Assembly (NCBI GenBank): GCA_956465555.1
Contig: OY101119.1
Span: 1,341,594 to 1,405,593, forward strand
Direction: 5' to 3'
DNA: 64,000 nucleotides
From: Nitzschia sp. pyKryTriq1
Lineage: Eukaryota; Bacillariophyta; Bacillariophyceae; Bacillariales; Bacillariaceae
Positions 1 to 64,000 of the stretch are shown here, piece by piece. Each line of letters begins with the position of its first letter. The first letter of the stretch is position 1. The position numbers and the translations under genes were made by a program. Below the pieces are notes generated by a model. That model saw only the letters and a list, made by a program, of their open reading frames with translations. It had not been told where the DNA came from and did not search any database.

Positions 1-3000
1 GAGCAGAAGAAGGCAGCATCTCGACAGGGAAATGCCGATGACGAAGAGTTTGTCGACGACGACGGTGACGACGAAAGCAGTGGCTCCTATGACGGAGAGA
101 GCGACAGTGACTCGGAAGACAGCAGCAGGGCGAAGAAAAATAAACCGGCTCCTCGTCAGCCTTCACAGAAGCAGATTGAGCTGAGAGAAAAGAAGCAACG
201 AGAAAAGCTCGAAAAGGAGGCTGTCATCTCGGAACTGCAGGAAGATGTCCGCAAGGAGAAGGCACAGCAAGCAAAGCGAAGACTGGAGTTTTTGTTGAAG
301 CAAAGCAATATATTTTCACACTTTGGACAAGTGAAGCAAGATCAGTCAAAGTATGGTAGTAATACAAACACGGCAAAACCGTCCGATGGAACGGGGCTAA
401 GTAGACGAGAGACAGTTGAGGACGGCAAACAAGACGACGACGATCTTGAAGAGGCCGATACGCACCAGGCTACTTTTCTGACGTCCCAACCGACAACTCT
501 TGGATTCGGAAAGATGAGGCAATATCAGCTTGAAGGGCTCAATTGGATGATCGGGCTGCAAGAGAATGGTGTAAATGGTATCCTTGCCGATGAGGTAAGC
601 TTTTCTGTAGTGAGAGCGGGTTCAACTTGGAGCTTACCCGCAGATTGCACTAACATTTTGACTGCGTTGTGAAGATGGGTCTCGGTAAGACTCTCCAATC
701 CATTTCCATATTGGTATACATGCTGGAATATCAGAATGTGACCGGGCCACATCTGATCGTCGTCCCGAAGAGTACACTCAGCAATTGGATGGCAGAAATA
801 GCACGGTGGGCTCCTACTCTGAAACCGGTCAAATTCCATGGTGACAAGGCGAGTCGAGAGGATATTGCTAATAACATTTTGTGCCCTGGCCAGAGAGATG
901 GGGATCGGAATTGGCACGTCTGCATCACTACTTACGAGGTTTGCAACATCGAGAAGAACGTTCTCAACAAATTTGCATGGAATTACTTGATTATTGATGA
1001 AGCTCATCGACTTAAGAACGAAGCATCTGCATTCTCTATGACTGTGCGATCTTTCGAAACGCGATATCGTATTCTCCTGACTGGGTAAGACAAAACTATT
1101 GCTATCTTTTCAAGGCATTGGTTTTTATTGATTCTTGTATCTGATTATCAACATTCCATTTCGCGCCTTGTGCTTTTCAGAACACCTCTTCAGAATTCCC
1201 TCCACGAACTATGGGCGCTACTTAACTTTTTGGTCCCCGACGTTTTTGCCAGTTCGGAGCAGTTTGACGAGTGGTTCAACCTTGACATTGAGGATGACGA
1301 CGAGAAGAACCGACTTATCTCACAACTTCACAAGATTCTTCGTCCGTTCATGCTTCGACGCCTGAAAAAGGAAGTTGAGAAAAGTCTTCCTCCAAAACAT
1401 GAGACAATTCTTTTCACGGGGATGAGCGCCATGCAGAAAAAGCTCTACCGCGACATCCTGATCAGAGATATTGATGCGCTGCAGGGGAACTCGGGGAGTC
1501 GGACGGCAATTCTAAATATTGTAATGCAGCTTCGTAAGTGTGCGGGTCATCCCTATCTATTCCCTGGTGCAGAAGATCGGTCTCTTCCTCCCCTTGGAGA
1601 GCATCTCGTCGAAAATTGCGGTAAGATGGTTCTCCTTGACAAACTTTTGAAAAGACTGAAAGAACGTGGGCATCGCGTGTTATTGTTCACGCAGATGACC
1701 CGTATCCTTGACATCATGGAGGACTATCTGGTGATGCGACGATATCAGTACTGTCGTATTGATGGAAACACAAGTTACGAGCTTCGAGAAGATTATATTG
1801 ATGCCTTCAATGCGCCGAATTCCGAAAAATTCATCTTTCTGCTCTCCACTCGTGCCGGGGGTCTTGGAATCAATCTTCAGACTGCCGATGTCGTCATTTT
1901 GTATGACTCTGATTGGAATCCTCAGGCAGATCTTCAAGCACAAGATCGTGCCCACCGTATCGGCCAGAAAAGAGAAGTACAAGTTTTTCGCTTTGTCACT
2001 GAGCACACTGTTGAGGAAAAGATCGTTGAGCGAGCCCAGCAAAAGCTCAAGCTCGATGCCATGGTCGTCCAGCAAGGACGTCTGAAAGAGAAGGATACAC
2101 TCTCCCGAGATGAGCTCTTAAATGCTGTGCGATTTGGTGCTGACAAGATCTTTAAGAGCAAGGATTCTTCGATTACAGATGCCGACATCGATCTCATTAT
2201 TGACGCTGGTAAGCGCAAGACTCAAGAGCTCAATGACAAGCTACAAACAGCAGACAAGGGTGACCTTCTGGACTTCAAATTAGATGGCGGTTCGAATCTG
2301 CAGACATTTGAAGGAGTGGATTACTCTAGTAATGCACTTGCGGCAGCGAAGGCAGAATCCGAACTTCTACATATTATTGACATGGGTAAACGAGAGCGCA
2401 AACCTGTGGCCAACTACAATGAAAATAAACTCTATCAGGAACAAATGGCTGCAATGAACGGAGGGGTGTCGAGGGAACGCAAAAAGAAGAAGGTTTTCCG
2501 CCTTCCAAAATCGTTGAGGTTACCTCGCATGGAAGAATGGCAGATGTTTGACACGACCCGTTTAGCGGGCATTCAAGAACTCGAAGAGAAGAAATTTCGA
2601 GGGCTTCCTGAAGAAATCCAAAAGATGGCCACAATGAAGAAGAAAGACATAATTGAAGAAAAGATGAAGGAAGAAGATGACGCGATGGATGATTCAAAGA
2701 AGACCGAGGGAGAAAACGAGGAGGACGATTCCAAACGGAGAGAGGCCGCCGAATTGGAGGCGAAAGCAAGCCTCGAGGCATTTGAACTCCCCCCTTTGCT
2801 CGACGAGGAAACTCAGTCGGAAAAGGAGAAACTTCTGGCAGAGGGCTTTGCGAATTGGACCAGGCCCGACTACTCCGCTTTCATCAAAGCGAGTGCGAGG
2901 TATGGCCGCGACGAAATCGGCAAGATCGCTTTGGAGGTCGGCAAAGCCGTCGAAGATGTTAAGAAATATTCGGACGCTTTCTGGGGTGATATCGGGAAGG

Positions 3001-4174
3001 CACGCTTCTCGGAGCATGAATACGACCGCGTGATTAAACTGGTTGAGAAAGGCGAGAAGAAAATCCGAGAAATCAAGTCGCTGGAAAAAGCAGCGAGAAT
3101 ATTTGTCTCCCTATTTGATAATCCCTGGGAGGAGCTTGAATTCTCGCATGTTAATACAAAGGACAAACTCTTCTCGCCCGACAATGATCGCTATCTACTC
3201 TGTTGGACCCATAAGGTAAGCTCAGGAATGCCGGAATTGATTCTCTCTTCCTTTTGATTGCTGATCCCTTCTCGCAATCTGTGTGACAGTATGGCTACGG
3301 CGAGTGGGGAGCTGTGAAGATGGCTATCCGAAGAAGCCCAAAGTTTCGATTTGATTACTTTTTGCGAAGCTTGCCGGTGGATGTACTTGGGCGACGGTGC
3401 GAGCACTTGATGAGAGCTGCTGTGAAAGAGGTCGAAGACCTCGAAAAGAAGGCCAGAGAAGCCGCGGGGCTCCCCACTGTAGCGTTGGAGGGCGAAGAAC
3501 TACCACCAATCGTGCTACCATCTTACAAAGACATGAAACGTAAAGAACGTGGGACGAAGCGAAGTGACATGGACAGCGAGCGATCTCAATTGGAGCACAA
3601 TGTAGACGAACTCGAGACGAAAATGAAAGAGATCCAGGATCGTTTGAAGGAACTGAGTCGGGACATACCAGAGGATCAAAAAGAAAATGTGGTACGAAAT
3701 GGTGGATCTCATATCAAGAAACGCCCACGGGTTGAGGAGGAACGAGCTCCTCGTGAGACAGAACCACAAGATTCGCAGGAGGATGCTAATGGGGCCACCG
3801 GGCCTGATGGGTCTATTGTCGAGTTCCCCCCGTATGATGGATCAGAACCCCCGAAAGAGCCCAAAAAAGCGTTCACTCATTTCTGCATCAACACACGCAA
3901 GGAAGTCAAGCAATCTTTGGATCCTATCGAAAGGAAAGACAAAGAGAAAGTGCACGAAATTCTCAGAGAACGGTGGCTTGAACTTCCAGACGAGGAAAAG
4001 GAGACCTGGCGCATCTGGGCCAACTGGGACAAAAAGCGACATGCTCGGGATTTGGACATTTATGAACGTGCCCAATCCAATGGTGACAAGGGCGGTGCTA
4101 ACGAAGTCAAGGCGCACGACTCGATTGGAGACGATGCATTTGTCCATGTTCCAAAGAAAAAGAAAACGTCGTAA
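1..4174 (+). CDS. ISWI: ISWI-type SNF2 chromatin remodeling ATPase with C-terminal HMG box (5' partial)
   Basis: ATP-dependent nucleosome-sliding enzyme of the nucleus. Coding exons read as 1-594, 675-1084, 1181-3215 and 3290-4174; the start lies before the window, leaving at least 1,307 residues. The visible N-terminus is acidic and then lysine/glutamate rich. The intron at 595-674 splits the Walker A motif, which reads DEMGLGKT across the splice; the DEAH box is at about 995-1008. The helicase C lobe has the DRAHRIGQ motif near 1946. HAND, SANT (about 2848-2990) and SLIDE (about 3080-3450) follow, which is the ISWI signature and separates it from CHD or SWI2 proteins. After an Arg/Glu-rich coiled stretch an HMG-box-like module occupies about 3853-4075 (PKKAFTHFC... 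WRIWA), and the protein ends in a lysine cluster. Most ISWI proteins lack the HMG box. The family call is firm; the HMG call is by pattern. Confidence 0.93.
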
Positions 4175-4333
4175 GAGAGACTAGCGCGATCTAGCGCAGA
4201 AGAGACTAGTCTCGTATTCTAGAATTCTATTAGCAGCTTTAGCAGCTTATTTTCTGCTTATATAGAGCATTAACAGTTGAGTCCAGAGGCTCTCTGGGGT
4301 CTGATTCTTTGGATGAAGCCGATGTTCACAGTT

Positions 4334-6360
4334 TTAGTTATACTTTTCTCGTGTGGCATATTGAAAGACGAGGCTTGTTCCAATACAAATGAGAGATAAG
4401 AAAGCAATGATCACATGAGTCATTTGAAAGCATTGCTGCCCATAGCAAGTGGCTCCGTCATCCGCGTCCGAGTAGTGTGGATCAATGTGACTATCGTAGA
4501 CTTCCTGTGCCACCACCTTCGAAAGAAAATAGGTTCCAGCCGCCGATGTAAAGCCCTGTCAAATGGGCGAAAGACGAAGAATCAACATTCAAATGAGAAA
4601 TCAAAACAGAGGGGTTGCTCTTCTCTTCCCGTAAGAATCAAACTTACATCATAGAACATGTAATTAGCACCAACATGGGCAGTTCCATAAATTTCGCCCA
4701 CGATGAGGACCATGAGTGGCCAAACACTGCCAAATGCCCATCCTGACAAGGCAATACCCACGACAAATGAAAATTCTTCGGTACTAATGGCCAAGATTGT
4801 GTGTGCCACAACCCCCACGACACTCGCCACTACCAGGAAGAATGGCCGCGGAATTCGCCGATCAACAAAGCACCGATTTGTATTCCAAGATAGTGCCCAG
4901 TCGGACATTGCTCCAGTGGCTACTCGGCCCCCGGATTGGGCGACAGAGAAAAGCGACAAACTAGCTGATGTCACAACAGGAGCGAAGTGCAAGGATTCCA
5001 CCATCTGACCCAGATTGTTGGTCTCTACAATACCTCCGCCAACTAGAATGGTGGCCGTCCACAACATCAACCAAGCAGGGTAGGTCTGAAGCATTTGATA
5101 CAGGTTCTTCTCACCTCCTACTATTGATGAAGAGCGACGAGGAGGACTCGTCTCGAGATCCATGTCGTCGCTAGGCGAATCCTGGGGTTGTTCTCTCAGT
5201 GCATCCAAAGTATCAACCCCGTCAGAGTCAGGATTTTCGCTTCCTAGTTTTGTTGTGGAACTCTGTCCCTGACTTTCCGCCGTTTCGTTGTGTCCTCCTT
5301 CCTGATTGCGGAGGAGAGAATCTCGCTCTTCTGCTGGTGTATTTATCGTGCTCGTGACTGGAGATCGCTGTGGAAGATAAATTTGGGCAGCAATGGGAGC
5401 TAGCCATACAAACAGTATCAGACCGGCCAGAGGATAGTTGGAGCCGACCTTCTGGCCACCCCCGGCTTTTTTGTCATGAAACAACTCGCGGAGAGAGCTC
5501 GTAACTATCAAAAGCGCGAGAACCAGAAGCGATCCAAAGAGAAATCGAAAATGAAGAGGCGTCAAGGCATCCGGTACCTTTTTCTTTTCGTCCGCCTTGC
5601 TAGGAAGAGCCATGAAACTAGGAATAGAGGCCGCGCAGATAAAAAAGAAGGCACACATGGGCAAAAAGTCAAGATCCGACGTCGATGGCTGACGAATCGA
5701 CTGAAAGAGACAGGCATATGCTCCTGAGCCCAGCCCTACAAATCCTTTTGCCACACCCACAGCACTTCCTTTGGTCCCCGCCCCACAACTGCAACTGATA
5801 ATCTTAAAAACGGCCCCCGTGATCAAGGCACAGGAAAGAAATATGGCGACTCCGAGTGCTGAGAGAGTAGCCACCACAACGGAGAGATTGGAAATATATA
5901 AATGTTGCTTGGCAACGGTCCAGTACATCATTAAGGACAAAGCCCCAGTGATTCCTCCCACTGTAATTCCCGCGCGTGTTCCAAACCGATCCACAAACAT
6001 ACCAGGTACCCAGCTGAATAGACCCGCACAAAAGGTTGCACTGCTAATGGTTTCCAGCTGAGCTTGTGACAGATGCAAATTTTTCTTCAAGGCATTTCCA
6101 TACAATCCAAAGGCGTAGGAGACACCACCCGTCGTGATGGACGCTAACAGAGCACACGTGACTCGTGGAATGTTCGTCTTGTGAACTGACACCATAAAAT
6201 TATCATTTTCATTTTCATTATCATTTTCATGATCCGAGACAGCACCGTCCCCATCATCATCGTCGCTCGAGTGATCGTGTGGTTCCGCAGACGGCATCAT
6301 TTGAATTTCTTCATTGTCGCCTACTGGTACCAAATCACTGCCATGTGTACTATCGTGCAT
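4334..6360 (-). CDS. Nodulin-like / major facilitator superfamily transporter
   Basis: Probable polytopic membrane transporter of 644 residues; substrate unknown. Two exons on the minus strand, 6360-4648 and 4555-4334; joining them restores the reading ...FYD|GFTSAAGTYF. The N-terminus is acidic with a run of DNENEN repeats, followed by about six hydrophobic segments typical of an MFS N-half (motif FVDRFGTRAG in loop 2-3). A hydrophilic central loop of about 110 residues rich in Ser, Glu and Asp follows, then a C-half with further membrane segments (WALSWNTNR loop; GWAFGSVWPLMVLIVGEIYG). The second half and the YDG stretch resemble the Nodulin-like branch (PF06813 relatives) by eye. It diverges from SEC31 across 6361-6972. 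Family-level confidence is good; subfamily is inference. Confidence 0.75.
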
Positions 6361-6972
6361 ATTGATTATTGATGAGGCAGAGTGCGCGAGTGAATGATTG
6401 AGTCAGTGAGTTGGTCCTTCGATGGAGGTCAAACTAGTCTGGAAAGCGACAAAAAGAAGTTGTAAGTTGTTGTGCAATGCTTGTTGCTTGTTATTGCTTC
6501 GGTCTTTTCCTATTGTTGTCGTTTTGTTGGTGAGATGTTTTTGTCGTTTTTTGTGGTCGAACCGACTAATGCGAGTACAGTTGTTATGTAATGCTGTACG
6601 TACTGTACCGTACCCACATGTGTACCTGGTGTCCTAGACGCGTAATACTAACGCCCCACAGACAGACACCCACAACCCACAACGGCCTGCGCGCACGCGT
6701 ACAGTGCCAGTACTGGTACTGTACTTGTACTGGTACTGCGCACATACCGTACTGGTACTGGTACTGTACCTGTATGTACATTGTACATGTAGCAGAGCAT
6801 TGAGCAACAACGGTTCCCAATAGCATTCGGCACCACAGCGCGTCTCATCGCCTTGCTACCGAATATCCTCATACCAGGTACTGTATTCAAACAGTACAGG
6901 TACGAACAGTACGTCCTGTAGTCTACAAGAACCATTCTGTAAACGAGAGGCAGGGTTGTCAAAAAAGGAAAC
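6361..6972. promoter_or_regulatory. Divergent intergenic region between MFS transporter and SEC31, with GTAC island
   Basis: This 612-bp gap separates the start codons of two divergent genes and must hold both promoters. No TATA box could be assigned with confidence. The stretch 6699-6790 and a second patch at about 6875-6920 consist of stacked TACTGGTAC, GTACTGTAC and TGTACATTGTACA words, which are largely self-complementary. No coding sequence was supported here. Confidence 0.5.
6699..6790. repeat. GTAC-word island (simple palindromic repeat)
   Basis: Dense array of overlapping self-complementary words, mainly AGTACTGGTACT and TGTACAxTGTACA. Similar islands occur in many other gaps of this window but not in coding exons. 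A role in promoters or in DNA structure is only speculation. Confidence 0.75.
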
Positions 6973-9900
6973 ATGACCCAGACCAAGATAACGCAGATTG
7001 AAGACCGTAGTGCGGCATCGGCATGGAGTCCGATCCGCGCGTATGCCGATGTCATTGCCATTGGAGCCAAGGTGCGTAGCGAGAATGTTTCGTCTTTTTT
7101 TTGCCTCATTATTATATCATTTGTCTCTGGTCCTACTGAATGCCTTTTTATCCTGCTCTCTCTCTCTCTCTCGTCTCTGCTCACTTTTGTTTCGTTGCAA
7201 TCTACACCCCTGCAGGACTCGGGCGGTGCTGGTTTTGACGAGACGGGCGGCGAGTTGGAAATTTATGATTTGCAGTTATCGGAAAGCGGCTCATCTCCAC
7301 TCTTTTTGGGCTCGGTGAAGACAACGAGCCGCTTTGCCAGTCTCGCATGGACGCCAGGTACCTTAGGAGGTCGCTACCCAATGGGTATGCTAGCAGGAGG
7401 CATGGAGAATGGAACAGTTCATGTCTGGGACCCACAGGCCGTCATGGAAGGTACAGAGTCGCTCATTGCTTCCTTTTCGCAACACGCATCGGGGCCCGTC
7501 AAAGCTTTGCGATTTAGTACGCTCAATCCGACGCAGCTGGCAACGGGTGGGAGTGATGGGAAGGTTTTGATCTTTCATTTGGATCAGCTGCCCGATGGAG
7601 GAGTGATGACGCCATGTGAGACCAACCAACAAAAAACGCAAATCACAGCCGTAGCCTGGAATACCCAAGTCGGACACATTGTCGCGAGTGCCGCCGCCGA
7701 TGGGACCGTCGCGGTGTGGGACCTCAACGGTCGTAAGGCATGGTGTGAACTACGGGCGGAAACGTCGGGCTTGGCAGTGGCGGATCTGGCGTGGAACCCG
7801 ACACAAGGTCTACACCTCTTGACGGCATCCGCAGATGATCGCAATCCTGTCATCAAACTGTGGGACTTGAGGGCGTCCACTAGTATGCCTCTGACTACAT
7901 TGCCGGGACATCAGCAAGGTGTTTTGAGCATGGCATGGTGTCCTCATGATGATCATCTACTGCTATCGTAAGTTGTGCCCATGCGATATTCTTTATATAT
8001 GCGTTGTTGTTGGATCTTCTAACTTTGCTCTTCTTTAGTTGTGGAAAGGACAATAGAACCATTCTATGGGATCTCTTCACATTGAAGCCGATCGCTGAGG
8101 TACCACATGATGTTCCAGATCAAGCCGTCGAACATGCCGCCGGAGCCCAAGATACGTTTGCCGCCAGTGGTCTTGCATCCTCGCAGCAACGACGATACGA
8201 TGTACAGTGGTCCCCTATCAAGCGTGGTGTTGCGTCTACATGCTCGCTGGATCGTAAGGTGCAGGCACATTCCATCTTGGGACTTGCATCCAAAGCTGGT
8301 CGCCCGCCAAAGTGGATGCAGCCAGCCAGCAGCGTTTCATGTGGATTTGGTGGATCTGTAGTCGCCTGTGGTGCCACCGACAAATTCGTGCGTCTGAGAA
8401 CCTTTGTAGAGCAACCCGATCTCGCACAGATTTCAAACCAGTTCGAGACAACCATTGCTTCCACGCAAGTGAGCGACTTTTGTCAGGCACGGGCCAGTCA
8501 GGCAACGGAACCAGGAGAAGCACAGCTGTGGGCTTTTATGCAAGTCATTTTTGGTAAGTAAATACTTGTTGTTTGTTGTGGGCATGCCATGACATCATGG
8601 GGATACTCATTGTTTCACATTCCCCATTCGGTGTGCGATAGAAACAAATGCAAGGCAACAACTTCTAGATACTCTTGGGTTCGACCCAGATGCTATCGCC
8701 AAAGCTGCTGCTGACTACGCTGAGACACCAACGACTAACGGCTCCTCGGCGGAAGACAAGTGTGCCACAAAAATGTCCAAGTCGACGGAAGAGATGGTCA
8801 AGAAAACCTTGTTAGTGGGAAACTTCGAAGCGGCAGTGGAATGCTGCTTCCGGACAGGTAATTTGGCGGATGCCTTGATATTGGCATCGTGTGGTGGAGC
8901 CGACTTATGGGCAAAGACGCAGCAACGTTATTTTGAATCGCAGTCGACGAAGCTTCCATTTCTGTCTACTGTCAGTGCCATAATTCGCAATCAGGTATGT
9001 CATTGATTGATGCGCGTGCCATTCTCGATCGAATACTGTAACTTATTTCTACGCTTTCTCCCTGTCCGGCACAGCTCGACGAACTTGTTCAACAATCGGA
9101 TCCCAAACATTGGCCCGAGACTCTTGCGATTCTTTCCACGTACGGCAAGTCGGATGAGTTCCCCAGCCTTTGCATCGCTCTTGGTGATCTTCTTGAGAGC
9201 GCTGGGGACACGCATAGTGCATCACTCTGCTATATGTGTTCTTTGAGTTTGGAACGGGCAGTGCGATTCTGGCGAACTCAATTGCAAGCAGCCAACCAGG
9301 TAAGTACCCTTTGTAGGTGTGGAAGGATGTGGCTTCTTTGTACGTCTTTGCTCATTTTCGTGATGTAGAAAAAGGGCGATTTGGATATCATGGCTCTACA
9401 TGAGTTTGTGGTCAAGGTTTCCGTTTTCCTCATGGCGATTGGACAGAATGCTCAACTAGAAGCCGAGGACGCAGACCTGTTTTCGACGTATGCAGCCAAA
9501 CTGGCAGAGCAAGGGCTGCTTGTGGCCGCAGCAAAGTACAGCAAGTAAGTTTCTTTCTGAACCTAGCGTGGCATCCTTTTTTTGAGTCCGTGTGCTAACC
9601 AACGATGTATCGTCATAGGGGTGATTCATTGAACAGCAAAATCCTCCGAGATCGACTGTACCGTAGCAAAGCGAGCCCAGGATGCCTGGCCGCCATGGGT
9701 GGCGTTGCACCTGACTTTCCTTTTTCCTTCTCCGATATCAAAAAGTCTCGGGGTCCCACCATCGATCGGGCGGCGCAACAAGCACAGAGTCAGGCCGCAC
9801 AGCAACAACACGCCGCTATCTCCTCCGCTTCGTATGGACAAACCGCTGCACCCGCGGTCACAACCACTTCGACAGACTCTCTACCTCCTGGTTGGATGGC

Positions 9901-10696
9901 GCTTCAAGATCCATCTAGTGGACTTTATTACTATGCGAATCAAAGCACTGGAGAAGTCACTTGGGACAGGCCACAGATGGCACCACAACCTGCACCAGCG
10001 CCGTTGCCGGCTCAAATCGCGCCACAAGCGCAACAACCTGCTGCGACTTCATCTCGTTCTTCTACCCCAAATCGCACGGCGGCCTTGGCCTCCAAATACG
10101 GTGATGGGTTTGTCACGTCGTCATCTCACCCGGAACTCGCGGACCAGTATGGAAATGTCGGAACAAGGTACGCACGGGCTGTCAAGGTCTCGAGGCCCAC
10201 CTTCATCCTGGAATCAACATCGACCTCGTTCTCACCTGTATTTTGTCCTTTTGTTTTGCACTGAAGCAACCCTTACGCGACTACCGCGCGTCCGGGTACA
10301 GCACAGGTTTCTGCACCTGCCAAAGCACCCGTCTCTACTGATTTTGATATTAACAAAATTCCAGATCTCCAGCCAGAATACCAACCAATCAAGGATTGTC
10401 TAACGAGTCTGATAGAGGCGCTCAAGAATTTGAGTCTCGTGGCAGTCGACAAACGGTTGCTGGGAGAAGGAGAAAAGGCCGTCGCAGTCATGCTAAAACG
10501 ACTGGCCAGAGGTGAAATTCCGGAAGATATTGGTGAAAAGCTCTTGCACATGTGTGGATACATCAATGCGTACGACTTTCGCTCGGCGCAGAACGTCCAA
10601 ACGGCGTTGGTAAACAGTGACTGGCGAGACCACAAGGACTGGTTGAAAGGTACCAAGTCACTCTTGCAGCTGTCTACCAAGAAGTTCGCTCAGTGA
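6973..10696 (+). CDS. SEC31: COPII coat outer-shell protein SEC31 with an internal WW domain
   Basis: Outer cage subunit of COPII vesicles leaving the endoplasmic reticulum; partner of SEC13. Eight exons give 1,032 residues: 6973-7071, 7216-7967, 8039-8553, 8642-8994, 9075-9299, 9369-9544, 9619-10167 and 10267-10696, all GT...AG and all in frame. The N-terminal third is a WD40 propeller (AVWDL, IKLWDLR, ILWDL, with ITAVAWN between blades). The alpha-solenoid region contains LVGNFEAAVECCFRTGNLADAL, reminiscent of the SEC31 ACE1 segment, and the C-terminus ends in the conserved helical SEC31 tail (about 10340-10690). Between solenoid and tail, about 9885-9975, sits a WW domain with LPPGWMALQDPSSGLYYYAN and a matching TWDRP end, flanked by Ala/Gln/Pro-rich linker. 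Start ATG at 6973 follows AAAC. SEC31 identity is secure; the WW insertion is visible directly. Confidence 0.92.
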
Positions 10697-11131
10697 ACGA
10701 GGAAACACTATACTGTAGATACAGGGTATTGGCTTTCTATCTATAGCACTTGTATTGTCTTGGCCCATCTCTAATACGGTAGACTAGACTACTATGTGCT
10801 GCTTTTGCTCTAGATTCTCTACTCATATTGGCTCTCTCTAGCTCTACTCTAGAGAGTATGATAGAGCCTTCCAATTTTGCAAAACAGATGTTGCCTCTCC
10901 TTCGTCATTCATTCGCAAATCGACAAAGTTGCTTTTGCGGGACTCAGAGGTCTGTCCATTGTACGGGGTTGTTACGTAGACTGTAGACTGTAGTACTATT
11001 CCTACTGAAAGGTCGTGGACGCGTCTGGAGGACGCGATCGTCGTTATTTTTTCGAACTTCGACGATGACACAAAACAACATGCGATCAGTCGTACGAGTA
11101 CCAGTATTGTTGCTCTTCAAGGACAACGACC
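10697..11131. other. Intergenic gap, no gene seen
   Basis: This 435-bp gap between the SEC31 stop and the start of the Atg22-like gene is AT-leaning and contains scattered CTAGAG and CTCTACT words around 10790-10860. I see no ORF, RNA gene or repeat family that can be supported. Confidence 0.4.
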
Positions 11132-12781
11132 ATGGCAGAAACCCCAGAAAACGATACCCTAGCAGGAAATGCAGAGCCTCAGACTGTTCATTCACGTGAG
11201 ATGGGAGAATTGCCCAAATTCTACCCAAACTTCCGAGGCAAACCCATGTACCAGGGCAATAAAGAAGCTCTGGGTTGGGCACTCGATGGAATCGGAAGGG
11301 CCGTGCAATTTATCGGGGCTGGAGCATTCTTGGGAACAGCGTTGATTCGGATTGCCAAAGAGGCAGCAGGTTGTGCCACTGAGCCTCCCGAAGGAGAAAC
11401 AGTCATCCCTGAATGCAACGAAAAAGTTTACGGCATTAAACCTTCTTCGCTGTTGACAACGTATACAATGATTGTGGGTGTCGCTTCTGCCTGCTTGTTG
11501 CCCCTGATAGGGGCACTGGTTGATTATACGTCATACAGGCTGAAAGTGGGGCGCGCTGTTTCGTTTCTGTTCACTATCCTGATTCTACCGACCATATTTT
11601 TGAACGAAGATAATTTCTTTCCCGTTGCAATCATTCAAATTATCATTTCCTTCACTGGATGGGCTCAAACAGCGATAACATATGCATACCTCCCGGAACT
11701 TACAACCAACGAGCTGTTGCTGAATGATTACACCAAGAGCTTTACGATGAGTTCATTTGGGGCCATGGTTGTTTACCTCGGAGTAGTCATTGGCTCCCTG
11801 CAGCTTGCCGGATACGGCGACGATGACCTATTAACAAACAAAGTGGCCATGTCGATTGCTTTCGGTTTGAATGCGTTTTTGCTAAGTTATTCTTGGGGCT
11901 TCTTGTTTGGGAAAAGAGATCGAATGCACGACCTCCCGAGTGACAAATCTCTCTGGACGGCTGGCTTTATTCAACTCTATCATACAGGAAAGCACATCGC
12001 CAAAAACTATCGAGCACTCAAGTGGTTCTACATCTCAATCGCCATGAGTGATGCTGCATTACAAGCTATTGCAACGATTGCGATCACTTATATGGCAGAT
12101 CAACTCCAATTCACAGCGCAAGAAAATGGTATAGCCATCGGGTGTATGCTCTTAGGCAGCGTACCAGGTGCCATGGTGGCTTCTTATTCGGCTCGTCTGC
12201 TGGACCCAATCAAGAGTTCGATTGCTTCGTTGGTGTTGCTCATTGTCACTACAGCATTATTTGCGATTTTTCTGACAGGCCCAGGGCAACACATGGAGAC
12301 ATATATATTGGCTGTAATATGGGGATGTTGCACTGGTTGGAAATGGACAAACGATCGACTCGTGGCATCTTGCATCATTCCAGAGGGCCAAGACGCGGAG
12401 TTGATGGGGTTCTTCTTATTCAGTGGGCAGAGTCTATCTTGGATCCCGCCTTTAGTTTATACGGCTATCAACGAGGCAGGTGTCTCCCAGCGCGTCGGAG
12501 TTGCCACCTTGGATGTGTATTTTATCCTCGCCATTGTTTGCTATTTGTGCATGGGTGGTTATGCAAAAGCCCGGGCGGAGGTAGGGCGTGAAACTGCTTT
12601 TGTCGAGCGCTCAAATAAACGGGAGAAGGATGGGGGCGGAACAAGTCCCATCGAAAAGACCGTTGTTGACCCTCCACTGTGTGATGGAACTGGATCCGAG
12701 AATGATGTGAAGGTTGAAATGGCGTTGCCCCGTTCACAGGATCCAGAAATTCAGTCATCGAAAGATGCTCCCACTGGTTGA
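11132..12781 (+). CDS. Atg22/UMF1-like major facilitator superfamily protein
   Basis: Single-exon gene for a 549-residue membrane protein, ATG at 11132 in ACCATGG context. About eleven to twelve hydrophobic segments are visible. The first half contains ALDGIGRAVQFIG and IGALVDYTSYRLKVGR; the second half contains a conserved stretch ending GFFLFSGQSLSWIPPLVY and NEAGVSQRVGVATL, which matches the Atg22-like MFS pattern (PF11700), where fungal members release amino acids from the vacuole. The C-terminal 70 residues are hydrophilic and probably cytosolic. By analogy a vacuolar or plastid-associated exporter is possible, but diatom members are uncharacterised and the substrate cannot be read from sequence. 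Confidence 0.7.
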   Translation: MAETPENDTLAGNAEPQTVHSREMGELPKFYPNFRGKPMYQGNKEALGWALDGIGRAVQFIGAGAFLGTALIRIAKEAAGCATEPPEGETVIPECNEKVYGIKPSSLLTTYTMIVGVASACLLPLIGALVDYTSYRLKVGRAVSFLFTILILPTIFLNEDNFFPVAIIQIIISFTGWAQTAITYAYLPELTTNELLLNDYTKSFTMSSFGAMVVYLGVVIGSLQLAGYGDDDLLTNKVAMSIAFGLNAFLLSYSWGFLFGKRDRMHDLPSDKSLWTAGFIQLYHTGKHIAKNYRALKWFYISIAMSDAALQAIATIAITYMADQLQFTAQENGIAIGCMLLGSVPGAMVASYSARLLDPIKSSIASLVLLIVTTALFAIFLTGPGQHMETYILAVIWGCCTGWKWTNDRLVASCIIPEGQDAELMGFFLFSGQSLSWIPPLVYTAINEAGVSQRVGVATLDVYFILAIVCYLCMGGYAKARAEVGRETAFVERSNKREKDGGGTSPIEKTVVDPPLCDGTGSENDVKVEMALPRSQDPEIQSSKDAPTG

Positions 12782-13384
12782 GCCTGAAACCGGCGCACTT
12801 GGTTCATTCCTCCCAGAGAGCTGACTCTTGCGTGCTCCTCGAAAATTAGAGGCCACATTGCGATCGTTGTGGGCACATCATGAAACGTATCGAATCATGC
12901 AAAATTCGTCGCGTCTCTGGATTATTTTCTACGTACTTATGGGCGGAGGTATCCTCTACGGGGTACAAGCAAGATGCTCCTACCTGCCGACAATGCTGTG
13001 CTCCAAGACAGCATGTCTCTATTCTAGCTAGAATACGGCTCTACTAGAGTCTATTACCAACAATGTCATGCTCTACTAAGGTTTGCTTGACTACGCTATC
13101 GTAGGCGTAATAATCACGCATTAATAGAGCACTAGAGTACGCACTCGTATTAGTCAAAGGCAGGACGTGCGGCGCACGTGCTGGATCGGATTCACTCGAA
13201 CAAATCTTTTTGCTTCTTTCGATTTTTTTGTTTTGGCAGTTTGCAGATTGAGGAGACAGATGATGCTGATGATGCATGATGCGATTTTCTCACTGATTGG
13301 CTCTCTCTCCACAAAGTGCCATGGCACAAAACACTAGGCTACAAAGTCAAGAGGAAGCTCCCAGGAAGAAAAAGGCAGTTCCAC
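12782..13384. other. Intergenic gap with CTACTAGAG-type words
   Basis: About 600 bp between the Atg22-like gene and the DUF5672 gene. Short direct words such as CTCTACTAGAGTC and TCTAGCTAGAATACGGC occur near 13010-13060. A frame-1 reading from ATG 13321 runs for about 40 codons before a stop; whether it is part of the next gene is unresolved. Nothing else is supported. Confidence 0.35.
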
Positions 13385-15250
13385 ATGCGGGCAAGAGAGA
13401 ATCGAAAACGAACACGAGGAACGACGGCGGATCTGAAGGACGATGAAAGAGTGGCAGTAGGGGCTGTGCTTGGTGATGTCCATTCCAGCAAAAAGCGCCA
13501 GTCTCGCAGGCACAAATTGAGAAAGTGGGAGCGTCACGAGCTCAGTGATCTGTCCCTCCTCCTTTTGTGTCTCGGTGTGGGTATCGTTGTTTTTACTGTG
13601 AGGTATCGATCACGAGAGGCCGTTAACTATCCCTCGTTGTCCGGCGTTTCGAAGGAATTTCGGCAAGCCTACCAAGAGGGCCGAATAAGAGTATCTCGTA
13701 ACCAAAACCTATACACCGAGGTGTACAAGCTTGCAACGGAGCGACTAAAGCCACCCGATGAGACCGCTTGGCCTGAGTACGAAAGACGACCGTTCGAGCT
13801 CAAGTCCATTTATGGGCCATCGGTTAGCAAGTGTACCTTAACTGTTGCTGTCCTTGAACCAAATCTTGGCAAGCCCGTGTACGATTTTGGTCCAGGGCAG
13901 CCATTGTGGTTTGAACTGGAGTCGATTGGTGCTTTTGCATCTGATGCCTGCGTCGTCCTTCAAACCAGTGAGTAGTAGGCGGACAGTCGGTGGAGTGAAT
14001 GAGTGAGTCGTAGCCCTTGTCAATTCTCACTTCGTTTCTTCTGCCGTCTTCAACTCGACGACTCGTTTCTTTTCAGCAACATGTGCGATGAAGGAATATC
14101 TTGGCAACGACGCATCGGAGGAAATATTACAAAAGGAAATTATCAAGATCATCTACGATAGCTCCCTCCCATTGTTTCGCGGACTAATCGAGTCGGGACG
14201 TGTACGAATCACATTCATGGACCATCACGAGGTAAGTGGTTCGAATGATTCATTCCTTCTCTTTCATGGATCAAATACGGCATTACAGTCAAAGCTCACT
14301 GAACGCTCATCATATTTTGATTGTATGTACGTACGAAGTATAACCTACGCACCTGCCACGATTTTGATAGCCCCTCTGGAGTCTACATGAATGCCAATTT
14401 TTGGGATCGTGCGTTTCTCGAAAAAGATAGCGACACGGTATTGATTTTCCAGGAAGGTGCTTCGCTTTGCTACAAATTGGATGATTTGGAGATGCTTCGA
14501 TCCAAAGCCCTGGTAGGGGCACTCTGGCCAAGAGAGACTACCCCCTTGATTGCCGAACCAATAGAGGGAGCTTGCCGGGCGATGCCAACGCGGTGGAAGA
14601 GTTGGCTACGGCCTCAACGACGATGGAAGATGCAGCAAGAAAGACCCGAATTAGCCGCCAAACAACACCCAGCCCCCAAACCTCGAGAGTTATTGTCGGA
14701 GGACTACCCGGAAGTATGCGAAAATGGGCGTGGGCCAGTGGGCCATGGAGATTTCTCTCTACGGAGTCGACAATGGATGCTCCAAGCGATTGCGACCTGC
14801 CCTCACGTCACTTTTTCCGGATTGAAGGTCGAAGACGAACCATTCGCCTGCAAAGTCTTCGAGACTATCAGTGATGATTTTTATTTTAGTACGGTGCTGG
14901 CAGGCATTGGAGCCCCCCTTCCCATCGGATTCGAAGCATCTCTCTTTGCCTCTCAAATCCTGTTGCCAGAACAGGCGTTGGACATTTATGGCTTGCCCAC
15001 TAGCGGGAGCGACCTTCGCAGCTCCTGGGAGTCTCGTCGGCCTACCATTCAACTGGATGAGGGAGAAATGACCGTTCCTAATGCTTTCATCAAGCCCTGG
15101 TTGTACCATTCCAAAGACTTTCTTATGTCCGAAGTCATGACCAACGCTTGTCCATTTGTTCAATACACGTTCACACCGGACATATCGAGACTCGAAGAGG
15201 CTACCATTAGTAAAACAGAATCCGATCATTGGGTGGGAATAGGCCATTGA
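13385..15250 (+). CDS. DUF5672-family type II membrane protein, putative glycosyltransferase
   Basis: Three exons, 13385-13967, 14077-14231 and 14339-15250, give about 549 residues from the first in-frame ATG. A very basic N-terminus (Arg/Lys rich) precedes one membrane segment (LSLLLLCLGVGIVVF), so a type II Golgi-style topology is likely. The lumenal part has the DUF5672 landmarks: a TVLIFQEGASLC strand, a GALWP motif, GHGDFSLRSRQWML and a following EDEPFACKVFE-like acidic block, then FAS near the end of the core. DUF5672 proteins resemble glycosyltransferases but the donor and acceptor are unknown. The start is uncertain: an ATG at 13321 lies in another frame, and an undetected upstream intron could join it. 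Confidence 0.72.
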
Positions 15251-15472
15251 AATAGAAAAGAGTCGTAAATTATAGTTGCTGCTGCCGCCTTTTCATTGTC
15301 AGAGAAGGGGCTGCTCTACTACATGTTTATCAATATCCAAACGTGGACTAAGTTACAAACTGGAACACAAAAAGTACACACCTTCAAAGTGCGAGACCAA
15401 AGAGATCCAATCACAAGAATCAGTTCTCTGCCGATCGTTCGCTGACATAAATACTATATGAACAATGGATGG

Positions 15473-16989
15473 TTAGGAAAGGTACCTAATGTCATCATCC
15501 TCTTCCTCCTGATCGTCCGAAGATGCAAGATCCGCAACATTTGGAGATAGATCAGAGGGCATGACGTCTGGAGCTCCAGTATTGCTACCGGGAGGAGAAG
15601 TGTTTGGTATACGCTAAAAGAAAAAAGAGCAGTTAGCCAACATGTCGTGTACTCTTGCCAACAATGAGGTACGATTCATTCTTACCTTCTTGTCATCATG
15701 ACCCGGCGGATGCAAATGGTGATCCAGAATCACATGATTCTCAGCGTCAGCACAACCATGCTTTCGGATGGAGCGAGCCCACCGCGCCAACTTGGATGCG
15801 AGTCGCGAGAAAGTGTTTCGTGGTTTTTGCCATCGTGCCAATCGACCCGAGGACGGTGCCATGTAGTTGCGCCCTTCGTTAGCGGGATTATTGCTCCACG
15901 TAGCACCCTTCTCCCAAGATTGGATCTCCTCATCATCTATCGCCCGAGTCCTTTGACGGTTAGCAACTACCACCACTCGAGGAGTGTAGTCGTGGTCCAA
16001 AAGATCCGGAGGGTGATTTTTTGAGGGCACTTCAAGCTTGACGTTCCCTTCATGCATTCTGGCTTCTTTGACTCGATTCAGCGTAATGACCCAATCCTTG
16101 CACGCTGCCATTGAATCCGCTCGAAGATGATATGGGCGCGCCGAGATGTTAATGGTGAAGGTTGTTCCATTGCTATCTTGATGGTTGATCACAATGGACC
16201 CAACCTTGGCAAGATCTAGAGTCGCCAAAAGTTTCGAGCGCTTGCTCGATTTGTAGTACGTTAAGCATTCTCCATCGGTTTCGAACCATCGAGTCTGCCA
16301 CTTTCCATTGCGACCAAGTTTTTGCAGGTAGCCATAAATCAAAGCACTTTCTAGCAAGTCGTCATCGTCATCATCGTCGCCTTCATCTCCACTGGAGCGC
16401 CGTCTATCACTCGAATTGAGTCGTTTCTGCACTCACAAAACAAACGGAGCAACATTAGTGAGTAAGATCTAACCTCTCCACATTCACCACAGGCAGCTGA
16501 ACTTTCAAAACTTACTTTTGTGTTCTCAACCAGCCTACCAAAAGTGGAAGTCGCCTTTGAATTGAAGTCCGATCTCGTATACCCAGCTGGGTTCTCACCC
16601 TGTGTCCCCGTTGCCGAGGAGGATGGCTCCGTGTGATCATCGTCCGAAGACGTCAAGCCACCACTTCGATCCCGAGTCGTGGGGTACCCTTGCGAGTATT
16701 GGTTGTTGTCCAGCAAGTCCACTCTGCGTTGCTGTTGAACACTTTGCGGAGTGGCATTGCTACCGGCGACACTAGCTGGAGAGGTGGGGCTCGATCGAGG
16801 AGGGGACCGAATGGGGGAGGACATGTTACTTGTACCTGTAGCGGCGCCTTGGAGCGAGGTCGATGCAACCGAACCCGCGTCGCTGTGAACTACGGAGTGA
16901 GCTTCATTGTAGCTGGTAGCGGAAGGAACTCCCGAAATACTATCAGGGCCCGTCATGGAGTTGTCTGTGGACACTTCTAATTTCTCCAT
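15473..16989 (-). CDS. PH-domain protein with disordered Ser/Pro-rich N-terminus
   Basis: Three exons on the minus strand, 16989-16517 (last base 16516), 16426-15686 and 15613-15473, give about 451 residues. The first 160 residues are low-complexity, rich in Ser, Thr, Pro and Gly, with SPPRSSPTSPAS-type candidate proline-directed phosphorylation sites. After an acidic DDDDDDD run a pleckstrin-homology domain spans about residues 190-278: it begins YGYLQKLGRNGKWQTRWFE, has the CLTYYKSSKRSK strand pair and ends with the diagnostic tryptophan in ACKDWVITLNRV. The C-terminus is basic and then strongly acidic (DDQEEEDDD). PH domains bind phosphoinositides or proteins, so a membrane-recruited adaptor is plausible. 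The exact partner and pathway are unknown. Confidence 0.78.
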
Positions 16990-18418
16990 TGCGCGTTCGA
17001 CCGCCTTACACTTCTGTGCGGATTGCGGATAGATCTATCGACAAACCGATAAACTGTACGAGTAGGTTGCGTGCGTCGGGTGTCCTTGTCTCCGAAAGTC
17101 AGGTATTCGTACACTTGACGTCTGGAGTGGTAGTCAACACTTCGATGCTCCGAGTACTGTATGTCTTCAAAGTCCAATGCCACTCAATCGAAGGATCCTC
17201 TAGCTAGAGCAATGCTGTAGACTTCTCAACTCAACACAAGGAACGATATGCAAGGTATTCCTGTAGGCTCTCTGGAATGAAAAAAAACAGCCGGCTGGTG
17301 CCAGAAGATAATACTATCAATGAAAACGCAATGCTCTCCCTTCTTGCTGTTCTCAAAATGCTGCCTCTATCTCAGCCGAAGACAGTAGCTGAAAGTTGTG
17401 GAGTTGGAAGCGCTGTCGTAGGATTCAAAAAGGTGGGACTAGTAAACTGAAGATTGTTCAAATGTTCTTACACAACCTCTTTGTGTTCATCAACGTACAG
17501 TACAATAGAAGGGCGAAGGGCGTCAACTACAAAACATCCACATGGACAACGAACGCCAACGTCGTCGCCTCTTCGTTTCAAGTCGCGTCTCGGCGAGATG
17601 ATGATGAGGAATTTGAAGGAGGAGGAGTATGATGGAGTCGTATTGACACACGCCGCCGTGGCGGTGATGGACGGTTTTACTACAGACTGCGTCGTAGGAA
17701 ATCTACGGGGGTTTACGTGACATAATAATGGCGGCCGGCTGGCGGCATGGCCGTGGTCCCCATTCATTGTGACATCGATGAGACATGGGACCCACAGTCC
17801 GAGTAAGCGATTTCCTTCGTCAAATCTCGATACTCCGAGATCCCGCGAGCGAGCCTGCCTACGGGGGATTTATTGACTGGGGTTCGAAACGTGCGCATGC
17901 ACGGATGGACGGTGGAGAACGTGGAATAGGATGCACATGATATTTTACACGAATGAAAGCCAACGTGCCATAACAAAGGCCGACGACTTTGGTGGAACAA
18001 AGATTTGGCGGCTGAATTTTTGCATGCAGGCCGAATTTTGATCAAGACGACCATTAAAAAAATAGGCAGGCGACATTTTTATCCGTTCAATGCCGAAAGA
18101 ATGTAATTTTGATTATGCCGCCACATTTTTGACCTCGACAGGGGTGCGGATTTGGCGCCAAATCTATGAGAGTGCTACAGTACACCCATACTGGAGGAGA
18201 ATCATCAGCATGGTAAGGACAGCGAACAGTGAATTACCACTACCGGTGCACTACAGGTATCTCGAAGACCAATCGGAAGCAGCAAGTATTTGAAAGTGAT
18301 CGTACCAAGCAATAGTCTCTTCTTAGGTATCGAGAAAGATAGATCACGAACGGTCTTTCAGACCTCCACCTTCATACTTTAGGAAACGAAACTGCAAAAC
18401 TAACACATCATCTTCACC
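16990..18418. other. 1.4-kb intergenic region with a 16-bp palindrome
   Basis: No convincing gene. Short antisense and sense frames of 60-100 codons occur but lack family features. The right half (about 17990-18170) holds repeated ACATTTTT and ATTTTGAT words and two TTTGGCG elements upstream of the leucine-rich-repeat gene. One of them is the centre of a perfect 16-bp palindrome at 18149-18164. Confidence 0.4.
18149..18164. promoter_or_regulatory. Perfect palindrome GATTTGGCGCCAAATC, E2F-like
   Basis: A 16-bp perfect palindrome whose core TTTGGCGCCAAA equals two overlapping E2F/DP consensus sites. A second TTTGGCGG lies at about 18005. The palindrome is 255 bp before the start codon of the downstream gene. 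Binding by diatom E2F is inference. Confidence 0.4.
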
Positions 18419-19710
18419 ATGTCGAACTCCGATCAGAAATTGACAAGCTTTGGATCCAAGGCAGGACAAGTTGAGGTCTATCCCGAAAAGCCTCAAACCA
18501 TATTGACGGGAGAGAGCATCGACCCCAAAACTCTAGCGGCTCGCGACTCATTGGCACTCCAAGAAGCTGGGAGTGTCGTGAGCGAGGAGATTGATGTCGA
18601 CGAGTATTCGCTTGCTAATTCGGCCGACGACTCGGCCCCAGGCAAGAACCGTCGAAGAAGTCTGAGAATAGGCCTTCTTCTAGCGTTGGTATTGGCGGTG
18701 GTTCTCGCCACTGTCTTGACCAGTGATAACTTTAAGCAAAAGAGAGCTGTCGATCCCGGAGTCGTATCTGGAGCGCAAGAGGAGGCCAATGTGGCGCCTA
18801 CCACGGTGCCTACTAACCCTTTGGAGTTGACTCCCGAGTACCAAATTCTCAAACCATACGTGACACCACCTGACAAGCTTTTGGATCCTGAGACTCCCCA
18901 AGGAAAGGCCTTTGAGCAACTTCTCTCGGAAGATATTCCCGAGGACAAGGAATTCCGTGTCAAGCAGCGATTTGCCATGATGGTGCTATACTTCGCGATG
19001 GGCGGTGAAAACTGGGCTTGGCAATCGGGTTGGAGTGACTTTTCCGAAGACGAGTGCGACTGGCACGGGGTAGCCATTTGCCGGTTCCGTGACGGTCGCA
19101 AAATCGCCGCTGGCCTTCAAATTCGTAAGTACTCCTATCACTTGGATGACACTATATCATCGCCGCCAGTGGCCCCACTCACGAACCTTCTTTTTCTTCT
19201 TCCACAACAGCTTCGAACAATGCGGTCGGGGGCGTGCCCGAAGAAATCTGCATGTTGGACAACTTGGAAACTCTTCTCTTTGAAAACAATGAATTGGGTG
19301 GTGAGCTTCCTGCTTGCATGACCTCTCTGACCAAGGTGTTTGAATTCGATGTGCATAACAACAGATTCTCTGGAAGGCCACCATCGGGATTCTTCGACAT
19401 GCCAAAGCTCGAGACGTTGGATTTGTCCAGCAATAGCTTTAATGGCGGTCTGGATTTCCTTACCGGGCCTGACAGCCGCTCCGGAAGTGTGCAATTCAGC
19501 AAAATCGCAACGTTAAGACTCGACAACAATGGCTTTGATGGAGAAATTCCCCCCGAAGTTTACGAATTGGATTCGTTGGAAGAGCTGTCCTTGCATGATA
19601 CTGGCGTGACAGGAGATGTTTCGGCAATGTGTGGCAAGCCCACTGTCACCGTATTGACAACCGACTGCTCCCAAGTCGTCTGTAGCGAAGACTGCTGCAA
19701 CTGTGTGTAA
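18419..19710 (+). CDS. Membrane-anchored leucine-rich-repeat protein
   Basis: Two exons, 18419-19124 and 19211-19710, give about 401 residues. A hydrophilic N-terminus of about 80 residues precedes a basic RRRSLRIG patch and a single membrane segment (GLLLALVLAVVLATVL), so a type II anchor with an outside or lumenal C-terminus is likely. The juxtamembrane domain contains a WAWQSGWSDFSEDECDWHGV stretch of the kind that caps plant-type LRR proteins. The second exon carries about five LRR units (LDNLETLLFENNELGGELP; LETLDLSSNSFNGGL; LRLDNNGFDGEIP). The tail ends in a cysteine cluster (DCSQVVCSEDCCNCV) that probably caps the solenoid. Such proteins are numerous in pennate diatoms. No kinase domain is present. 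Role unknown; recognition or adhesion is a guess. Confidence 0.8.
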
Positions 19711-19843
19711 AGGACATGTTTTGGGGAGATGATTCACTATCTTCGATTGATAGGAATTTAAATACTAATTAGATGTGGTGTGTACGTGATAGCCGAATGT
19801 TGGCAACGGGGGGAAGGTCTGTACTTCGTACCGGTAGGGAATG

Positions 19844-21160
19844 CTAGTCTAGATTTAGATCATCAATGTGGCAAACGGTGTCCTTTGTAGCTTCCTTCCA
19901 TTTATCCACATCCTTGGCAAAGGTCTGACTGACGATCAGCGGGAATGCAATCGTAGCGTCGCAGGAAACTTTGACGGGATTGGCTGTGATTCGAATCTTT
20001 CCCCAGCTGATAGCTTCGTCTGGCGAGGCTCCGCTGTCACTACCATCAAATTCCTGCCCTGTGTTGACGTACACTGAAAAATCTGCACCGTTACGCATTA
20101 GGTTCGCATTACAGGTGTGGTGTTTCACTAGACCTCCACCCAAAATGATCATCCCAGTAGCATGGCTTTTCACGGCCGCATCGTTGACACGACGGATATC
20201 CTCTGCAATGTCCAACACAAAACCAGGATTTTTGTACGAATGGAAATAAATCATATCGCCAACGCTCCCATCAGTTAGGGCTGGACAAAACACAGGTATG
20301 TCATTCTTTGCTGCCCAATAGAGGACACTCTCTTCATTGTTGATTTCCTTCCCCAGCCTATGAATGACTTTAGACGGTGTCCAGACGAACTTCTCGAGGG
20401 TTGACTCGTCATCCCTGTCACGTTTTGACATGGCCTGTGCCCATTCCATCCATTTCTCGTCTTGCTCTTCGTGCATTTTTTCAATGAGAGGGGTTACCCA
20501 GTCTTCAAAATCGCAATAGTTCTTATTGGGGACTAGAAGATTTCCAATTCGGTTGATCCCCTTCTTTCGTAAATCCCGCCCATTCAACTTAAAGTCGCCC
20601 ATGAAGGTTGGCTGGAAACATTTGATGATATCCTCTTCAATACCTCCTGCAGTCGTCACAACGCAGTCCACCATTTTGTGTTGAAGTAGGAAACGAAGCA
20701 CTTCTCGTTGACCCGATGAAATTTGATTGGAAGTATACGCGAGAAAAATGCGAGCTCGCAATCGCTTTCGGACTTCCGGTGGCTTGAGAGCTGGATCATC
20801 ACCTTCTTTCCAGTCAATGTCACTCAATCTCCAATCTCGCATCTGTTTGATTTGATCTACTGCTAAACCCAAATTGGTGGCTTGGAACCCCGTCGTCTTG
20901 AAAGATTCCATAATTTGATCCAAGATATTCGATTCGGAAGTAGTGCCAAACTTCATTCCTTCGCACTTCGGGGTAGTGGAAGGAAGAGTAGAGCTTTCTC
21001 CGAGCACTGCTGAGGCTGAAACAGAGGGTATATGAGGCATGGCACTGACTGTACTTCCATTTTCCAGCGGTCTTTCTTCGAGGATATTCGTTGTCTTAGC
21101 ATCGGGTGCAACGTCGGCGAGCCCAATGCCAATCCCAGCTGCTGCCGTAGAGTCTTTCAT
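19844..21160 (-). CDS. DHS: Deoxyhypusine synthase
   Basis: Transfers the aminobutyl group of spermidine, using NAD, to a lysine of the initiation factor eIF5A, the first step in making hypusine. Single exon, 438 residues from ATG at 21160. The first 85 residues are a poorly conserved extension; the core then follows the family almost without gaps: [91 protein letters not shown] and [20 protein letters not shown], with the catalytic-region lysine in the NPVKVSCDA stretch. The length is longer than the animal enzyme (about 370) because of the N-terminal extension. Divergent from the HDAC gene across about 1.1 kb. Confidence 0.96.
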
Positions 21161-22256
21161 GCTTGTTTGTTATGGGTTCAGAAGGCGCTCACTGACAATG
21201 ATAGGGCAAACGCTTGTTTAAAAAGTAGCAAGTAAACTGGTATCGTATCGTGTGATGGAACAAAGGAAAAAATGTAACTTCTACCATGCATTATGCATTG
21301 TGGTTGTCAGCAATTTTGTCGTTCTTCGATTTGCGAGAAGTTGTGTGGCTATTGCTATGTTTGGCACGCAGTTTTGGGAAGTCGGTGGCAATACCGGCAT
21401 TCCAGATTCCTTCCCGCTCTCTCTACCAAGGATGTCTTCGGGTACCAGGTACCGGTACGGTATGAGTACCGCCGTACGTCTACAGTACGCAGGGGCTAGT
21501 TATCCCCTGACAGTACGTCACTCTGTAGCTATCGGCTGACGTACAGACTGGTTCATTTTAGGGGATTATTAAGGGGACCTGGAACAGAATCGATCTAGTA
21601 GTATCTAAACCTACTAGAGAAGAATGAAAAGAATGTGAAAGCTGTGTCTCTACTAGTCTCGACAATCCGACAAGGTCTATGAAGGTAGACTGCAAGCGGA
21701 TCAAAATCAAGGATGAAGAAAAGAGTGAGAGTGTCGACAAACTGTCGGCGTCCCGCTGTCAATCTATCAAGAGAACGGGAAACAAGATCCAAGAACTGGA
21801 TCGTGCCGCCGAACAATCGAACAGCCAATCAACGATGAGTCGACCGAAGTCGACCAGGAGGAGCCGACGCAAAAGGAGCACAGGCGCCTATCGTTGATAG
21901 GTGCTCCGGACTCTCACGGTCTCATGGTCTGTCAGTCGACCGTCTCTAGTCGAGCCAGTCGAGCCTGACATACTGGTACTGTAGCAAAACAACGCAGAGA
22001 ACTGGCCGGGCGGCGGGCGGGCGGCTCTCGCACGGTTTCGATTTTTTGCTTGCTTGCGGTCGCGCTCGGTTCACGGTGGTGCCGCCGCGAGAGGCCCGTC
22101 CGCCAAGTCGGCTGTCGGCTTTTCATCGCAAAATGCGTGCTCTGCTGATGCCGCCGCCCTGGTATCTCTTGTCTTGTCTTCATTCATTCAACCCCTTCAG
22201 CTGAGGTGCCTCGATCAGTTTCGGACTTTCGTTGCCCTTGACAACTAGCTCTCAAG
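21161..22256. promoter_or_regulatory. Divergent intergenic region between DHS and HDAC
   Basis: About 1.1 kb between two divergent start codons. A GTAC-rich patch with TACCAGGTACCGGTACGG lies at about 21441-21530, and a GC-rich patch (GGGCGGCGGGCGGGCGG) at about 22008-22024, both in the likely HDAC upstream region. No supported gene. Confidence 0.4.
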
Positions 22257-23675
22257 ATGGCGGACTCCAGGCGTGTTTCCTACTTTTACGATGCCGAAGT
22301 TGGGAACTATCACTACGGGCAAGGTAGGTTGAACCTCAGCTCAGACACCCGGGATCTCCGTATCCCGTATCATTGCTGCAGTACAAAATCTCGCGTTTTT
22401 CAACTGAGTCGTCCGTCGCATATACTGCGGAGCTCACCTTAGCCCATCTATCTTGCGCTATCAGGTCACCCCATGAAACCCCACCGTGTCCGAATGACTC
22501 ACAACTTGGTGGTGAACTACGGTTTGTACCGAAAAATGGAGGTCTTTCGCCCTCGTCTAGTGTCTCCGTCTGCGATGACGCGATTCCATAGCGACGACTA
22601 CATCAACTTTCTCAAGGTCATTACGCCGGATAACATGCAAGACTACATAAGACAGCTTCAGAGGTTCAACGTTGGAGAAGATTGTCCCGTGTTTGACGGA
22701 CTCTTTGAGTTTTGCCAGCTCTACACTTCGGGATCCATCGGTGGCGCAGCTCGTCTCAACGACAGTGCGGTGGACATTGTCATCAACTGGGCCGGAGGAT
22801 TGCACCACGCGAAAAAAGCTGAAGCCTCTGGATTCTGCTACGTCAACGACTGCGTATTGGCCATTCTGGAGTTGCTCAAGAAGCACGAGCGTGTACTCTA
22901 CATTGATATTGACATTCACCACGGGGACGGTGTCGAGGAAGCTTTCTACTCGACGAACCGCGTCATGACCGCCTCCTTTCACAAGTTTGGAGAATACTTT
23001 CCTGGAACGGGTGACGTCCATGATATTGGATACGCGGACGGGAAGAATTATGCAATTAACTTCCCCCTCAACGATGGAATGGATGACAAATCCTTCCGAA
23101 ACATCTTTCGTCCAGTCATTGGCAAGATCATGGAGATGTTTGCTCCCGGTGCTGTGGTACTTCAGTGCGGTGCGGATAGTTTGTCGGGAGATCGTTTAGG
23201 ATGCTTCAATCTGTCTATTGATGGTCACGCCGATTGCGTCGAGTATGTCCGAAGCTTTAACGTGCCCATGTTGGTGCTGGGTGGTGGTGGTTACACTCTC
23301 CGTAACGTCCCACGATGTTGGACGTACGAAACTTCAATTTTGACAGGAGAGCAAGTCAAGGACGAGCTTCCATTCAATGATTATTTTGAATACTTTGGTC
23401 CCGACTATCGCCTTCATTTGCCCGTGAGTAACATGGAAAATCTCAACTCCCCCGAGTACCTGGAGAAGACCAAAAATCAGCTTCTAGAGATTCTAAGGGA
23501 AGTAGAACCTGTCCCCGGTACACAGATCCAGACGGGACAAGTCGAGTCGCAACTGAACCCTCGAAGCAGCGCCATGGAAGTGGACCAACCTTCGGTGGAA
23601 GAAGAGGATCCAGATAAGCGACTTTCTCGCGAGGATACTGGACGAAAGGAGCACTCTGCCGAGCTGGCTTCGTAG
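22257..23675 (+). CDS. HDAC1: Class I histone deacetylase (RPD3/HDAC1 type)
   Basis: Zinc-dependent lysine deacetylase of nuclear co-repressor complexes, 425 residues. Two exons, 22257-22323 and 22465-23675; the intron follows the first 22 residues and splicing restores [18 protein letters not shown], the class I N-terminal hallmark. Catalytic elements are all visible: [10 protein letters not shown] with the His pair, [12 protein letters not shown] with the zinc-binding Asp and His, the second zinc Asp in [13 protein letters not shown], and [14 protein letters not shown] with the transition-state tyrosine. The C-terminal tail of about 50 residues is acidic and charged ([14 protein letters not shown]), as in other RPD3 proteins, where it is phosphorylated. 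No missing active-site residue. Confidence 0.97.
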
Positions 23676-24169
23676 ACAACTACTACTAAGTAGTCGCGAG
23701 AACTTGTGTGGAAATTGGAGTTGCGTGCGCCAGGGTTGGAAATCGTTGCGGGTGCAACGGCCCTCTTGTAGGCTGGGTGCGTAGCCGAGCGAAAAGGATA
23801 GGGTGTCATGGTGCGTCATGGTAATTTATTATGCAAAATAGGGAAGAAGATTTGTCAATAATAATTTCATGGGTACAAGTACTACTCTAGAGCTAGTACC
23901 GTTGCTTTTTGTGGGAAGGATGGAATCAATCTTCAGCGCTTCTTATCACTCAGAATATACACGAAGTGTTATAAATTCATAAAACTTGTAGCCAATGTTG
24001 TATCATGCTCACCACGGTCGTATCGCTGGCATGGGGCATGGAAGAAATCCAGTTTTCCTTCTCTCTATTTATTTCAGGGCAAACTGCTGGACTACTACTG
24101 GCTAGACCCCTCATAGGCAATCAGTCTTTCTACCAGTACCGGTAGAGACTATCTACACACACACACACA

Positions 24170-24241
<72 letters not shown>

Positions 24242-24776
24242 ACCAAGTAGAGTAGAGAGAGGGAGTACTGGTAGTACTACGGTACAAGTACAGTGTACCG
24301 GTACCGGTACTTTGAGCTTGCTTTGGGCGCCTGTAGACGGTCGTACCGTACAGTCTTCCGGAAAAATAAAACAGAAATAGGCCCCCACGTCAGCATTAAA
24401 ACAGATTCTTTTATTTTTCTGGTAGAAACCAGATATTAATGCGCAATATTTCACGGTAAAATCGATGCTACCGAGTGGTAGTTCCGGAAAATTAAAAGAA
24501 TCTTTTTTAATCTTCCGTAGGAACGCAGTAGTACTTTTCAGCAGGCTGGACGGCTGCGATCAATAATTTAGTGTAAAAATGCGATTGAACCAAGTTATTC
24601 GGACTTCCATTTACGTGCAAAACGAGGGCACCAGAATTAGTCTACTGCATACTCTTCTAAACCATGTCTACCACTGAACATCGACACATCGCGAGAAACT
24701 GCTCTGTATCGATCATCGCAATCACCGAAGGAACAAAACTTCCTGCCAGAAGCGAAGCGATTGGCGTCGGATCCGG
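23676..24776. other. Repeat-rich intergenic region
   Basis: Contains a dinucleotide microsatellite (24154-24239), a GTAC patch (24264-24312) and an imperfect inverted repeat: GATTCTTTTATTTTTCTGG near 24403 and its near-complement CCGGAAAATTAAAAGAATC near 24486. No gene was supported. The right edge abuts a gypsy-type LTR. Confidence 0.45.
24154..24239. repeat. (CA)n-(CT)n-(CA)n microsatellite
   Basis: Compound dinucleotide repeat: about eight AC units, then about nine TC units, then about 25 AC units. A minus-strand frame through it is only a cysteine/valine artefact of the repeat. Confidence 0.95.
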
Positions 24777-25188
24777 TGCAATACACACGGTCTACGCGAC
24801 TCGTACGACCATAGTCTGCCCGTCGTCGGTAGATAATGTCCTGAAGGATCTTCCACGCTAGTGCGCGCCGTGCGTGCGCAGACGCCCTAGCCACGACCAG
24901 TCGATGACGTGGTCGGCCCGTAATGACTCGGGTGCGTGTGAGACGCGCGACGTACGACTGGCCCCCGTCCGTTGCTAAGACTCAACAGAAACTACAAGTC
25001 TATGTACTAGACTGCAACTGCCAAACAGGCACCGAAAATAGCTCATCACATAAAATGAGATTCAAACCACATGAAATAGATTCATCTGGTCAACCATGTG
25101 AAAGTCATGCAAGATTAATATTTCGCCAAGTCAGCGCAATATCTTTTCTCAACAATTGATTTTGAAACAAGTAGTTCCAAAATAACCA
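24777..25188 (+). repeat. Left LTR of the gypsy fossil
   Basis: 412-bp direct repeat, TG...CA termini, sharing its full length with the right LTR. Confidence 0.8.
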
Positions 25189-25579
25189 CGCAGTAGCCTT
25201 CGCAGTAAGAGCTACCGTCCACACCACAACTCAAGCAACCCCAATGCAACTCGTGTTCGGACGAGACGCTATTATGAACATCCAATTCGAAGCAAATTGG
25301 AAACTGATCAAGGATCGAAAACAGAAACTTATCAAACAAAACAACGCGCGAGAGAACTCGAAGCGAATTCCCCATAACTACCAAGTCGGGGACGAAATCC
25401 TCATAAAACAGGATCAAAACACAAAATTCGGAACGGACCCATACAAAGGTCCATACGTTATTACGGAAGTTCGAAACAATGGAACCGTTCGCGTTCGCGA
25501 AGGCATAATTGAAGATACTTATAACATACGAATGATAACCCCTTACAAACGCTCGTAGATCCCAGAACATGGGGGCGAG

Positions 25580-25991
25580 TGCAATACACACGGTCTACGC
25601 GACTCGTACGACCATAGTCTGCCCGTCGTCGGTAGATAATGTCCTGAAGGATCTTCCACGCTAGTGCGCGCCGTGCGTGCGCAGACGCCCTAGCCACGAC
25701 CAGTCGATGACGTGGTCGGCCCGTAATGACTCGGGTGCGTGTGAGACGCGCGACGTACGACTGGCCCCCGTCCGTTGCTAAGACTCAACAGAAACTACAA
25801 GTCTATGTACTAGACTGCAACTGCCAAACAGGCACCGAAAATAGCTCATCACATAAAATGAGATTCAAACCACATGAAATAGATTCATCTGGTCAACCAT
25901 GTGAAAGTCATGCAAGATTAATATTTCGCCAAGTCAGCGCAATATCTTTTCTCAACAATTGATTTTGAAACAAGTAGTTCCAAAATAACCA
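25580..25991 (+). repeat. Right LTR of the gypsy fossil
   Basis: 412-bp direct repeat, TG...CA termini, preceded by a G-rich tract that would serve as the polypurine tract. Confidence 0.8.
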
Positions 25992-26864
25992 TTCATTTCT
26001 AGCTCATAATTTACACTTTCAATCATTCTTGTCGACTACCTCGTGCATAGGGCACCGGCGTCCGATCCGCCTTTGCCTGACGCTACAGTTTTATTTATGC
26101 TCCACACTCTTTGCAAGAGCACTCGTGGCGTCCGTACTACTATAGTACAAGTAGCTGCTAGCGGTCTACTGTAACGTTACTGTAGAAAGGCTGGGAAGAA
26201 TTATCCCCCCCTTTTTTTTAAAAAATAGAAAAAGGACAAACCCAAAACTAAGAATCTGTACGTCAACCGAATCCTGTAAACTGGGTTCGTCTCGTTGTCA
26301 TCTAGCTTGCATTTTGGAGCGGTATTCCTCGAATTCGGTATCAATTTTAGTTTAGCACTTCTACGAACGAATCGTTCAAGTTTGTTCAGTAAGGCGCTGA
26401 AATCTGAGTTTTGCTCTCCCGGACTACCAGGCCCAACGGCGTCCAAATAGCGGAGAATTGCGTCCACTCCTCGAATCCTGTCATTCACAGTTTCCCTGGT
26501 ACAAATCGTACGTGAATCCAAACGTAGAAAAAAGATAATTGCCCCAGGCTTATTCGCGTCGAAAGTTATTAATTGAAGCGGGATCTCATGCATGCCCGCC
26601 TTCGTCGCTAGCTGGATGAGACGTATCGAACTATTGGTACTTGTAACAACGTTCACGTTCCTACCGTACGAGTACCAGTACTCCCGGTGCAGAACACATC
26701 TGTACCTGGTACTACCGGTACGGTACAGTACGAGTACAGTAAAGTACCGTACAGTCAACAAGCAGTCAGTCAGTGGGTTCTGAGTTCGGCTCTCGCCGCC
26801 GGGCGGGGTCACAGGCGCGGTGCAGTGGTTTCAGTTTAGCGAGAGGAAATCAGCGCTGTGCATC
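25992..26864. other. Intergenic region with GTAC island
   Basis: The patch 26637-26757 is packed with GTACCAGTAC, CCGGTACGGTACAGTAC and similar words. A minus-strand frame of about 200 codons (26201-26812) crosses that island and has no family features, so it is not called. Nothing else is supported. Confidence 0.4.
26637..26757. repeat. GTAC-word island
   Basis: Array of self-complementary words around GTAC and CCGGTACGGTAC, just upstream of the next gene. Confidence 0.7.
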
Positions 26865-26975
26865 ATGCTACCGGCCGAGAAGCGGAAAAACGGGAGCAAC
26901 GCAGAAGACGACGGAAGGTCCCTCACGGCAAGCTCATTCATCAAACATCGCAGCAACCAAAGCAGCAACCTAACC

Positions 26976-28175
26976 ATGAGCAACAATAGAGATGATAGAG
27001 GCGATGGTATGCCTCCCTACTACAACAAGCCAATGCCTGCGAATCCTAAGAAGATGATGGATGAGCACGTAGAAGAAACAACGCGCAGAATCGGTGGAAG
27101 GGGAGCGGCTCCGGCCATGGTAGCGCCTTCAATGGGATCGATGCCCATGGCTTTCAACCCCGCAATGCAGATGCCCACAGGTTTCGGAGCCTCGATAAGC
27201 ACTGCACCGGTAAAAGCGCAAGCATCACCAGTGGCAGCACAATCCAAATATGTCTGGAAGCTCGCTCAAGCGCCGACGCTACCGGAGTTCCACCCGCTCG
27301 AACGCACAGCAGTATTCGTGCCTTACGCAACTCCGGAACTGGTCGCCGCTAGAATCAGCGACTTTCTTCGGGCTCGATCTATTCAAGCTATATACGAAGA
27401 CGACAAAGCGAAAGTCAAGTGCGTGACTACTGATGGGGTAGATTTCCGAATTCGGCTTTACAAGGGGCGAAACCAATTCAGCCATGGAATCATCGTTGAA
27501 GTGCAACGGCGATTTGGCTTCTCAATTCATTTTCACGGGGAGACGCAGGCAATTCTTGATGCCGCGCAAGGAAAGACTCCGGCTCCTCCTCCGGTCCGAC
27601 AGAATGCTCTTCCGGAAGTATCAGACGATGAAGACGACGATGACTACGCTCCCCCACCTCCCAGCGGATCGTCTTCACTGGCGATGGTTGAGAAGATGCT
27701 CAGCCTCCCCGGTTTCGATGCTCAATACCTAGGACTATCAACATTGGCTACGTTGGTAGATCCCGAGAAGATGACCATGCAGACGGCGAGAAGAACCTCT
27801 GCGGCTCTTCTGAAGCCTACCAGCCCAGTGGGAGAGAAGGTCTTCGGTTACATTGTCAACCGAAAGACAGATGAGTCCTATTCTGGACTTCGAGTCATGT
27901 CGCTTGGTATTCTTGCCAACGCCATGCGAGCGTCGAGCATCATCCCTGAGTTTGTCCGAGGTCCTTTGCGACCGGTGCTTCTCAAGGACCTGAACGAAGC
28001 CGAAACTTGTCCTAACGCGGCTCTCCAAGCGGCCAGATGTATGGAATACTTCATTCGCGGCGACAGGGACACGATGGAGCTCAACGATGCTTTCGAGTGT
28101 GCACGAAAGGTCGGCGAAGCGAGACATTGTGGTCTCATGGAGCAAGCAGATCGATGCATATCTAGCATCCGGTAA
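26976..28175 (+). CDS. Unrecognised protein with KA1-like region and HEAT/ARM-like C-terminus
   Basis: Single exon. I take ATG 26976 (ACCATGAGC context), giving about 399 residues; an in-frame ATG at 26865 would add 37. The N-terminus is low complexity with Pro, Met and Ala. The stretch from about 27300 to 27560 reads as alternating strands and helix (FRIRLYKGRNQFSHGIIVEV followed by QRRFGFSIHFHGETQ), resembling the KA1-like fold found at the ends of AMPK-related kinases, where ligands are acidic lipids. An acidic DDEDDDD linker follows, then about 150 residues of helical repeats with LGILANAMRAS and NAALQAARCMEYF, similar to ARM/HEAT solenoids. I do not recognise the family and assign no function. 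Codon use is like the neighbours. Confidence 0.7.
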   Translation: MSNNRDDRGDGMPPYYNKPMPANPKKMMDEHVEETTRRIGGRGAAPAMVAPSMGSMPMAFNPAMQMPTGFGASISTAPVKAQASPVAAQSKYVWKLAQAPTLPEFHPLERTAVFVPYATPELVAARISDFLRARSIQAIYEDDKAKVKCVTTDGVDFRIRLYKGRNQFSHGIIVEVQRRFGFSIHFHGETQAILDAAQGKTPAPPPVRQNALPEVSDDEDDDDYAPPPPSGSSSLAMVEKMLSLPGFDAQYLGLSTLATLVDPEKMTMQTARRTSAALLKPTSPVGEKVFGYIVNRKTDESYSGLRVMSLGILANAMRASSIIPEFVRGPLRPVLLKDLNEAETCPNAALQAARCMEYFIRGDRDTMELNDAFECARKVGEARHCGLMEQADRCISSIR

Positions 28176-29294
28176 GACTTCGCTAGGAGTATGCTATACA
28201 CCGCCGTGACTCGTTCGATTTTCAGGATAGACTACATCACATTCATCCCAGAACAGTTGCATATAGAATCTTGTAAGAATAACATCTCAATTCGTATTCT
28301 GGTAGACATACCATATGATGAGAAACATTTACAACTAGTGACAAGTTCACTTGAGAAACGACATATCTAGTATTAGAACTTGACTTAGGAGGAGGGCTAC
28401 AAAAAGAACGAGCATCTCACGAAGACTATGCAATCTGATAAACGAAACTTCTCCTAGAACTGGTTCAATTGGTCGATTGTCTACTACTACTGTAGACAGT
28501 TCTACTTCCTGTTAGAGATTCCTCCTCCTCTCCCTTCGTACCAGTCCAAGAAGTAGCCATCCTCTCTACTAGCTCTACTGGAGAGAGAGAGAGAGGAGAG
28601 CGGCCTGGGGGGTGGGATCAATACACCGGTACTCGCTCGTGCAGTTCGTACTACTAGTGCCAGGAGAATAATCAACAATTCATACTTCTACTACTAGTAG
28701 TCCACTCTATGTACGTGTGAGAAGATGTCGAGCGTCGTCGAACGAGCGAGCGATTGATGCGAAACGCAGTCGATGCATTTCAGGACTCAATCGCGAAGAT
28801 TTGATGGGCTTTGGGACTCCTGGAGGCTTATTTCAAAGCGCCGGCAACTGTGTTTCGTTTGAGACGCTTAATCTTGGAATTCTGTCGCTTTCGTGTCCTG
28901 AACATTTATTTTAAAAGTAAGGGCGATTTCGGGCGTTTGTTGTTCATTCCTCTTAGATTGGCTCATAACCTTGCACATTTTCACAGCGGTCCTTCTAGTC
29001 CATTGGGTCATGATCCTCCGCCGCCCCCCTTTGTCTCTATCTACACTTCATTCGTACACACGTACCGTAGTACAAGTACCAGTACCGTACACATACGAAG
29101 TACATACGGTACATTCGTTGGAATTTGGAATCATCAACATCCTCATCTCAAATCTCGTCTCTCTATTGTTGGTTTCGTGATTTCTACTGCCATTACTCTC
29201 TCTCTCTACTCTTGAGACTTTCCATCTACAACATCACTTCGTTTCGACGTATCGTTCACAAGTGCCTGTTCCTTGTCTCGTAAGATCCGAGACG
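28176..29294. other. Intergenic region
   Basis: About 1.1 kb with many CTACTACTAGTAG and CTCTCTACT words (28480-28710) and a GTAC patch at about 29069-29118. A short plus-strand frame from 28717 to 29215 has no family features. No gene is supported. Confidence 0.4.
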
Positions 29295-32200
29295 ATGAGT
29301 GAGAAAAAACCAAAGAGTGCCTTGGCCGAAGTGCTCCAACACTGGTTATCAAGCTGCTTAGATACCACGGAACCTCCCTCAAAGACACCAGAAGATTTAC
29401 AGACCGATTCTCGTACCTTTTTTCGGTATCTGTCTAAGAATACCCAGGTGATAACAAATGATGTTGTTCTGCAGACCAAATCGTCACACGAAGAAGCTCT
29501 TGCTCAGCTCGTACAAGACATCGGGCCTGCCTTTACGCAGGAGCACCACCGGGCCCGATTGCGAGCGCTTTACGTGTTGACTGGAGCCATTGACGGGTGC
29601 AAAGAGGCTCGGCTCTCTAATAGAATAATTCAGTTGCTGGGACAATTCTTGCTGGGGCATTGCGGTCCAGTGGACGATGATACTTACGAAGAAGATTATG
29701 ATACGATGATTCGGGACGCTGCGATTCTGGCATTGTCGTCTCTTGTGTCAATTTCGACTAGCAACAGCCAAACGGACGAGGAACTGGCCGAGGCGATAAT
29801 GAATCGGATGAATCTGGCGAGGACTGCGATCAATCGACGTTGTGCTCTTCCAGAGAATGAAGATAAGGCTCCGGATCCGTACGGCTTTGGTGGTGCCGCT
29901 TCGGATATCCGGGGAGGGCTATCCACGTTGCCGCGATCCAAGCGGGCCATGTGTTTCGATCTTTTGCAAAAAACGATTAGGGGGATCGCACCTGTGTACA
30001 AGCAAATGCAAGAGCCAACGAAAAACGAGCTAGTTCTTTCCAATCTACAAAGCCAAATGGTGGAATTCGCCAGATTCACCGCCAACTGTCTGCAGGGGGA
30101 GTCGGATCCACGGTGCCTCCAACAGCTTTTGAAAATTATTCACAATCTGCAAGTCGCATTAGCACCTTGGTTTGCAGCTGATTCTAGTAGCTCTGAGGCG
30201 ATTTTTCCAACGGAAGACATCTTTGATGCAGTTGCTCCTTACTATCCAATTCAATTCTCGCCGCCGCCCAATGATATCCATGGGATCACAAGGGAAGGTT
30301 TGCACAAAGCTTTGCTTTCGGTATTGACATTCACCAAAGTGGATCCAGGAGTTGCCAAGTTCAACCGTCAACCCATGATGACACTCAGCGTGGATTTGTT
30401 TTTGGAAACCTTGCTTCCGGCACCGGAAGACGATAATCCTGGACCACTGGACAAACTAGAGGCACTAGAATGTTTATCATCATTGTTGTTTCCTGAACCG
30501 GGATCGCGAACTATAGATCAAATGGAGACGCGTATTGTGACCAGTTTATCGCAGGCTTTGAAAGCGACACATGATGAAGCGTCCTTGGGAGTTGCACAGG
30601 GAGGCCAAATGGGTAGCGAGAACAAGAATTTAGCCGACTATTGTCGCACTTTCGTGTCCAAAGTGGCCTTTGCCCTGGAACAATCTCCGAACATCGACTT
30701 GTGGAAAATCTTTGTCAATCAAACATTGCAACGACTGTCACCCAAACTGAAAAGCTCGCCATCAACTTTCAAGACCTCTATTGCCTACATAGCGTGTCTC
30801 ACCTCCAGTGGGGGTCCTCGAACTCTAAGAGCTTGTCTCGCTATGGGATTGCAGCCATTGATTGATTTTCTGGAGGAGCGAATGGGCAATGACGAGAATA
30901 CATCCGCGGCGGCCTATGGAATTGGGGCCTTTTGTTCTTCCTGTCGAGTAGCCATGGAGCGAGCCACAGAACAAGGTGTCGTGTTGCATCCCCATCCCTT
31001 GGAGACCTATTCCGAAAAGATCGCAAGTGTCTTGTTGGTGGCCTTGGATCGCGACGATCTCTCAACTTCGATTCGTGTGGGCGCAACACGTGGTTTGGAA
31101 TGTTTGCTAGTGGCAGGAGGGGCTGGTCAACTCTCCGACGAGACCATTGGAAGAATCTGTGCCTTCTTGGACAAACTTTCCAGTGAAGTGTTGGATGACT
31201 CACCAGGAGAGAAAAATACCGCCTTGATCGATGCGTACTCAACGGCACTTGGGAATATCATTGCCGCCGTTCTGAATAAGAGCCCTAAATTTTCCAATAC
31301 CCTGCTTCACAGTCCCAAACTGGAAGAGCACGTTGCTCGAACGATCTATCCTTCGTTGCTTTCAGACGTAGAAACACCTCAGGCGATGATGAAGCATTCG
31401 GGACTCAAGGTTCTTTCTATTGCGAGCTTCTCGAGTTTTGAAGTCGCGCAGTCGATAATGACTTCTTGCCTTGAAATGCTCGTCGACTCGTTTTCGCAAA
31501 AGGGAGTCGCGTCGAGTTTTCCGTCGGCCCAGGCGGTAGCCTATCTCTTGACGAATGGCGGAGCGATGGCTGTACGTGCCTTCCACCGCTGCGAAGCGGT
31601 GGATACCATTTTGACGTCCTTCAACGACTATGCAAAGTCACGAACCAAAGAAGAGATTCGAAATAGTTTCTCCAATCTCGGTTTACCGGACACAGTTGAA
31701 GAGAGGGAAGCATTCAAAAAGGAAGTTGACGTGGTGAAACGAATTTCAGTCAACTTTCTCCCAGCCTTCAAGGAATCTGTTCCCAGGGAGAGGCTTATGC
31801 AGCTGTTAAAAATGGTCTCTGATATTCTCCCTCCTCTTTCGCACGCCGACAGCTTCCGACTATGTGTGTGGTTGCCAATCCTGGCAGAAGCACTTCATGC
31901 TACCCCTGATGAAGAAGATGACGAAACAGTGGAAATGGATGACTCAGTCGGGGAGATTGCTACGACGCTGATCCGGGGTCTGACGGATGTTGCAACAACC
32001 TCGGACTTCGATGCCGAGACCCGATCCGCAGCCGGCTCTTGCTTGTATGCTGTCATCATCCTCTCGAAAGCCAGCAAAGACTGTCTCGTGGCCCCGATAG
32101 TATCTTATTCGATTGCCCCAACGCTGTCCACGACGGTTGATGCGACAGCTGTACAAAACGCCCTGAAAATTCTTGCATTACTAGGTTCGGCAGCCGCTGC

Positions 32201-33059
32201 TCGTGGTGGCATGTCTTCGTCAACGGCGGACAGAATAGCCATCTTCCTCCTAGAGGTGGCATGCGATGGGAAAGCAGAGCTTCCGTTCAGCCAAGGCGCC
32301 CAGCAGAACTTAATAAATTCTCAAGCGTTCGAAGATGAGAAGATCATTCAATTGAGCGCGGCGTCGGCTTATGGCTCAATGGTAACGGTATCTACGTTGA
32401 AACCGTTAATGAAGCAACGATTGATGTACGCGAGCTTCAAATTTATCAAAGCTGCTTATAATGAAGAGCGAGATCAAGCCAGAACGGGCCAGACTGTGAA
32501 GGCACCGCGAGTGGGGCTTCTGGCTGTTGTTTGTCACGTTATTTGCAATAGTGACTTTTCGAGGCTCGAACGGTCGATGCTGCATCAACTGTGCACGCTT
32601 GTGGTCGAGGGTCTTTCATCGTCAATCTTCCAGTCAGCGAAAGAGAGCAACCAAGTGCGTTCGACGACCGCTTCAAAAAATTTGGTGTTGGCAGCCACAT
32701 TGAAAGCTATATGCATAGCGCCAACAGTGGTGAGTTTGTTTCCCTTGCATTGCCTTGTAGCATCTCGAGAGTCACACTAACACATTTGTCCGCTTCTACA
32801 GGTGAGTGGTTTTGCGTTGTCGATTGTGACGGGCCTACTGAGAGCCTACGCAGTGTCAGATCCTGTTTCCGAAGTGTCCTGCAAGCTGCTAGCGCTACAG
32901 GGTCTGGAAGGGGTTGCACACATGGAACACACGAAATCCTCGAACTCGGCCATCAAACCAGCAGTGGTAGCAGTTCTAGCGGCAGCAATGAATCACCCTT
33001 CTGGTTTGTTGCGTCAAGCTGCCGTGGATGTCCGCAACGCCTGGTATGTTTTAGACTAA
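29295..33059 (+). CDS. MMS19: MMS19, cytosolic Fe-S cluster targeting factor
   Basis: HEAT-repeat scaffold of the CIA targeting complex, which delivers iron-sulfur clusters to nuclear DNA helicases and polymerases such as XPD and therefore supports repair and transcription. Two exons, 29295-32729 and 32802-33059, give 1,230 residues. The N-terminal part carries the MMS19 hallmarks: ALYVLTGAIDGCK, RSKRAMCFDLLQKTIRGIAP, GESDPRCLQQLLKIIHNLQ and, most diagnostic, YYPIQFSPPPNDIHGITREG. The middle and C-terminus are tandem HEAT helices, ending with RQAAVDVRNAWYVLD. Length is close to animal and plant MMS19. The start ATG at 29295 follows GAGACG. The gene converges with the AAA ATPase, the stops being only 18 bp apart. 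Confidence 0.92.
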
Positions 33060-33077
33060 TGCCTATTAGTTTCAAGG

Positions 33078-35903
33078 TTAAGGCTTCCATGTTAAATGTC
33101 GGGCCACGAGCCCATTATCACTACTTGCTCGTACGTCGGTATCAAGGGCGTCCAGGAAATGTTTTTCTTCAACCCAGCAATTGTCTCTCCGATCAGACAG
33201 AGTACGAATCGCAGCGGCACGACAGAGGGCAGCAAGATCGGCCCCACTGAAACCGTCGGTGCTGTCTGCAATGGATCGGCACAAACCTTGGAGCGAATCG
33301 GGGTCCCCTTTGACTTGAATTTTCATGCGACTTGTATGCACTTTTAGAATCGATTCTCTTTCCGTCAAGGTTGGCAACCCAACGTGGACCACTCGATCAA
33401 ATCGACCAGGCCTCAAAAAAGCCGAATCCACCATCCACGGTGTATTGGTAGCTCCCAACACCACGACGCGATTTGAGAGCAATACATTCTCCGCCTCGTC
33501 TGACGAATCGCTTCCATTAGATGCTGCCGGGATATCAATATCTTTCCATCGTTTAATATCGTCAAGACACTGAAGTAGAGTGGAAGCTAATTTGCCACTG
33601 CCACCTCGGCTTCGCTCGGTGAAGAGGGCTTGAAATTCGTCCAGAAAGACGACCGATGGAGCATTCTTTTCCGCAAAGTCGAACGCCGAAACCAACATCT
33701 TTTCGCTCGTACCGATTTCAGCCCGAACCAAATCACTAGATCCCAACGAGATAAATGTTCCACCCATCGGCAAAGAAGAAGCACCTGCTCCACCAGCTGG
33801 GGCCTTTAACAATCTCGCAACAGCTTTGGCCAACAAGGTTTTTCCACATCCAGGAGGCCCGTAAAGCAGTATTCCGGTAGGCGGTGACAGATTAAATCGT
33901 GCCAACATACGACGTTTCTTGGGATCCAAAGCTAGGGCATCTTCCAATGATTCCTTTGCTTTCATGTTTCCGCCAACGGATGCAAAGGTGTCCGCCTCGG
34001 GTTCCTGCTGTGAATCTTCTGAAGATTGAAAACTAATATTCGCAAAACTGGCGCTGTTTGATTGGGCCAAGGCAAAGGCGCTTTCCAATTCTTGACAGGA
34101 GACTTTTCCATTGTCATTTCCATTCTTCACCCTCTTGAGCATCAGGGTATTCGCTAAACGTTGAAAAGTACTCCCTTTTGCCCATGCGGCGGATGCCGCC
34201 AAAACGGACAGTCTCTTGCGAGATTTTTCGTCCAAAATTACATCCGACCTTTCAAAGGCTGCCAGAAAGGCCAAGAGCCTCGTTTGCGCGGTCAAAGTGG
34301 GTAATCTATAACGCCCACCCGTCATGGCATCCAAAATAGTTGAACTCCCCCCACCTGCTGTAAGATTATTGTCCCCTGCTCTCTGAAGCGAGCGCCAGCC
34401 ATCATTGGGACACGTTACAATTCCCACAAGGCAAAAGCGAACGGGCAATACCCGACCACCTGATCCACCCACATTGTACATGGTATTTTTGACGGGGAAA
34501 GGGAGTTCACCTGATCGCAATAAGGAACTTGTTATGTTGTTGAGATAAGAAGCTGGATAAAACCAGAGAAAATCGTTTAAAATTAGCTTCAAGTATTGGT
34601 ATAGAGAGAAGGAAAAGAAAAGAAATCCATTCGTACCTATGGCATTGAAGACCGGGATGGCAGCATCTCCAGCACCCGACCGACCGGCTGATTGAGGTGG
34701 CATCATTGCGTCGAGATGGTCGAGAATAATACAAACAGGGGAGGATACAGGTTGCACTGCGGCACTCACAAGGATACCGTGAATCAATGATTCGAATGCT
34801 GCATCGGCATGAACGCCATACTTGGCCAACAAAGGACCAGGTCGAATAAGATGGATTCGAGAGCACCCAATCTGTTGAGCAATCGCTTGGACGAGCATCG
34901 TCTTCCCATCGGCGTGATTCGGAGAGTGGACCAGCAAAGAAGGTTCCCATGGAATAGAGCGTTCTATGGATTCTTTCTTTTCTGTCTGGAATGTGGTTGG
35001 AGTCGTTGGTAGGGGCGTACCCGATGCCTGCAGTCGAGATTGGATCGTTTCTTGCAGCGCCCGACTCCTATGCATGGCTTGCTTTCGTATTAAAAAAGCA
35101 TCTTGGGTTGTTCCAATCTGAGCGGTATGTGAACACTGTATCGACATGCGCAACGACAGCGCTCGTATAGTATCAGGGTTATGGTTGCATAATACTTCTC
35201 CTTGTAAGTGTTTTGGCAAAAAGTCGTCGCCCGATTCCCCCGAAAGTTGTTGATGAAAATAGGATGGCGTCGCGAGCCAGGATGATGATATCTCAGTAGC
35301 ATTAGGCGGTGACGGCGCTCTCGTCCCCGATACGAAGATTGCCAGTTGTGGAGGTAGTACTCGCACCAGTGTAGCAGGAGTAATAATGGCCTCTGTAGCA
35401 GATATGAAATTATGCGCTGAAAATACTTTCAACGCACAAGGAGTCGGGTCCAAATCCATCGGATCGTTCGAAGGAAGAAAGAAGAGTGGAAACGTTTCTT
35501 GTTGACGACGACTCGCCTTGTGAGCATCTCCGAGGACTTCCACAAAGGATGCTCGCTGATTCGTCTGTCGTTTCCGCAGGAAGCCCAGCACCAAGCCATT
35601 TTCGTTTCCCTCTGAGCTAGTCGAGGATCTACCGGTATGGGCTTGGGCCCACTCGATCTGCACAGACTGTGAAGAATCAGCATCCTCCTCCTCCTCATCG
35701 TCGTCGTCATCATCGCCATCATCATCTGCTGATGGCAGAGACAGCTCAGCATTGCGCGTCAGACGTCGAAGGAAATGCTTGACAGAAAAATTGGAAAACT
35801 CTGGGATCGAATTCAAATCGTCGTATTCTTCCAATAAAAGAGGAATCACTTCCAAATAAACCGCTGGGGCAAAGCCAGACCCCCCAAAACTATTCGAAGT
35901 CAT
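33078..35903 (-). CDS. Two-domain AAA ATPase (Cdc48/AFG2/PEX-like), first domain degenerate
   Basis: Protein of about 913 residues after removal of an 84-nt intron (34636-34553) that leaves the frame open. Domain 1 has a weak Walker A (PNHADGKT, first glycine lost) and a Walker B reading IILDHLD without the usual glutamate, so it probably does not hydrolyse ATP. Domain 2 is intact: GPPGCGKT, FLDEF as Walker B, an ATNTP sensor 1, and LRPGRFDRVV with arginine fingers. A long acidic low-complexity stretch (DDDGDDDDDDEEEEDADS) lies near the N-terminus. Paired dead and live domains recall PEX1/PEX6, and the GCGKT and DEF wording of domain 2 recalls PEX1, but the N-terminus is not clearly that of any of these. 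Family certain, member uncertain. Confidence 0.8.
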   Translation of the reverse strand: MTSNSFGGSGFAPAVYLEVIPLLLEEYDDLNSIPEFSNFSVKHFLRRLTRNAELSLPSADDDGDDDDDDEEEEDADSSQSVQIEWAQAHTGRSSTSSEGNENGLVLGFLRKRQTNQRASFVEVLGDAHKASRRQQETFPLFFLPSNDPMDLDPTPCALKVFSAHNFISATEAIITPATLVRVLPPQLAIFVSGTRAPSPPNATEISSSWLATPSYFHQQLSGESGDDFLPKHLQGEVLCNHNPDTIRALSLRMSIQCSHTAQIGTTQDAFLIRKQAMHRSRALQETIQSRLQASGTPLPTTPTTFQTEKKESIERSIPWEPSLLVHSPNHADGKTMLVQAIAQQIGCSRIHLIRPGPLLAKYGVHADAAFESLIHGILVSAAVQPVSSPVCIILDHLDAMMPPQSAGRSGAGDAAIPVFNAIGTNGFLFFSFSLYQYLKLILNDFLWFYPASYLNNITSSLLRSGELPFPVKNTMYNVGGSGGRVLPVRFCLVGIVTCPNDGWRSLQRAGDNNLTAGGGSSTILDAMTGGRYRLPTLTAQTRLLAFLAAFERSDVILDEKSRKRLSVLAASAAWAKGSTFQRLANTLMLKRVKNGNDNGKVSCQELESAFALAQSNSASFANISFQSSEDSQQEPEADTFASVGGNMKAKESLEDALALDPKKRRMLARFNLSPPTGILLYGPPGCGKTLLAKAVARLLKAPAGGAGASSLPMGGTFISLGSSDLVRAEIGTSEKMLVSAFDFAEKNAPSVVFLDEFQALFTERSRGGSGKLASTLLQCLDDIKRWKDIDIPAASNGSDSSDEAENVLLSNRVVVLGATNTPWMVDSAFLRPGRFDRVVHVGLPTLTERESILKVHTSRMKIQVKGDPDSLQGLCRSIADSTDGFSGADLAALCRAAAIRTLSDRRDNCWVEEKHFLDALDTDVRASSDNGLVARHLTWKP

Positions 35904-36717
35904 ATCCGCATGTTCTTGTGTTCTCCTTATTTTGACTGGATTTTAGACTCCTCCTACTTGGGGGAATTGAATTGTGCTGCCGGTATCAATGCAGCTCAGG
36001 CCACTTGATGGCTACCTACCGTATACCGGTACGAGTAGGAGTAAAAGGAGTGCGCCTAAAGCATCCATCGACCATTGACCGTCGACCGTCGTAACAGCAT
36101 CTTACTGTACTGATGTATTTTTGGCTGGAACTTGCTACTGTAGCTTGGGATGCGGTGGGATCGGCGGACCTGCGTGTGAGGTATGAGTGTTCGTCCGTCG
36201 TCGCTCGTCGTACGCGCGAGGAGTTCTACCGCCGGGTCGAGCGAATCGTAGAACCAAAAGCTGAACGCGGTAGATACATAGAACTAAACGTATGACTTCT
36301 CTAGACAGTAGTTACACCGTCGCCTTGTAGTAACGCCGTGCACACAATATCAACATGGACAAGACGCAGATGATGGTTAATGAATTCGATTTATTGTTCG
36401 GGATCATGGATAAAGATGAGAAACAGAAAGATGGTCGTGTTATGGCAGATACGATCATGTCTTTTGATGCTCACTGGTTGTAGTTTTACTATGCTGACTA
36501 GTTGTAGCTATACTACTTTGTAATTTCTCTAGAGGTATCTGATTGGAAAACGAAGATTAACAAGGCGGTTCCTCATCTTCGAAGAATCATTTGTAACGGT
36601 AACCCAATGATTCCACTGCACAGCCCACAGCAGTCAATGGCGATCACTAATTCTAAATACAAATGATTCATCACGATTGATTCCGCTACTGGTATTTTAG
36701 AAGCCCAAGGATTTACT

Positions 36718-36843
36718 ACCGGTACAGTAATACCAATAGTTGTACTGTACCGCGGTAATGTACCGGTACGTTACAGTACTGGTACAGTACTAAGTACCAG
36801 TACTGTAGCCGTGCGGTGTCTTGCCTGCTACCGGTACCGGTAA
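36718..36843. repeat. GTAC-word island
   Basis: Stacked TACCGGTACAG, ACCGGTACG and CAGTACTGGTACAGTAC words, including two near-perfect palindromes ending TACCGGTACCGGTA. Confidence 0.75.
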
Positions 36844-36868
36844 TACCTCCGTGAATAATAACCCACGC

Positions 36869-37009
36869 ACTGAAAAGATCACGTCAGAGTGTTGATAAAG
36901 AATAATTATGAGTTATCTACGTGGGGTGTCTTCAAGGTGTATCTCCCGCAGTCGCGCGGGTCGTCGGTTGAGTCAATAGGTCATGAGCACAACGATAGTA
37001 TTTATTCAG
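36869..37009. repeat. Direct repeat A (about 141 bp), copy 1
   Basis: Matches 37343-37482 almost base for base, starting ACTGAAA and ending TTTATTCAG. The two copies have the same orientation and are separated by 333 bp. Confidence 0.85.
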
Positions 37010-37342
37010 TCCCCCCAAACCGAATTCCCTTCCTGGAATGAGGTTTGTCTCCGTGTCGGTTGGGGTAGGGTATTATCGTCCCATCATGGTGCAATTACCA
37101 TTTTTTGTCATCGAACGTGGTAATCATCGGCCAACAATTTGGAGGTCGTTGGATTCATCCGCGAGCGACATCGTCGTGCGGTATCCTTCCCTTGATGGAT
37201 AGGGTCCGTTTTCATTGATCGTCGGATTTCAAATATTCTTCGAAACCGTCTTTCACCCGTCGGCGCCTGTCCATTCACATGCGCTCTCGACCATGGTGTG
37301 TTCTCATGTCCGTCATTGTCCGTTAGAGTTTGGGTCTGATAA

Positions 37343-37482
37343 ACTGAAAGATCACGTCAGAGTGTTGATAAAGAATAATTATGAGTTATCTACGTGGGGT
37401 GTCTTCAAGGTGTATCTCCCGCAGTCGCGCGGGTCGTCCGTTGAGTCAATAGGTCATGAGCACAACGATAGTATTTATTCAG
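37343..37482. repeat. Direct repeat A, copy 2
   Basis: Second copy of the repeat at 36869-37009. Flanks of the two copies differ, so the duplication edges are sharp. Confidence 0.85.
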
Positions 37483-37813
37483 CACGTGATGACCTGCTCG
37501 CCCGACGCGAGGCACATGAAAGGATGAGCGCGCCATCGTCACGAGCCAGCCGGGTTTTTGTGACCGTTATTCGCTTTTCGTTCACATCGTCGTTCATTTT
37601 TTATTGCAATACACAATACAAGTCGACTACGAATACCGTACCGGTAGACCACGGTATGTACCTCGCATGAGTAGACGACTCCTCTCTCTTGCTCTATATT
37701 ACAAGTATATTACCGTAGAGAGTACGAGTAGGACGAGTAGAGCATTAGCATCGTTCATCGACCTTTACCTGTATTCCCAATTCGAGCAGGAAGATTGATT
37801 CTTCCAAGATACC

Positions 37814-38914
37814 ATGAATCCACCATTTCCAGGAGAAAGAAGATATCACAGTCATTTCAACCGGTCCAGAGTAGTCATTTTGATCTTGGTCGGATCAGTG
37901 GCGCTCGGAATACTCTGTCTAGATCGGTTGGCAGTGTCTAAGCCCCTCGTGAGATCGATCAGTCGGCCAAAGGGGGGCGCTATTGCCACCGTGACAACAT
38001 ATGTATCTGAAGACCAACTTCCGGAAGTTGCATGGCTGATGACATATCCAAACTCGGGGACAACCTATACTCTGAAGCTGATTCAGCAATACACCAATAC
38101 AACTACTGGGACAAACTACGGCAACGAGCAATCAGTTCATGGGACAAGTATCCCGTTGCACCCATGGCTTGAGAAAGGACCATTTTACCGATATCCTTCG
38201 ATGAACAAGCCCCCGAGATTCGTTCTGACCAAAACACATTGCGGAGGGACCACGATGAGTCCAAAGCCGGAAGATTATGTTGAGACTGTTCGTTCCTTTG
38301 AGATTGCATGTCGATCAGGGAATCGAATGGTTAATGACACAAAGGAAGAGCTCACGTACGGCATCGATGTTCCGAAACGGGCTGTACATTTGATCAGGAA
38401 CCCTTTCGATAATATTGTGGCGAGACTTCACCTGGAACAAAAGCGGTGGGAAAGAATGGAAGACCGAGCAGATCAGCTCAAGATTTTTAACAACACGAAG
38501 GAGGGGTTTCGGGCATGGTGCTATGCTATGGATAGTCGATCAGTCTATCAAGAAAGAAAATCTCATTTTATTGATGCAGAATTGTGGGGAATTGCAAGGG
38601 GCGTGCCTTGTCATGGCGAATTGGTACGATACACATGGTGGCATAACTACGCGATCGAGCTGACGAGGAGGATGCATATTCCCGTCCACGTCCTTTTCTA
38701 CGAAGATTACACTGATGACTGGGAAAATACAGTGGACCAACTTCTGCAGTTTATTAGCGTGTCTCCAGCTTCTGATGCCGAACCTTTGGAATTCATCGCC
38801 GGAAAACACTACGGCGAGTACTTTGACGAGGGCGATGTTGTCATGGCGAAGTTACTCGTGAAAACCTTGGCGTCACCCGAAACCTGGGATTTGTTGAAAC
38901 ACTACTTTTCATAA
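37814..38914 (+). CDS. Membrane-anchored sulfotransferase
   Basis: Single exon, 366 residues, ATG at 37814 in ACCATGA context. A short basic cytosolic N-terminus is followed by one membrane segment (VVILILVGSVALGILCL), giving a type II Golgi topology. The PAPS 5'-phosphosulfate loop reads TYPNSGTTYTLK (about residues 77-88) and the 3'-phosphate-binding element is visible as HLIRNPFDNIVARLH. A conserved late stretch VHVLFYEDYTDDW follows. Several Asn-X-Thr sites (TNTTTG) fit a lumenal catalytic domain. It probably transfers sulfate to a carbohydrate or protein in the secretory pathway; the acceptor is unknown. Close, divergent-sequence relatives are common in diatoms. Confidence 0.85.
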   Translation: MNPPFPGERRYHSHFNRSRVVILILVGSVALGILCLDRLAVSKPLVRSISRPKGGAIATVTTYVSEDQLPEVAWLMTYPNSGTTYTLKLIQQYTNTTTGTNYGNEQSVHGTSIPLHPWLEKGPFYRYPSMNKPPRFVLTKTHCGGTTMSPKPEDYVETVRSFEIACRSGNRMVNDTKEELTYGIDVPKRAVHLIRNPFDNIVARLHLEQKRWERMEDRADQLKIFNNTKEGFRAWCYAMDSRSVYQERKSHFIDAELWGIARGVPCHGELVRYTWWHNYAIELTRRMHIPVHVLFYEDYTDDWENTVDQLLQFISVSPASDAEPLEFIAGKHYGEYFDEGDVVMAKLLVKTLASPETWDLLKHYFS

Positions 38915-38967
38915 GAGAGTTCAACATTGGCAGCGTCCTTTATTGGTATCATTCCTTGGATGCACGT

Positions 38968-41180
38968 TCACTCTGAACACAGCTTCTTGATTGCTGGTGT
39001 CAGGTGGTCGAAGACGGTCGGGTCCTCTATCGTTGGAGTGATCTTGAAACTTTCACCGTTTGCGATTTTCGACATGGTTCCTCTCAAGGTCTTTCCCGAT
39101 CGAGTCTTTGGGAGCGCCTTGACTATACCAACCTTTTTGAAAGATGCGACTGGGCCCATTTCATCTCGAACGAGCTGAATAAGTTCCTCCCGGATTTGAT
39201 CATGGTCCTCTTCTTGAGTACCTGCAATGCAAACCACAAACCCTACAGGGACTTGTCCCTTGATTTTATCGTCGACTCCGATAACTGCGCAGTCAGCGAC
39301 TTTTGCATGCTCCATAAGAATCTCTTCCATAGAACCCGTACTCAAACGATGACCAGCTGTATTGATCACATCATCTGTCCTACCCATAATGTAAACGTAT
39401 CCATCATCATCAACGAAAGCCGAATCTCCAGTTTCATAATATCCAGGGTATTTAGAAAGATAATCTTTCAAATACCGCTCGTCTTGTTTGTAAATGGTAG
39501 TAAGAGTTCCCGGAGGGAGTGGGGTCTTGATAGCCATATTCCCAAGAGTGTTGGCAGGGACGGTGCTGCCTTTCTCATCAAAAAAGGCAAGATCAAACCC
39601 AGGAACAGGCATGGAGCACGATCCATATCTCACGGGCACCCGACCAAGACCAACAGCGTTGCCAACGGCAGGCCACCCGAGCTCAGTTTGCCACCAATGG
39701 TCGATCGGAGCAGGAACATGCGGCAGTGCCCGTTCACACCAGTGGATTGTTTCTGGATCAGAATGCTCCCCAGCCAAGAACAACGTATCCATGCAGCTCA
39801 AATCATACTTCTTCGGAAACTCGGCTGCGGGATCGGCCTGCTTAATGGCACGAAAGGCAGTCGGAGCTGTAAACATTGCCTTGACCTTGTGCTCCGAAAT
39901 GACCCGCCAAAAAGCACCTGCATCAGGAGTACCGACCGGCTTTCCTTCATAAAGCACTGTCGTACATCCATGCAAAAGCGGACCGTACGCAATGTAAGCA
40001 TGGCCAACAACCCAACCAATATCCGACGCAGCCCAAAAGACTTCGCCAGGTTTCATGCCATAAAAATGATCCATTGAATACTTCAGAGAAACTGCCCATC
40101 CACCAGTATCCCTCACCACTCCTTTGGGGAGCCCTGTCGTGCCACTTGTGTATAAAATGTAATGAGGATGCGTCGACGGTACCGGAATAGCTTCAGCTGG
40201 TTCGGCTCTAGAAATGATCTCGTCAAAGTCCACGTCCAAAGGCCCCAGCTGGCATTCTTCGACATTTGATCGTTGTTTGATAATCACACGTTCAACAGAA
40301 TGATTTGCGATTTGCAAAGCCTTATCCAGTAGAGGTTTGTAAGGGACGATTCTCGCTGGCTCTACCCCCGCCGAAGCTGAAATAATGACCTTTGGCTGAC
40401 AATCTGTGATTCTAGTGGCCAGTTCAGTTGATGCGAATCCTCCAAAGACCACGGAGTGGACAGCACCAATCCTTGCACAGGCCAACTAAAAACGAGCAAT
40501 AATTCCGAAACAAGCGAGCAAGAAAAAAGCTGAGGTTCCCGACAGATCCAGAACCGAACAAGATGCTTGCGAGAATGACTACGCACCATAGCTACAATTG
40601 CCTCTGGAATCATTGGCATGTAAATGACGACTCGATCTCCTGGTTCCACACTCAGTTCGTCCTTCAAAGCCCCTGCAAACACACTGACTTGGTCCAAGAG
40701 CTCCTTGTAAGAAATATGCTTTTGCACTCCAGTCACTGGACTGTCATAAATGAGAGCTGTCCGATCGCCGTGACCCGCGTCGACCTGGACGTCTAAGCAA
40801 TTGTAGGCAGTATTGGTAGTGCCGTCTGAGAACCATTGATACGAGTGGGGTTTGTCGGGATCCTGCCGCAAAATCTTGGTAGGACTTTCAAACCAATGGA
40901 TTCCTTTGGCTGCCTGCCCCCAGAAAGCTTCAGGTTCTTTTAGCGATCGATCGTACTCCTCAGAGTAAGCCCCAAATTCCCCCTGGAGAGAAGTTCTGTC
41001 GAACGGTGGATACTGACCACCAGCGTGGGCCGAAAATGCTCGTTGTAGAATCGATTGCCGACCAACACAACGACGTTCGTAGCCAGCAAGAGGTGACGTC
41101 TGGATCACTTGGGTTGCTGCGGAGCGTTTCTTAGGATTATTAGGATGTCTTTTCACGACTTGAGAGAAAAATCGATGCAT
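38968..41180 (-). CDS. ACSS3: Acyl-CoA synthetase of the ACSS3/propionyl-CoA synthetase type
   Basis: Activates a short-chain acid (probably propionate or acetate) to its CoA thioester with ATP. Two exons on the minus strand, 41180-40587 and 40485-38968; joining gives ...EAIVAM|LACARIGAVHSVVFGG, 703 residues. Adenylate-forming motifs: YILYTSGTTGLPKG (P-loop A3), the DSAFVDDDGYVYIMGR A7/A8 hinge and TRSGKTLRG with the catalytic lysine. The FGGFAS, KPVGTPDAGAFWR and DHWWQTELGWP stretches and the overall alignment match ACSS3/PrpE more than acetyl-CoA synthetase ACS. The N-terminus from M at 41180 is rich in Arg, Ser and Gln (HRFFSQVVKRHPNNPKKR) like a mitochondrial targeting peptide; an alternative upstream ATG at 41231 would lengthen it by 17 residues. 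Confidence 0.93.
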
Positions 41181-42059
41181 TTTTATCGTGATCGTGGTAC
41201 CTGGTACCTCGTTGGGATATCTATTGTGCACACCTTCCTTTACTGTACTTCTTTTTCAATTCAGTCGTTCCCCCTATCGTAGAAGTACCAGTAGTACAAG
41301 TACAGGAAGCATCATCTTGGCTCTCACTATTACTTGTACCGGTACACATACTGACTCTTATTGATGCGACGAGATCTTTCAAAAGGGAGATGCGGATGAT
41401 GCGGAATGCGGACGGAGGCCAAAGATGCGCAGAACTACATACAGTACTTGTACATACCGAGCGTACTCGTACCCCAGGTACCTGGTACCAGTACCGGTAC
41501 CTCGTACTGTACGTTAGCCAAGAAGCTTGGCCAAGCTGCGAAGCAGTTACCGCGTGATTCGACTAACGCGCTTCTGAGTTCTACATTTCAGGAAGGAGGA
41601 GTACGCGCGTGCGCGCTTCCTTGGATGTTCCCTTTTAATGGTGACATGTACTGTGTACAGTACCAGTACTGTACACTGTACAAGTACCGGTACCGCACAA
41701 GTACCACGATACATCGGCTTCATGTGCCAAGCCCTCGCTAATTGTCTCCAACGGTTCTATGTGGCTTATTTTTGAATATTCAGGGCTGAATACTTATGAT
41801 ATGATAAAATCCGAGGAAGTGCGTTGAGTTTGTCGCCTGTCAGCTCTGACCACAGAAAATTGATGCCAAGTCCAAGTCCACCTCGAGCCCACGGCCAATA
41901 CTACCGGTACAGTAGAGAGTAAAATTGATCCAATACAAGTATACCACCACTACGACTAGAGCTGACTAGTGCATGCCGCATTTGAAAACAAACTGCACCA
42001 TTGACCAAGGAAAGTTAATCAATCAGCTCTTCATCGACTTGTTCATTGCATAGCTGGAC
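41181..42059. other. Intergenic region with three GTAC islands
   Basis: GTAC patches lie at about 41281-41346, 41441-41512 and 41648-41708, the last including GTACAGTACCAGTACTGTAC. The gap separates the head of the acyl-CoA synthetase from the head of the ankyrin/CAP gene, so both promoters lie here. No gene is supported. Confidence 0.5.
41441..41512. repeat. GTAC-word island
   Basis: Words GTACTTGTACATAC, ACCCCAGGTACCTGGTACC and AGTACCGGTACC stacked end to end. Confidence 0.7.
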
Positions 42060-44228
42060 ATGGAACAGGCGGGTGTGACTAGACCACCGAGATTCCGTGG
42101 CCTTTCCGACATGAGGAACCGGTCGTCTGTGTTCGATTCGAACTCTTCCCATACGAGTAGTCATGAAGAGCCACACGCAGAGTTTTCGACTGAGCACAGA
42201 GCAAAAGTCAGGATGCCCCTAGAAAAAGAAACTGATCACGATTCGCTGGTCACAAACATTTCATCGCGGGCCAAAGCGAAAAGGCGGCCATTCCAACGAG
42301 GTCGGGAAGGGCCACCGAATAACGACGGTGGATCCATAATCAGCAACTGGTCGAAACCGAGCCTGGTGAAGCCACTCTTTGAGTTCGATGCAGCTTCGGT
42401 ATTAAGCGCTGAATCAACACATGCCTTGTTTCGCAGTGACGATCCATGGCGGGCCGCGAAGAGGGGCGACTTGACGGCTCTAAAACAGTTCCATGCGAGC
42501 GGGAAAGTAGATTGGATGGCGAAGGACGACTTCCGAAATGTTCCACTATACTATGGTTGCCAATCGGGGGCGATTGCGGACATTATGGTAGTCCCATTTC
42601 TTCTGTGGGTGACCCCGCTACGCAACGAGAAAATTCTCGAAAAGTGTAGGAAGAACGCGGTCAACCAGCAGGTTCGATCGATCCTCAGCGCGTACAAGAA
42701 AGGCGGGCTTTCTGCTATTGGCGTAGAAAAAGGTTCGGTTGCATCTGTCAGCTCGAAACAAACTTCATCAAAAGTAAGCGATCATTTTGTCTCTGCCGGA
42801 TCATCTCCACACCACCAAACTTAGATCAAACTTACCTTTGTCTTTCTGCAGTCCTTCTCCTCAAATATACGTGTAGACAAGGAAAAGAAAAGGTTGGAAT
42901 CAACAACGATTCATCGACAGGAATCTACGTTCAGCGATGATAAGTCTAACACAAACAAGTCGAGCGAGGTTAGATCGATTACTTCCAGCAAAGCCTACGG
43001 CAAGTCTCGTCGACGTGGTTCGTATGACAATGATGATGGGAACTCGTCCAAAGCAGGATCACTCAAGTCGAAACTTTTTGGGGAACGAAACAAAGCAGAG
43101 AAGAATGAGGTAAAAGAAGGAATGTCGTCTGTAGGATCGAAGAACCGAAAACAGACGGCTCCGAAATCTCGGGAAGAGGTGAATGTTCAAAAGACGAGCA
43201 ACAGGAAGACCTTGGACGAGCCACGAAAACCGAAGTCCTTACGATCGTCGCCCCTCCTTGACGACAATAGCTCCTTTCAGAGAGCGTTTCTGAGAACTCG
43301 GAAACCACCGCCGATCCTAGAAACGGCCTCTTCGGGTCTGAGTTTGACACGAAATAAGTTCCCCCCGAGACCGCACCCATCCCGCCGGATCGCCGACAAG
43401 GATGAGGGTGAGGGAAGGGACGACACAGACAAGGATGAAAGGGATGACATGGACAAGCCCATCGAGCAACACCGACAATACGGTAGCCAGGTATTAAAGG
43501 GGACACTGGCATCTTCAAGTGGTCGCGATGATGACAGCTGGTCGATCGGAAGTATTTTGTCCTTAAAAAAGTGGCGTGATAATTCGAAGCAACTAGACAC
43601 AGAAAAAATTGACAAAATTCTTGGGACACACATCAAAGGAAAATACGGTGACAAGTCGAGGCAGGCATCGGATTCGGAACCAGACAACCTGGAAGGGACG
43701 AATAGAAGGCGTTTTCCCAAGGCGTACATTGAGTTCCACGAGAATGAGAAGACTTGGGTCATCGGGAACCAATGGAAGCAGGCCGGCAATGGAGAAAAAG
43801 ACAAAATGCTTCACGTCTATGATCACACGCAACGAGTACATGTCGTAAACTGCCACGGAGTTAATATTCATGTTCATGGACGAAAAATGAAAGCTATTCT
43901 CGTGGACAATTGCTCCGATGTCAATGTGATATTCGATACTGTCATCACGACCTGTGAGGTTGTAAATTGTTCGAACGTTGGACTTCAGATCACCGGGGTC
44001 TGTCCAACATTTTCTATTGACACTAGTGAGGGGGTTACACTCTGGCTGACGCTTGAAGGAATGAGAACTTCAAACTTTGTGACCAGTAAATCAAGTGAAA
44101 TTTCCATCTCGATTCCCCAAAGCGAGGACTCCAATCCCTGGGAAAGAAAAGAAGTCCCACTCCCTGTGCAATATGTCCACAAATTCCAAGATGGAGGCGT
44201 TATGAGCCACTTGCCTGGCAAATATTAA
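42060..44228 (+). CDS. Ankyrin-like protein fused to a cyclase-associated protein (CAP) C-terminal domain
   Basis: Two exons, 42060-42773 and 42852-44228, about 696 residues. The first part is basic and Ser rich, then shows about two ankyrin-like units (DPWRAAKRGDLTALKQF; FRNVPLYYGCQSGA). A disordered region of about 270 residues with many Lys, Arg and Ser follows. From about residue 536 the sequence matches the beta-helical C-terminal domain of CAP, the actin-monomer recycling factor: HVHGRKMKAILVDNC, VIFDTVITTCEVVNCSNVGL and ITGVCPTFSIDTSEGV. In ordinary CAP this domain binds ADP-actin and promotes nucleotide exchange. The normal CAP N-terminal and WH2 regions are absent. An actin regulator with a scaffold arm is plausible; this is inference from domain content. 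Confidence 0.75.
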
Positions 44229-45265
44229 TCCTCCCCTGCGCATTATTCATAATCTGTAATCCTGGCCAAATCCCAGTAGCTGCAGCATTACCAGTATGGC
44301 TTCTTTGCGCTAGAGTAGCTGTGGCGAAGGGCAAGCAGATTGATCTCATGGTATCCTTTGCACGTTCGCAGACCTGCATTCTCTCCAACCCACCGTACTC
44401 TAGTAGATGAGACTAAGCTCAAACGCGCAAAATATAGAGATATTGTGCGTTCATTCTCTAGATAGTACTCTGGCGTGGCTATTGTCGTTCCGGCGCAAGA
44501 GAGATGATGATTCATTGCTCTCGACCGTCAAGGTAGTAGCTAAATTAGACAGAGCACTTTTCGCTGCTTTACGATATACTCCAGCAATGAATCTCTCTTG
44601 CGCCGGACCAACAAGAGCCACGGCATCGTAGACAGTCCATCGATTGACGACTGAGCTGACGGCATCATCAGCGCTACTATACTAGTCTGCACATCTACAG
44701 AGACGATGGAACATAGTAGCTCTACTCACTAACTAACTAACTAACTAACTAACTCACTGATTTATCGTATTAATTGCTCTACAGTTTGCTGGAGCGTAGC
44801 GACAGAGCCTCGGGGCTCTTTTAATTCGGGCTCAACGGGTGGAACGTATCCAACTCGTTTGCTTCGAATCGAAGTACTGTTACTAGTAGCTCTACTAGTA
44901 TACTCATGTAGTACATAGCTAAATTAGACAGCAGACTTTTCCGCTGCTTTACGATAGTACCAGGTACGCTACCAGGTACAGTTGGTACCTGCTGGTACAG
45001 CAGACTACCAGCGGTACTGTAGACAATGCCGTGGTGCGTGGCCGGCACGAACGCCTTTTTGCAGATTGTGTCCAGTGTCCAGTGTCCACCCTTTGAGTCA
45101 TGGGTGAGGAGTCTTGGATATTCCGCAAGTAGTTGTCACAGAAAAACGTCATCGATGCATCATCATCGGACGACCGAGCTGTTGTTTGTTGTCCCTCTCA
45201 TAATATTTCAACAATCAAAGGGAACTTTTGCACTTCACTTGGATACAAAGACCTCTTCTTAGAAC
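44229..45265. other. Intergenic region with tetranucleotide repeat and short direct repeat
   Basis: Contains an (ACTA)n repeat at 44726-44755, a GTAC patch at about 44957-45022 and two related 40-bp stretches at 44537-44576 and 44916-44956 sharing TAGCTAAATTAGACAG and GCTGCTTTACGATA. No gene is supported. Confidence 0.5.
44726..44755. repeat. (AACT)n microsatellite
   Basis: Perfect tetranucleotide run, about seven units of AACT, ending CACTGA. Confidence 0.95.
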
Positions 45266-45886
45266 ATGAAAAACTTGCCCCTTTTGACCTTGCTTGCAAC
45301 AATTTGCGTTATTTTCGCGGGTAGTAGCGATGCAATCAAGGACAAGGCAACCGGAATCAAGTTCGCCGACAGGGCTAATAGTCTGCCAGTCTTCGGGGTG
45401 GGAACTCGAACCAAGGGACCGATCAAAGTCTACTCGGTGGCATTGTACAGTAACAAGAATATGAAAAAGGACCTTGCTGAGTTGTCGGCAACCGCCGACA
45501 AGAAACGAGCTCTTGAGGCTCTACTGAGTGGAGCCAAAAGAGGGCCCACCACTTTCCTGTTGAAATTTAATTTCAAAGTTGGGGCCGAGAAGGTCTCATC
45601 TAGTATCACAGACGCTATATCATCTCGATTCTCTGGTTCTAAGGACGTTGCAAAATTGAAGCAGATCCTGTGCGATGGGGTTAGCGAGAAAGGAACCACT
45701 GTAAAGGGGACTACAATGCAGTTTGACTGCTCCAAGGGGGGTGTCAAGGTATTTTTAGACGGACGTAACCTTGGATACGTATCTAGCAGTGGTCTTGGGT
45801 CAGCTTTCTGTGGAGTGTATCTTGACAACAAATCTGTGTCGCCTGCCCTCCGCCAAAGCTGCTTGGACAACTGCTGCAAACCGTGA
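45266..45886 (+). CDS. Secreted chalcone-isomerase-like protein, paralog 1
   Basis: Single exon, 206 residues. The first 23 residues are a signal peptide (NLPLLTLLATICVIFAGSSD). The mature part has the CHI-like landmarks, VFGVGTRTKGPIKVYSVALYS and LKFNFKVGAEKVSSSI, and resembles the non-enzymatic CHIL or fatty-acid-binding branch of the chalcone isomerase fold. The C-terminus has four Cys, ending CLDNCC, a likely disulfide. It lies directly upstream of a second, similar gene in the same direction. True chalcone isomerase activity is not implied; flavonoid synthesis is not established in diatoms. Ligand unknown. Confidence 0.8.
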   Translation: MKNLPLLTLLATICVIFAGSSDAIKDKATGIKFADRANSLPVFGVGTRTKGPIKVYSVALYSNKNMKKDLAELSATADKKRALEALLSGAKRGPTTFLLKFNFKVGAEKVSSSITDAISSRFSGSKDVAKLKQILCDGVSEKGTTVKGTTMQFDCSKGGVKVFLDGRNLGYVSSSGLGSAFCGVYLDNKSVSPALRQSCLDNCCKP

Positions 45887-46558
45887 AATGATGTAGTACG
45901 AGTTAGAGTAGCTCATAGTACCTGGTACTAATGGTATCATTGTAATGCAAGTTATTGATTTGTGCAACTGGAAGACTAGCTAGATGAGTATGGACTTCTC
46001 CTTCAGTCTACAACGCATTGAGATCTCTGTACCGCTCAATTCCTGTCACGCTTCGGTATAGTGGAAAAACCGGTAACATACGGTGGCTACGTTGGTGTAC
46101 AAGTAGAGAGGAATCATCATCATGCTCTTCTCTCTCCAGTAGTTTACGATAGACCATCTACTACTAGAGAGTTGAGTAGAGTAGTAGCATATGGTACAAG
46201 GTACTCACTCGACGGACCGACGACTTAGTTGACGTTCGACCAAAACGAATGCAATAAAGATACACGCAACACGTGTAACTTGCACGTTTTGCAAAGATGT
46301 CAGTACTGTACCGGTACAGTCTGTACCGGTATCAGATTGATGCCGAGAAGAACACTGCACACTGCGTTACTGTACAGTAGACCTACAGCACATCATGCTG
46401 AGATGCGAAAGGGGAAAGGGAGAGGAGAGAGGAAAGAGAGTACCAGTACGGTACAAATAATAGGCGATGGTGACAATCATATCACATCTTATTGTCTGTC
46501 TGCATTAGTCATCCCACCGACGGTGTCAGCTACCTCGCCATTCTATCAACTTATTACC
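45887..46558. other. Intergenic region between paralogs, GTAC patch
   Basis: About 670 bp; contains CTACTAGAGAG-type words (46130-46180) and a short GTAC patch at about 46299-46335. No gene is supported. Confidence 0.4.
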
Positions 46559-47293
46559 ATGACGAGTCTACGCCCCCTGAAGAAATGTTTGTCATTGAGC
46601 CTACTGATGTTGCTTGCACTGACGTGCCGAGCTGCGACGGCAATGAGCGACAAGGCAACTGGGATCCCCTTTGCGTCTGCTCTGAAAGAGCTAAGTTTAT
46701 TTGGAGTTGGTGTTCGTAAGAAGGGCCCTATCAAAGTTTATTCCGTCGGAATGTATTGTTCTGATACTGCTCGTGAATCGCTATCAACAATTTCAAAGAC
46801 TGCCGACAAGGGAAAGCAAGCTCTTTCCGCTCTTCTGAACGGCGCAAAAGAAAGTGATACTTCATTTGTCCTCAAAATGAACTTCAAGGTTGGTGCGGAA
46901 AAAATGGCGAGTGCCATTGCAGAATCGTAAGTAGTCTACTGATGTAGGGCCCTATGTAAATGTATACTTGACAAGCCTCTGATGATGGTATCGACTCAAA
47001 AACTGCATTTTCTTTTCAGGGTGGCACCGCGGCACTCCTCGTCGTCAGAGGTAGACTCATTGAAAGGATTAATTTTTGCTGGCGTGTCGGAAAAAGGCGC
47101 GGCTGTGAAGGGAACAGTCCTCCAGTTTGATTGCTCTCCCGAAACTGGTGTTGATGTGTCGGTAGATGGCAAAGATCAAGGGAATGTAGCTAGTCCTGGA
47201 CTCGCTAAAGCCTTCTGTGACGTCTATTTGGACGACAAATGCGTGAGTCCTGCGCTAAGGGAATCGATCTTGGACAACTGTTGCGCTCCATAA
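46559..47293 (+). CDS. Secreted chalcone-isomerase-like protein, paralog 2 (one intron)
   Basis: Two exons, 46559-46926 and 47020-47293, give 213 residues. Signal peptide residues about 1-27 (LSLSLLMLLALTCRAATA). Core motifs match paralog 1: FGVGVRKKGPIKVYSVGMY, LKMNFKVGAEKMASAI and GVSEKGAAVKGTVLQFDCS, with the same Cys-rich ending (SILDNCCAP). The 93-bp intron falls at the position where paralog 1 continues without interruption (after the KVGAEK stretch), so one copy gained or lost it after duplication. The long N-terminal reading upstream of 46559 crosses the GTAC patch and is not used; the ATG sits in ACCATGAC. Confidence 0.8.
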
Positions 47294-47327
47294 AGCTATA
47301 ATTCAACTAATTCCTAGAAAAGTGAGC

Positions 47328-48772
47328 TTACTCCACCATGGCTTCGCTGGGAGTCACCGTGCTTCTTTCGTCCTTGTATGCCTGGGCACCAAAAAGTTCA
47401 CGCCGAATCTCAGGTGTGATCTTGTGATGGAAGTGCTTCTTCATTACAACTCTGAGTGATTCCCGAGCTTGATCTTTGACTTCATTTTTGTATCGCTGGC
47501 AGAATACAAGAAGGGCTTGATGCCACAATACAGGCAAAACTCGATCATCTTCAATAAAGCTGGCAAAGTGTCGGACCAAACTCGAGATTACAGGTGCCGG
47601 GAGCGAGTACTTTTTGTTTAAGAGCGTCTTGATAAAAATCGATGCAGCACCATTGTATTCTGTCATTTGGGCAAGTTTGTGGATTGCAACTGCAGAGTGA
47701 TGGACCGGGATCGACACTCGTTGCAAAACAGATGCAACGATGGCAGCTTCCCGAAGTGTACATTCCTCCTTGCACAGCGGTAGGAGAATTCCCTTGAAGA
47801 AAGCAGCAGGTTTGTAGACGGCCTTCTTCAAAGACATATAATAGTGGTAATTGAGCTTCTTGCTGGATTGAATATCGGCTCTAACAGCGTCCAGTAGAAC
47901 AAGGTTGTAAAATCGTTGTGCCATCTTGGGATTCAAGTTCGACGCAAAGATTCGTGTAGCTGCGAACATCGCATGAGGGGTCCAAAGATCCGGTCGGGTC
48001 AAGTACAAAATCTGCTCCCAGTTGCTCAAAGAAGGGATAACCTTGAATGCCTTTGGTAATTTTCCAGCAGTGTATCGACTAAGAATCTTTCCAATATCGG
48101 TGTAGACTTCAACAACTTTCTCCGGCAGGGGTGGTAGCCCCTCTTCCTCGTCGCCTTCAATCGCTTCCCCCCGCTTCTCTGCTTCTTTCTCTGCAATCTT
48201 TCCCATGATAATATCAGCTAGTGACTGCTTCTCCTCAAAGTTGTTGTTTTGATTCATAGAAGCAAGAATTTCTTCATCCTGTGCCGACAGTCCCAACATT
48301 CCATCTTTCACGCTCACATATCCTTGGTCGTTCTCAATGTAGCTACAAACAACGGAAACGACAGAAAGAAGTCAGAACAAAGTCTAACGAGATCAATCAA
48401 AATTGGGAAATAAACTTACTCCTCTCCGTCGTCAATGATGATATCTTCCGTTTCTTCCTCCTCGACTTCTTCGTCACTGTCGAAAGTGGTGTTTTGACCT
48501 TTCTTTGGTCGTGTCTGTCTCAGAAAGTCACGGTGTTCTTCCGCTTGCATCTCCATTTCTTGTTCTTCGGTCAACTTCAAGATTTTAGTGCTTGTCTTGG
48601 CGTCCAAGTATTCCCCGTCTGCATCATTGGAGCCTCGATTCTTCCGTCCAACACGAATAGGGGCAGCATATCTTCCACGCAGTTTGTCTCCTTCAATGAC
48701 CTGACCCAGAGGCTCGTGCCTCGCTTGCTGCGACTCAAGGGCCGCTGAACGGATTTTTTTAACCTTGGGCAT
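47328..48772 (-). CDS. BYSL: Bystin, small-subunit ribosome assembly factor
   Basis: Nucleolar factor (yeast ENP1) required for 40S subunit maturation. Two exons on the minus strand, 48772-48420 and 48342-47328, give 455 residues; start ATG at 48772 begins MPKVKKIR. The acidic N-terminal third (EEVEEEETEDIIIDDG) is joined across the intron to DYIENDQGYVSVKDG. The core shows family-specific stretches SRYTAGKLPKAFKVIP, YLTRPDLWTPHAMFAATRIF, LNYHYYMSLKKAVYKPAAFF and CTLREAAIVASVLQRVSIP. The tail ends with HKITPEIRRELFGAQ and a short polar tail. It is head-to-head with the ribosomal protein SA gene, with 418 bp between start codons. Identity is firm. Confidence 0.95.
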
Positions 48773-49190
48773 TATTCTTTGGTTGATGCGAAAAGCAGTA
48801 ATGCTAAAGCGAAGAAATGTGTTGTTGTGGAACAAATTGGTTTGGAACTTCATCTCTGTTCGAACGCCTTTCTCAAGTTGTTTGTTGTTGGTTGGTGCTG
48901 GTTTTGTTGGTTGGAGGCAAGTTCGTTCGTCTGTCTGTCTGTCGTTTGTATTTGACTAATGCGACTTAGAGCAATAGTCGACTAAATGGACTTCAAAAAT
49001 TTACCTGTTACCACTTTACCACTTTTTGTAGCCCGCGCTCGTTAGCTGGATGGATGCCAAAAAAGCACGTCGCTCGAAAGCAAACAAGAAACAATCTCCT
49101 CTCTATCTATCGGTAACCTTTGAGCACCTCCTGCCTGCCCAATCCTCACAGACTTTGTTTGATTCTTGTTCAACTCGTCCTTTCGCAACC
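48773..49190. promoter_or_regulatory. Divergent promoter region of bystin and ribosomal protein SA
   Basis: 418 bp between two start codons facing away from each other. Both products act in 40S subunit production. A polypyrimidine stretch CTCCTCTCTATC lies at about 49095-49110 upstream of the ribosomal gene. Shared control is inference. Confidence 0.5.
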
Positions 49191-50033
49191 ATGACCTCTT
49201 TTGCTTCCCTTCCCGCCATCCTCCAGCCCAAGGAGGAGGACATCCAGATGATGTTGTCCGCTGGTGTCCACACTGGAACCAGAAACTCCGACTCTGGCAT
49301 GCAAGAGTACATCTGGCGCCGCCGTAACGATGGTGTCCACATTTTGAACATTGGCAAGACCTGGGAAAAGCTTGTCTTGGCTGCCCGTGTCATCGTCGCT
49401 ATTGAGAACCCTGAGGATGTTATCGCCATCTCTGCCCGCCCCTACGGTATGCGTGCCGTCCTCAAGTTCTCTCACTACACTGGAGCTCAATCCATTGCTG
49501 GACGTTTCACCCCGGGTACCTTTACGAATCAAATCACCAAGCAATTTCGTGAACCCCGATTGTTGATCGTCACTGATCCCCGAACGGACTCGCAAGCTGT
49601 TAAGGAAGCTTCTTATGTTAACCTTCCTGTGATTGCTTTCTGCGACTCGGACTCTCCTCTTCAGTTTGTGGATGTTGCCATCCCTGCTAACAACAAGGGT
49701 AAATACTCGATCGGTCTCCTTTACTGGCTCTTGTCTCGTGAGATCCTTCGCCTGCGAGGATCTGTGAGCCGTGCTGGTGACTGGGATGTCCCTGTTGACC
49801 TCTTCTTCCACCGTGACGTTGAGGAGTTGAAGAAGAGCGAAGAGGAACAAGCTCAAAAGACGGATGACGGTGCGGCTGTTGCCCCCACTTACGACGAAGC
49901 CATGCCGGATGCCGTGGATCCGGCCGTTGCTGGCGAGGGCGCCGCGGCAATTGGATTTGAGGCTGGCGACGCTGCTGCCTACGGTACCTCGTGGGAAGGC
50001 GGTGATCAAGCTGCTGCTGCCACCGAATGGTAA
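49191..50033 (+). CDS. RPSA: 40S ribosomal protein SA (uS2)
   Basis: Small-subunit ribosomal protein, 280 residues from ATG at 49191 (ACCATGACC). Conserved core: [21 protein letters not shown], then [58 protein letters not shown] and [19 protein letters not shown]. The acidic, alanine-rich C-terminus ends in ATEW, as in eukaryotic SA. The coding sequence is a single exon with strong codon bias (CTC, GTC, GCC), typical of a highly expressed gene. The frame is open upstream to 49050 but that extension is not conserved and is not used. Confidence 0.97.
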
Positions 50034-50338
50034 TTTCCATATAGGATACTGGTTTCTTCTAGTCTACAACTTCGTAGCTGCCACAAGTACCATTGCTATT
50101 AGTATCGCTTAGTCAGTTCTTGCCTTAATAATTGTATTGCCTTCGTCCTCGCGACGAGATATTTGCTTGGAGTTAAATGGCGTCAGGAGATTGATTGATT
50201 CTACCTGTTGCTCAGTTTGAATCTAAAGCAACTAGTATTGGTAGACTACATTGAACATCCAGAGGGCAGATATCTTTCAAAAATCCATACAAGTACTGGT
50301 ACCACTCTATACTGGCATAGTCCAATAGCATTTCTAGT
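50034..50338. other. Intergenic gap between convergent genes
   Basis: 305 bp separating the RPSA stop from the permease stop; holds the two 3' ends. A short TACAAGTACTGGTACC stretch lies at about 50289-50304. Nothing else is seen. Confidence 0.4.
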
Positions 50339-52099
50339 CTACCCTTCTATGCCTTCGATGTAAATTCGAACAATATCGGCCAAAGATGCGTAGGTTCCTA
50401 TCAAAAAGAAGAGAAACCCTAGAAGAAGCAACAGGTAGCATTTGAGCTTGTCCATCCACCACTTGCCCAAACCCAACCACTCCTTTCCTGGAACCGAGCT
50501 ACTATGTCGATAATCCTCCTTTCGTGTGTTGGGGGCAGTGATTCCCTTTTCCCCTCCCTCTGTTTGGCTGCTGCTAGTCGACGCAGAGTCCAAATGTTTG
50601 ATCCAAGCCAACTCCAACATGGGAGGAATTAAGAGGGCAGACGAGGATCCCGCCAGAGCCCCTGCCAACGAAATCAAAGATTGCACATTGGGCACAATAA
50701 CAGCAATGGTATATGTCATAAGCACCAATAAGACTCGTAACAGGGGAGAATCCCCCGGCATGGTCATTTCAGGGAAGATTGACTGAATACTTGTAATGGC
50801 CGAGTACGCGACACTGGCGTTGTCTTCGTCGTTCTCGACAGGCTCCTCAGCTTCTTCCGCATTGTATTGATGCTCATCCCACTCTTCAATATCAGCAATA
50901 TCATGTTCGGGAAGTGGCGGAAGAGGCTCAAAGGCGCTTAAATCATCATCTTCCAGATCATCCTTATCCTCTTGCGCCAAAAACCGCGAAAACGAAGGGG
51001 CCAATAGTTCCAAGGCAGGGAACAATTGAAGGGGGTATGTAAAGAGTACCGACAAACTGACGGCTGTGTTAGCCACCATGAGCCACCACTGGATTTCGGG
51101 GTCATCCGGGTAGGCTTCAATCAGAAAGGCAGTGACACTCCCACTCGTCACATTCCCAAAAGCCAAAACACAAATTACCGAGAAGGACGCTAGAATTGCT
51201 GCCACGCACAGCATTGCCATCACAAATGGAATTTTGAAATATTGTGGCTCCAACATCGCCGACTCGACCGGTAGAATCAGATTGATCCCTTCGTAGGAAT
51301 ACAAAATCGCGCAGACGGCCAAGGGGGCACTGGCCAGATTCAATTCAATGGGGTCGAGTGGTCGATTGGGCCATACTTGCTGAATGATGACCCCAACGGC
51401 AAAGAAGGTGACCGCCAAAAGAAAGGTTCCCAACGCCATGACCGGAGATAAACTTTTGAGGTTGGGAATCAAACTGAGTCCCAAAATGAGGGGCAATTCC
51501 AATGTCATGACCCCCGCGTGTGTTGCCATGAAAGTGATACCCGAGCTTTCCATAACGGCTAGCAAGTTTTCCCCCACAAATGAAATGAAAACAGTACAAA
51601 TAGCCAGTTGTTGCACACACACGCAAACAGCCACGTAGGTTTCAAATCTCGATCCATAAAAGAACTCTCCGACTGCCGCGTAGGTGACTTGTGTGTTTGT
51701 AGTGACCGACGACGACTCACTGGCTTTGTCGTCGACTTCAGCCACGGTTTCTCGTTCAATAAAACGCTTGAGTTTGACAATAGTCCAACAGTTGTAACTG
51801 GACCAGTAAGAAACAGTAAAAATAGCAAAGGGTCCCCAAAAGTAGCCCAGCTGACTCATCGCCCACGGTAAACTCAGACACCCCGCACCCATGTAACCCT
51901 TGAGAAGATGCACGAACGTCTGATACACTGACGTCTTGTGTTTATCCTCCGAGTCTGCCATACTTTGTTCGTCGTCTTCGGCATCGTTCTCGTTCTCGTC
52001 CACTTTCATTTCAATACTCTTGTATCCAAAGGAACTCGTGCGGGTGTGCGACGGGGCCAGCAAGGGAAAGGCATCGTCGGTGGTGTTCGGCGTAGTCAT
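50339..52099 (-). CDS. Amino acid/auxin permease family (AAAP) transporter
   Basis: Single exon, 586 residues, ATG at 52099 (MTTPNTTDD). The acidic N-terminal tail (ENENDAEDDEQSM) is followed by the AAAP signature FVHLLKGYMGAGCLSLPWAMS in the first membrane segment. About ten further hydrophobic segments are visible, with FEGINL-type wording replaced by LYSYEGINLILPVESAM in a mid-chain helix and ITSFSVICVLAFGNVTSGSV later. A long acidic cytosolic loop (about residues 380-450) with EEAEEPVENDED separates the last segments. Family members are proton-coupled amino acid carriers of vacuole or plasma membrane, closest by eye to SLC36. Substrate unknown. Confidence 0.87.
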   Translation of the reverse strand: MTTPNTTDDAFPLLAPSHTRTSSFGYKSIEMKVDENENDAEDDEQSMADSEDKHKTSVYQTFVHLLKGYMGAGCLSLPWAMSQLGYFWGPFAIFTVSYWSSYNCWTIVKLKRFIERETVAEVDDKASESSSVTTNTQVTYAAVGEFFYGSRFETYVAVCVCVQQLAICTVFISFVGENLLAVMESSGITFMATHAGVMTLELPLILGLSLIPNLKSLSPVMALGTFLLAVTFFAVGVIIQQVWPNRPLDPIELNLASAPLAVCAILYSYEGINLILPVESAMLEPQYFKIPFVMAMLCVAAILASFSVICVLAFGNVTSGSVTAFLIEAYPDDPEIQWWLMVANTAVSLSVLFTYPLQLFPALELLAPSFSRFLAQEDKDDLEDDDLSAFEPLPPLPEHDIADIEEWDEHQYNAEEAEEPVENDEDNASVAYSAITSIQSIFPEMTMPGDSPLLRVLLVLMTYTIAVIVPNVQSLISLAGALAGSSSALLIPPMLELAWIKHLDSASTSSSQTEGGEKGITAPNTRKEDYRHSSSVPGKEWLGLGKWWMDKLKCYLLLLLGFLFFLIGTYASLADIVRIYIEGIEG

Positions 52100-52899
52100 T
52101 TCACGGTTCACGGCAGGATGGACGAAGAGATGATCTACACGATAAAAAACAGCCGATCTTAGGTCGGGTGGTCGGTGAGAAGTGAGAAGAATGTTTCGTT
52201 TGGGACTGCTCGTAGACTACCGATACATGAAGTACTTCATTTGCAACAAGATATTGTAGTACCAGTACCTGTAGGCTCGTCTGGTTCTCCCCGTCAGATG
52301 CGGAGTGAGAAAAAGGGCAAAAAGAACAATGCTTCCAAAGTTACAGCCCACAGAAAACACACAACATCATCAAATTCATCATCACACACCGGCCGGCAGG
52401 AACCAAACGCAGCGCAGTCGGAAACGAGCGAAGAAGATCTCATGCGCGCTGCGCGCAAGCGTGCACCACTCTTTAGCTATCGGCTGACGTACGTACCGTA
52501 TCGGTACAGATCACATTTGTCGTGAATTGGATTCGCGATGTACAGAAACAGTCCCAAATGGAGATCCAATCGGATGAGTCTGCGATTCAATCGGACGGTA
52601 GTCTTGGAAGCGACGTTCCTATTGTAACAGAATTGAAACAGGTTTGGTTTTCTGATAATTGTGAGCCTATTTTTATTGTCTATTTTGCTACTCTTGATTT
52701 TCCAGAAAAACTTCCAGTAGTAATTGCAATTGCATTTCCCAGTAGTAAATCCACAGGATTCTACTGTTTTTCATCTAGCCACCACCTCGTTGGTACTGAC
52801 TCAGGATATGCATCTCTTCATTCCTACTGGAGTGTCGATAATAAGTCGGCCTTTGGGGTACTTCTTCAAGTAGCCGAATATCCTCATTAATCCTTGGAA
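52100..52899. other. Intergenic region with short unassigned frames
   Basis: Plus-strand frames 52292-52525 and 52522-52890 exist; the second begins at a non-ATG codon. Neither has family features, although the reading from about 52555 has mixed, protein-like composition and could be an exon of an unrecognised gene truncated by the adjacent retroelement fossil. Not called as a gene. Confidence 0.3.
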
Positions 52900-53715
52900 A
52901 TGACCCTCCCTAGCAGCCATTTGGTACCTGCATAGTTCGAAACTGCGTACGCAATATCAAAACGGCCTAGTGTTATGATCCAATTAGCGCTACCGATAAG
53001 TGAACGGTACTTGGATAAGTCATCCGGGGAGAGGAGTGGGGTGTCATGTAATTCGGGGTGGTATTCCGGGCTCATGGGGACTACACGAGGTTTGAATTCC
53101 TGGGAGCACATGGTTTCCATGCAGGGAACGCAGTTTCTTATGTATGTTTCGGCGGAGAATGCCGTATACAGGTCTTGTTTATGCCATGCTTCATCCAAGT
53201 CTTCAACGTCACCACCCAAATAGTATTGGGGTTTTCCAACACCTTTCATTACGTAGTCTTTCATAAGACTGTTCATAATTGCCACCGGATTGCGAGAGAA
53301 AGCAATGACGTCATCAACATATCGCGCTATAAACTCGTAGTGTCCATCTTCGCATCTTTTGATCCATAAGTCTGGATCAGCTTTTGAGGGCTTAAATCAG
53401 AGTTGACGTACGCGTTTAGAAAGATGTTCGTGGAAACGTGTGGAGGAACTTTTTAGACCGTAAAATGATTTAACGAATATCATTCTCCTTCCTTCGAGTT
53501 CTTTACCAAATTCGGGTCCTGCTACGACGTAGACCTTTTCTCGTGTCTCCCCGTAAAGAAAAGCATTACCGACATCCCCGGCGCACACAAGTAAGTTATT
53601 CATCTTTGCTAGTACGAATCCTATGCGCACAGCTTCCATGGGTTTCGGCGTTAAATATTTACGATGCGACAACGCCGGAGAAAACGTGACCGCGCTGCAA
53701 AAACTGTGCAACAAA
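52900..53715 (-). mobile_element. Ty1/copia retrotransposon fossil (reverse transcriptase part)
   Basis: Minus-strand readings resemble copia reverse transcriptase: LVCAGDVGNAFLYGETREKVY and SFYGLKSSSTRFHEHLS for the front of the domain, and YRSLIGSANWIITLGRFDIAYAVS from the downstream RNase H border. Gag, integrase and LTRs were not found. The element is broken, with at least two breaks inside the visible part, and appears old. Confidence 0.75.
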
Positions 53716-54265
53716 TTCGGAGTTCAACTCGACTGACAGACTACCAACACTTCCCGCGAGTGGCTCTCGTCTCTCGCGCCAAAACCAAGATCCCGATACA
53801 GTACATCACACTTTGTCCGACAGGCGCGCAGACCGACGGACGAGGACAGACTGGTCTGCTCCCCGACCGTCCGGCTACCGGTGCACTCGTGGAGAAGGCG
53901 TCGACACGCGCAGCGCCACTGCTGGTACCTGTATTTACTGTACGTGTACTTTTGCTGCGGCATGCAATGACCCAGCCGTGCGGCGGCGGCGACCATGACG
54001 GAAGACATCCAGCGGTTGGCAGTCGGCAGTCGCTCTGTTTTTATTTTAATACTTCTCTCGTGTTGTTGTGGAGGTACTCGTATACCGGTACCAGGTACTG
54101 GAAGTCTACGTCAACAACGCTCAACCCACAAGCTCGTATTTTACTCTTTTACTTTGCACAGTACGACTACCAGGCACTCGATAAAGATTTTCGTATTCGA
54201 GTTACAACCTTCGAAGAGTCAGTCGGGCAATCCAGTGCAACAAAAGACGCAACCTTCCATCTATC
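53716..54265. other. Intergenic region upstream of TAF12
   Basis: Contains a GTAC patch with CCGGTACCAGGTACTGG at about 54073-54100. A plus-strand frame running through it lacks family features. Probably the TAF12 promoter and 5' leader. Confidence 0.4.
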
Positions 54266-55870
54266 ATGTCGGGTGGCAAATCGTTGGAACTCATGCAACG
54301 CCGCCTGTTGACCGGGCAACCTGCTCCGGCACCAGGTGGGGATGGAGATGCTCCTAGTAACGACACAAACCAGCAGGGCGTTCCACCGCCGCAGCAGGGA
54401 GATCCTCCTCAACAGCAGCCGGACGTTTCGCCCCAGCAAGGAGAGCAGCCATCGCAGCCACAGCTGAATCAAAATCCTCGACCCGGAAAGTCATCGGCGG
54501 CCTTGATGGCCACCCAAGCTCGAGAACACGCAACGCAACAGTCGCAACCTCCTCCACCACAAGAGCAGCAGCAGACACCACCAGGTGGCCGCCCCAAAGG
54601 CAAGAACTTTGCCGCCATGGCGATGAGTAATTCTACCAAGCCCCCCGAACCTGTTCCTGCTCCTCCTGCGCCAGCTCCGCCGGCTGCCATGGCGGCTGGT
54701 CGTCCCAAGGGCAAAGACTTTGGAGCCATGGCGTCCCGTATGGGAGCTCAACAGCCTGTTCGGTCTCCTCCAGCTCCGGCTCCAGCAGCACCCGCTCCTC
54801 CCCCGGCGCAAAGAGTTGCCGTCAATAGACCTCCGATGGACGTCGAAGCGCAGCGATTGCGGGCCCAGCAAATGCAAGCGGCGGCTCGTGCGGCGGCGGG
54901 CCTTCCTCCTCTCGAGAAGTATACGGCAACCACAGTGACGACCATACCGCCTCCAATCACACCAGCAAAGCCTGGAGTTGGACCTCGCCCAAGTCCACCA
55001 GGGCAGCCACAAATGTATCAGCACCAGCAGCAACAACAACCGCCGCCACAACAACAACCACAGCAATACCAGCAGATACAGCAGCATCAGCAACAACAAC
55101 AACAACAACAACTGCCGCCGCAACAACTGCAGCAATCCCACATGCAGCATCAGCAGCCAATTCAGCCTCCACCGCAGCAGCAGCAGCAGCAACGGCAGCA
55201 GTATCAGCAGCCGCAACCAGCGATCCCTCAGCAAACACCTCCGCAAGTCGCTCAACGCAAGGTTGCTTCCAAGCCAGCGCCAATCAGTCGTCAAGGCTCT
55301 TCGTCGTCTCGATCGAGACCGTACAATGCTACCGCCGCGTCGGCTCGAAGTCCCTCTTCGGGTTTGGCCGCCCCGGACAAGCCAGCCGCGCCCCGTCCCA
55401 CTCCCCAGCCCACAGTGCATGAAGGCCGCTTGTCCTTGACCAGCAAACAACAAACAGGAGCTCCCCTGGTTGGAAAACGAATCCAAGACCTGGTTCAATC
55501 GATTGATCCCAATTATACTTTGGATGCCGAAGCCGAAGAACAAGTCTTGCAAATTGCCGATGACTTTTTGGATAAAGTCACGCGGCAGTCGATTCGATTG
55601 GCCCAACATCGGGGATCCAAAGTACTCGATGTGCAAGACATTCAGGTGGTGCTTGCCAAGCATTGGGGTATTTCAGTCCCCGGTTTGGGATTGCCCAATA
55701 TTCGACCTCTTAAGGCTGGTAAAACCACTGTCTCGAGAACTGCAAGTGGATCCATCCCGGGTTCCGGGGGAACCAAACGAAAGAGTACTTCGGAGAGTGC
55801 GAATGCAAACCGCAAGAAATCAGCGACATCGGCTTCCAGTGGGCCAATCATGGTCGCATCTCCAAATTAG
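54266..55870 (+). CDS. TAF12: Transcription initiation factor TFIID subunit TAF12
   Basis: Histone-fold subunit of TFIID and SAGA that pairs with TAF4 (or ADA1). Single exon, 534 residues, ATG at 54266. The first 380 residues are low complexity, rich in Gln and Pro, with RPKGKNFAAMAM-type repeats (three occurrences of RPKGK-F-AMA) and a long polyglutamine zone (about 55020-55200). The histone fold lies at about residues 390-475: LVGKRIQDLVQSIDPNYTLD, then VLQIADDFLDKVTRQSIRLA and LDVQDIQVVLAKHWGISVPG, which is the TAF12 signature. A basic tail follows (GGTKRKSTSESANANRKKS). The repeat RPKGK-F-AMA is not familiar from other TAF12 proteins. Confidence 0.93.
   Translation: MSGGKSLELMQRRLLTGQPAPAPGGDGDAPSNDTNQQGVPPPQQGDPPQQQPDVSPQQGEQPSQPQLNQNPRPGKSSAALMATQAREHATQQSQPPPPQEQQQTPPGGRPKGKNFAAMAMSNSTKPPEPVPAPPAPAPPAAMAAGRPKGKDFGAMASRMGAQQPVRSPPAPAPAAPAPPPAQRVAVNRPPMDVEAQRLRAQQMQAAARAAAGLPPLEKYTATTVTTIPPPITPAKPGVGPRPSPPGQPQMYQHQQQQQPPPQQQPQQYQQIQQHQQQQQQQQLPPQQLQQSHMQHQQPIQPPPQQQQQQRQQYQQPQPAIPQQTPPQVAQRKVASKPAPISRQGSSSSRSRPYNATAASARSPSSGLAAPDKPAAPRPTPQPTVHEGRLSLTSKQQTGAPLVGKRIQDLVQSIDPNYTLDAEAEEQVLQIADDFLDKVTRQSIRLAQHRGSKVLDVQDIQVVLAKHWGISVPGLGLPNIRPLKAGKTTVSRTASGSIPGSGGTKRKSTSESANANRKKSATSASSGPIMVASPN
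55020..55200 (+). repeat. CAG/CAA trinucleotide-rich stretch in TAF12
   Basis: Glutamine-coding run of mixed CAG and CAA with CCG and CCA interruptions. The mixed codons make it relatively stable, but length variation among strains is likely. Confidence 0.8.
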
Positions 55871-56191
55871 GGGCATGGGAGACAATAGACAATGGCATAG
55901 GAGTAGCTTTTTTTCTCTCTAACATTTGGACCATTTTCATCTCACTACGAATACTCTACTCCTCTATACCGGTACCTGACTGCATTAACAACCAGCCATT
56001 TAGTTCAAGTGGATGATAGTTATTTTAGAGTGAAATGTGTTACACAGAACCAGAGCCGATGACAACAAACATGGTTCGATAAGTTCAAAGCGGAAACAAA
56101 GATATATACCCTCTGACCTCCCCAGATAGACAGTGGTTTCCCACGAAGCGACGAGTGGCGCGCAAGTTGCTGCCTTCCATCGTGGCGAGAT
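55871..56191. other. Gap between convergent TAF12 and H2A.Z 3' ends
   Basis: 321 bp holding both 3' untranslated regions. A TATACCGGTACCTG word is at about 55963-55976. No gene is seen. Confidence 0.4.
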
Positions 56192-57013
56192 TTAAAAGGC
56201 ACCCTTCTTGCTCTTGCCACCCTTGGTTGACTTGTTGATGAGCGACTTGTGAATGTGAGGGATCACACCACCTCCGGCAATGGTAGCCTTGATCAAGGCA
56301 TCCAATTCTTCGTCACCTCTAATGGCCAACTGCAAGTGACGAGGAGTGATACGCTTGACCTTCAAGTCTTTGCAGGCGTTTGCAGCCAGTTCTAGAACTT
56401 CGGCAGTCAGGTATTCAAGAATGGCGGAAGTGTAGACGGCCGCCGTAGCTCCGACACGGTGTCCTTGGTGAACGGAGTTCTTCAAGAAACGGTGCACACG
56501 ACCGACGGGGAATTGAAGACCAGCCTTGGAACTTCTTGACTGAGGAGCCTTCTTGCTCGTTGGGGCCTTACCGCCCTTTCCACCTTTTCCTCCCTTTCCA
56601 CCTTTTCCAGACTGTTGGCAAAACAGATGGAAGAACATAATGTGAGAGTGGTCATGGTGTTGATAGAGAGAAGGTCGACGGATGGGAACAACATGAACTC
56701 CAAAATGTCTGATAGCGCCCGAGGAGGACTCCTCGTCCTCACGGAGGAGCGTCTTTCTGGTTCCGATATATTGTTCAACAAAAGGACAAAGCTTACATCC
56801 AGACAATGACCTCGCCATGATACAGACATTGCAGGCAAAGACAGCCTGACTCGAGATTGAAAGACGGATAACTACGACGTTGCGGAACCTGAAAACAGCA
56901 GACGCGTCTACCAATCTCGTTTCCTGGCTGCGAGGGCCCGCTATTGTCCCATGCTAACAAATACATGCATCGAGACTCTCGGAAAGCAATGAAGGATCAC
57001 TAATACGTACCAT
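56192..57013 (-). CDS. H2A.Z: Histone H2A.Z variant, coding split after the start codon
   Basis: Nucleosomal variant histone of promoters. Coding exons are proposed as 57013-57011 (the ATG alone) and 56611-56192, with a 399-nt intron that starts GTACGT and ends CCAACAG; the product is 140 residues. The second exon opens [21 protein letters not shown], followed by [57 protein letters not shown] and [20 protein letters not shown], ending [19 protein letters not shown]. The LDALI reading and the RGDEELD acidic patch identify H2A.Z, not canonical H2A. The repeated GGK tail would be an acetylation target. The intron frame is open for part of its length and gives a false N-terminal extension, which is not used. 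Confidence 0.9.
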
Positions 57014-57464
57014 TGTCGAAATTTGTTGATGATTGGAATAACTTTGGTGAAATATTTGAATAATCTGGCTGGGAGGGGTTCGTTGCGTCTCGGATCAATG
57101 CATATTGGTCCATGGCTGCACTTCCTCCGGGTTCTCCCGCGCCGCTTTTTGAATTCAAGCGAGATTGCAGCGCGCCAGGCTTTTCGTTATTTACTGTGTC
57201 GCACCGGCACGGTACTTAATCTACGTAAATGCCCGATCGGTCGTTTGATCCACGCGCCGGCCGGTACCGGTATGCCCACAAGGGCACGACACAAGCCGAG
57301 CCATTCCCTTCGTCATTTCAATCAGAGAGGCAGACGAGCAGAGGCAGGGCGGCAGGCTGGCGGGCGGGCGGGCGGGCTTGGAAAGAAGTCTGAAGTCTGT
57401 ACCAGGTACTTGTACAGTACTTGTACTGTTGTTCAGTACCAGTACTGTACGAACTGTACTGTAC
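57014..57464. promoter_or_regulatory. H2A.Z upstream region and GTAC island at the Crypton edge
   Basis: Upstream of H2A.Z on the minus strand. Positions about 57399-57468 carry GTACTTGTACTGTTGTTCAGTACC and related words; the left end of the Crypton unit falls inside or at the edge of this island. A GC-rich patch (GGCGGGCGGGCGGGCGGGC) lies at 57358-57377. Confidence 0.5.
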
Positions 57465-57468
57465 TGTA
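57399..57468. repeat. GTAC-word island at left border of the Crypton
   Basis: Stacked CAGTACTTGTACTG and CAGTACCAGTACTGTACG words. The tandem unit begins at 57465, within its right end. Confidence 0.75.
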
Positions 57469-57483
57469 GAGTGAGGAGGAATA

Positions 57484-57502
57484 TTATACAACGGTTGTAT
57501 AA
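57484..57502. promoter_or_regulatory. Palindrome TTATACAAC-G-GTTGTATAA near the left end of copy 1
   Basis: Perfect 9-bp inverted repeat with a 1-nt centre. The same half-site recurs near the other end of the unit and again at 61656-61674. Such paired half-sites around a short spacer are typical of tyrosine recombinase binding; the assignment is inference. Confidence 0.5.
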
Positions 57503-57570
57503 CATGACTCAAGACTCGTCACACGACTGCCGACTCTCACGACGTTTGACTACGGAGGGCTGAGACATAA

Positions 57571-57750
57571 TTACGCGTGCTTTTCCCGTGCTTCACAATA
57601 ATAACAAAATATCGCGTACTTTTCCCGTGCTTCAGAACATGAACATGACATAATAATAACAAAATATCGCGTGCTTTTCCCGTGCTTTAGAACATGAACA
57701 TTACATAATAATAACAAAATAACGCGCGCTTTTCTCGTGCTCCGCATGAT
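57571..57750. repeat. 55-bp tandem repeat in Crypton 3' noncoding region
   Basis: About three and a half units of ATCGCGTGCTTTTCCCGTGC followed by TTAGAACATGAACAT and ACATAATAATAACAAAAT, with the outer units shortened. The same array recurs at 61743-61922 in copy 2. Confidence 0.85.
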
Positions 57751-57992
57751 AACGCGTGATTTTCGTTCATCGTCGCGCCATTTTAGTTCGAAACGACGCC
57801 CTCTTCCGTATTAACCATAAGAGATATAGCAACACTACTACTACATAATACTACTCTTTTATATCCTCTACGAATTAGTGCTGTAAAGTATCCGGATTCG
57901 TGGCGTCAAGAATAAAATATTCGAGACGCCAAATGGCCAAAATCACGCGATACTGCTAGTAGTGGCACGAATATTTGCATTTTATATTTCGT

Positions 57993-58188
57993 AATTCCGC
58001 GACGGCTCTAGAGCTCCAAATAAAAAACCACCCGGGCAATCTTTAGTTCGTATATCGATATTGACGCTTGAATTACGGCGGCGTCCAACTCGTCCCCTGG
58101 GATGAGCAATACGGGACGCCCCAAGAGGCAAGTTGAGTTTGTGAAAATGTGAGGCGCGCATCACAAAAATTATCGCGCGATTTTACTA
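57993..58188. repeat. Imperfect direct repeat R1 in Crypton noncoding region
   Basis: About 196 bp, from AATTCCGCGACGGCTC to GATTTTACTA, similar along its length to R2. Shared words include GAGCTCCAAATAAAAAACC and GCAATACGGGACGCCCCAAG. Confidence 0.85.
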
Positions 58189-58230
58189 GCGTTTTGAAAA
58201 TTTGTTCAATTTTGTCTGTCTATGTGTAGC

Positions 58231-58428
58231 AATCCCGAGGCTGCTACAGAGCTCCAAATAAAAAACCGCCCGGGAAATCATTAGTTCGTATATTGATAGT
58301 GACGCTCGAATTACGGCGGCCTCCAACTCATCCCCTGGAACGAGCAATACGGGACGCCCCAAGTGGCAAGTTGAGGTTGTGAAAATGTGAGGCGCGCATC
58401 ACAAAAAAATTATCGCGCGATTTTACTA
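58231..58428. repeat. Imperfect direct repeat R2 in Crypton noncoding region
   Basis: About 198 bp, same orientation as R1 and separated from it by 42 bp; roughly nine bases in ten appear to match. Confidence 0.85.
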
Positions 58429-58502
58429 CGGCCGGCTGATTGTTGTAAAAAATAATGACTTCCTCGCGTGATATGCAAATCGTTTACTATAATATTAATT
58501 AC

Positions 58503-61412
58503 TCACATACACTTTGGGCACGTCACGAATGCTACCTCATCCGTTTCTTTCCCGCAAGGAGCATGGATGTGCTTCCTGCACTTCTTGCATTTATGGGTGG
58601 AATCTGCCATGCCACCGAACAGGCAGTTGGGGTTGGCACAGGGCTGCAAACGGCTAGTACTACTACTACCGGTAGTAGCGGTACGGGTAGTAGCGGTACC
58701 TGCAGTAGTACCGGTAGTAGTACTAATGGTAGCGAAGCAGCTGTTGCATTCCCAGTGCTCACTGTCTTCACCTTGCCGATTGCGTCCTCCGCAGGGGGCA
58801 TGAAAATGCACCTTGCACTTTCTGCAGGCAGAGCCAAAGGCGGCAACCCTGCCCCCAAATAAGCATGTGGTCCCCGCGCCACATGCTACAAAATTATGTT
58901 CGTCGTTCTCGTTCTCGTTCTCATTCATGTCGGTCTCCTCATCATTGTTGTTGTTGTTTTCGTTCTCATTGTTGTTGTTGTTTTCATTCTCATTGTTGTT
59001 GTTGTTAGTAGTAGTAGTAGTAGTAGTAGCAGTACGAGCACGCCGTTGTTGTCGCCTTGGGTAGAGAGTGGTTTTCGCCTGCCGTTTTTTTCTAGGCCCG
59101 CCACTGTGTGCTTGGTTACGACTTGTCGCATCACCCAACTGGGCCTTGTCTTCTTCGGTTCCAAGGCGTTCAATTGTTGATCTTTGAACACGGTTGGACC
59201 AAGTGGCCACGGTCCAAGTGGTGGGATTCCCTTTGGCAAAACAGTACGAGACCTTCCTTTTCAGAACATCGACACACTCATTGTAGTACTGCTCAATAGC
59301 AGCATTGGACATCGTGCTGGTGTCCTGTGGAAGGGCTGTTGTGTTCCCTTCCAAGAAACGAAAGATTGGGGACCATTGAACTCGCATTTTGGTCCCCAAT
59401 CTTTTTGGAAGAAATGATACCGACAATTTCCTAAAAGGTCGCACAACTCGGTTTCCGGGTTGGCTGATGGTCTGGCCCAACAGCCAAAACCGCAAAGCTT
59501 CTTGTAGATTGGCCCGAGGAAATTCGAAGTCCTCGGGTACGTAGTAGAATCTTCCCTGGTACGAATACGTGTTGATTGTAGTAGTAGTAGCAGTAGGATC
59601 GTCATCAAACCCCCCACCGCCAACATCATCATCATCATCATCACTGTTCCTCCTTCTTCCGCCATTGCAGGCAGCCAGTTCCTGTCGAATGGTTGTCAAT
59701 TCCTCTCTCAATGCACCCATCGTTTCCTTTTTGTGGTCCTCCAGAATCGACTTCAATCGGTCTCCCGTCACGTGGCCTGCTTCCCACGCCCGATTCTCAA
59801 GAGAAGTTGATATGGTCTCAACCAGTGTCGTGTTTTGTTGCTCCACCGCTTCAATCAAAAGGCCAGTCTGTTCAGTCAGACGTGTCAGGATGCGATTTTG
59901 CGACACATGAGGGGGTATACCAGTCCGTTCCTCGATCCCGCCTTCTGTCGGTTCCAATGTCACCAGGGCTCGCAACCCTTGTAGTAGTTCCCGGTCATGA
60001 AGAATCGACAATTTCGAAAAGTCGTGACCGGGAAATCGTACCATGTGCGATATCAACGACTCCCCATGAAAAACGACACAGGCAAAGACGCGTAGAAGGA
60101 GTGGCACGAATTCGTCATGTTCCATCATCATCATTGAGCCGTATGTCATGAACATTCCGCGGCGAACTAATTCATTGGCCATTGGATCAGCCATGTTCCA
60201 ATGGGGTGGCAGAGTGTCGAAATCTGCACGCATCGGGTCAAGGCCTGCCAGTATACGCCCAAGGTATTGGTCGCCAACGCTCCCGAAGTGCCAGTAAAGA
60301 TCAAGGACTGACCCAATACTCCATTCACCGCGCCTTGCAATGGAAGGAATTGGAGGTGGGACTGTGGTTCCCGCAACTGCATAGGTTGCCGATCCCTTCC
60401 GCAATCCATACGGATTGAAACTTGCCGCACGCATATGATTTTTCAATGTCTCAATGTGTGGTGCAACGACGCCCATAACTTGCTCGCAATACTTTTTTGC
60501 CGCAACACCATACATAACGCCCTTCTCCAAAAAGAAACGAGCGTTGCCTTTGAGCTGTTCACCGCGGAGAGCCAGCCAAACCCCGAGACCTGTCCAGAAA
60601 CACTGTCGCCAATCGAAGGGGTTGGCATAAATGTTCTTTTCCGACAACCGCTCACCCGCCTGGTCGGCCTTCGATAGGTCGTATTTCCCGACAATGGAAT
60701 CTGATCCAAGTGTGAAATTCCGAAAGGCCAAAGGATCAATGGAGGCACATCGTGCCATGAAATTCCATTGCGCCAACGACCAAAACCAAACGAAAATATT
60801 GTTTGAGTTTATGGCCCACTGTAGCAACAGCCTGTATAAGGACACAGGAATCGGATCAGCAGCTGTTTCATCGACATTGCCGTCTTTTTTTGCTTTTGTA
60901 TATTCCTTTTTATACCCCGACAGGAAGTTGTCGAACATTGTGTAGAATTTGGCGGGCAGAAGTACACCTGCCCGTTTAGCCCCCCACATAATAGCATCTT
61001 TGTACTTGCGAAGGTCGTCAACGGTCTTTAATTTCCCAGTATCCTTGCGCTTCGTGCATACTAGGAAATGGAGGACGAACTGATCATTGAGGCCCTCGTA
61101 CCGTAGGTCCTTGTCATACTGGCCAAAATAATACTTTGATGAATCTGCTAGCTCTGTAGCAGAAACATCGTGCACTCCCACCTGGTAATACTCAGGCGAC
61201 TCATCCTGCCAGAACCGAATGATCCGTGCAATCCTTTGCCGGTAGTTCCTGCGGCACTTGTCGTCCATTGACTGTCGTTCGGTCTCATTGTAGCGCTCTG
61301 CTAAATCAGACGGTGGCGCAAGATCTGCTCCAATCGTGGCAACAGCATCATTCGTTTCTCGTTGTTGGGGGTGAATGCGGCCACCACGATGTCCTCCTCG
61401 TTGTGCCGACAT
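58503..61412 (-). CDS. Crypton tyrosine recombinase with two C-terminal zinc-binding modules
   Basis: Presumed transposase that cuts and joins DNA through a covalent tyrosine link. Single exon, 969 residues, ATG at 61412. The core (about residues 100-390) has a helical DNA-binding half and a catalytic half with the expected order: Arg221 in NFMARCAS, Lys248 in DLSKADQ, the box GLRKGSATYAVAG with Arg338 where the usual upstream His is Tyr335, Trp364 in RGEWSIG, and Tyr373 in DLYWHFGSVGDQYLGRIL. The wording RKGSATYAVAGTT and GDQYLGR is the Crypton YR pattern. Then come a leucine/Glu-rich helix (about 540-625), an acidic DDDDDDD loop, a Thr/Asn-rich linker, and two related zinc modules (about 837-893 and 922-969), each CLFGG...C-x2-C...HxHAPCG...C-x2-C. 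The reading frame is open throughout, so the gene may be active. Confidence 0.8.
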   Translation of the reverse strand: MSAQRGGHRGGRIHPQQRETNDAVATIGADLAPPSDLAERYNETERQSMDDKCRRNYRQRIARIIRFWQDESPEYYQVGVHDVSATELADSSKYYFGQYDKDLRYEGLNDQFVLHFLVCTKRKDTGKLKTVDDLRKYKDAIMWGAKRAGVLLPAKFYTMFDNFLSGYKKEYTKAKKDGNVDETAADPIPVSLYRLLLQWAINSNNIFVWFWSLAQWNFMARCASIDPLAFRNFTLGSDSIVGKYDLSKADQAGERLSEKNIYANPFDWRQCFWTGLGVWLALRGEQLKGNARFFLEKGVMYGVAAKKYCEQVMGVVAPHIETLKNHMRAASFNPYGLRKGSATYAVAGTTVPPPIPSIARRGEWSIGSVLDLYWHFGSVGDQYLGRILAGLDPMRADFDTLPPHWNMADPMANELVRRGMFMTYGSMMMMEHDEFVPLLLRVFACVVFHGESLISHMVRFPGHDFSKLSILHDRELLQGLRALVTLEPTEGGIEERTGIPPHVSQNRILTRLTEQTGLLIEAVEQQNTTLVETISTSLENRAWEAGHVTGDRLKSILEDHKKETMGALREELTTIRQELAACNGGRRRNSDDDDDDVGGGGFDDDPTATTTTINTYSYQGRFYYVPEDFEFPRANLQEALRFWLLGQTISQPGNRVVRPFRKLSVSFLPKRLGTKMRVQWSPIFRFLEGNTTALPQDTSTMSNAAIEQYYNECVDVLKRKVSYCFAKGNPTTWTVATWSNRVQRSTIERLGTEEDKAQLGDATSRNQAHSGGPRKKRQAKTTLYPRRQQRRARTATTTTTTTNNNNNENENNNNNENENNNNNDEETDMNENENENDEHNFVACGAGTTCLFGGRVAAFGSACRKCKVHFHAPCGGRNRQGEDSEHWECNSCFATISTTTGTTAGTATTRTATTGSSSTSRLQPCANPNCLFGGMADSTHKCKKCRKHIHAPCGKETDEVAFVTCPKCM

Positions 61413-61462
61413 GATGCTGTAGTACTAATAGTAGTACTGCAGGAAAATGAGGTACTGCGGAT

Positions 61463-61486
61463 GATTATACAGCCAGATGTATAATC
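61463..61486. promoter_or_regulatory. Inverted repeat GATTATACA-N6-TGTATAATC
   Basis: Perfect 9-bp arms with a 6-nt spacer (GCCAGA), about 50 bp before the recombinase start codon on the coding strand. Candidate recombinase binding or operator site. Confidence 0.5.
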
Positions 61487-61559
61487 TTCCGAAAGTACTG
61501 GCAGGGATGGCCCATTGAAGTAGAATTTACACGAGCAAATACTTCCAGTACTTTCGGAA
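61487..61559. promoter_or_regulatory. 15-bp perfect inverted repeat with 43-nt loop in Crypton promoter
   Basis: Arm TTCCGAAAGTACTGG at 61487-61501 and its exact complement CCAGTACTTTCGGAA at 61545-61559. Could form a stem or bind a dimeric protein. Confidence 0.6.
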
Positions 61560-61562
61560 AAA

Positions 61563-61579
61563 TATACAAATCTTGTATA
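61563..61579. promoter_or_regulatory. Inverted repeat TATACAA-N3-TTGTATA
   Basis: Perfect 7-bp arms with 3-nt spacer, same half-site as at 57484-57502. A further single half-site TTGTATAAC lies at 61614-61622. Confidence 0.5.
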
Positions 61580-61655
61580 ACAGAGAAAACCACGTGTCCA
61601 CGACTCATCGGACTTGTATAACTTTCCGCAAGACTGTGTAGAGTGAGGAGGAATA

Positions 61656-61674
61656 TTATACAACGGTTGTATAA
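61656..61674. promoter_or_regulatory. Palindrome TTATACAAC-G-GTTGTATAA near the left end of copy 2
   Basis: Exact copy of 57484-57502, now only about 80 bp from the half-sites of copy 1's promoter, making a cluster of four to five half-site pairs around the copy junction. Confidence 0.5.
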
Positions 61675-62164
61675 CATGACTCAAGACTCGTCACACGACT
61701 GCCGACTCTCACGACGTTTGACTACGGAGGGCTGAGACATAATTACGCGTGCTTTTCCCGTGCTTCACAATAATAACAAAATATCGCGTACTTTTCCCGT
61801 GCTTCAGAACATGAACATGACATAATAATAACAAAATATCGCGTGCTTTTCCCGTGCTTTAGAACATGAACATTACATAATAATAACAAAATAACGCGCG
61901 CTTTTCTCGTGCTCCGCATGATAACGCGTGATTTTCGTTCATCGTCGCGCCATTTTAGTTCGAAACGACGCCCTCTTCCGTATTAACCATAAGAGATATA
62001 GCAACACTACTACTACATAATACTACTCTTTTATATCCTCTACGAATTAGTGCTGTAAAGTATCCGGATTCGTGGCGTCAAGAATAAAATATTCGAGACG
62101 CCAAATGGCCAAAATCACGCGATACTGCTAGTAGTGGCACGAATATTTGCATTTTATATTTCGT

Positions 62165-62360
62165 AATTCCGCGACGGCTCTAGAGCTCCAAATAAAAAAC
62201 CACCCGGGCAATCTTTAGTTCGTATATCGATATTGACGCTTGAATTACGGCGGCGTCCAACTCGTCCCCTGGGATGAGCAATACGGGACGCCCCAAGAGG
62301 CAAGTTGAGTTTGTGAAAATGTGAGGCGCGCATCACAAAAATTATCGCGCGATTTTACTA
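62165..62360. repeat. R1 repeat of Crypton copy 2
   Basis: Equivalent of 57993-58188 at offset 4,172. Confidence 0.85.
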
Positions 62361-62402
62361 GCGTTTTGAAAATTTGTTCAATTTTGTCTGTCTATGTGTA
62401 GC

Positions 62403-62600
62403 AATCCCGAGGCTGCTACAGAGCTCCAAATAAAAAACCGCCCGGGAAATCATTAGTTCGTATATTGATAGTGACGCTCGAATTACGGCGGCCTCCAACT
62501 CATCCCCTGGAACGAGCAATACGGGACGCCCCAAGTGGCAAGTTGAGGTTGTGAAAATGTGAGGCGCGCATCACAAAAAAATTATCGCGCGATTTTACTA
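62403..62600. repeat. R2 repeat of Crypton copy 2
   Basis: Equivalent of 58231-58428 at offset 4,172. Confidence 0.85.
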
Positions 62601-62674
62601 CGGCCGGCTGATTGTTGTAAAAAATAATGACTTCCTCGCGTGATATGCAAATCGTTTACTATAATATTAATTAC

Positions 62675-64000
62675 TCACATACACTTTGGGCACGTCACGA
62701 ATGCTACCTCATCCGTTTCTTTCCCGCAAGGAGCATGGATGTGCTTCCTGCACTTCTTGCATTTATGGGTGGAATCTGCCATGCCACCGAACAGGCAGTT
62801 GGGGTTGGCACAGGGCTGCAAACGGCTAGTACTACTACTACCGGTAGTAGCGGTACGGGTAGTAGCGGTACCTGCAGTAGTACCGGTAGTAGTACTAATG
62901 GTAGCGAAGCAGCTGTTGCATTCCCAGTGCTCACTGTCTTCACCTTGCCGATTGCGTCCTCCGCAGGGGGCATGAAAATGCACCTTGCACTTTCTGCAGG
63001 CAGAGCCAAAGGCGGCAACCCTGCCCCCAAATAAGCATGTGGTCCCCGCGCCACATGCTACAAAATTATGTTCGTCGTTCTCGTTCTCGTTCTCATTCAT
63101 GTCGGTCTCCTCATCATTGTTGTTGTTGTTTTCGTTCTCATTGTTGTTGTTGTTTTCATTCTCATTGTTGTTGTTGTTAGTAGTAGTAGTAGTAGTAGTA
63201 GCAGTACGAGCACGCCGTTGTTGTCGCCTTGGGTAGAGAGTGGTTTTCGCCTGCCGTTTTTTTCTAGGCCCGCCACTGTGTGCTTGGTTACGACTTGTCG
63301 CATCACCCAACTGGGCCTTGTCTTCTTCGGTTCCAAGGCGTTCAATTGTTGATCTTTGAACACGGTTGGACCAAGTGGCCACGGTCCAAGTGGTGGGATT
63401 CCCTTTGGCAAAACAGTACGAGACCTTCCTTTTCAGAACATCGACACACTCATTGTAGTACTGCTCAATAGCAGCATTGGACATCGTGCTGGTGTCCTGT
63501 GGAAGGGCTGTTGTGTTCCCTTCCAAGAAACGAAAGATTGGGGACCATTGAACTCGCATTTTGGTCCCCAATCTTTTTGGAAGAAATGATACCGACAATT
63601 TCCTAAAAGGTCGCACAACTCGGTTTCCGGGTTGGCTGATGGTCTGGCCCAACAGCCAAAACCGCAAAGCTTCTTGTAGATTGGCCCGAGGAAATTCGAA
63701 GTCCTCGGGTACGTAGTAGAATCTTCCCTGGTACGAATACGTGTTGATTGTAGTAGTAGTAGCAGTAGGATCGTCATCAAACCCCCCACCGCCAACATCA
63801 TCATCATCATCATCACTGTTCCTCCTTCTTCCGCCATTGCAGGCAGCCAGTTCCTGTCGAATGGTTGTCAATTCCTCTCTCAATGCACCCATCGTTTCCT
63901 TTTTGTGGTCCTCCAGAATCGACTTCAATCGGTCTCCCGTCACGTGGCCTGCTTCCCACGCCCGATTCTCAAGAGAAGTTGATATGGTCTCAACCAGTGT
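62675..64000 (-). CDS. Crypton tyrosine recombinase, copy 2 (5' beyond window)
   Basis: C-terminal about 442 residues of the same protein as at 58503-61412, identical in reading, from ...TLVETIS to the stop after CPKCM. Includes the acidic loop, Thr/Asn-rich linker and both zinc modules. The catalytic core should lie just past the window edge. Confidence 0.85.
   Translation of the reverse strand, partial: TLVETISTSLENRAWEAGHVTGDRLKSILEDHKKETMGALREELTTIRQELAACNGGRRRNSDDDDDDVGGGGFDDDPTATTTTINTYSYQGRFYYVPEDFEFPRANLQEALRFWLLGQTISQPGNRVVRPFRKLSVSFLPKRLGTKMRVQWSPIFRFLEGNTTALPQDTSTMSNAAIEQYYNECVDVLKRKVSYCFAKGNPTTWTVATWSNRVQRSTIERLGTEEDKAQLGDATSRNQAHSGGPRKKRQAKTTLYPRRQQRRARTATTTTTTTNNNNNENENNNNNENENNNNNDEETDMNENENENDEHNFVACGAGTTCLFGGRVAAFGSACRKCKVHFHAPCGGRNRQGEDSEHWECNSCFATISTTTGTTAGTATTRTATTGSSSTSRLQPCANPNCLFGGMADSTHKCKKCRKHIHAPCGKETDEVAFVTCPKCM

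Follow-up and report, generated by a model that had tools for sequence, protein, structure and literature searches.

The circle model for Crypton transposons rests on analogy. According to the sections of Kojima and Jurka 2011 used here (PMC3212892), Crypton transposition had not been studied at that date. The same sections give Crypton ends as direct repeats of 4-6 bp, with neither terminal inverted repeats nor long direct repeats, and describe TATGG termini in the majority of members of CryptonS, the group known from oomycetes and a diatom. The window analysed here, a stretch of 64,000 nucleotides from Nitzschia sp. pyKryTriq1, contains an element that resembles Cryptons, and CryptonS especially, in several respects covered by those sections: it is a DNA transposon of about 4 kb with a single protein, it has neither a reverse transcriptase nor a DDE domain, the very ends lack terminal inverted repeats, a short terminal direct repeat is the presumed recombination substrate, and the copy number is low, with non-autonomous, internally deleted derivatives. 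The terminal repeats are 7 bp long (TACTGTA on the left, TACWGTA on the right in the family of this element, family-1), slightly above the range given for Cryptons. Further differences from CryptonS as portrayed there are termini of the form TACTGTA...ACTG instead of TATGG, with the 7-bp core carried by the left end, a protein without a C48 peptidase match or any profile match but with C-terminal Cys/His modules, and the arrangement in tandem. The GCR1_C DNA-binding domain of CryptonF has no Pfam match in the protein of family-1 or of a paralogous family, family-2.

Two bacterial systems are also comparable. In the excerpts of the SE literature used here, SEs likewise show a one-sided inheritance of the core spacer, as if one strand were exchanged, and their joined ends likewise form imperfect inverted repeats flanking a short spacer. 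However, integration places the spacer of the SE circle on the right, whereas here the core stays with the left end; SEs and Tn554 encode two tyrosine recombinases and accessory genes (two further proteins in SEs), whereas here there is one large ORF; and SEs are bacterial, whereas the present element is on a eukaryotic chromosome. The integrative element SGI1 likewise occurs in head-to-tail arrays at its attachment site, and in the part of the SGI1 report used here these arrays persist through serial passage (PMC2297512). The persistent SGI1 arrays are located at specific attachment sites, whereas the inner junctions described below lack part of the core and are found on a eukaryotic chromosome.

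Results

Two identical units in tandem

Exact self-comparison sets the two units at an offset of 4,172 bp (Table 1), with 0 differences in 4,172 positions. The mismatch-free run that starts at 57465 comprises 4,173 bases, the one base beyond the unit being a T common to both. These results agree in coordinates, length, orientation and identity with a sequence-only reading of the window, which had described a 4,172-bp unit followed, with no spacer, by an identical copy in the same orientation. Position 64000, at unit position 2364, is the edge of the window only and not an element end; unit 2 ends at window-equivalent 65808 (C5:1407401), 1,808 bp outside the window. The 969-aa frame is open in both units. 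The same reading had taken the open frame to suggest recent activity, and the analysis supports a DNA transposon that is young, has intact and identical frames, and is probably Crypton-like, with a tyrosine recombinase. In a DNA search of the whole 40.65-Mb genome, the two tandem units are the only full-length family-1 matches among the best-scoring candidates; the search scores the best candidates only, and a full-length copy would rank first there. The genome also gave 72 matches to the chlorophyll a/b-binding family, which mark it as that of a photosynthetic eukaryote; a comparison with the PDB was not diagnostic of the host, and a TTAGGG telomere run was looked for without success. The subterminal repeat tract varies in length and sequence among dispersed copies and is the same in both tandem units.

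Table 1. Features of the tandem in the window (window coordinates).
Feature	Position	Strand	Basis or remark
Tandem unit 1, 4,172 bp	57465..61636	.	exact repeat, offset 4172
Unit 2, first 2,364 bp inside the window	61637..64000	.	exact repeat; onward to C5:1407401
969-aa ORF in unit 1	58503..61412	-	open frame
969-aa ORF in unit 2, C-terminal part	62675..64000	-	open frame, running on to window-equivalent 65584
Subterminal repeat tract, unit positions 101-277	57565..57741	+	copy comparison
Pair of 200-bp direct repeats (86% identity), 3' of the ORF	57970..58407	+	
Outer left core TACTGTA, carried by the element	57462..57468	+	family-wide end comparison
Left inverted arm TTATACAA	57484..57491	+	
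Right inverted arm TTGTATAA	61614..61621	+	symmetric to the left arm about core W in the predicted circle junction
Head-to-tail junction AAGACTG/TGTAGAG, core without TAC	61630..61643	+	exact repeat and pattern search

Dispersed copies and a second tandem

Internally deleted family-1 copies with the same termini are found at nine further loci, which brings the family to 10 loci in total; weaker or partial matches (on C14, C8, C11, C3, C1, C13 and others) were left out of the end statistics. One of these loci, on C17, is a second head-to-tail pair, with a unit of 1853 bp compared with 4172 bp in the window. The C17 units show 0 differences in 1855 positions and have in common a deletion that is absent from all others of the 10 loci, so the second C17 unit was derived from the same locus. 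The joints of both tandems fall within 5 bp of the element ends. A pattern search identified no tandem of family-2.

A copy at 1.94 Mb on C5 looks like a shrunken dimer, comprising, in order, unit positions 1-275, a 1,901-bp insertion, and unit positions 220-1382, 3290-3826, 971-1499 and 3515-4172. A derivative of 1,592 bp is present in identical form at two sites that lie 250 kb from each other and do not match in their 1-kb flanks, indicating that it moved in trans. The internal rearrangement junctions of the family have 0-1 bp of homology at nine of ten and 4 bp at the remaining one.

Element ends, core and target site

The end structure was deduced from the flanks of family-1 and family-2; at least one end was read at 22 loci and both ends at 10. 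On the left the element brings its own core, TACTGTA, and on the right it ends in ACTG. TACTGTA is present at 9/10 family-1 and 13/14 family-2 left ends, and overall at 22/24 left ends compared with 10/24 right cores (Fisher p ~5e-4). Two family-2 left ends (L067 and L074) have similar flanks; when one is removed and this duplicated locus is counted once, TACTGTA is at 21/23 left ends and p is the same. Fifteen family-2 right ends were read and 14 counted, L060 (with a missing base) being left out of the core counts; the family-2 right end within the window, at 24351, is counted among the right ends. Family-1 right ends read TACWGTA, and the W base is T at 10/10 left ends and, at right ends, T in 7 cases and A in 3. 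The right cores of family-2 vary.

In family-1, TAC starts 10/10 right flanks and ends 9/10 left flanks. Family-2 ends were paired by spacing and strand, giving seven loci with both ends read. TAC is on the left in 7/7 of them and on the right in 4/7, with TAA instead at C6 and CTA at C5:0.36 Mb; the C2 pair, having lost the end base, is not scorable, leaving six. Two of the six scorable pairs show no target duplication and the other four are uninformative. A 3-bp target duplication was rejected on account of these two pairs (TAC/TAA and TAC/CTA). Judged from the flanks, the predicted insertion point is just 5' of a TACWGTA-like site, without target duplication. A cryptic left end considered for the C12 family-2 copy was rejected; the true left end lies farther out, at C12:1316734, and the copy is interrupted.

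Joining the two ends gives, in each family, 8-bp inverted arms with the core at their exact centre, at a frequency of 0.0006 in 5,000 mononucleotide shuffles each. A dyad scan of family-2 found an off-core centre that also reaches a run of 8, with fewer total matches (14 versus 24 of 40). The inverted arms are subterminal only, and the extreme ends lack terminal inverted repeats. The core-centred arms of the predicted joined ends resemble those of a tyrosine-recombinase site, and a dyad-symmetric core site together with the lack of target duplication is what a circle-forming recombinase would be expected to show.

The 969-aa protein

The candidate catalytic residues are R221, Y335-x-x-R338, W364 and Y373. 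They form a Y/HxxR...W...Y motif in which R221, YxxR338, W364 and Y373 are conserved between both families, and the W-to-Y spacing of 9 residues equals that from W to Y in Cre and from H to Y in lambda Int. The protein also has an Asn/Glu-rich tract and C-terminal Cys/His-rich, zinc-finger-like modules. The ORF is kept between the families, with differences by codon position of 152/120/292 in 440 codons, highest at the third. No further ORF in the unit exceeds 152 aa, so that each element has one large ORF.

Pfam scans of the whole protein and of its parts gave no tyrosine-recombinase match, the matches to the protein being weak, LITAF-like/PHD and below cut-offs, and neither a reverse transcriptase nor a DDE transposase was detected in the proteins of both families. 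PHROGs and NCBIfam were searched with the catalytic region only; with E values of up to 10 allowed, neither these two nor Pfam yielded a useful match to that region, and sequence comparison with the PDB gave no tyrosine-recombinase match. Alignment to Cre and lambda Int with hhalign was not significant (probability <=0.5%); a short local match to Cre sits on the GxW motif. Two AlphaFold2 models built from a two-sequence alignment were unusable (mean pLDDT 33 and 37). No relatives were found in viral contigs (whole protein, alignment of residues 1-440, catalytic-region alignment; patterns without YxxR, W/Y blocks) or in genome contigs (catalytic region; peptide patterns without YxxR or W/Y blocks). 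The protein is a candidate tyrosine recombinase, and catalytic-motif spacing and DNA anatomy are the basis of the Crypton label. The Crypton-type assignment of the sequence-only reading is upheld in part: motif spacing, the dyad core site and the lack of target duplication speak for it, but no profile, PDB-sequence or hhalign match does.

Junctions of the two tandems

The junction AAGACTG|TGTAGAG occurs once in the genome in the form searched. The window junction is the sole match to the pattern GCAAGACTGN{0,12}TGTAGAGTGAGG, and the window and C17 junctions are the matches to the pattern GCAAGACN{0,15}TAGAGTGAGGA. Compared with the predicted circle junction AAGACTG-TACTGTA-GAG, the window junction (AAGACTG-TGTA-GAG) is missing 3 bp (TAC) and the C17 junction (AAGAC-TGTA-GAG) is 5 bp short. 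The C17 junction is fully accounted for by a 6-bp microhomology, ACTGTA; the microhomology at the window junction is 1 bp (a single T). In the sequence-only reading, a head-to-tail dimer is what would result if a circle inserted within an existing copy or beside it, an event expected to leave the full predicted junction, which is found at neither tandem. Given that both junctions are shorter than the canonical form, simple and precise circle insertion is not what the sequence records. The joining of the ends may have been imprecise; alternatively, the terminal repeats may have been used in a local duplication by repair or replication. Unequal exchange between flank repeats was rejected, as the window junction contains none of the (GTACT)n flank.

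Discussion

We tentatively interpret the tandem as a young, Crypton-like DNA transposon, probably with a tyrosine recombinase, that was recently duplicated on the spot when the ends of one resident copy were joined with the loss of 3 bp; this seems to us plausible, if a little short of probable. The protein would excise the element by joining ACTG to TACTGTA, and the product, a circle or an inter-sister exchange, would bear the dyad-symmetric core site. Insertion would take place directly 5' of TACWGTA. The tandem would have formed by the same kind of joining, with one resident copy supplying both ends, either via a circle that went back to the locus it came from or by sister-chromatid exchange between the right and left ends, and the 3 bp would have been dropped at the crossover point. 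Because the inner core is lost, the dimer may be locked: it would no longer resolve to a monomer, and the outer ends alone would remain functional. Tandems with an intact inner core might resolve and vanish, which could be why neither of the two surviving tandems has one; the SGI1 precedent, in the part of that report used here, weakens this point (PMC2297512). Other observations run against the preferred interpretation, namely that both tandem junctions are non-canonical, that the C17 microhomology product needs no recombinase, that the recombinase is identified by motif only, that the family-2 dyad scan has an off-core centre with a run of the same length, and that the pattern search identified no family-2 tandem. 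A more elaborate version strikes us as rather unlikely. In it, the core of this eukaryotic tyrosine-recombinase transposon would always go with the left end in a single-strand-like copy-out, similar to that of bacterial SEs and Tn554. Local re-insertion would give rise to head-to-tail dimers, and these would survive only with the inner core destroyed, leaving a locked master locus that holds the genome's only intact family-1 genes.

A local tandem duplication independent of any recombinase, by template switching or end joining between the termini via their short direct repeats, is a real possibility, though on balance doubtful. It would produce the perfect microhomology joint at C17 and a window joint with 1 bp of microhomology and no core, and the internal rearrangement junctions of the family are also low in homology. 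However, both tandems are broken within 5 bp of both element ends, which would be rare for random breakpoints, and the window junction has almost no homology to steer such an event to the ends. We consider it improbable that homologous recombination across the 4.17 kb of identity brought an imprecisely closed circle, lacking TAC, into the resident copy; one imprecise event would then cover both the odd junction and the 100% identity, but sequence alone cannot tell this route from the others.

The identity of the units and the like doubling on C17 could also reflect an assembly artefact in which one copy or circle is represented twice. This is very unlikely, as the junction is found nowhere else in the genome, so that a real molecule probably carried it, and the window and C17 tandems are joined differently; moreover, the assembly keeps separate stretches of C1 and C3 that are 99.6-99.8% identical at the two places compared, which points to reads that are long and accurate. 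Finally, TAC at the start of all 10 family-1 right flanks and at the end of 9/10 left flanks, TAC on both sides at 4/7 paired family-2 loci, and a tyrosine recombinase not established by any profile match are consistent with a transposon of the DDE type that duplicates 3 bp of its target (TAC), the tandem being a DDE head-to-tail dimer. The paired ends largely refute this, and we give it hardly any credence: TAC on the left is accompanied by TAA (C6) or CTA (C5:0.36 Mb) on the right, so there is no duplication there, the family-1 W base is always T on the left but T or A on the right, the joined ends have the centre of their dyad at the core, and Pfam detects no DDE domain.

The two families yield a concrete attachment site, with arms, core, target, crossover point and a predicted circle junction. 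The one-sided inheritance of the core, if confirmed, would link a eukaryotic element to bacterial strand-biased elements. The two tandems suggest what results when a copy duplicates next to itself, and a reason why the dimers so formed may be stable, and the core bases missing at the joint suggest that the pair formed recently at its present spot and may now be locked.

An intact tandem and internally deleted copies

The genome comprises 40.65 Mb in 20 contigs, and the window corresponds to C5:1341594-1405593. Self-comparison bears out the 4,172-bp head-to-tail repeat without spacer described in the sequence-only reading, the two units being identical, and the open 969-residue frame is also confirmed (969 codons on the minus strand, open in both units). 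A whole-genome DNA search gave no further full-length unit elsewhere among the matches listed, and intact frames of this transposon family (family 1) were found in the window tandem only.

We read ten family 1 loci at both ends: the window tandem, a tandem on C17 and eight others (C5 at 1.415, 1.666 and 1.944 Mb, C10, C4, C9, C7 and C2). The first and last bases are common to all ten, and the nine loci outside the window all carry internal deletions. Microhomology at ten internal rearrangement junctions is 0-1 bp in nine and 4 bp in one. Outside the subterminal repeat, the aligned parts of each copy show 2 to 8 substitutions relative to the intact unit, and family 1 is therefore, judged by these alignments, young. 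One 1,592-bp derivative is identical at two sites whose flanks do not match, and therefore moved in trans. Two internally deleted copies, L012 (C10) and L013 (C4), each lie in a single open frame, of 615 and 590 codons respectively, and may thus encode shortened proteins.

In the C17 tandem a 1,855-bp derivative is present twice, head to tail and without a difference, the period being 1,853 bp. Its deletion (1245/3617) is absent from the other nine loci; thus the first unit, or a parent common to both, served there as the source of the second. In the C5 1.94-Mb copy the order is 1-275, a 1,901-bp insertion, 220-1382, 3290-3826, 971-1499 and 3515-4172, as would be expected from a head-to-tail dimer minus three internal stretches; the same order would result if part of the interior had been duplicated in a single derivative. 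The insertion lies inside the subterminal repeat of this dimer-like copy and has no match to the unit.

Coordinates of the tandem units and related features
Feature	Position	Remark
Unit 1 of window tandem	57465-61636	4,172 bp
Unit 2 of window tandem	directly abuts unit 1, ends C5:1407401	1,808 bp beyond window
Subterminal repeat	unit positions 101-277	
Insertion in C5 1.94-Mb copy	L019:2055-3955 (C5 ~1.9435 Mb)	1,901 bp
Family 2 right end in window	24351-24543	minus strand
Insertion in family 2 copy L034	C12:1317062-1317967	~905 bp
Cys/His module only	C6:2411488	
Cys/His module only	C13:779164	
Cys/His module only	C15:737187	
Cys/His module only	C15:302734	
Cys/His module only	C5:994889	
Cys/His module only	C6:1486844	

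A candidate tyrosine recombinase

A paralogous family (family 2), with open frames at C5:0.36 Mb and on C12, encodes a protein 49% identical to that of family 1. R221, YxxR338, W364 and Y373 (family 1 numbering) are conserved across both, and the W-to-Y distance of 9 is the same as in Cre and equals the H-to-Y distance in lambda Int. Differences between the two frames number 152/120/292 by codon position over 440 codons, a pattern that points to a conserved frame. Crypton proteins from oomycetes and diatoms presumably have a block similar to PYGLRKG...RRGEW...Y...YLGR. We consider the protein a candidate tyrosine recombinase, and only a probable one because profile and PDB-sequence searches returned no tyrosine recombinase match, hhalign against Cre and lambda Int was negative and the structure models were unusable. 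The C-terminal Cys/His module (aa 896-968) is matched alone at six places, 52% identical and with three in-frame TAA each; the module may also belong to another repeated element.

Element ends and a predicted recombination site

The ends of family 2 help to settle which bases belong to the element. In family 1, nine of the ten loci have TAC directly before TGTAGAG on the left; on the right, the terminal ACTG runs into TACTGTA at seven loci and into TACAGTA at the other three. Of 14 left cores of family 2 (the 7-mer at that end), 13 read TACTGTA; among its right cores (15 read, 14 counted) TACTGTA occurs in three and the others vary, including TAAAGTA, CTAGCTA, TATTATT and TGCCTGA. Pooling both families, TACTGTA is present at 22/24 left ends versus 10/24 right ends (Fisher p ~5e-4; left 21/23 once one duplicated locus is counted singly). 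Seven family 2 loci were read at both ends, paired by spacing and strand. The left side has TAC in all seven; the right has TAC in four, TAA at C6 and CTA at C5:0.36 Mb, and at C2 is unscorable through loss of the end base. A target duplication is absent at the C6 and C5:0.36 Mb loci, where left and right mismatch, and the four loci with TAC on both sides are compatible with duplication or with none. On the simplest account, the element would take its left core along when it moves, and the right core would be target. One-sided spacer inheritance has bacterial precedents in passages of PMC9345347 and PMC10214605.

The window also contains a family 2 right end of ~190 bp, 90% identical and followed by TACGGTA. 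On C12, the left part of a family 2 copy (L034) is interrupted by an insertion whose break has an 8-bp query overlap, as from another transposon's 8-bp target duplication.

When the right end is joined in silico through TAC to the left end, both families yield an 8-bp inverted repeat (TTGTATAA/TTATACAA in one, CTGTTTTA/TAAAACAG in the other) whose centre falls exactly on the W (A or T) of TACWGTA. The core centre ranked first in the centre scan of each family; in family 2 a second centre also gave a run of 8, with 14 total matches versus 24 of 40 at the core. In each family, 5,000 shuffles of the arms gave a run of that length at the core centre at a frequency of 0.0006. In tyrosine recombinase sites as described in part of PMC3212892, a stretch of 6-8 bp is flanked by inverted repeats 11-13 bp long. 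The joined ends share the arm dyad around a 7-bp core but differ in that their 8-bp arms lie ~15-20 bp off the core instead of adjoining it.

Origin of the tandems

Precise insertion of a circle, or precise right/left-end sister-chromatid exchange, should give AAGACTG-TACTGTA-GAG. The window junction, AAGACTG-TGTAGAG, lacks 3 bp precisely where the crossover is inferred; the earlier interpretation is thus supported as to a head-to-tail dimer of a probable tyrosine-recombinase element but not as to simple insertion of a circle. At C17 the junction is AAGAC-TGTAGAG, 5 bp short and also a 6-bp ACTGTA microhomology product. These two were the only junctions found by a genome pattern search, which gave none for family 2. 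As both are short, right and left ends of the element were fused imprecisely, on two separate occasions. We favour joining at the same locus that would be initiated by the recombinase and accompanied by core loss. Close behind is repair-based duplication via the terminal repeats, which is fully sufficient for the C17 junction.

That the window tandem is an assembly artefact is unlikely: its junction sequence was absent elsewhere in the genome by pattern search, and therefore probably derives from a real molecule, and the assembly kept C1 and C3 separate over stretches whose identity is 99.6-99.8% in the two places compared. Match pairs between C1:3.87-4.64 Mb and C3:2.72-3.49 Mb (L024-L027) are colinear, with an offset of 1.137-1.147 Mb, near two contig ends; judged by this colinearity and the identity in the two places compared, the pairing is a terminal duplication or unmerged haplotype of at least ~0.77 Mb.

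Under recombinase-initiated joining, pairs lacking the inner core might survive because an intact one would let the pair resolve. Tandem arrays have a bacterial precedent in SGI1, whose arrays persist according to part of PMC2297512, which weakens the idea of survival by core loss. The open literature, searched at the level of titles and abstract openings (subscription papers fell mostly outside this scope), yielded no description of a Crypton in tandem, and in PMC3212892 'tandem' appears solely in a reference title. What emerges as most useful is an attachment site, concrete enough to be tested, for a eukaryotic transposon of the circle type, with the prediction that stable dimers would be those whose inner core is broken.
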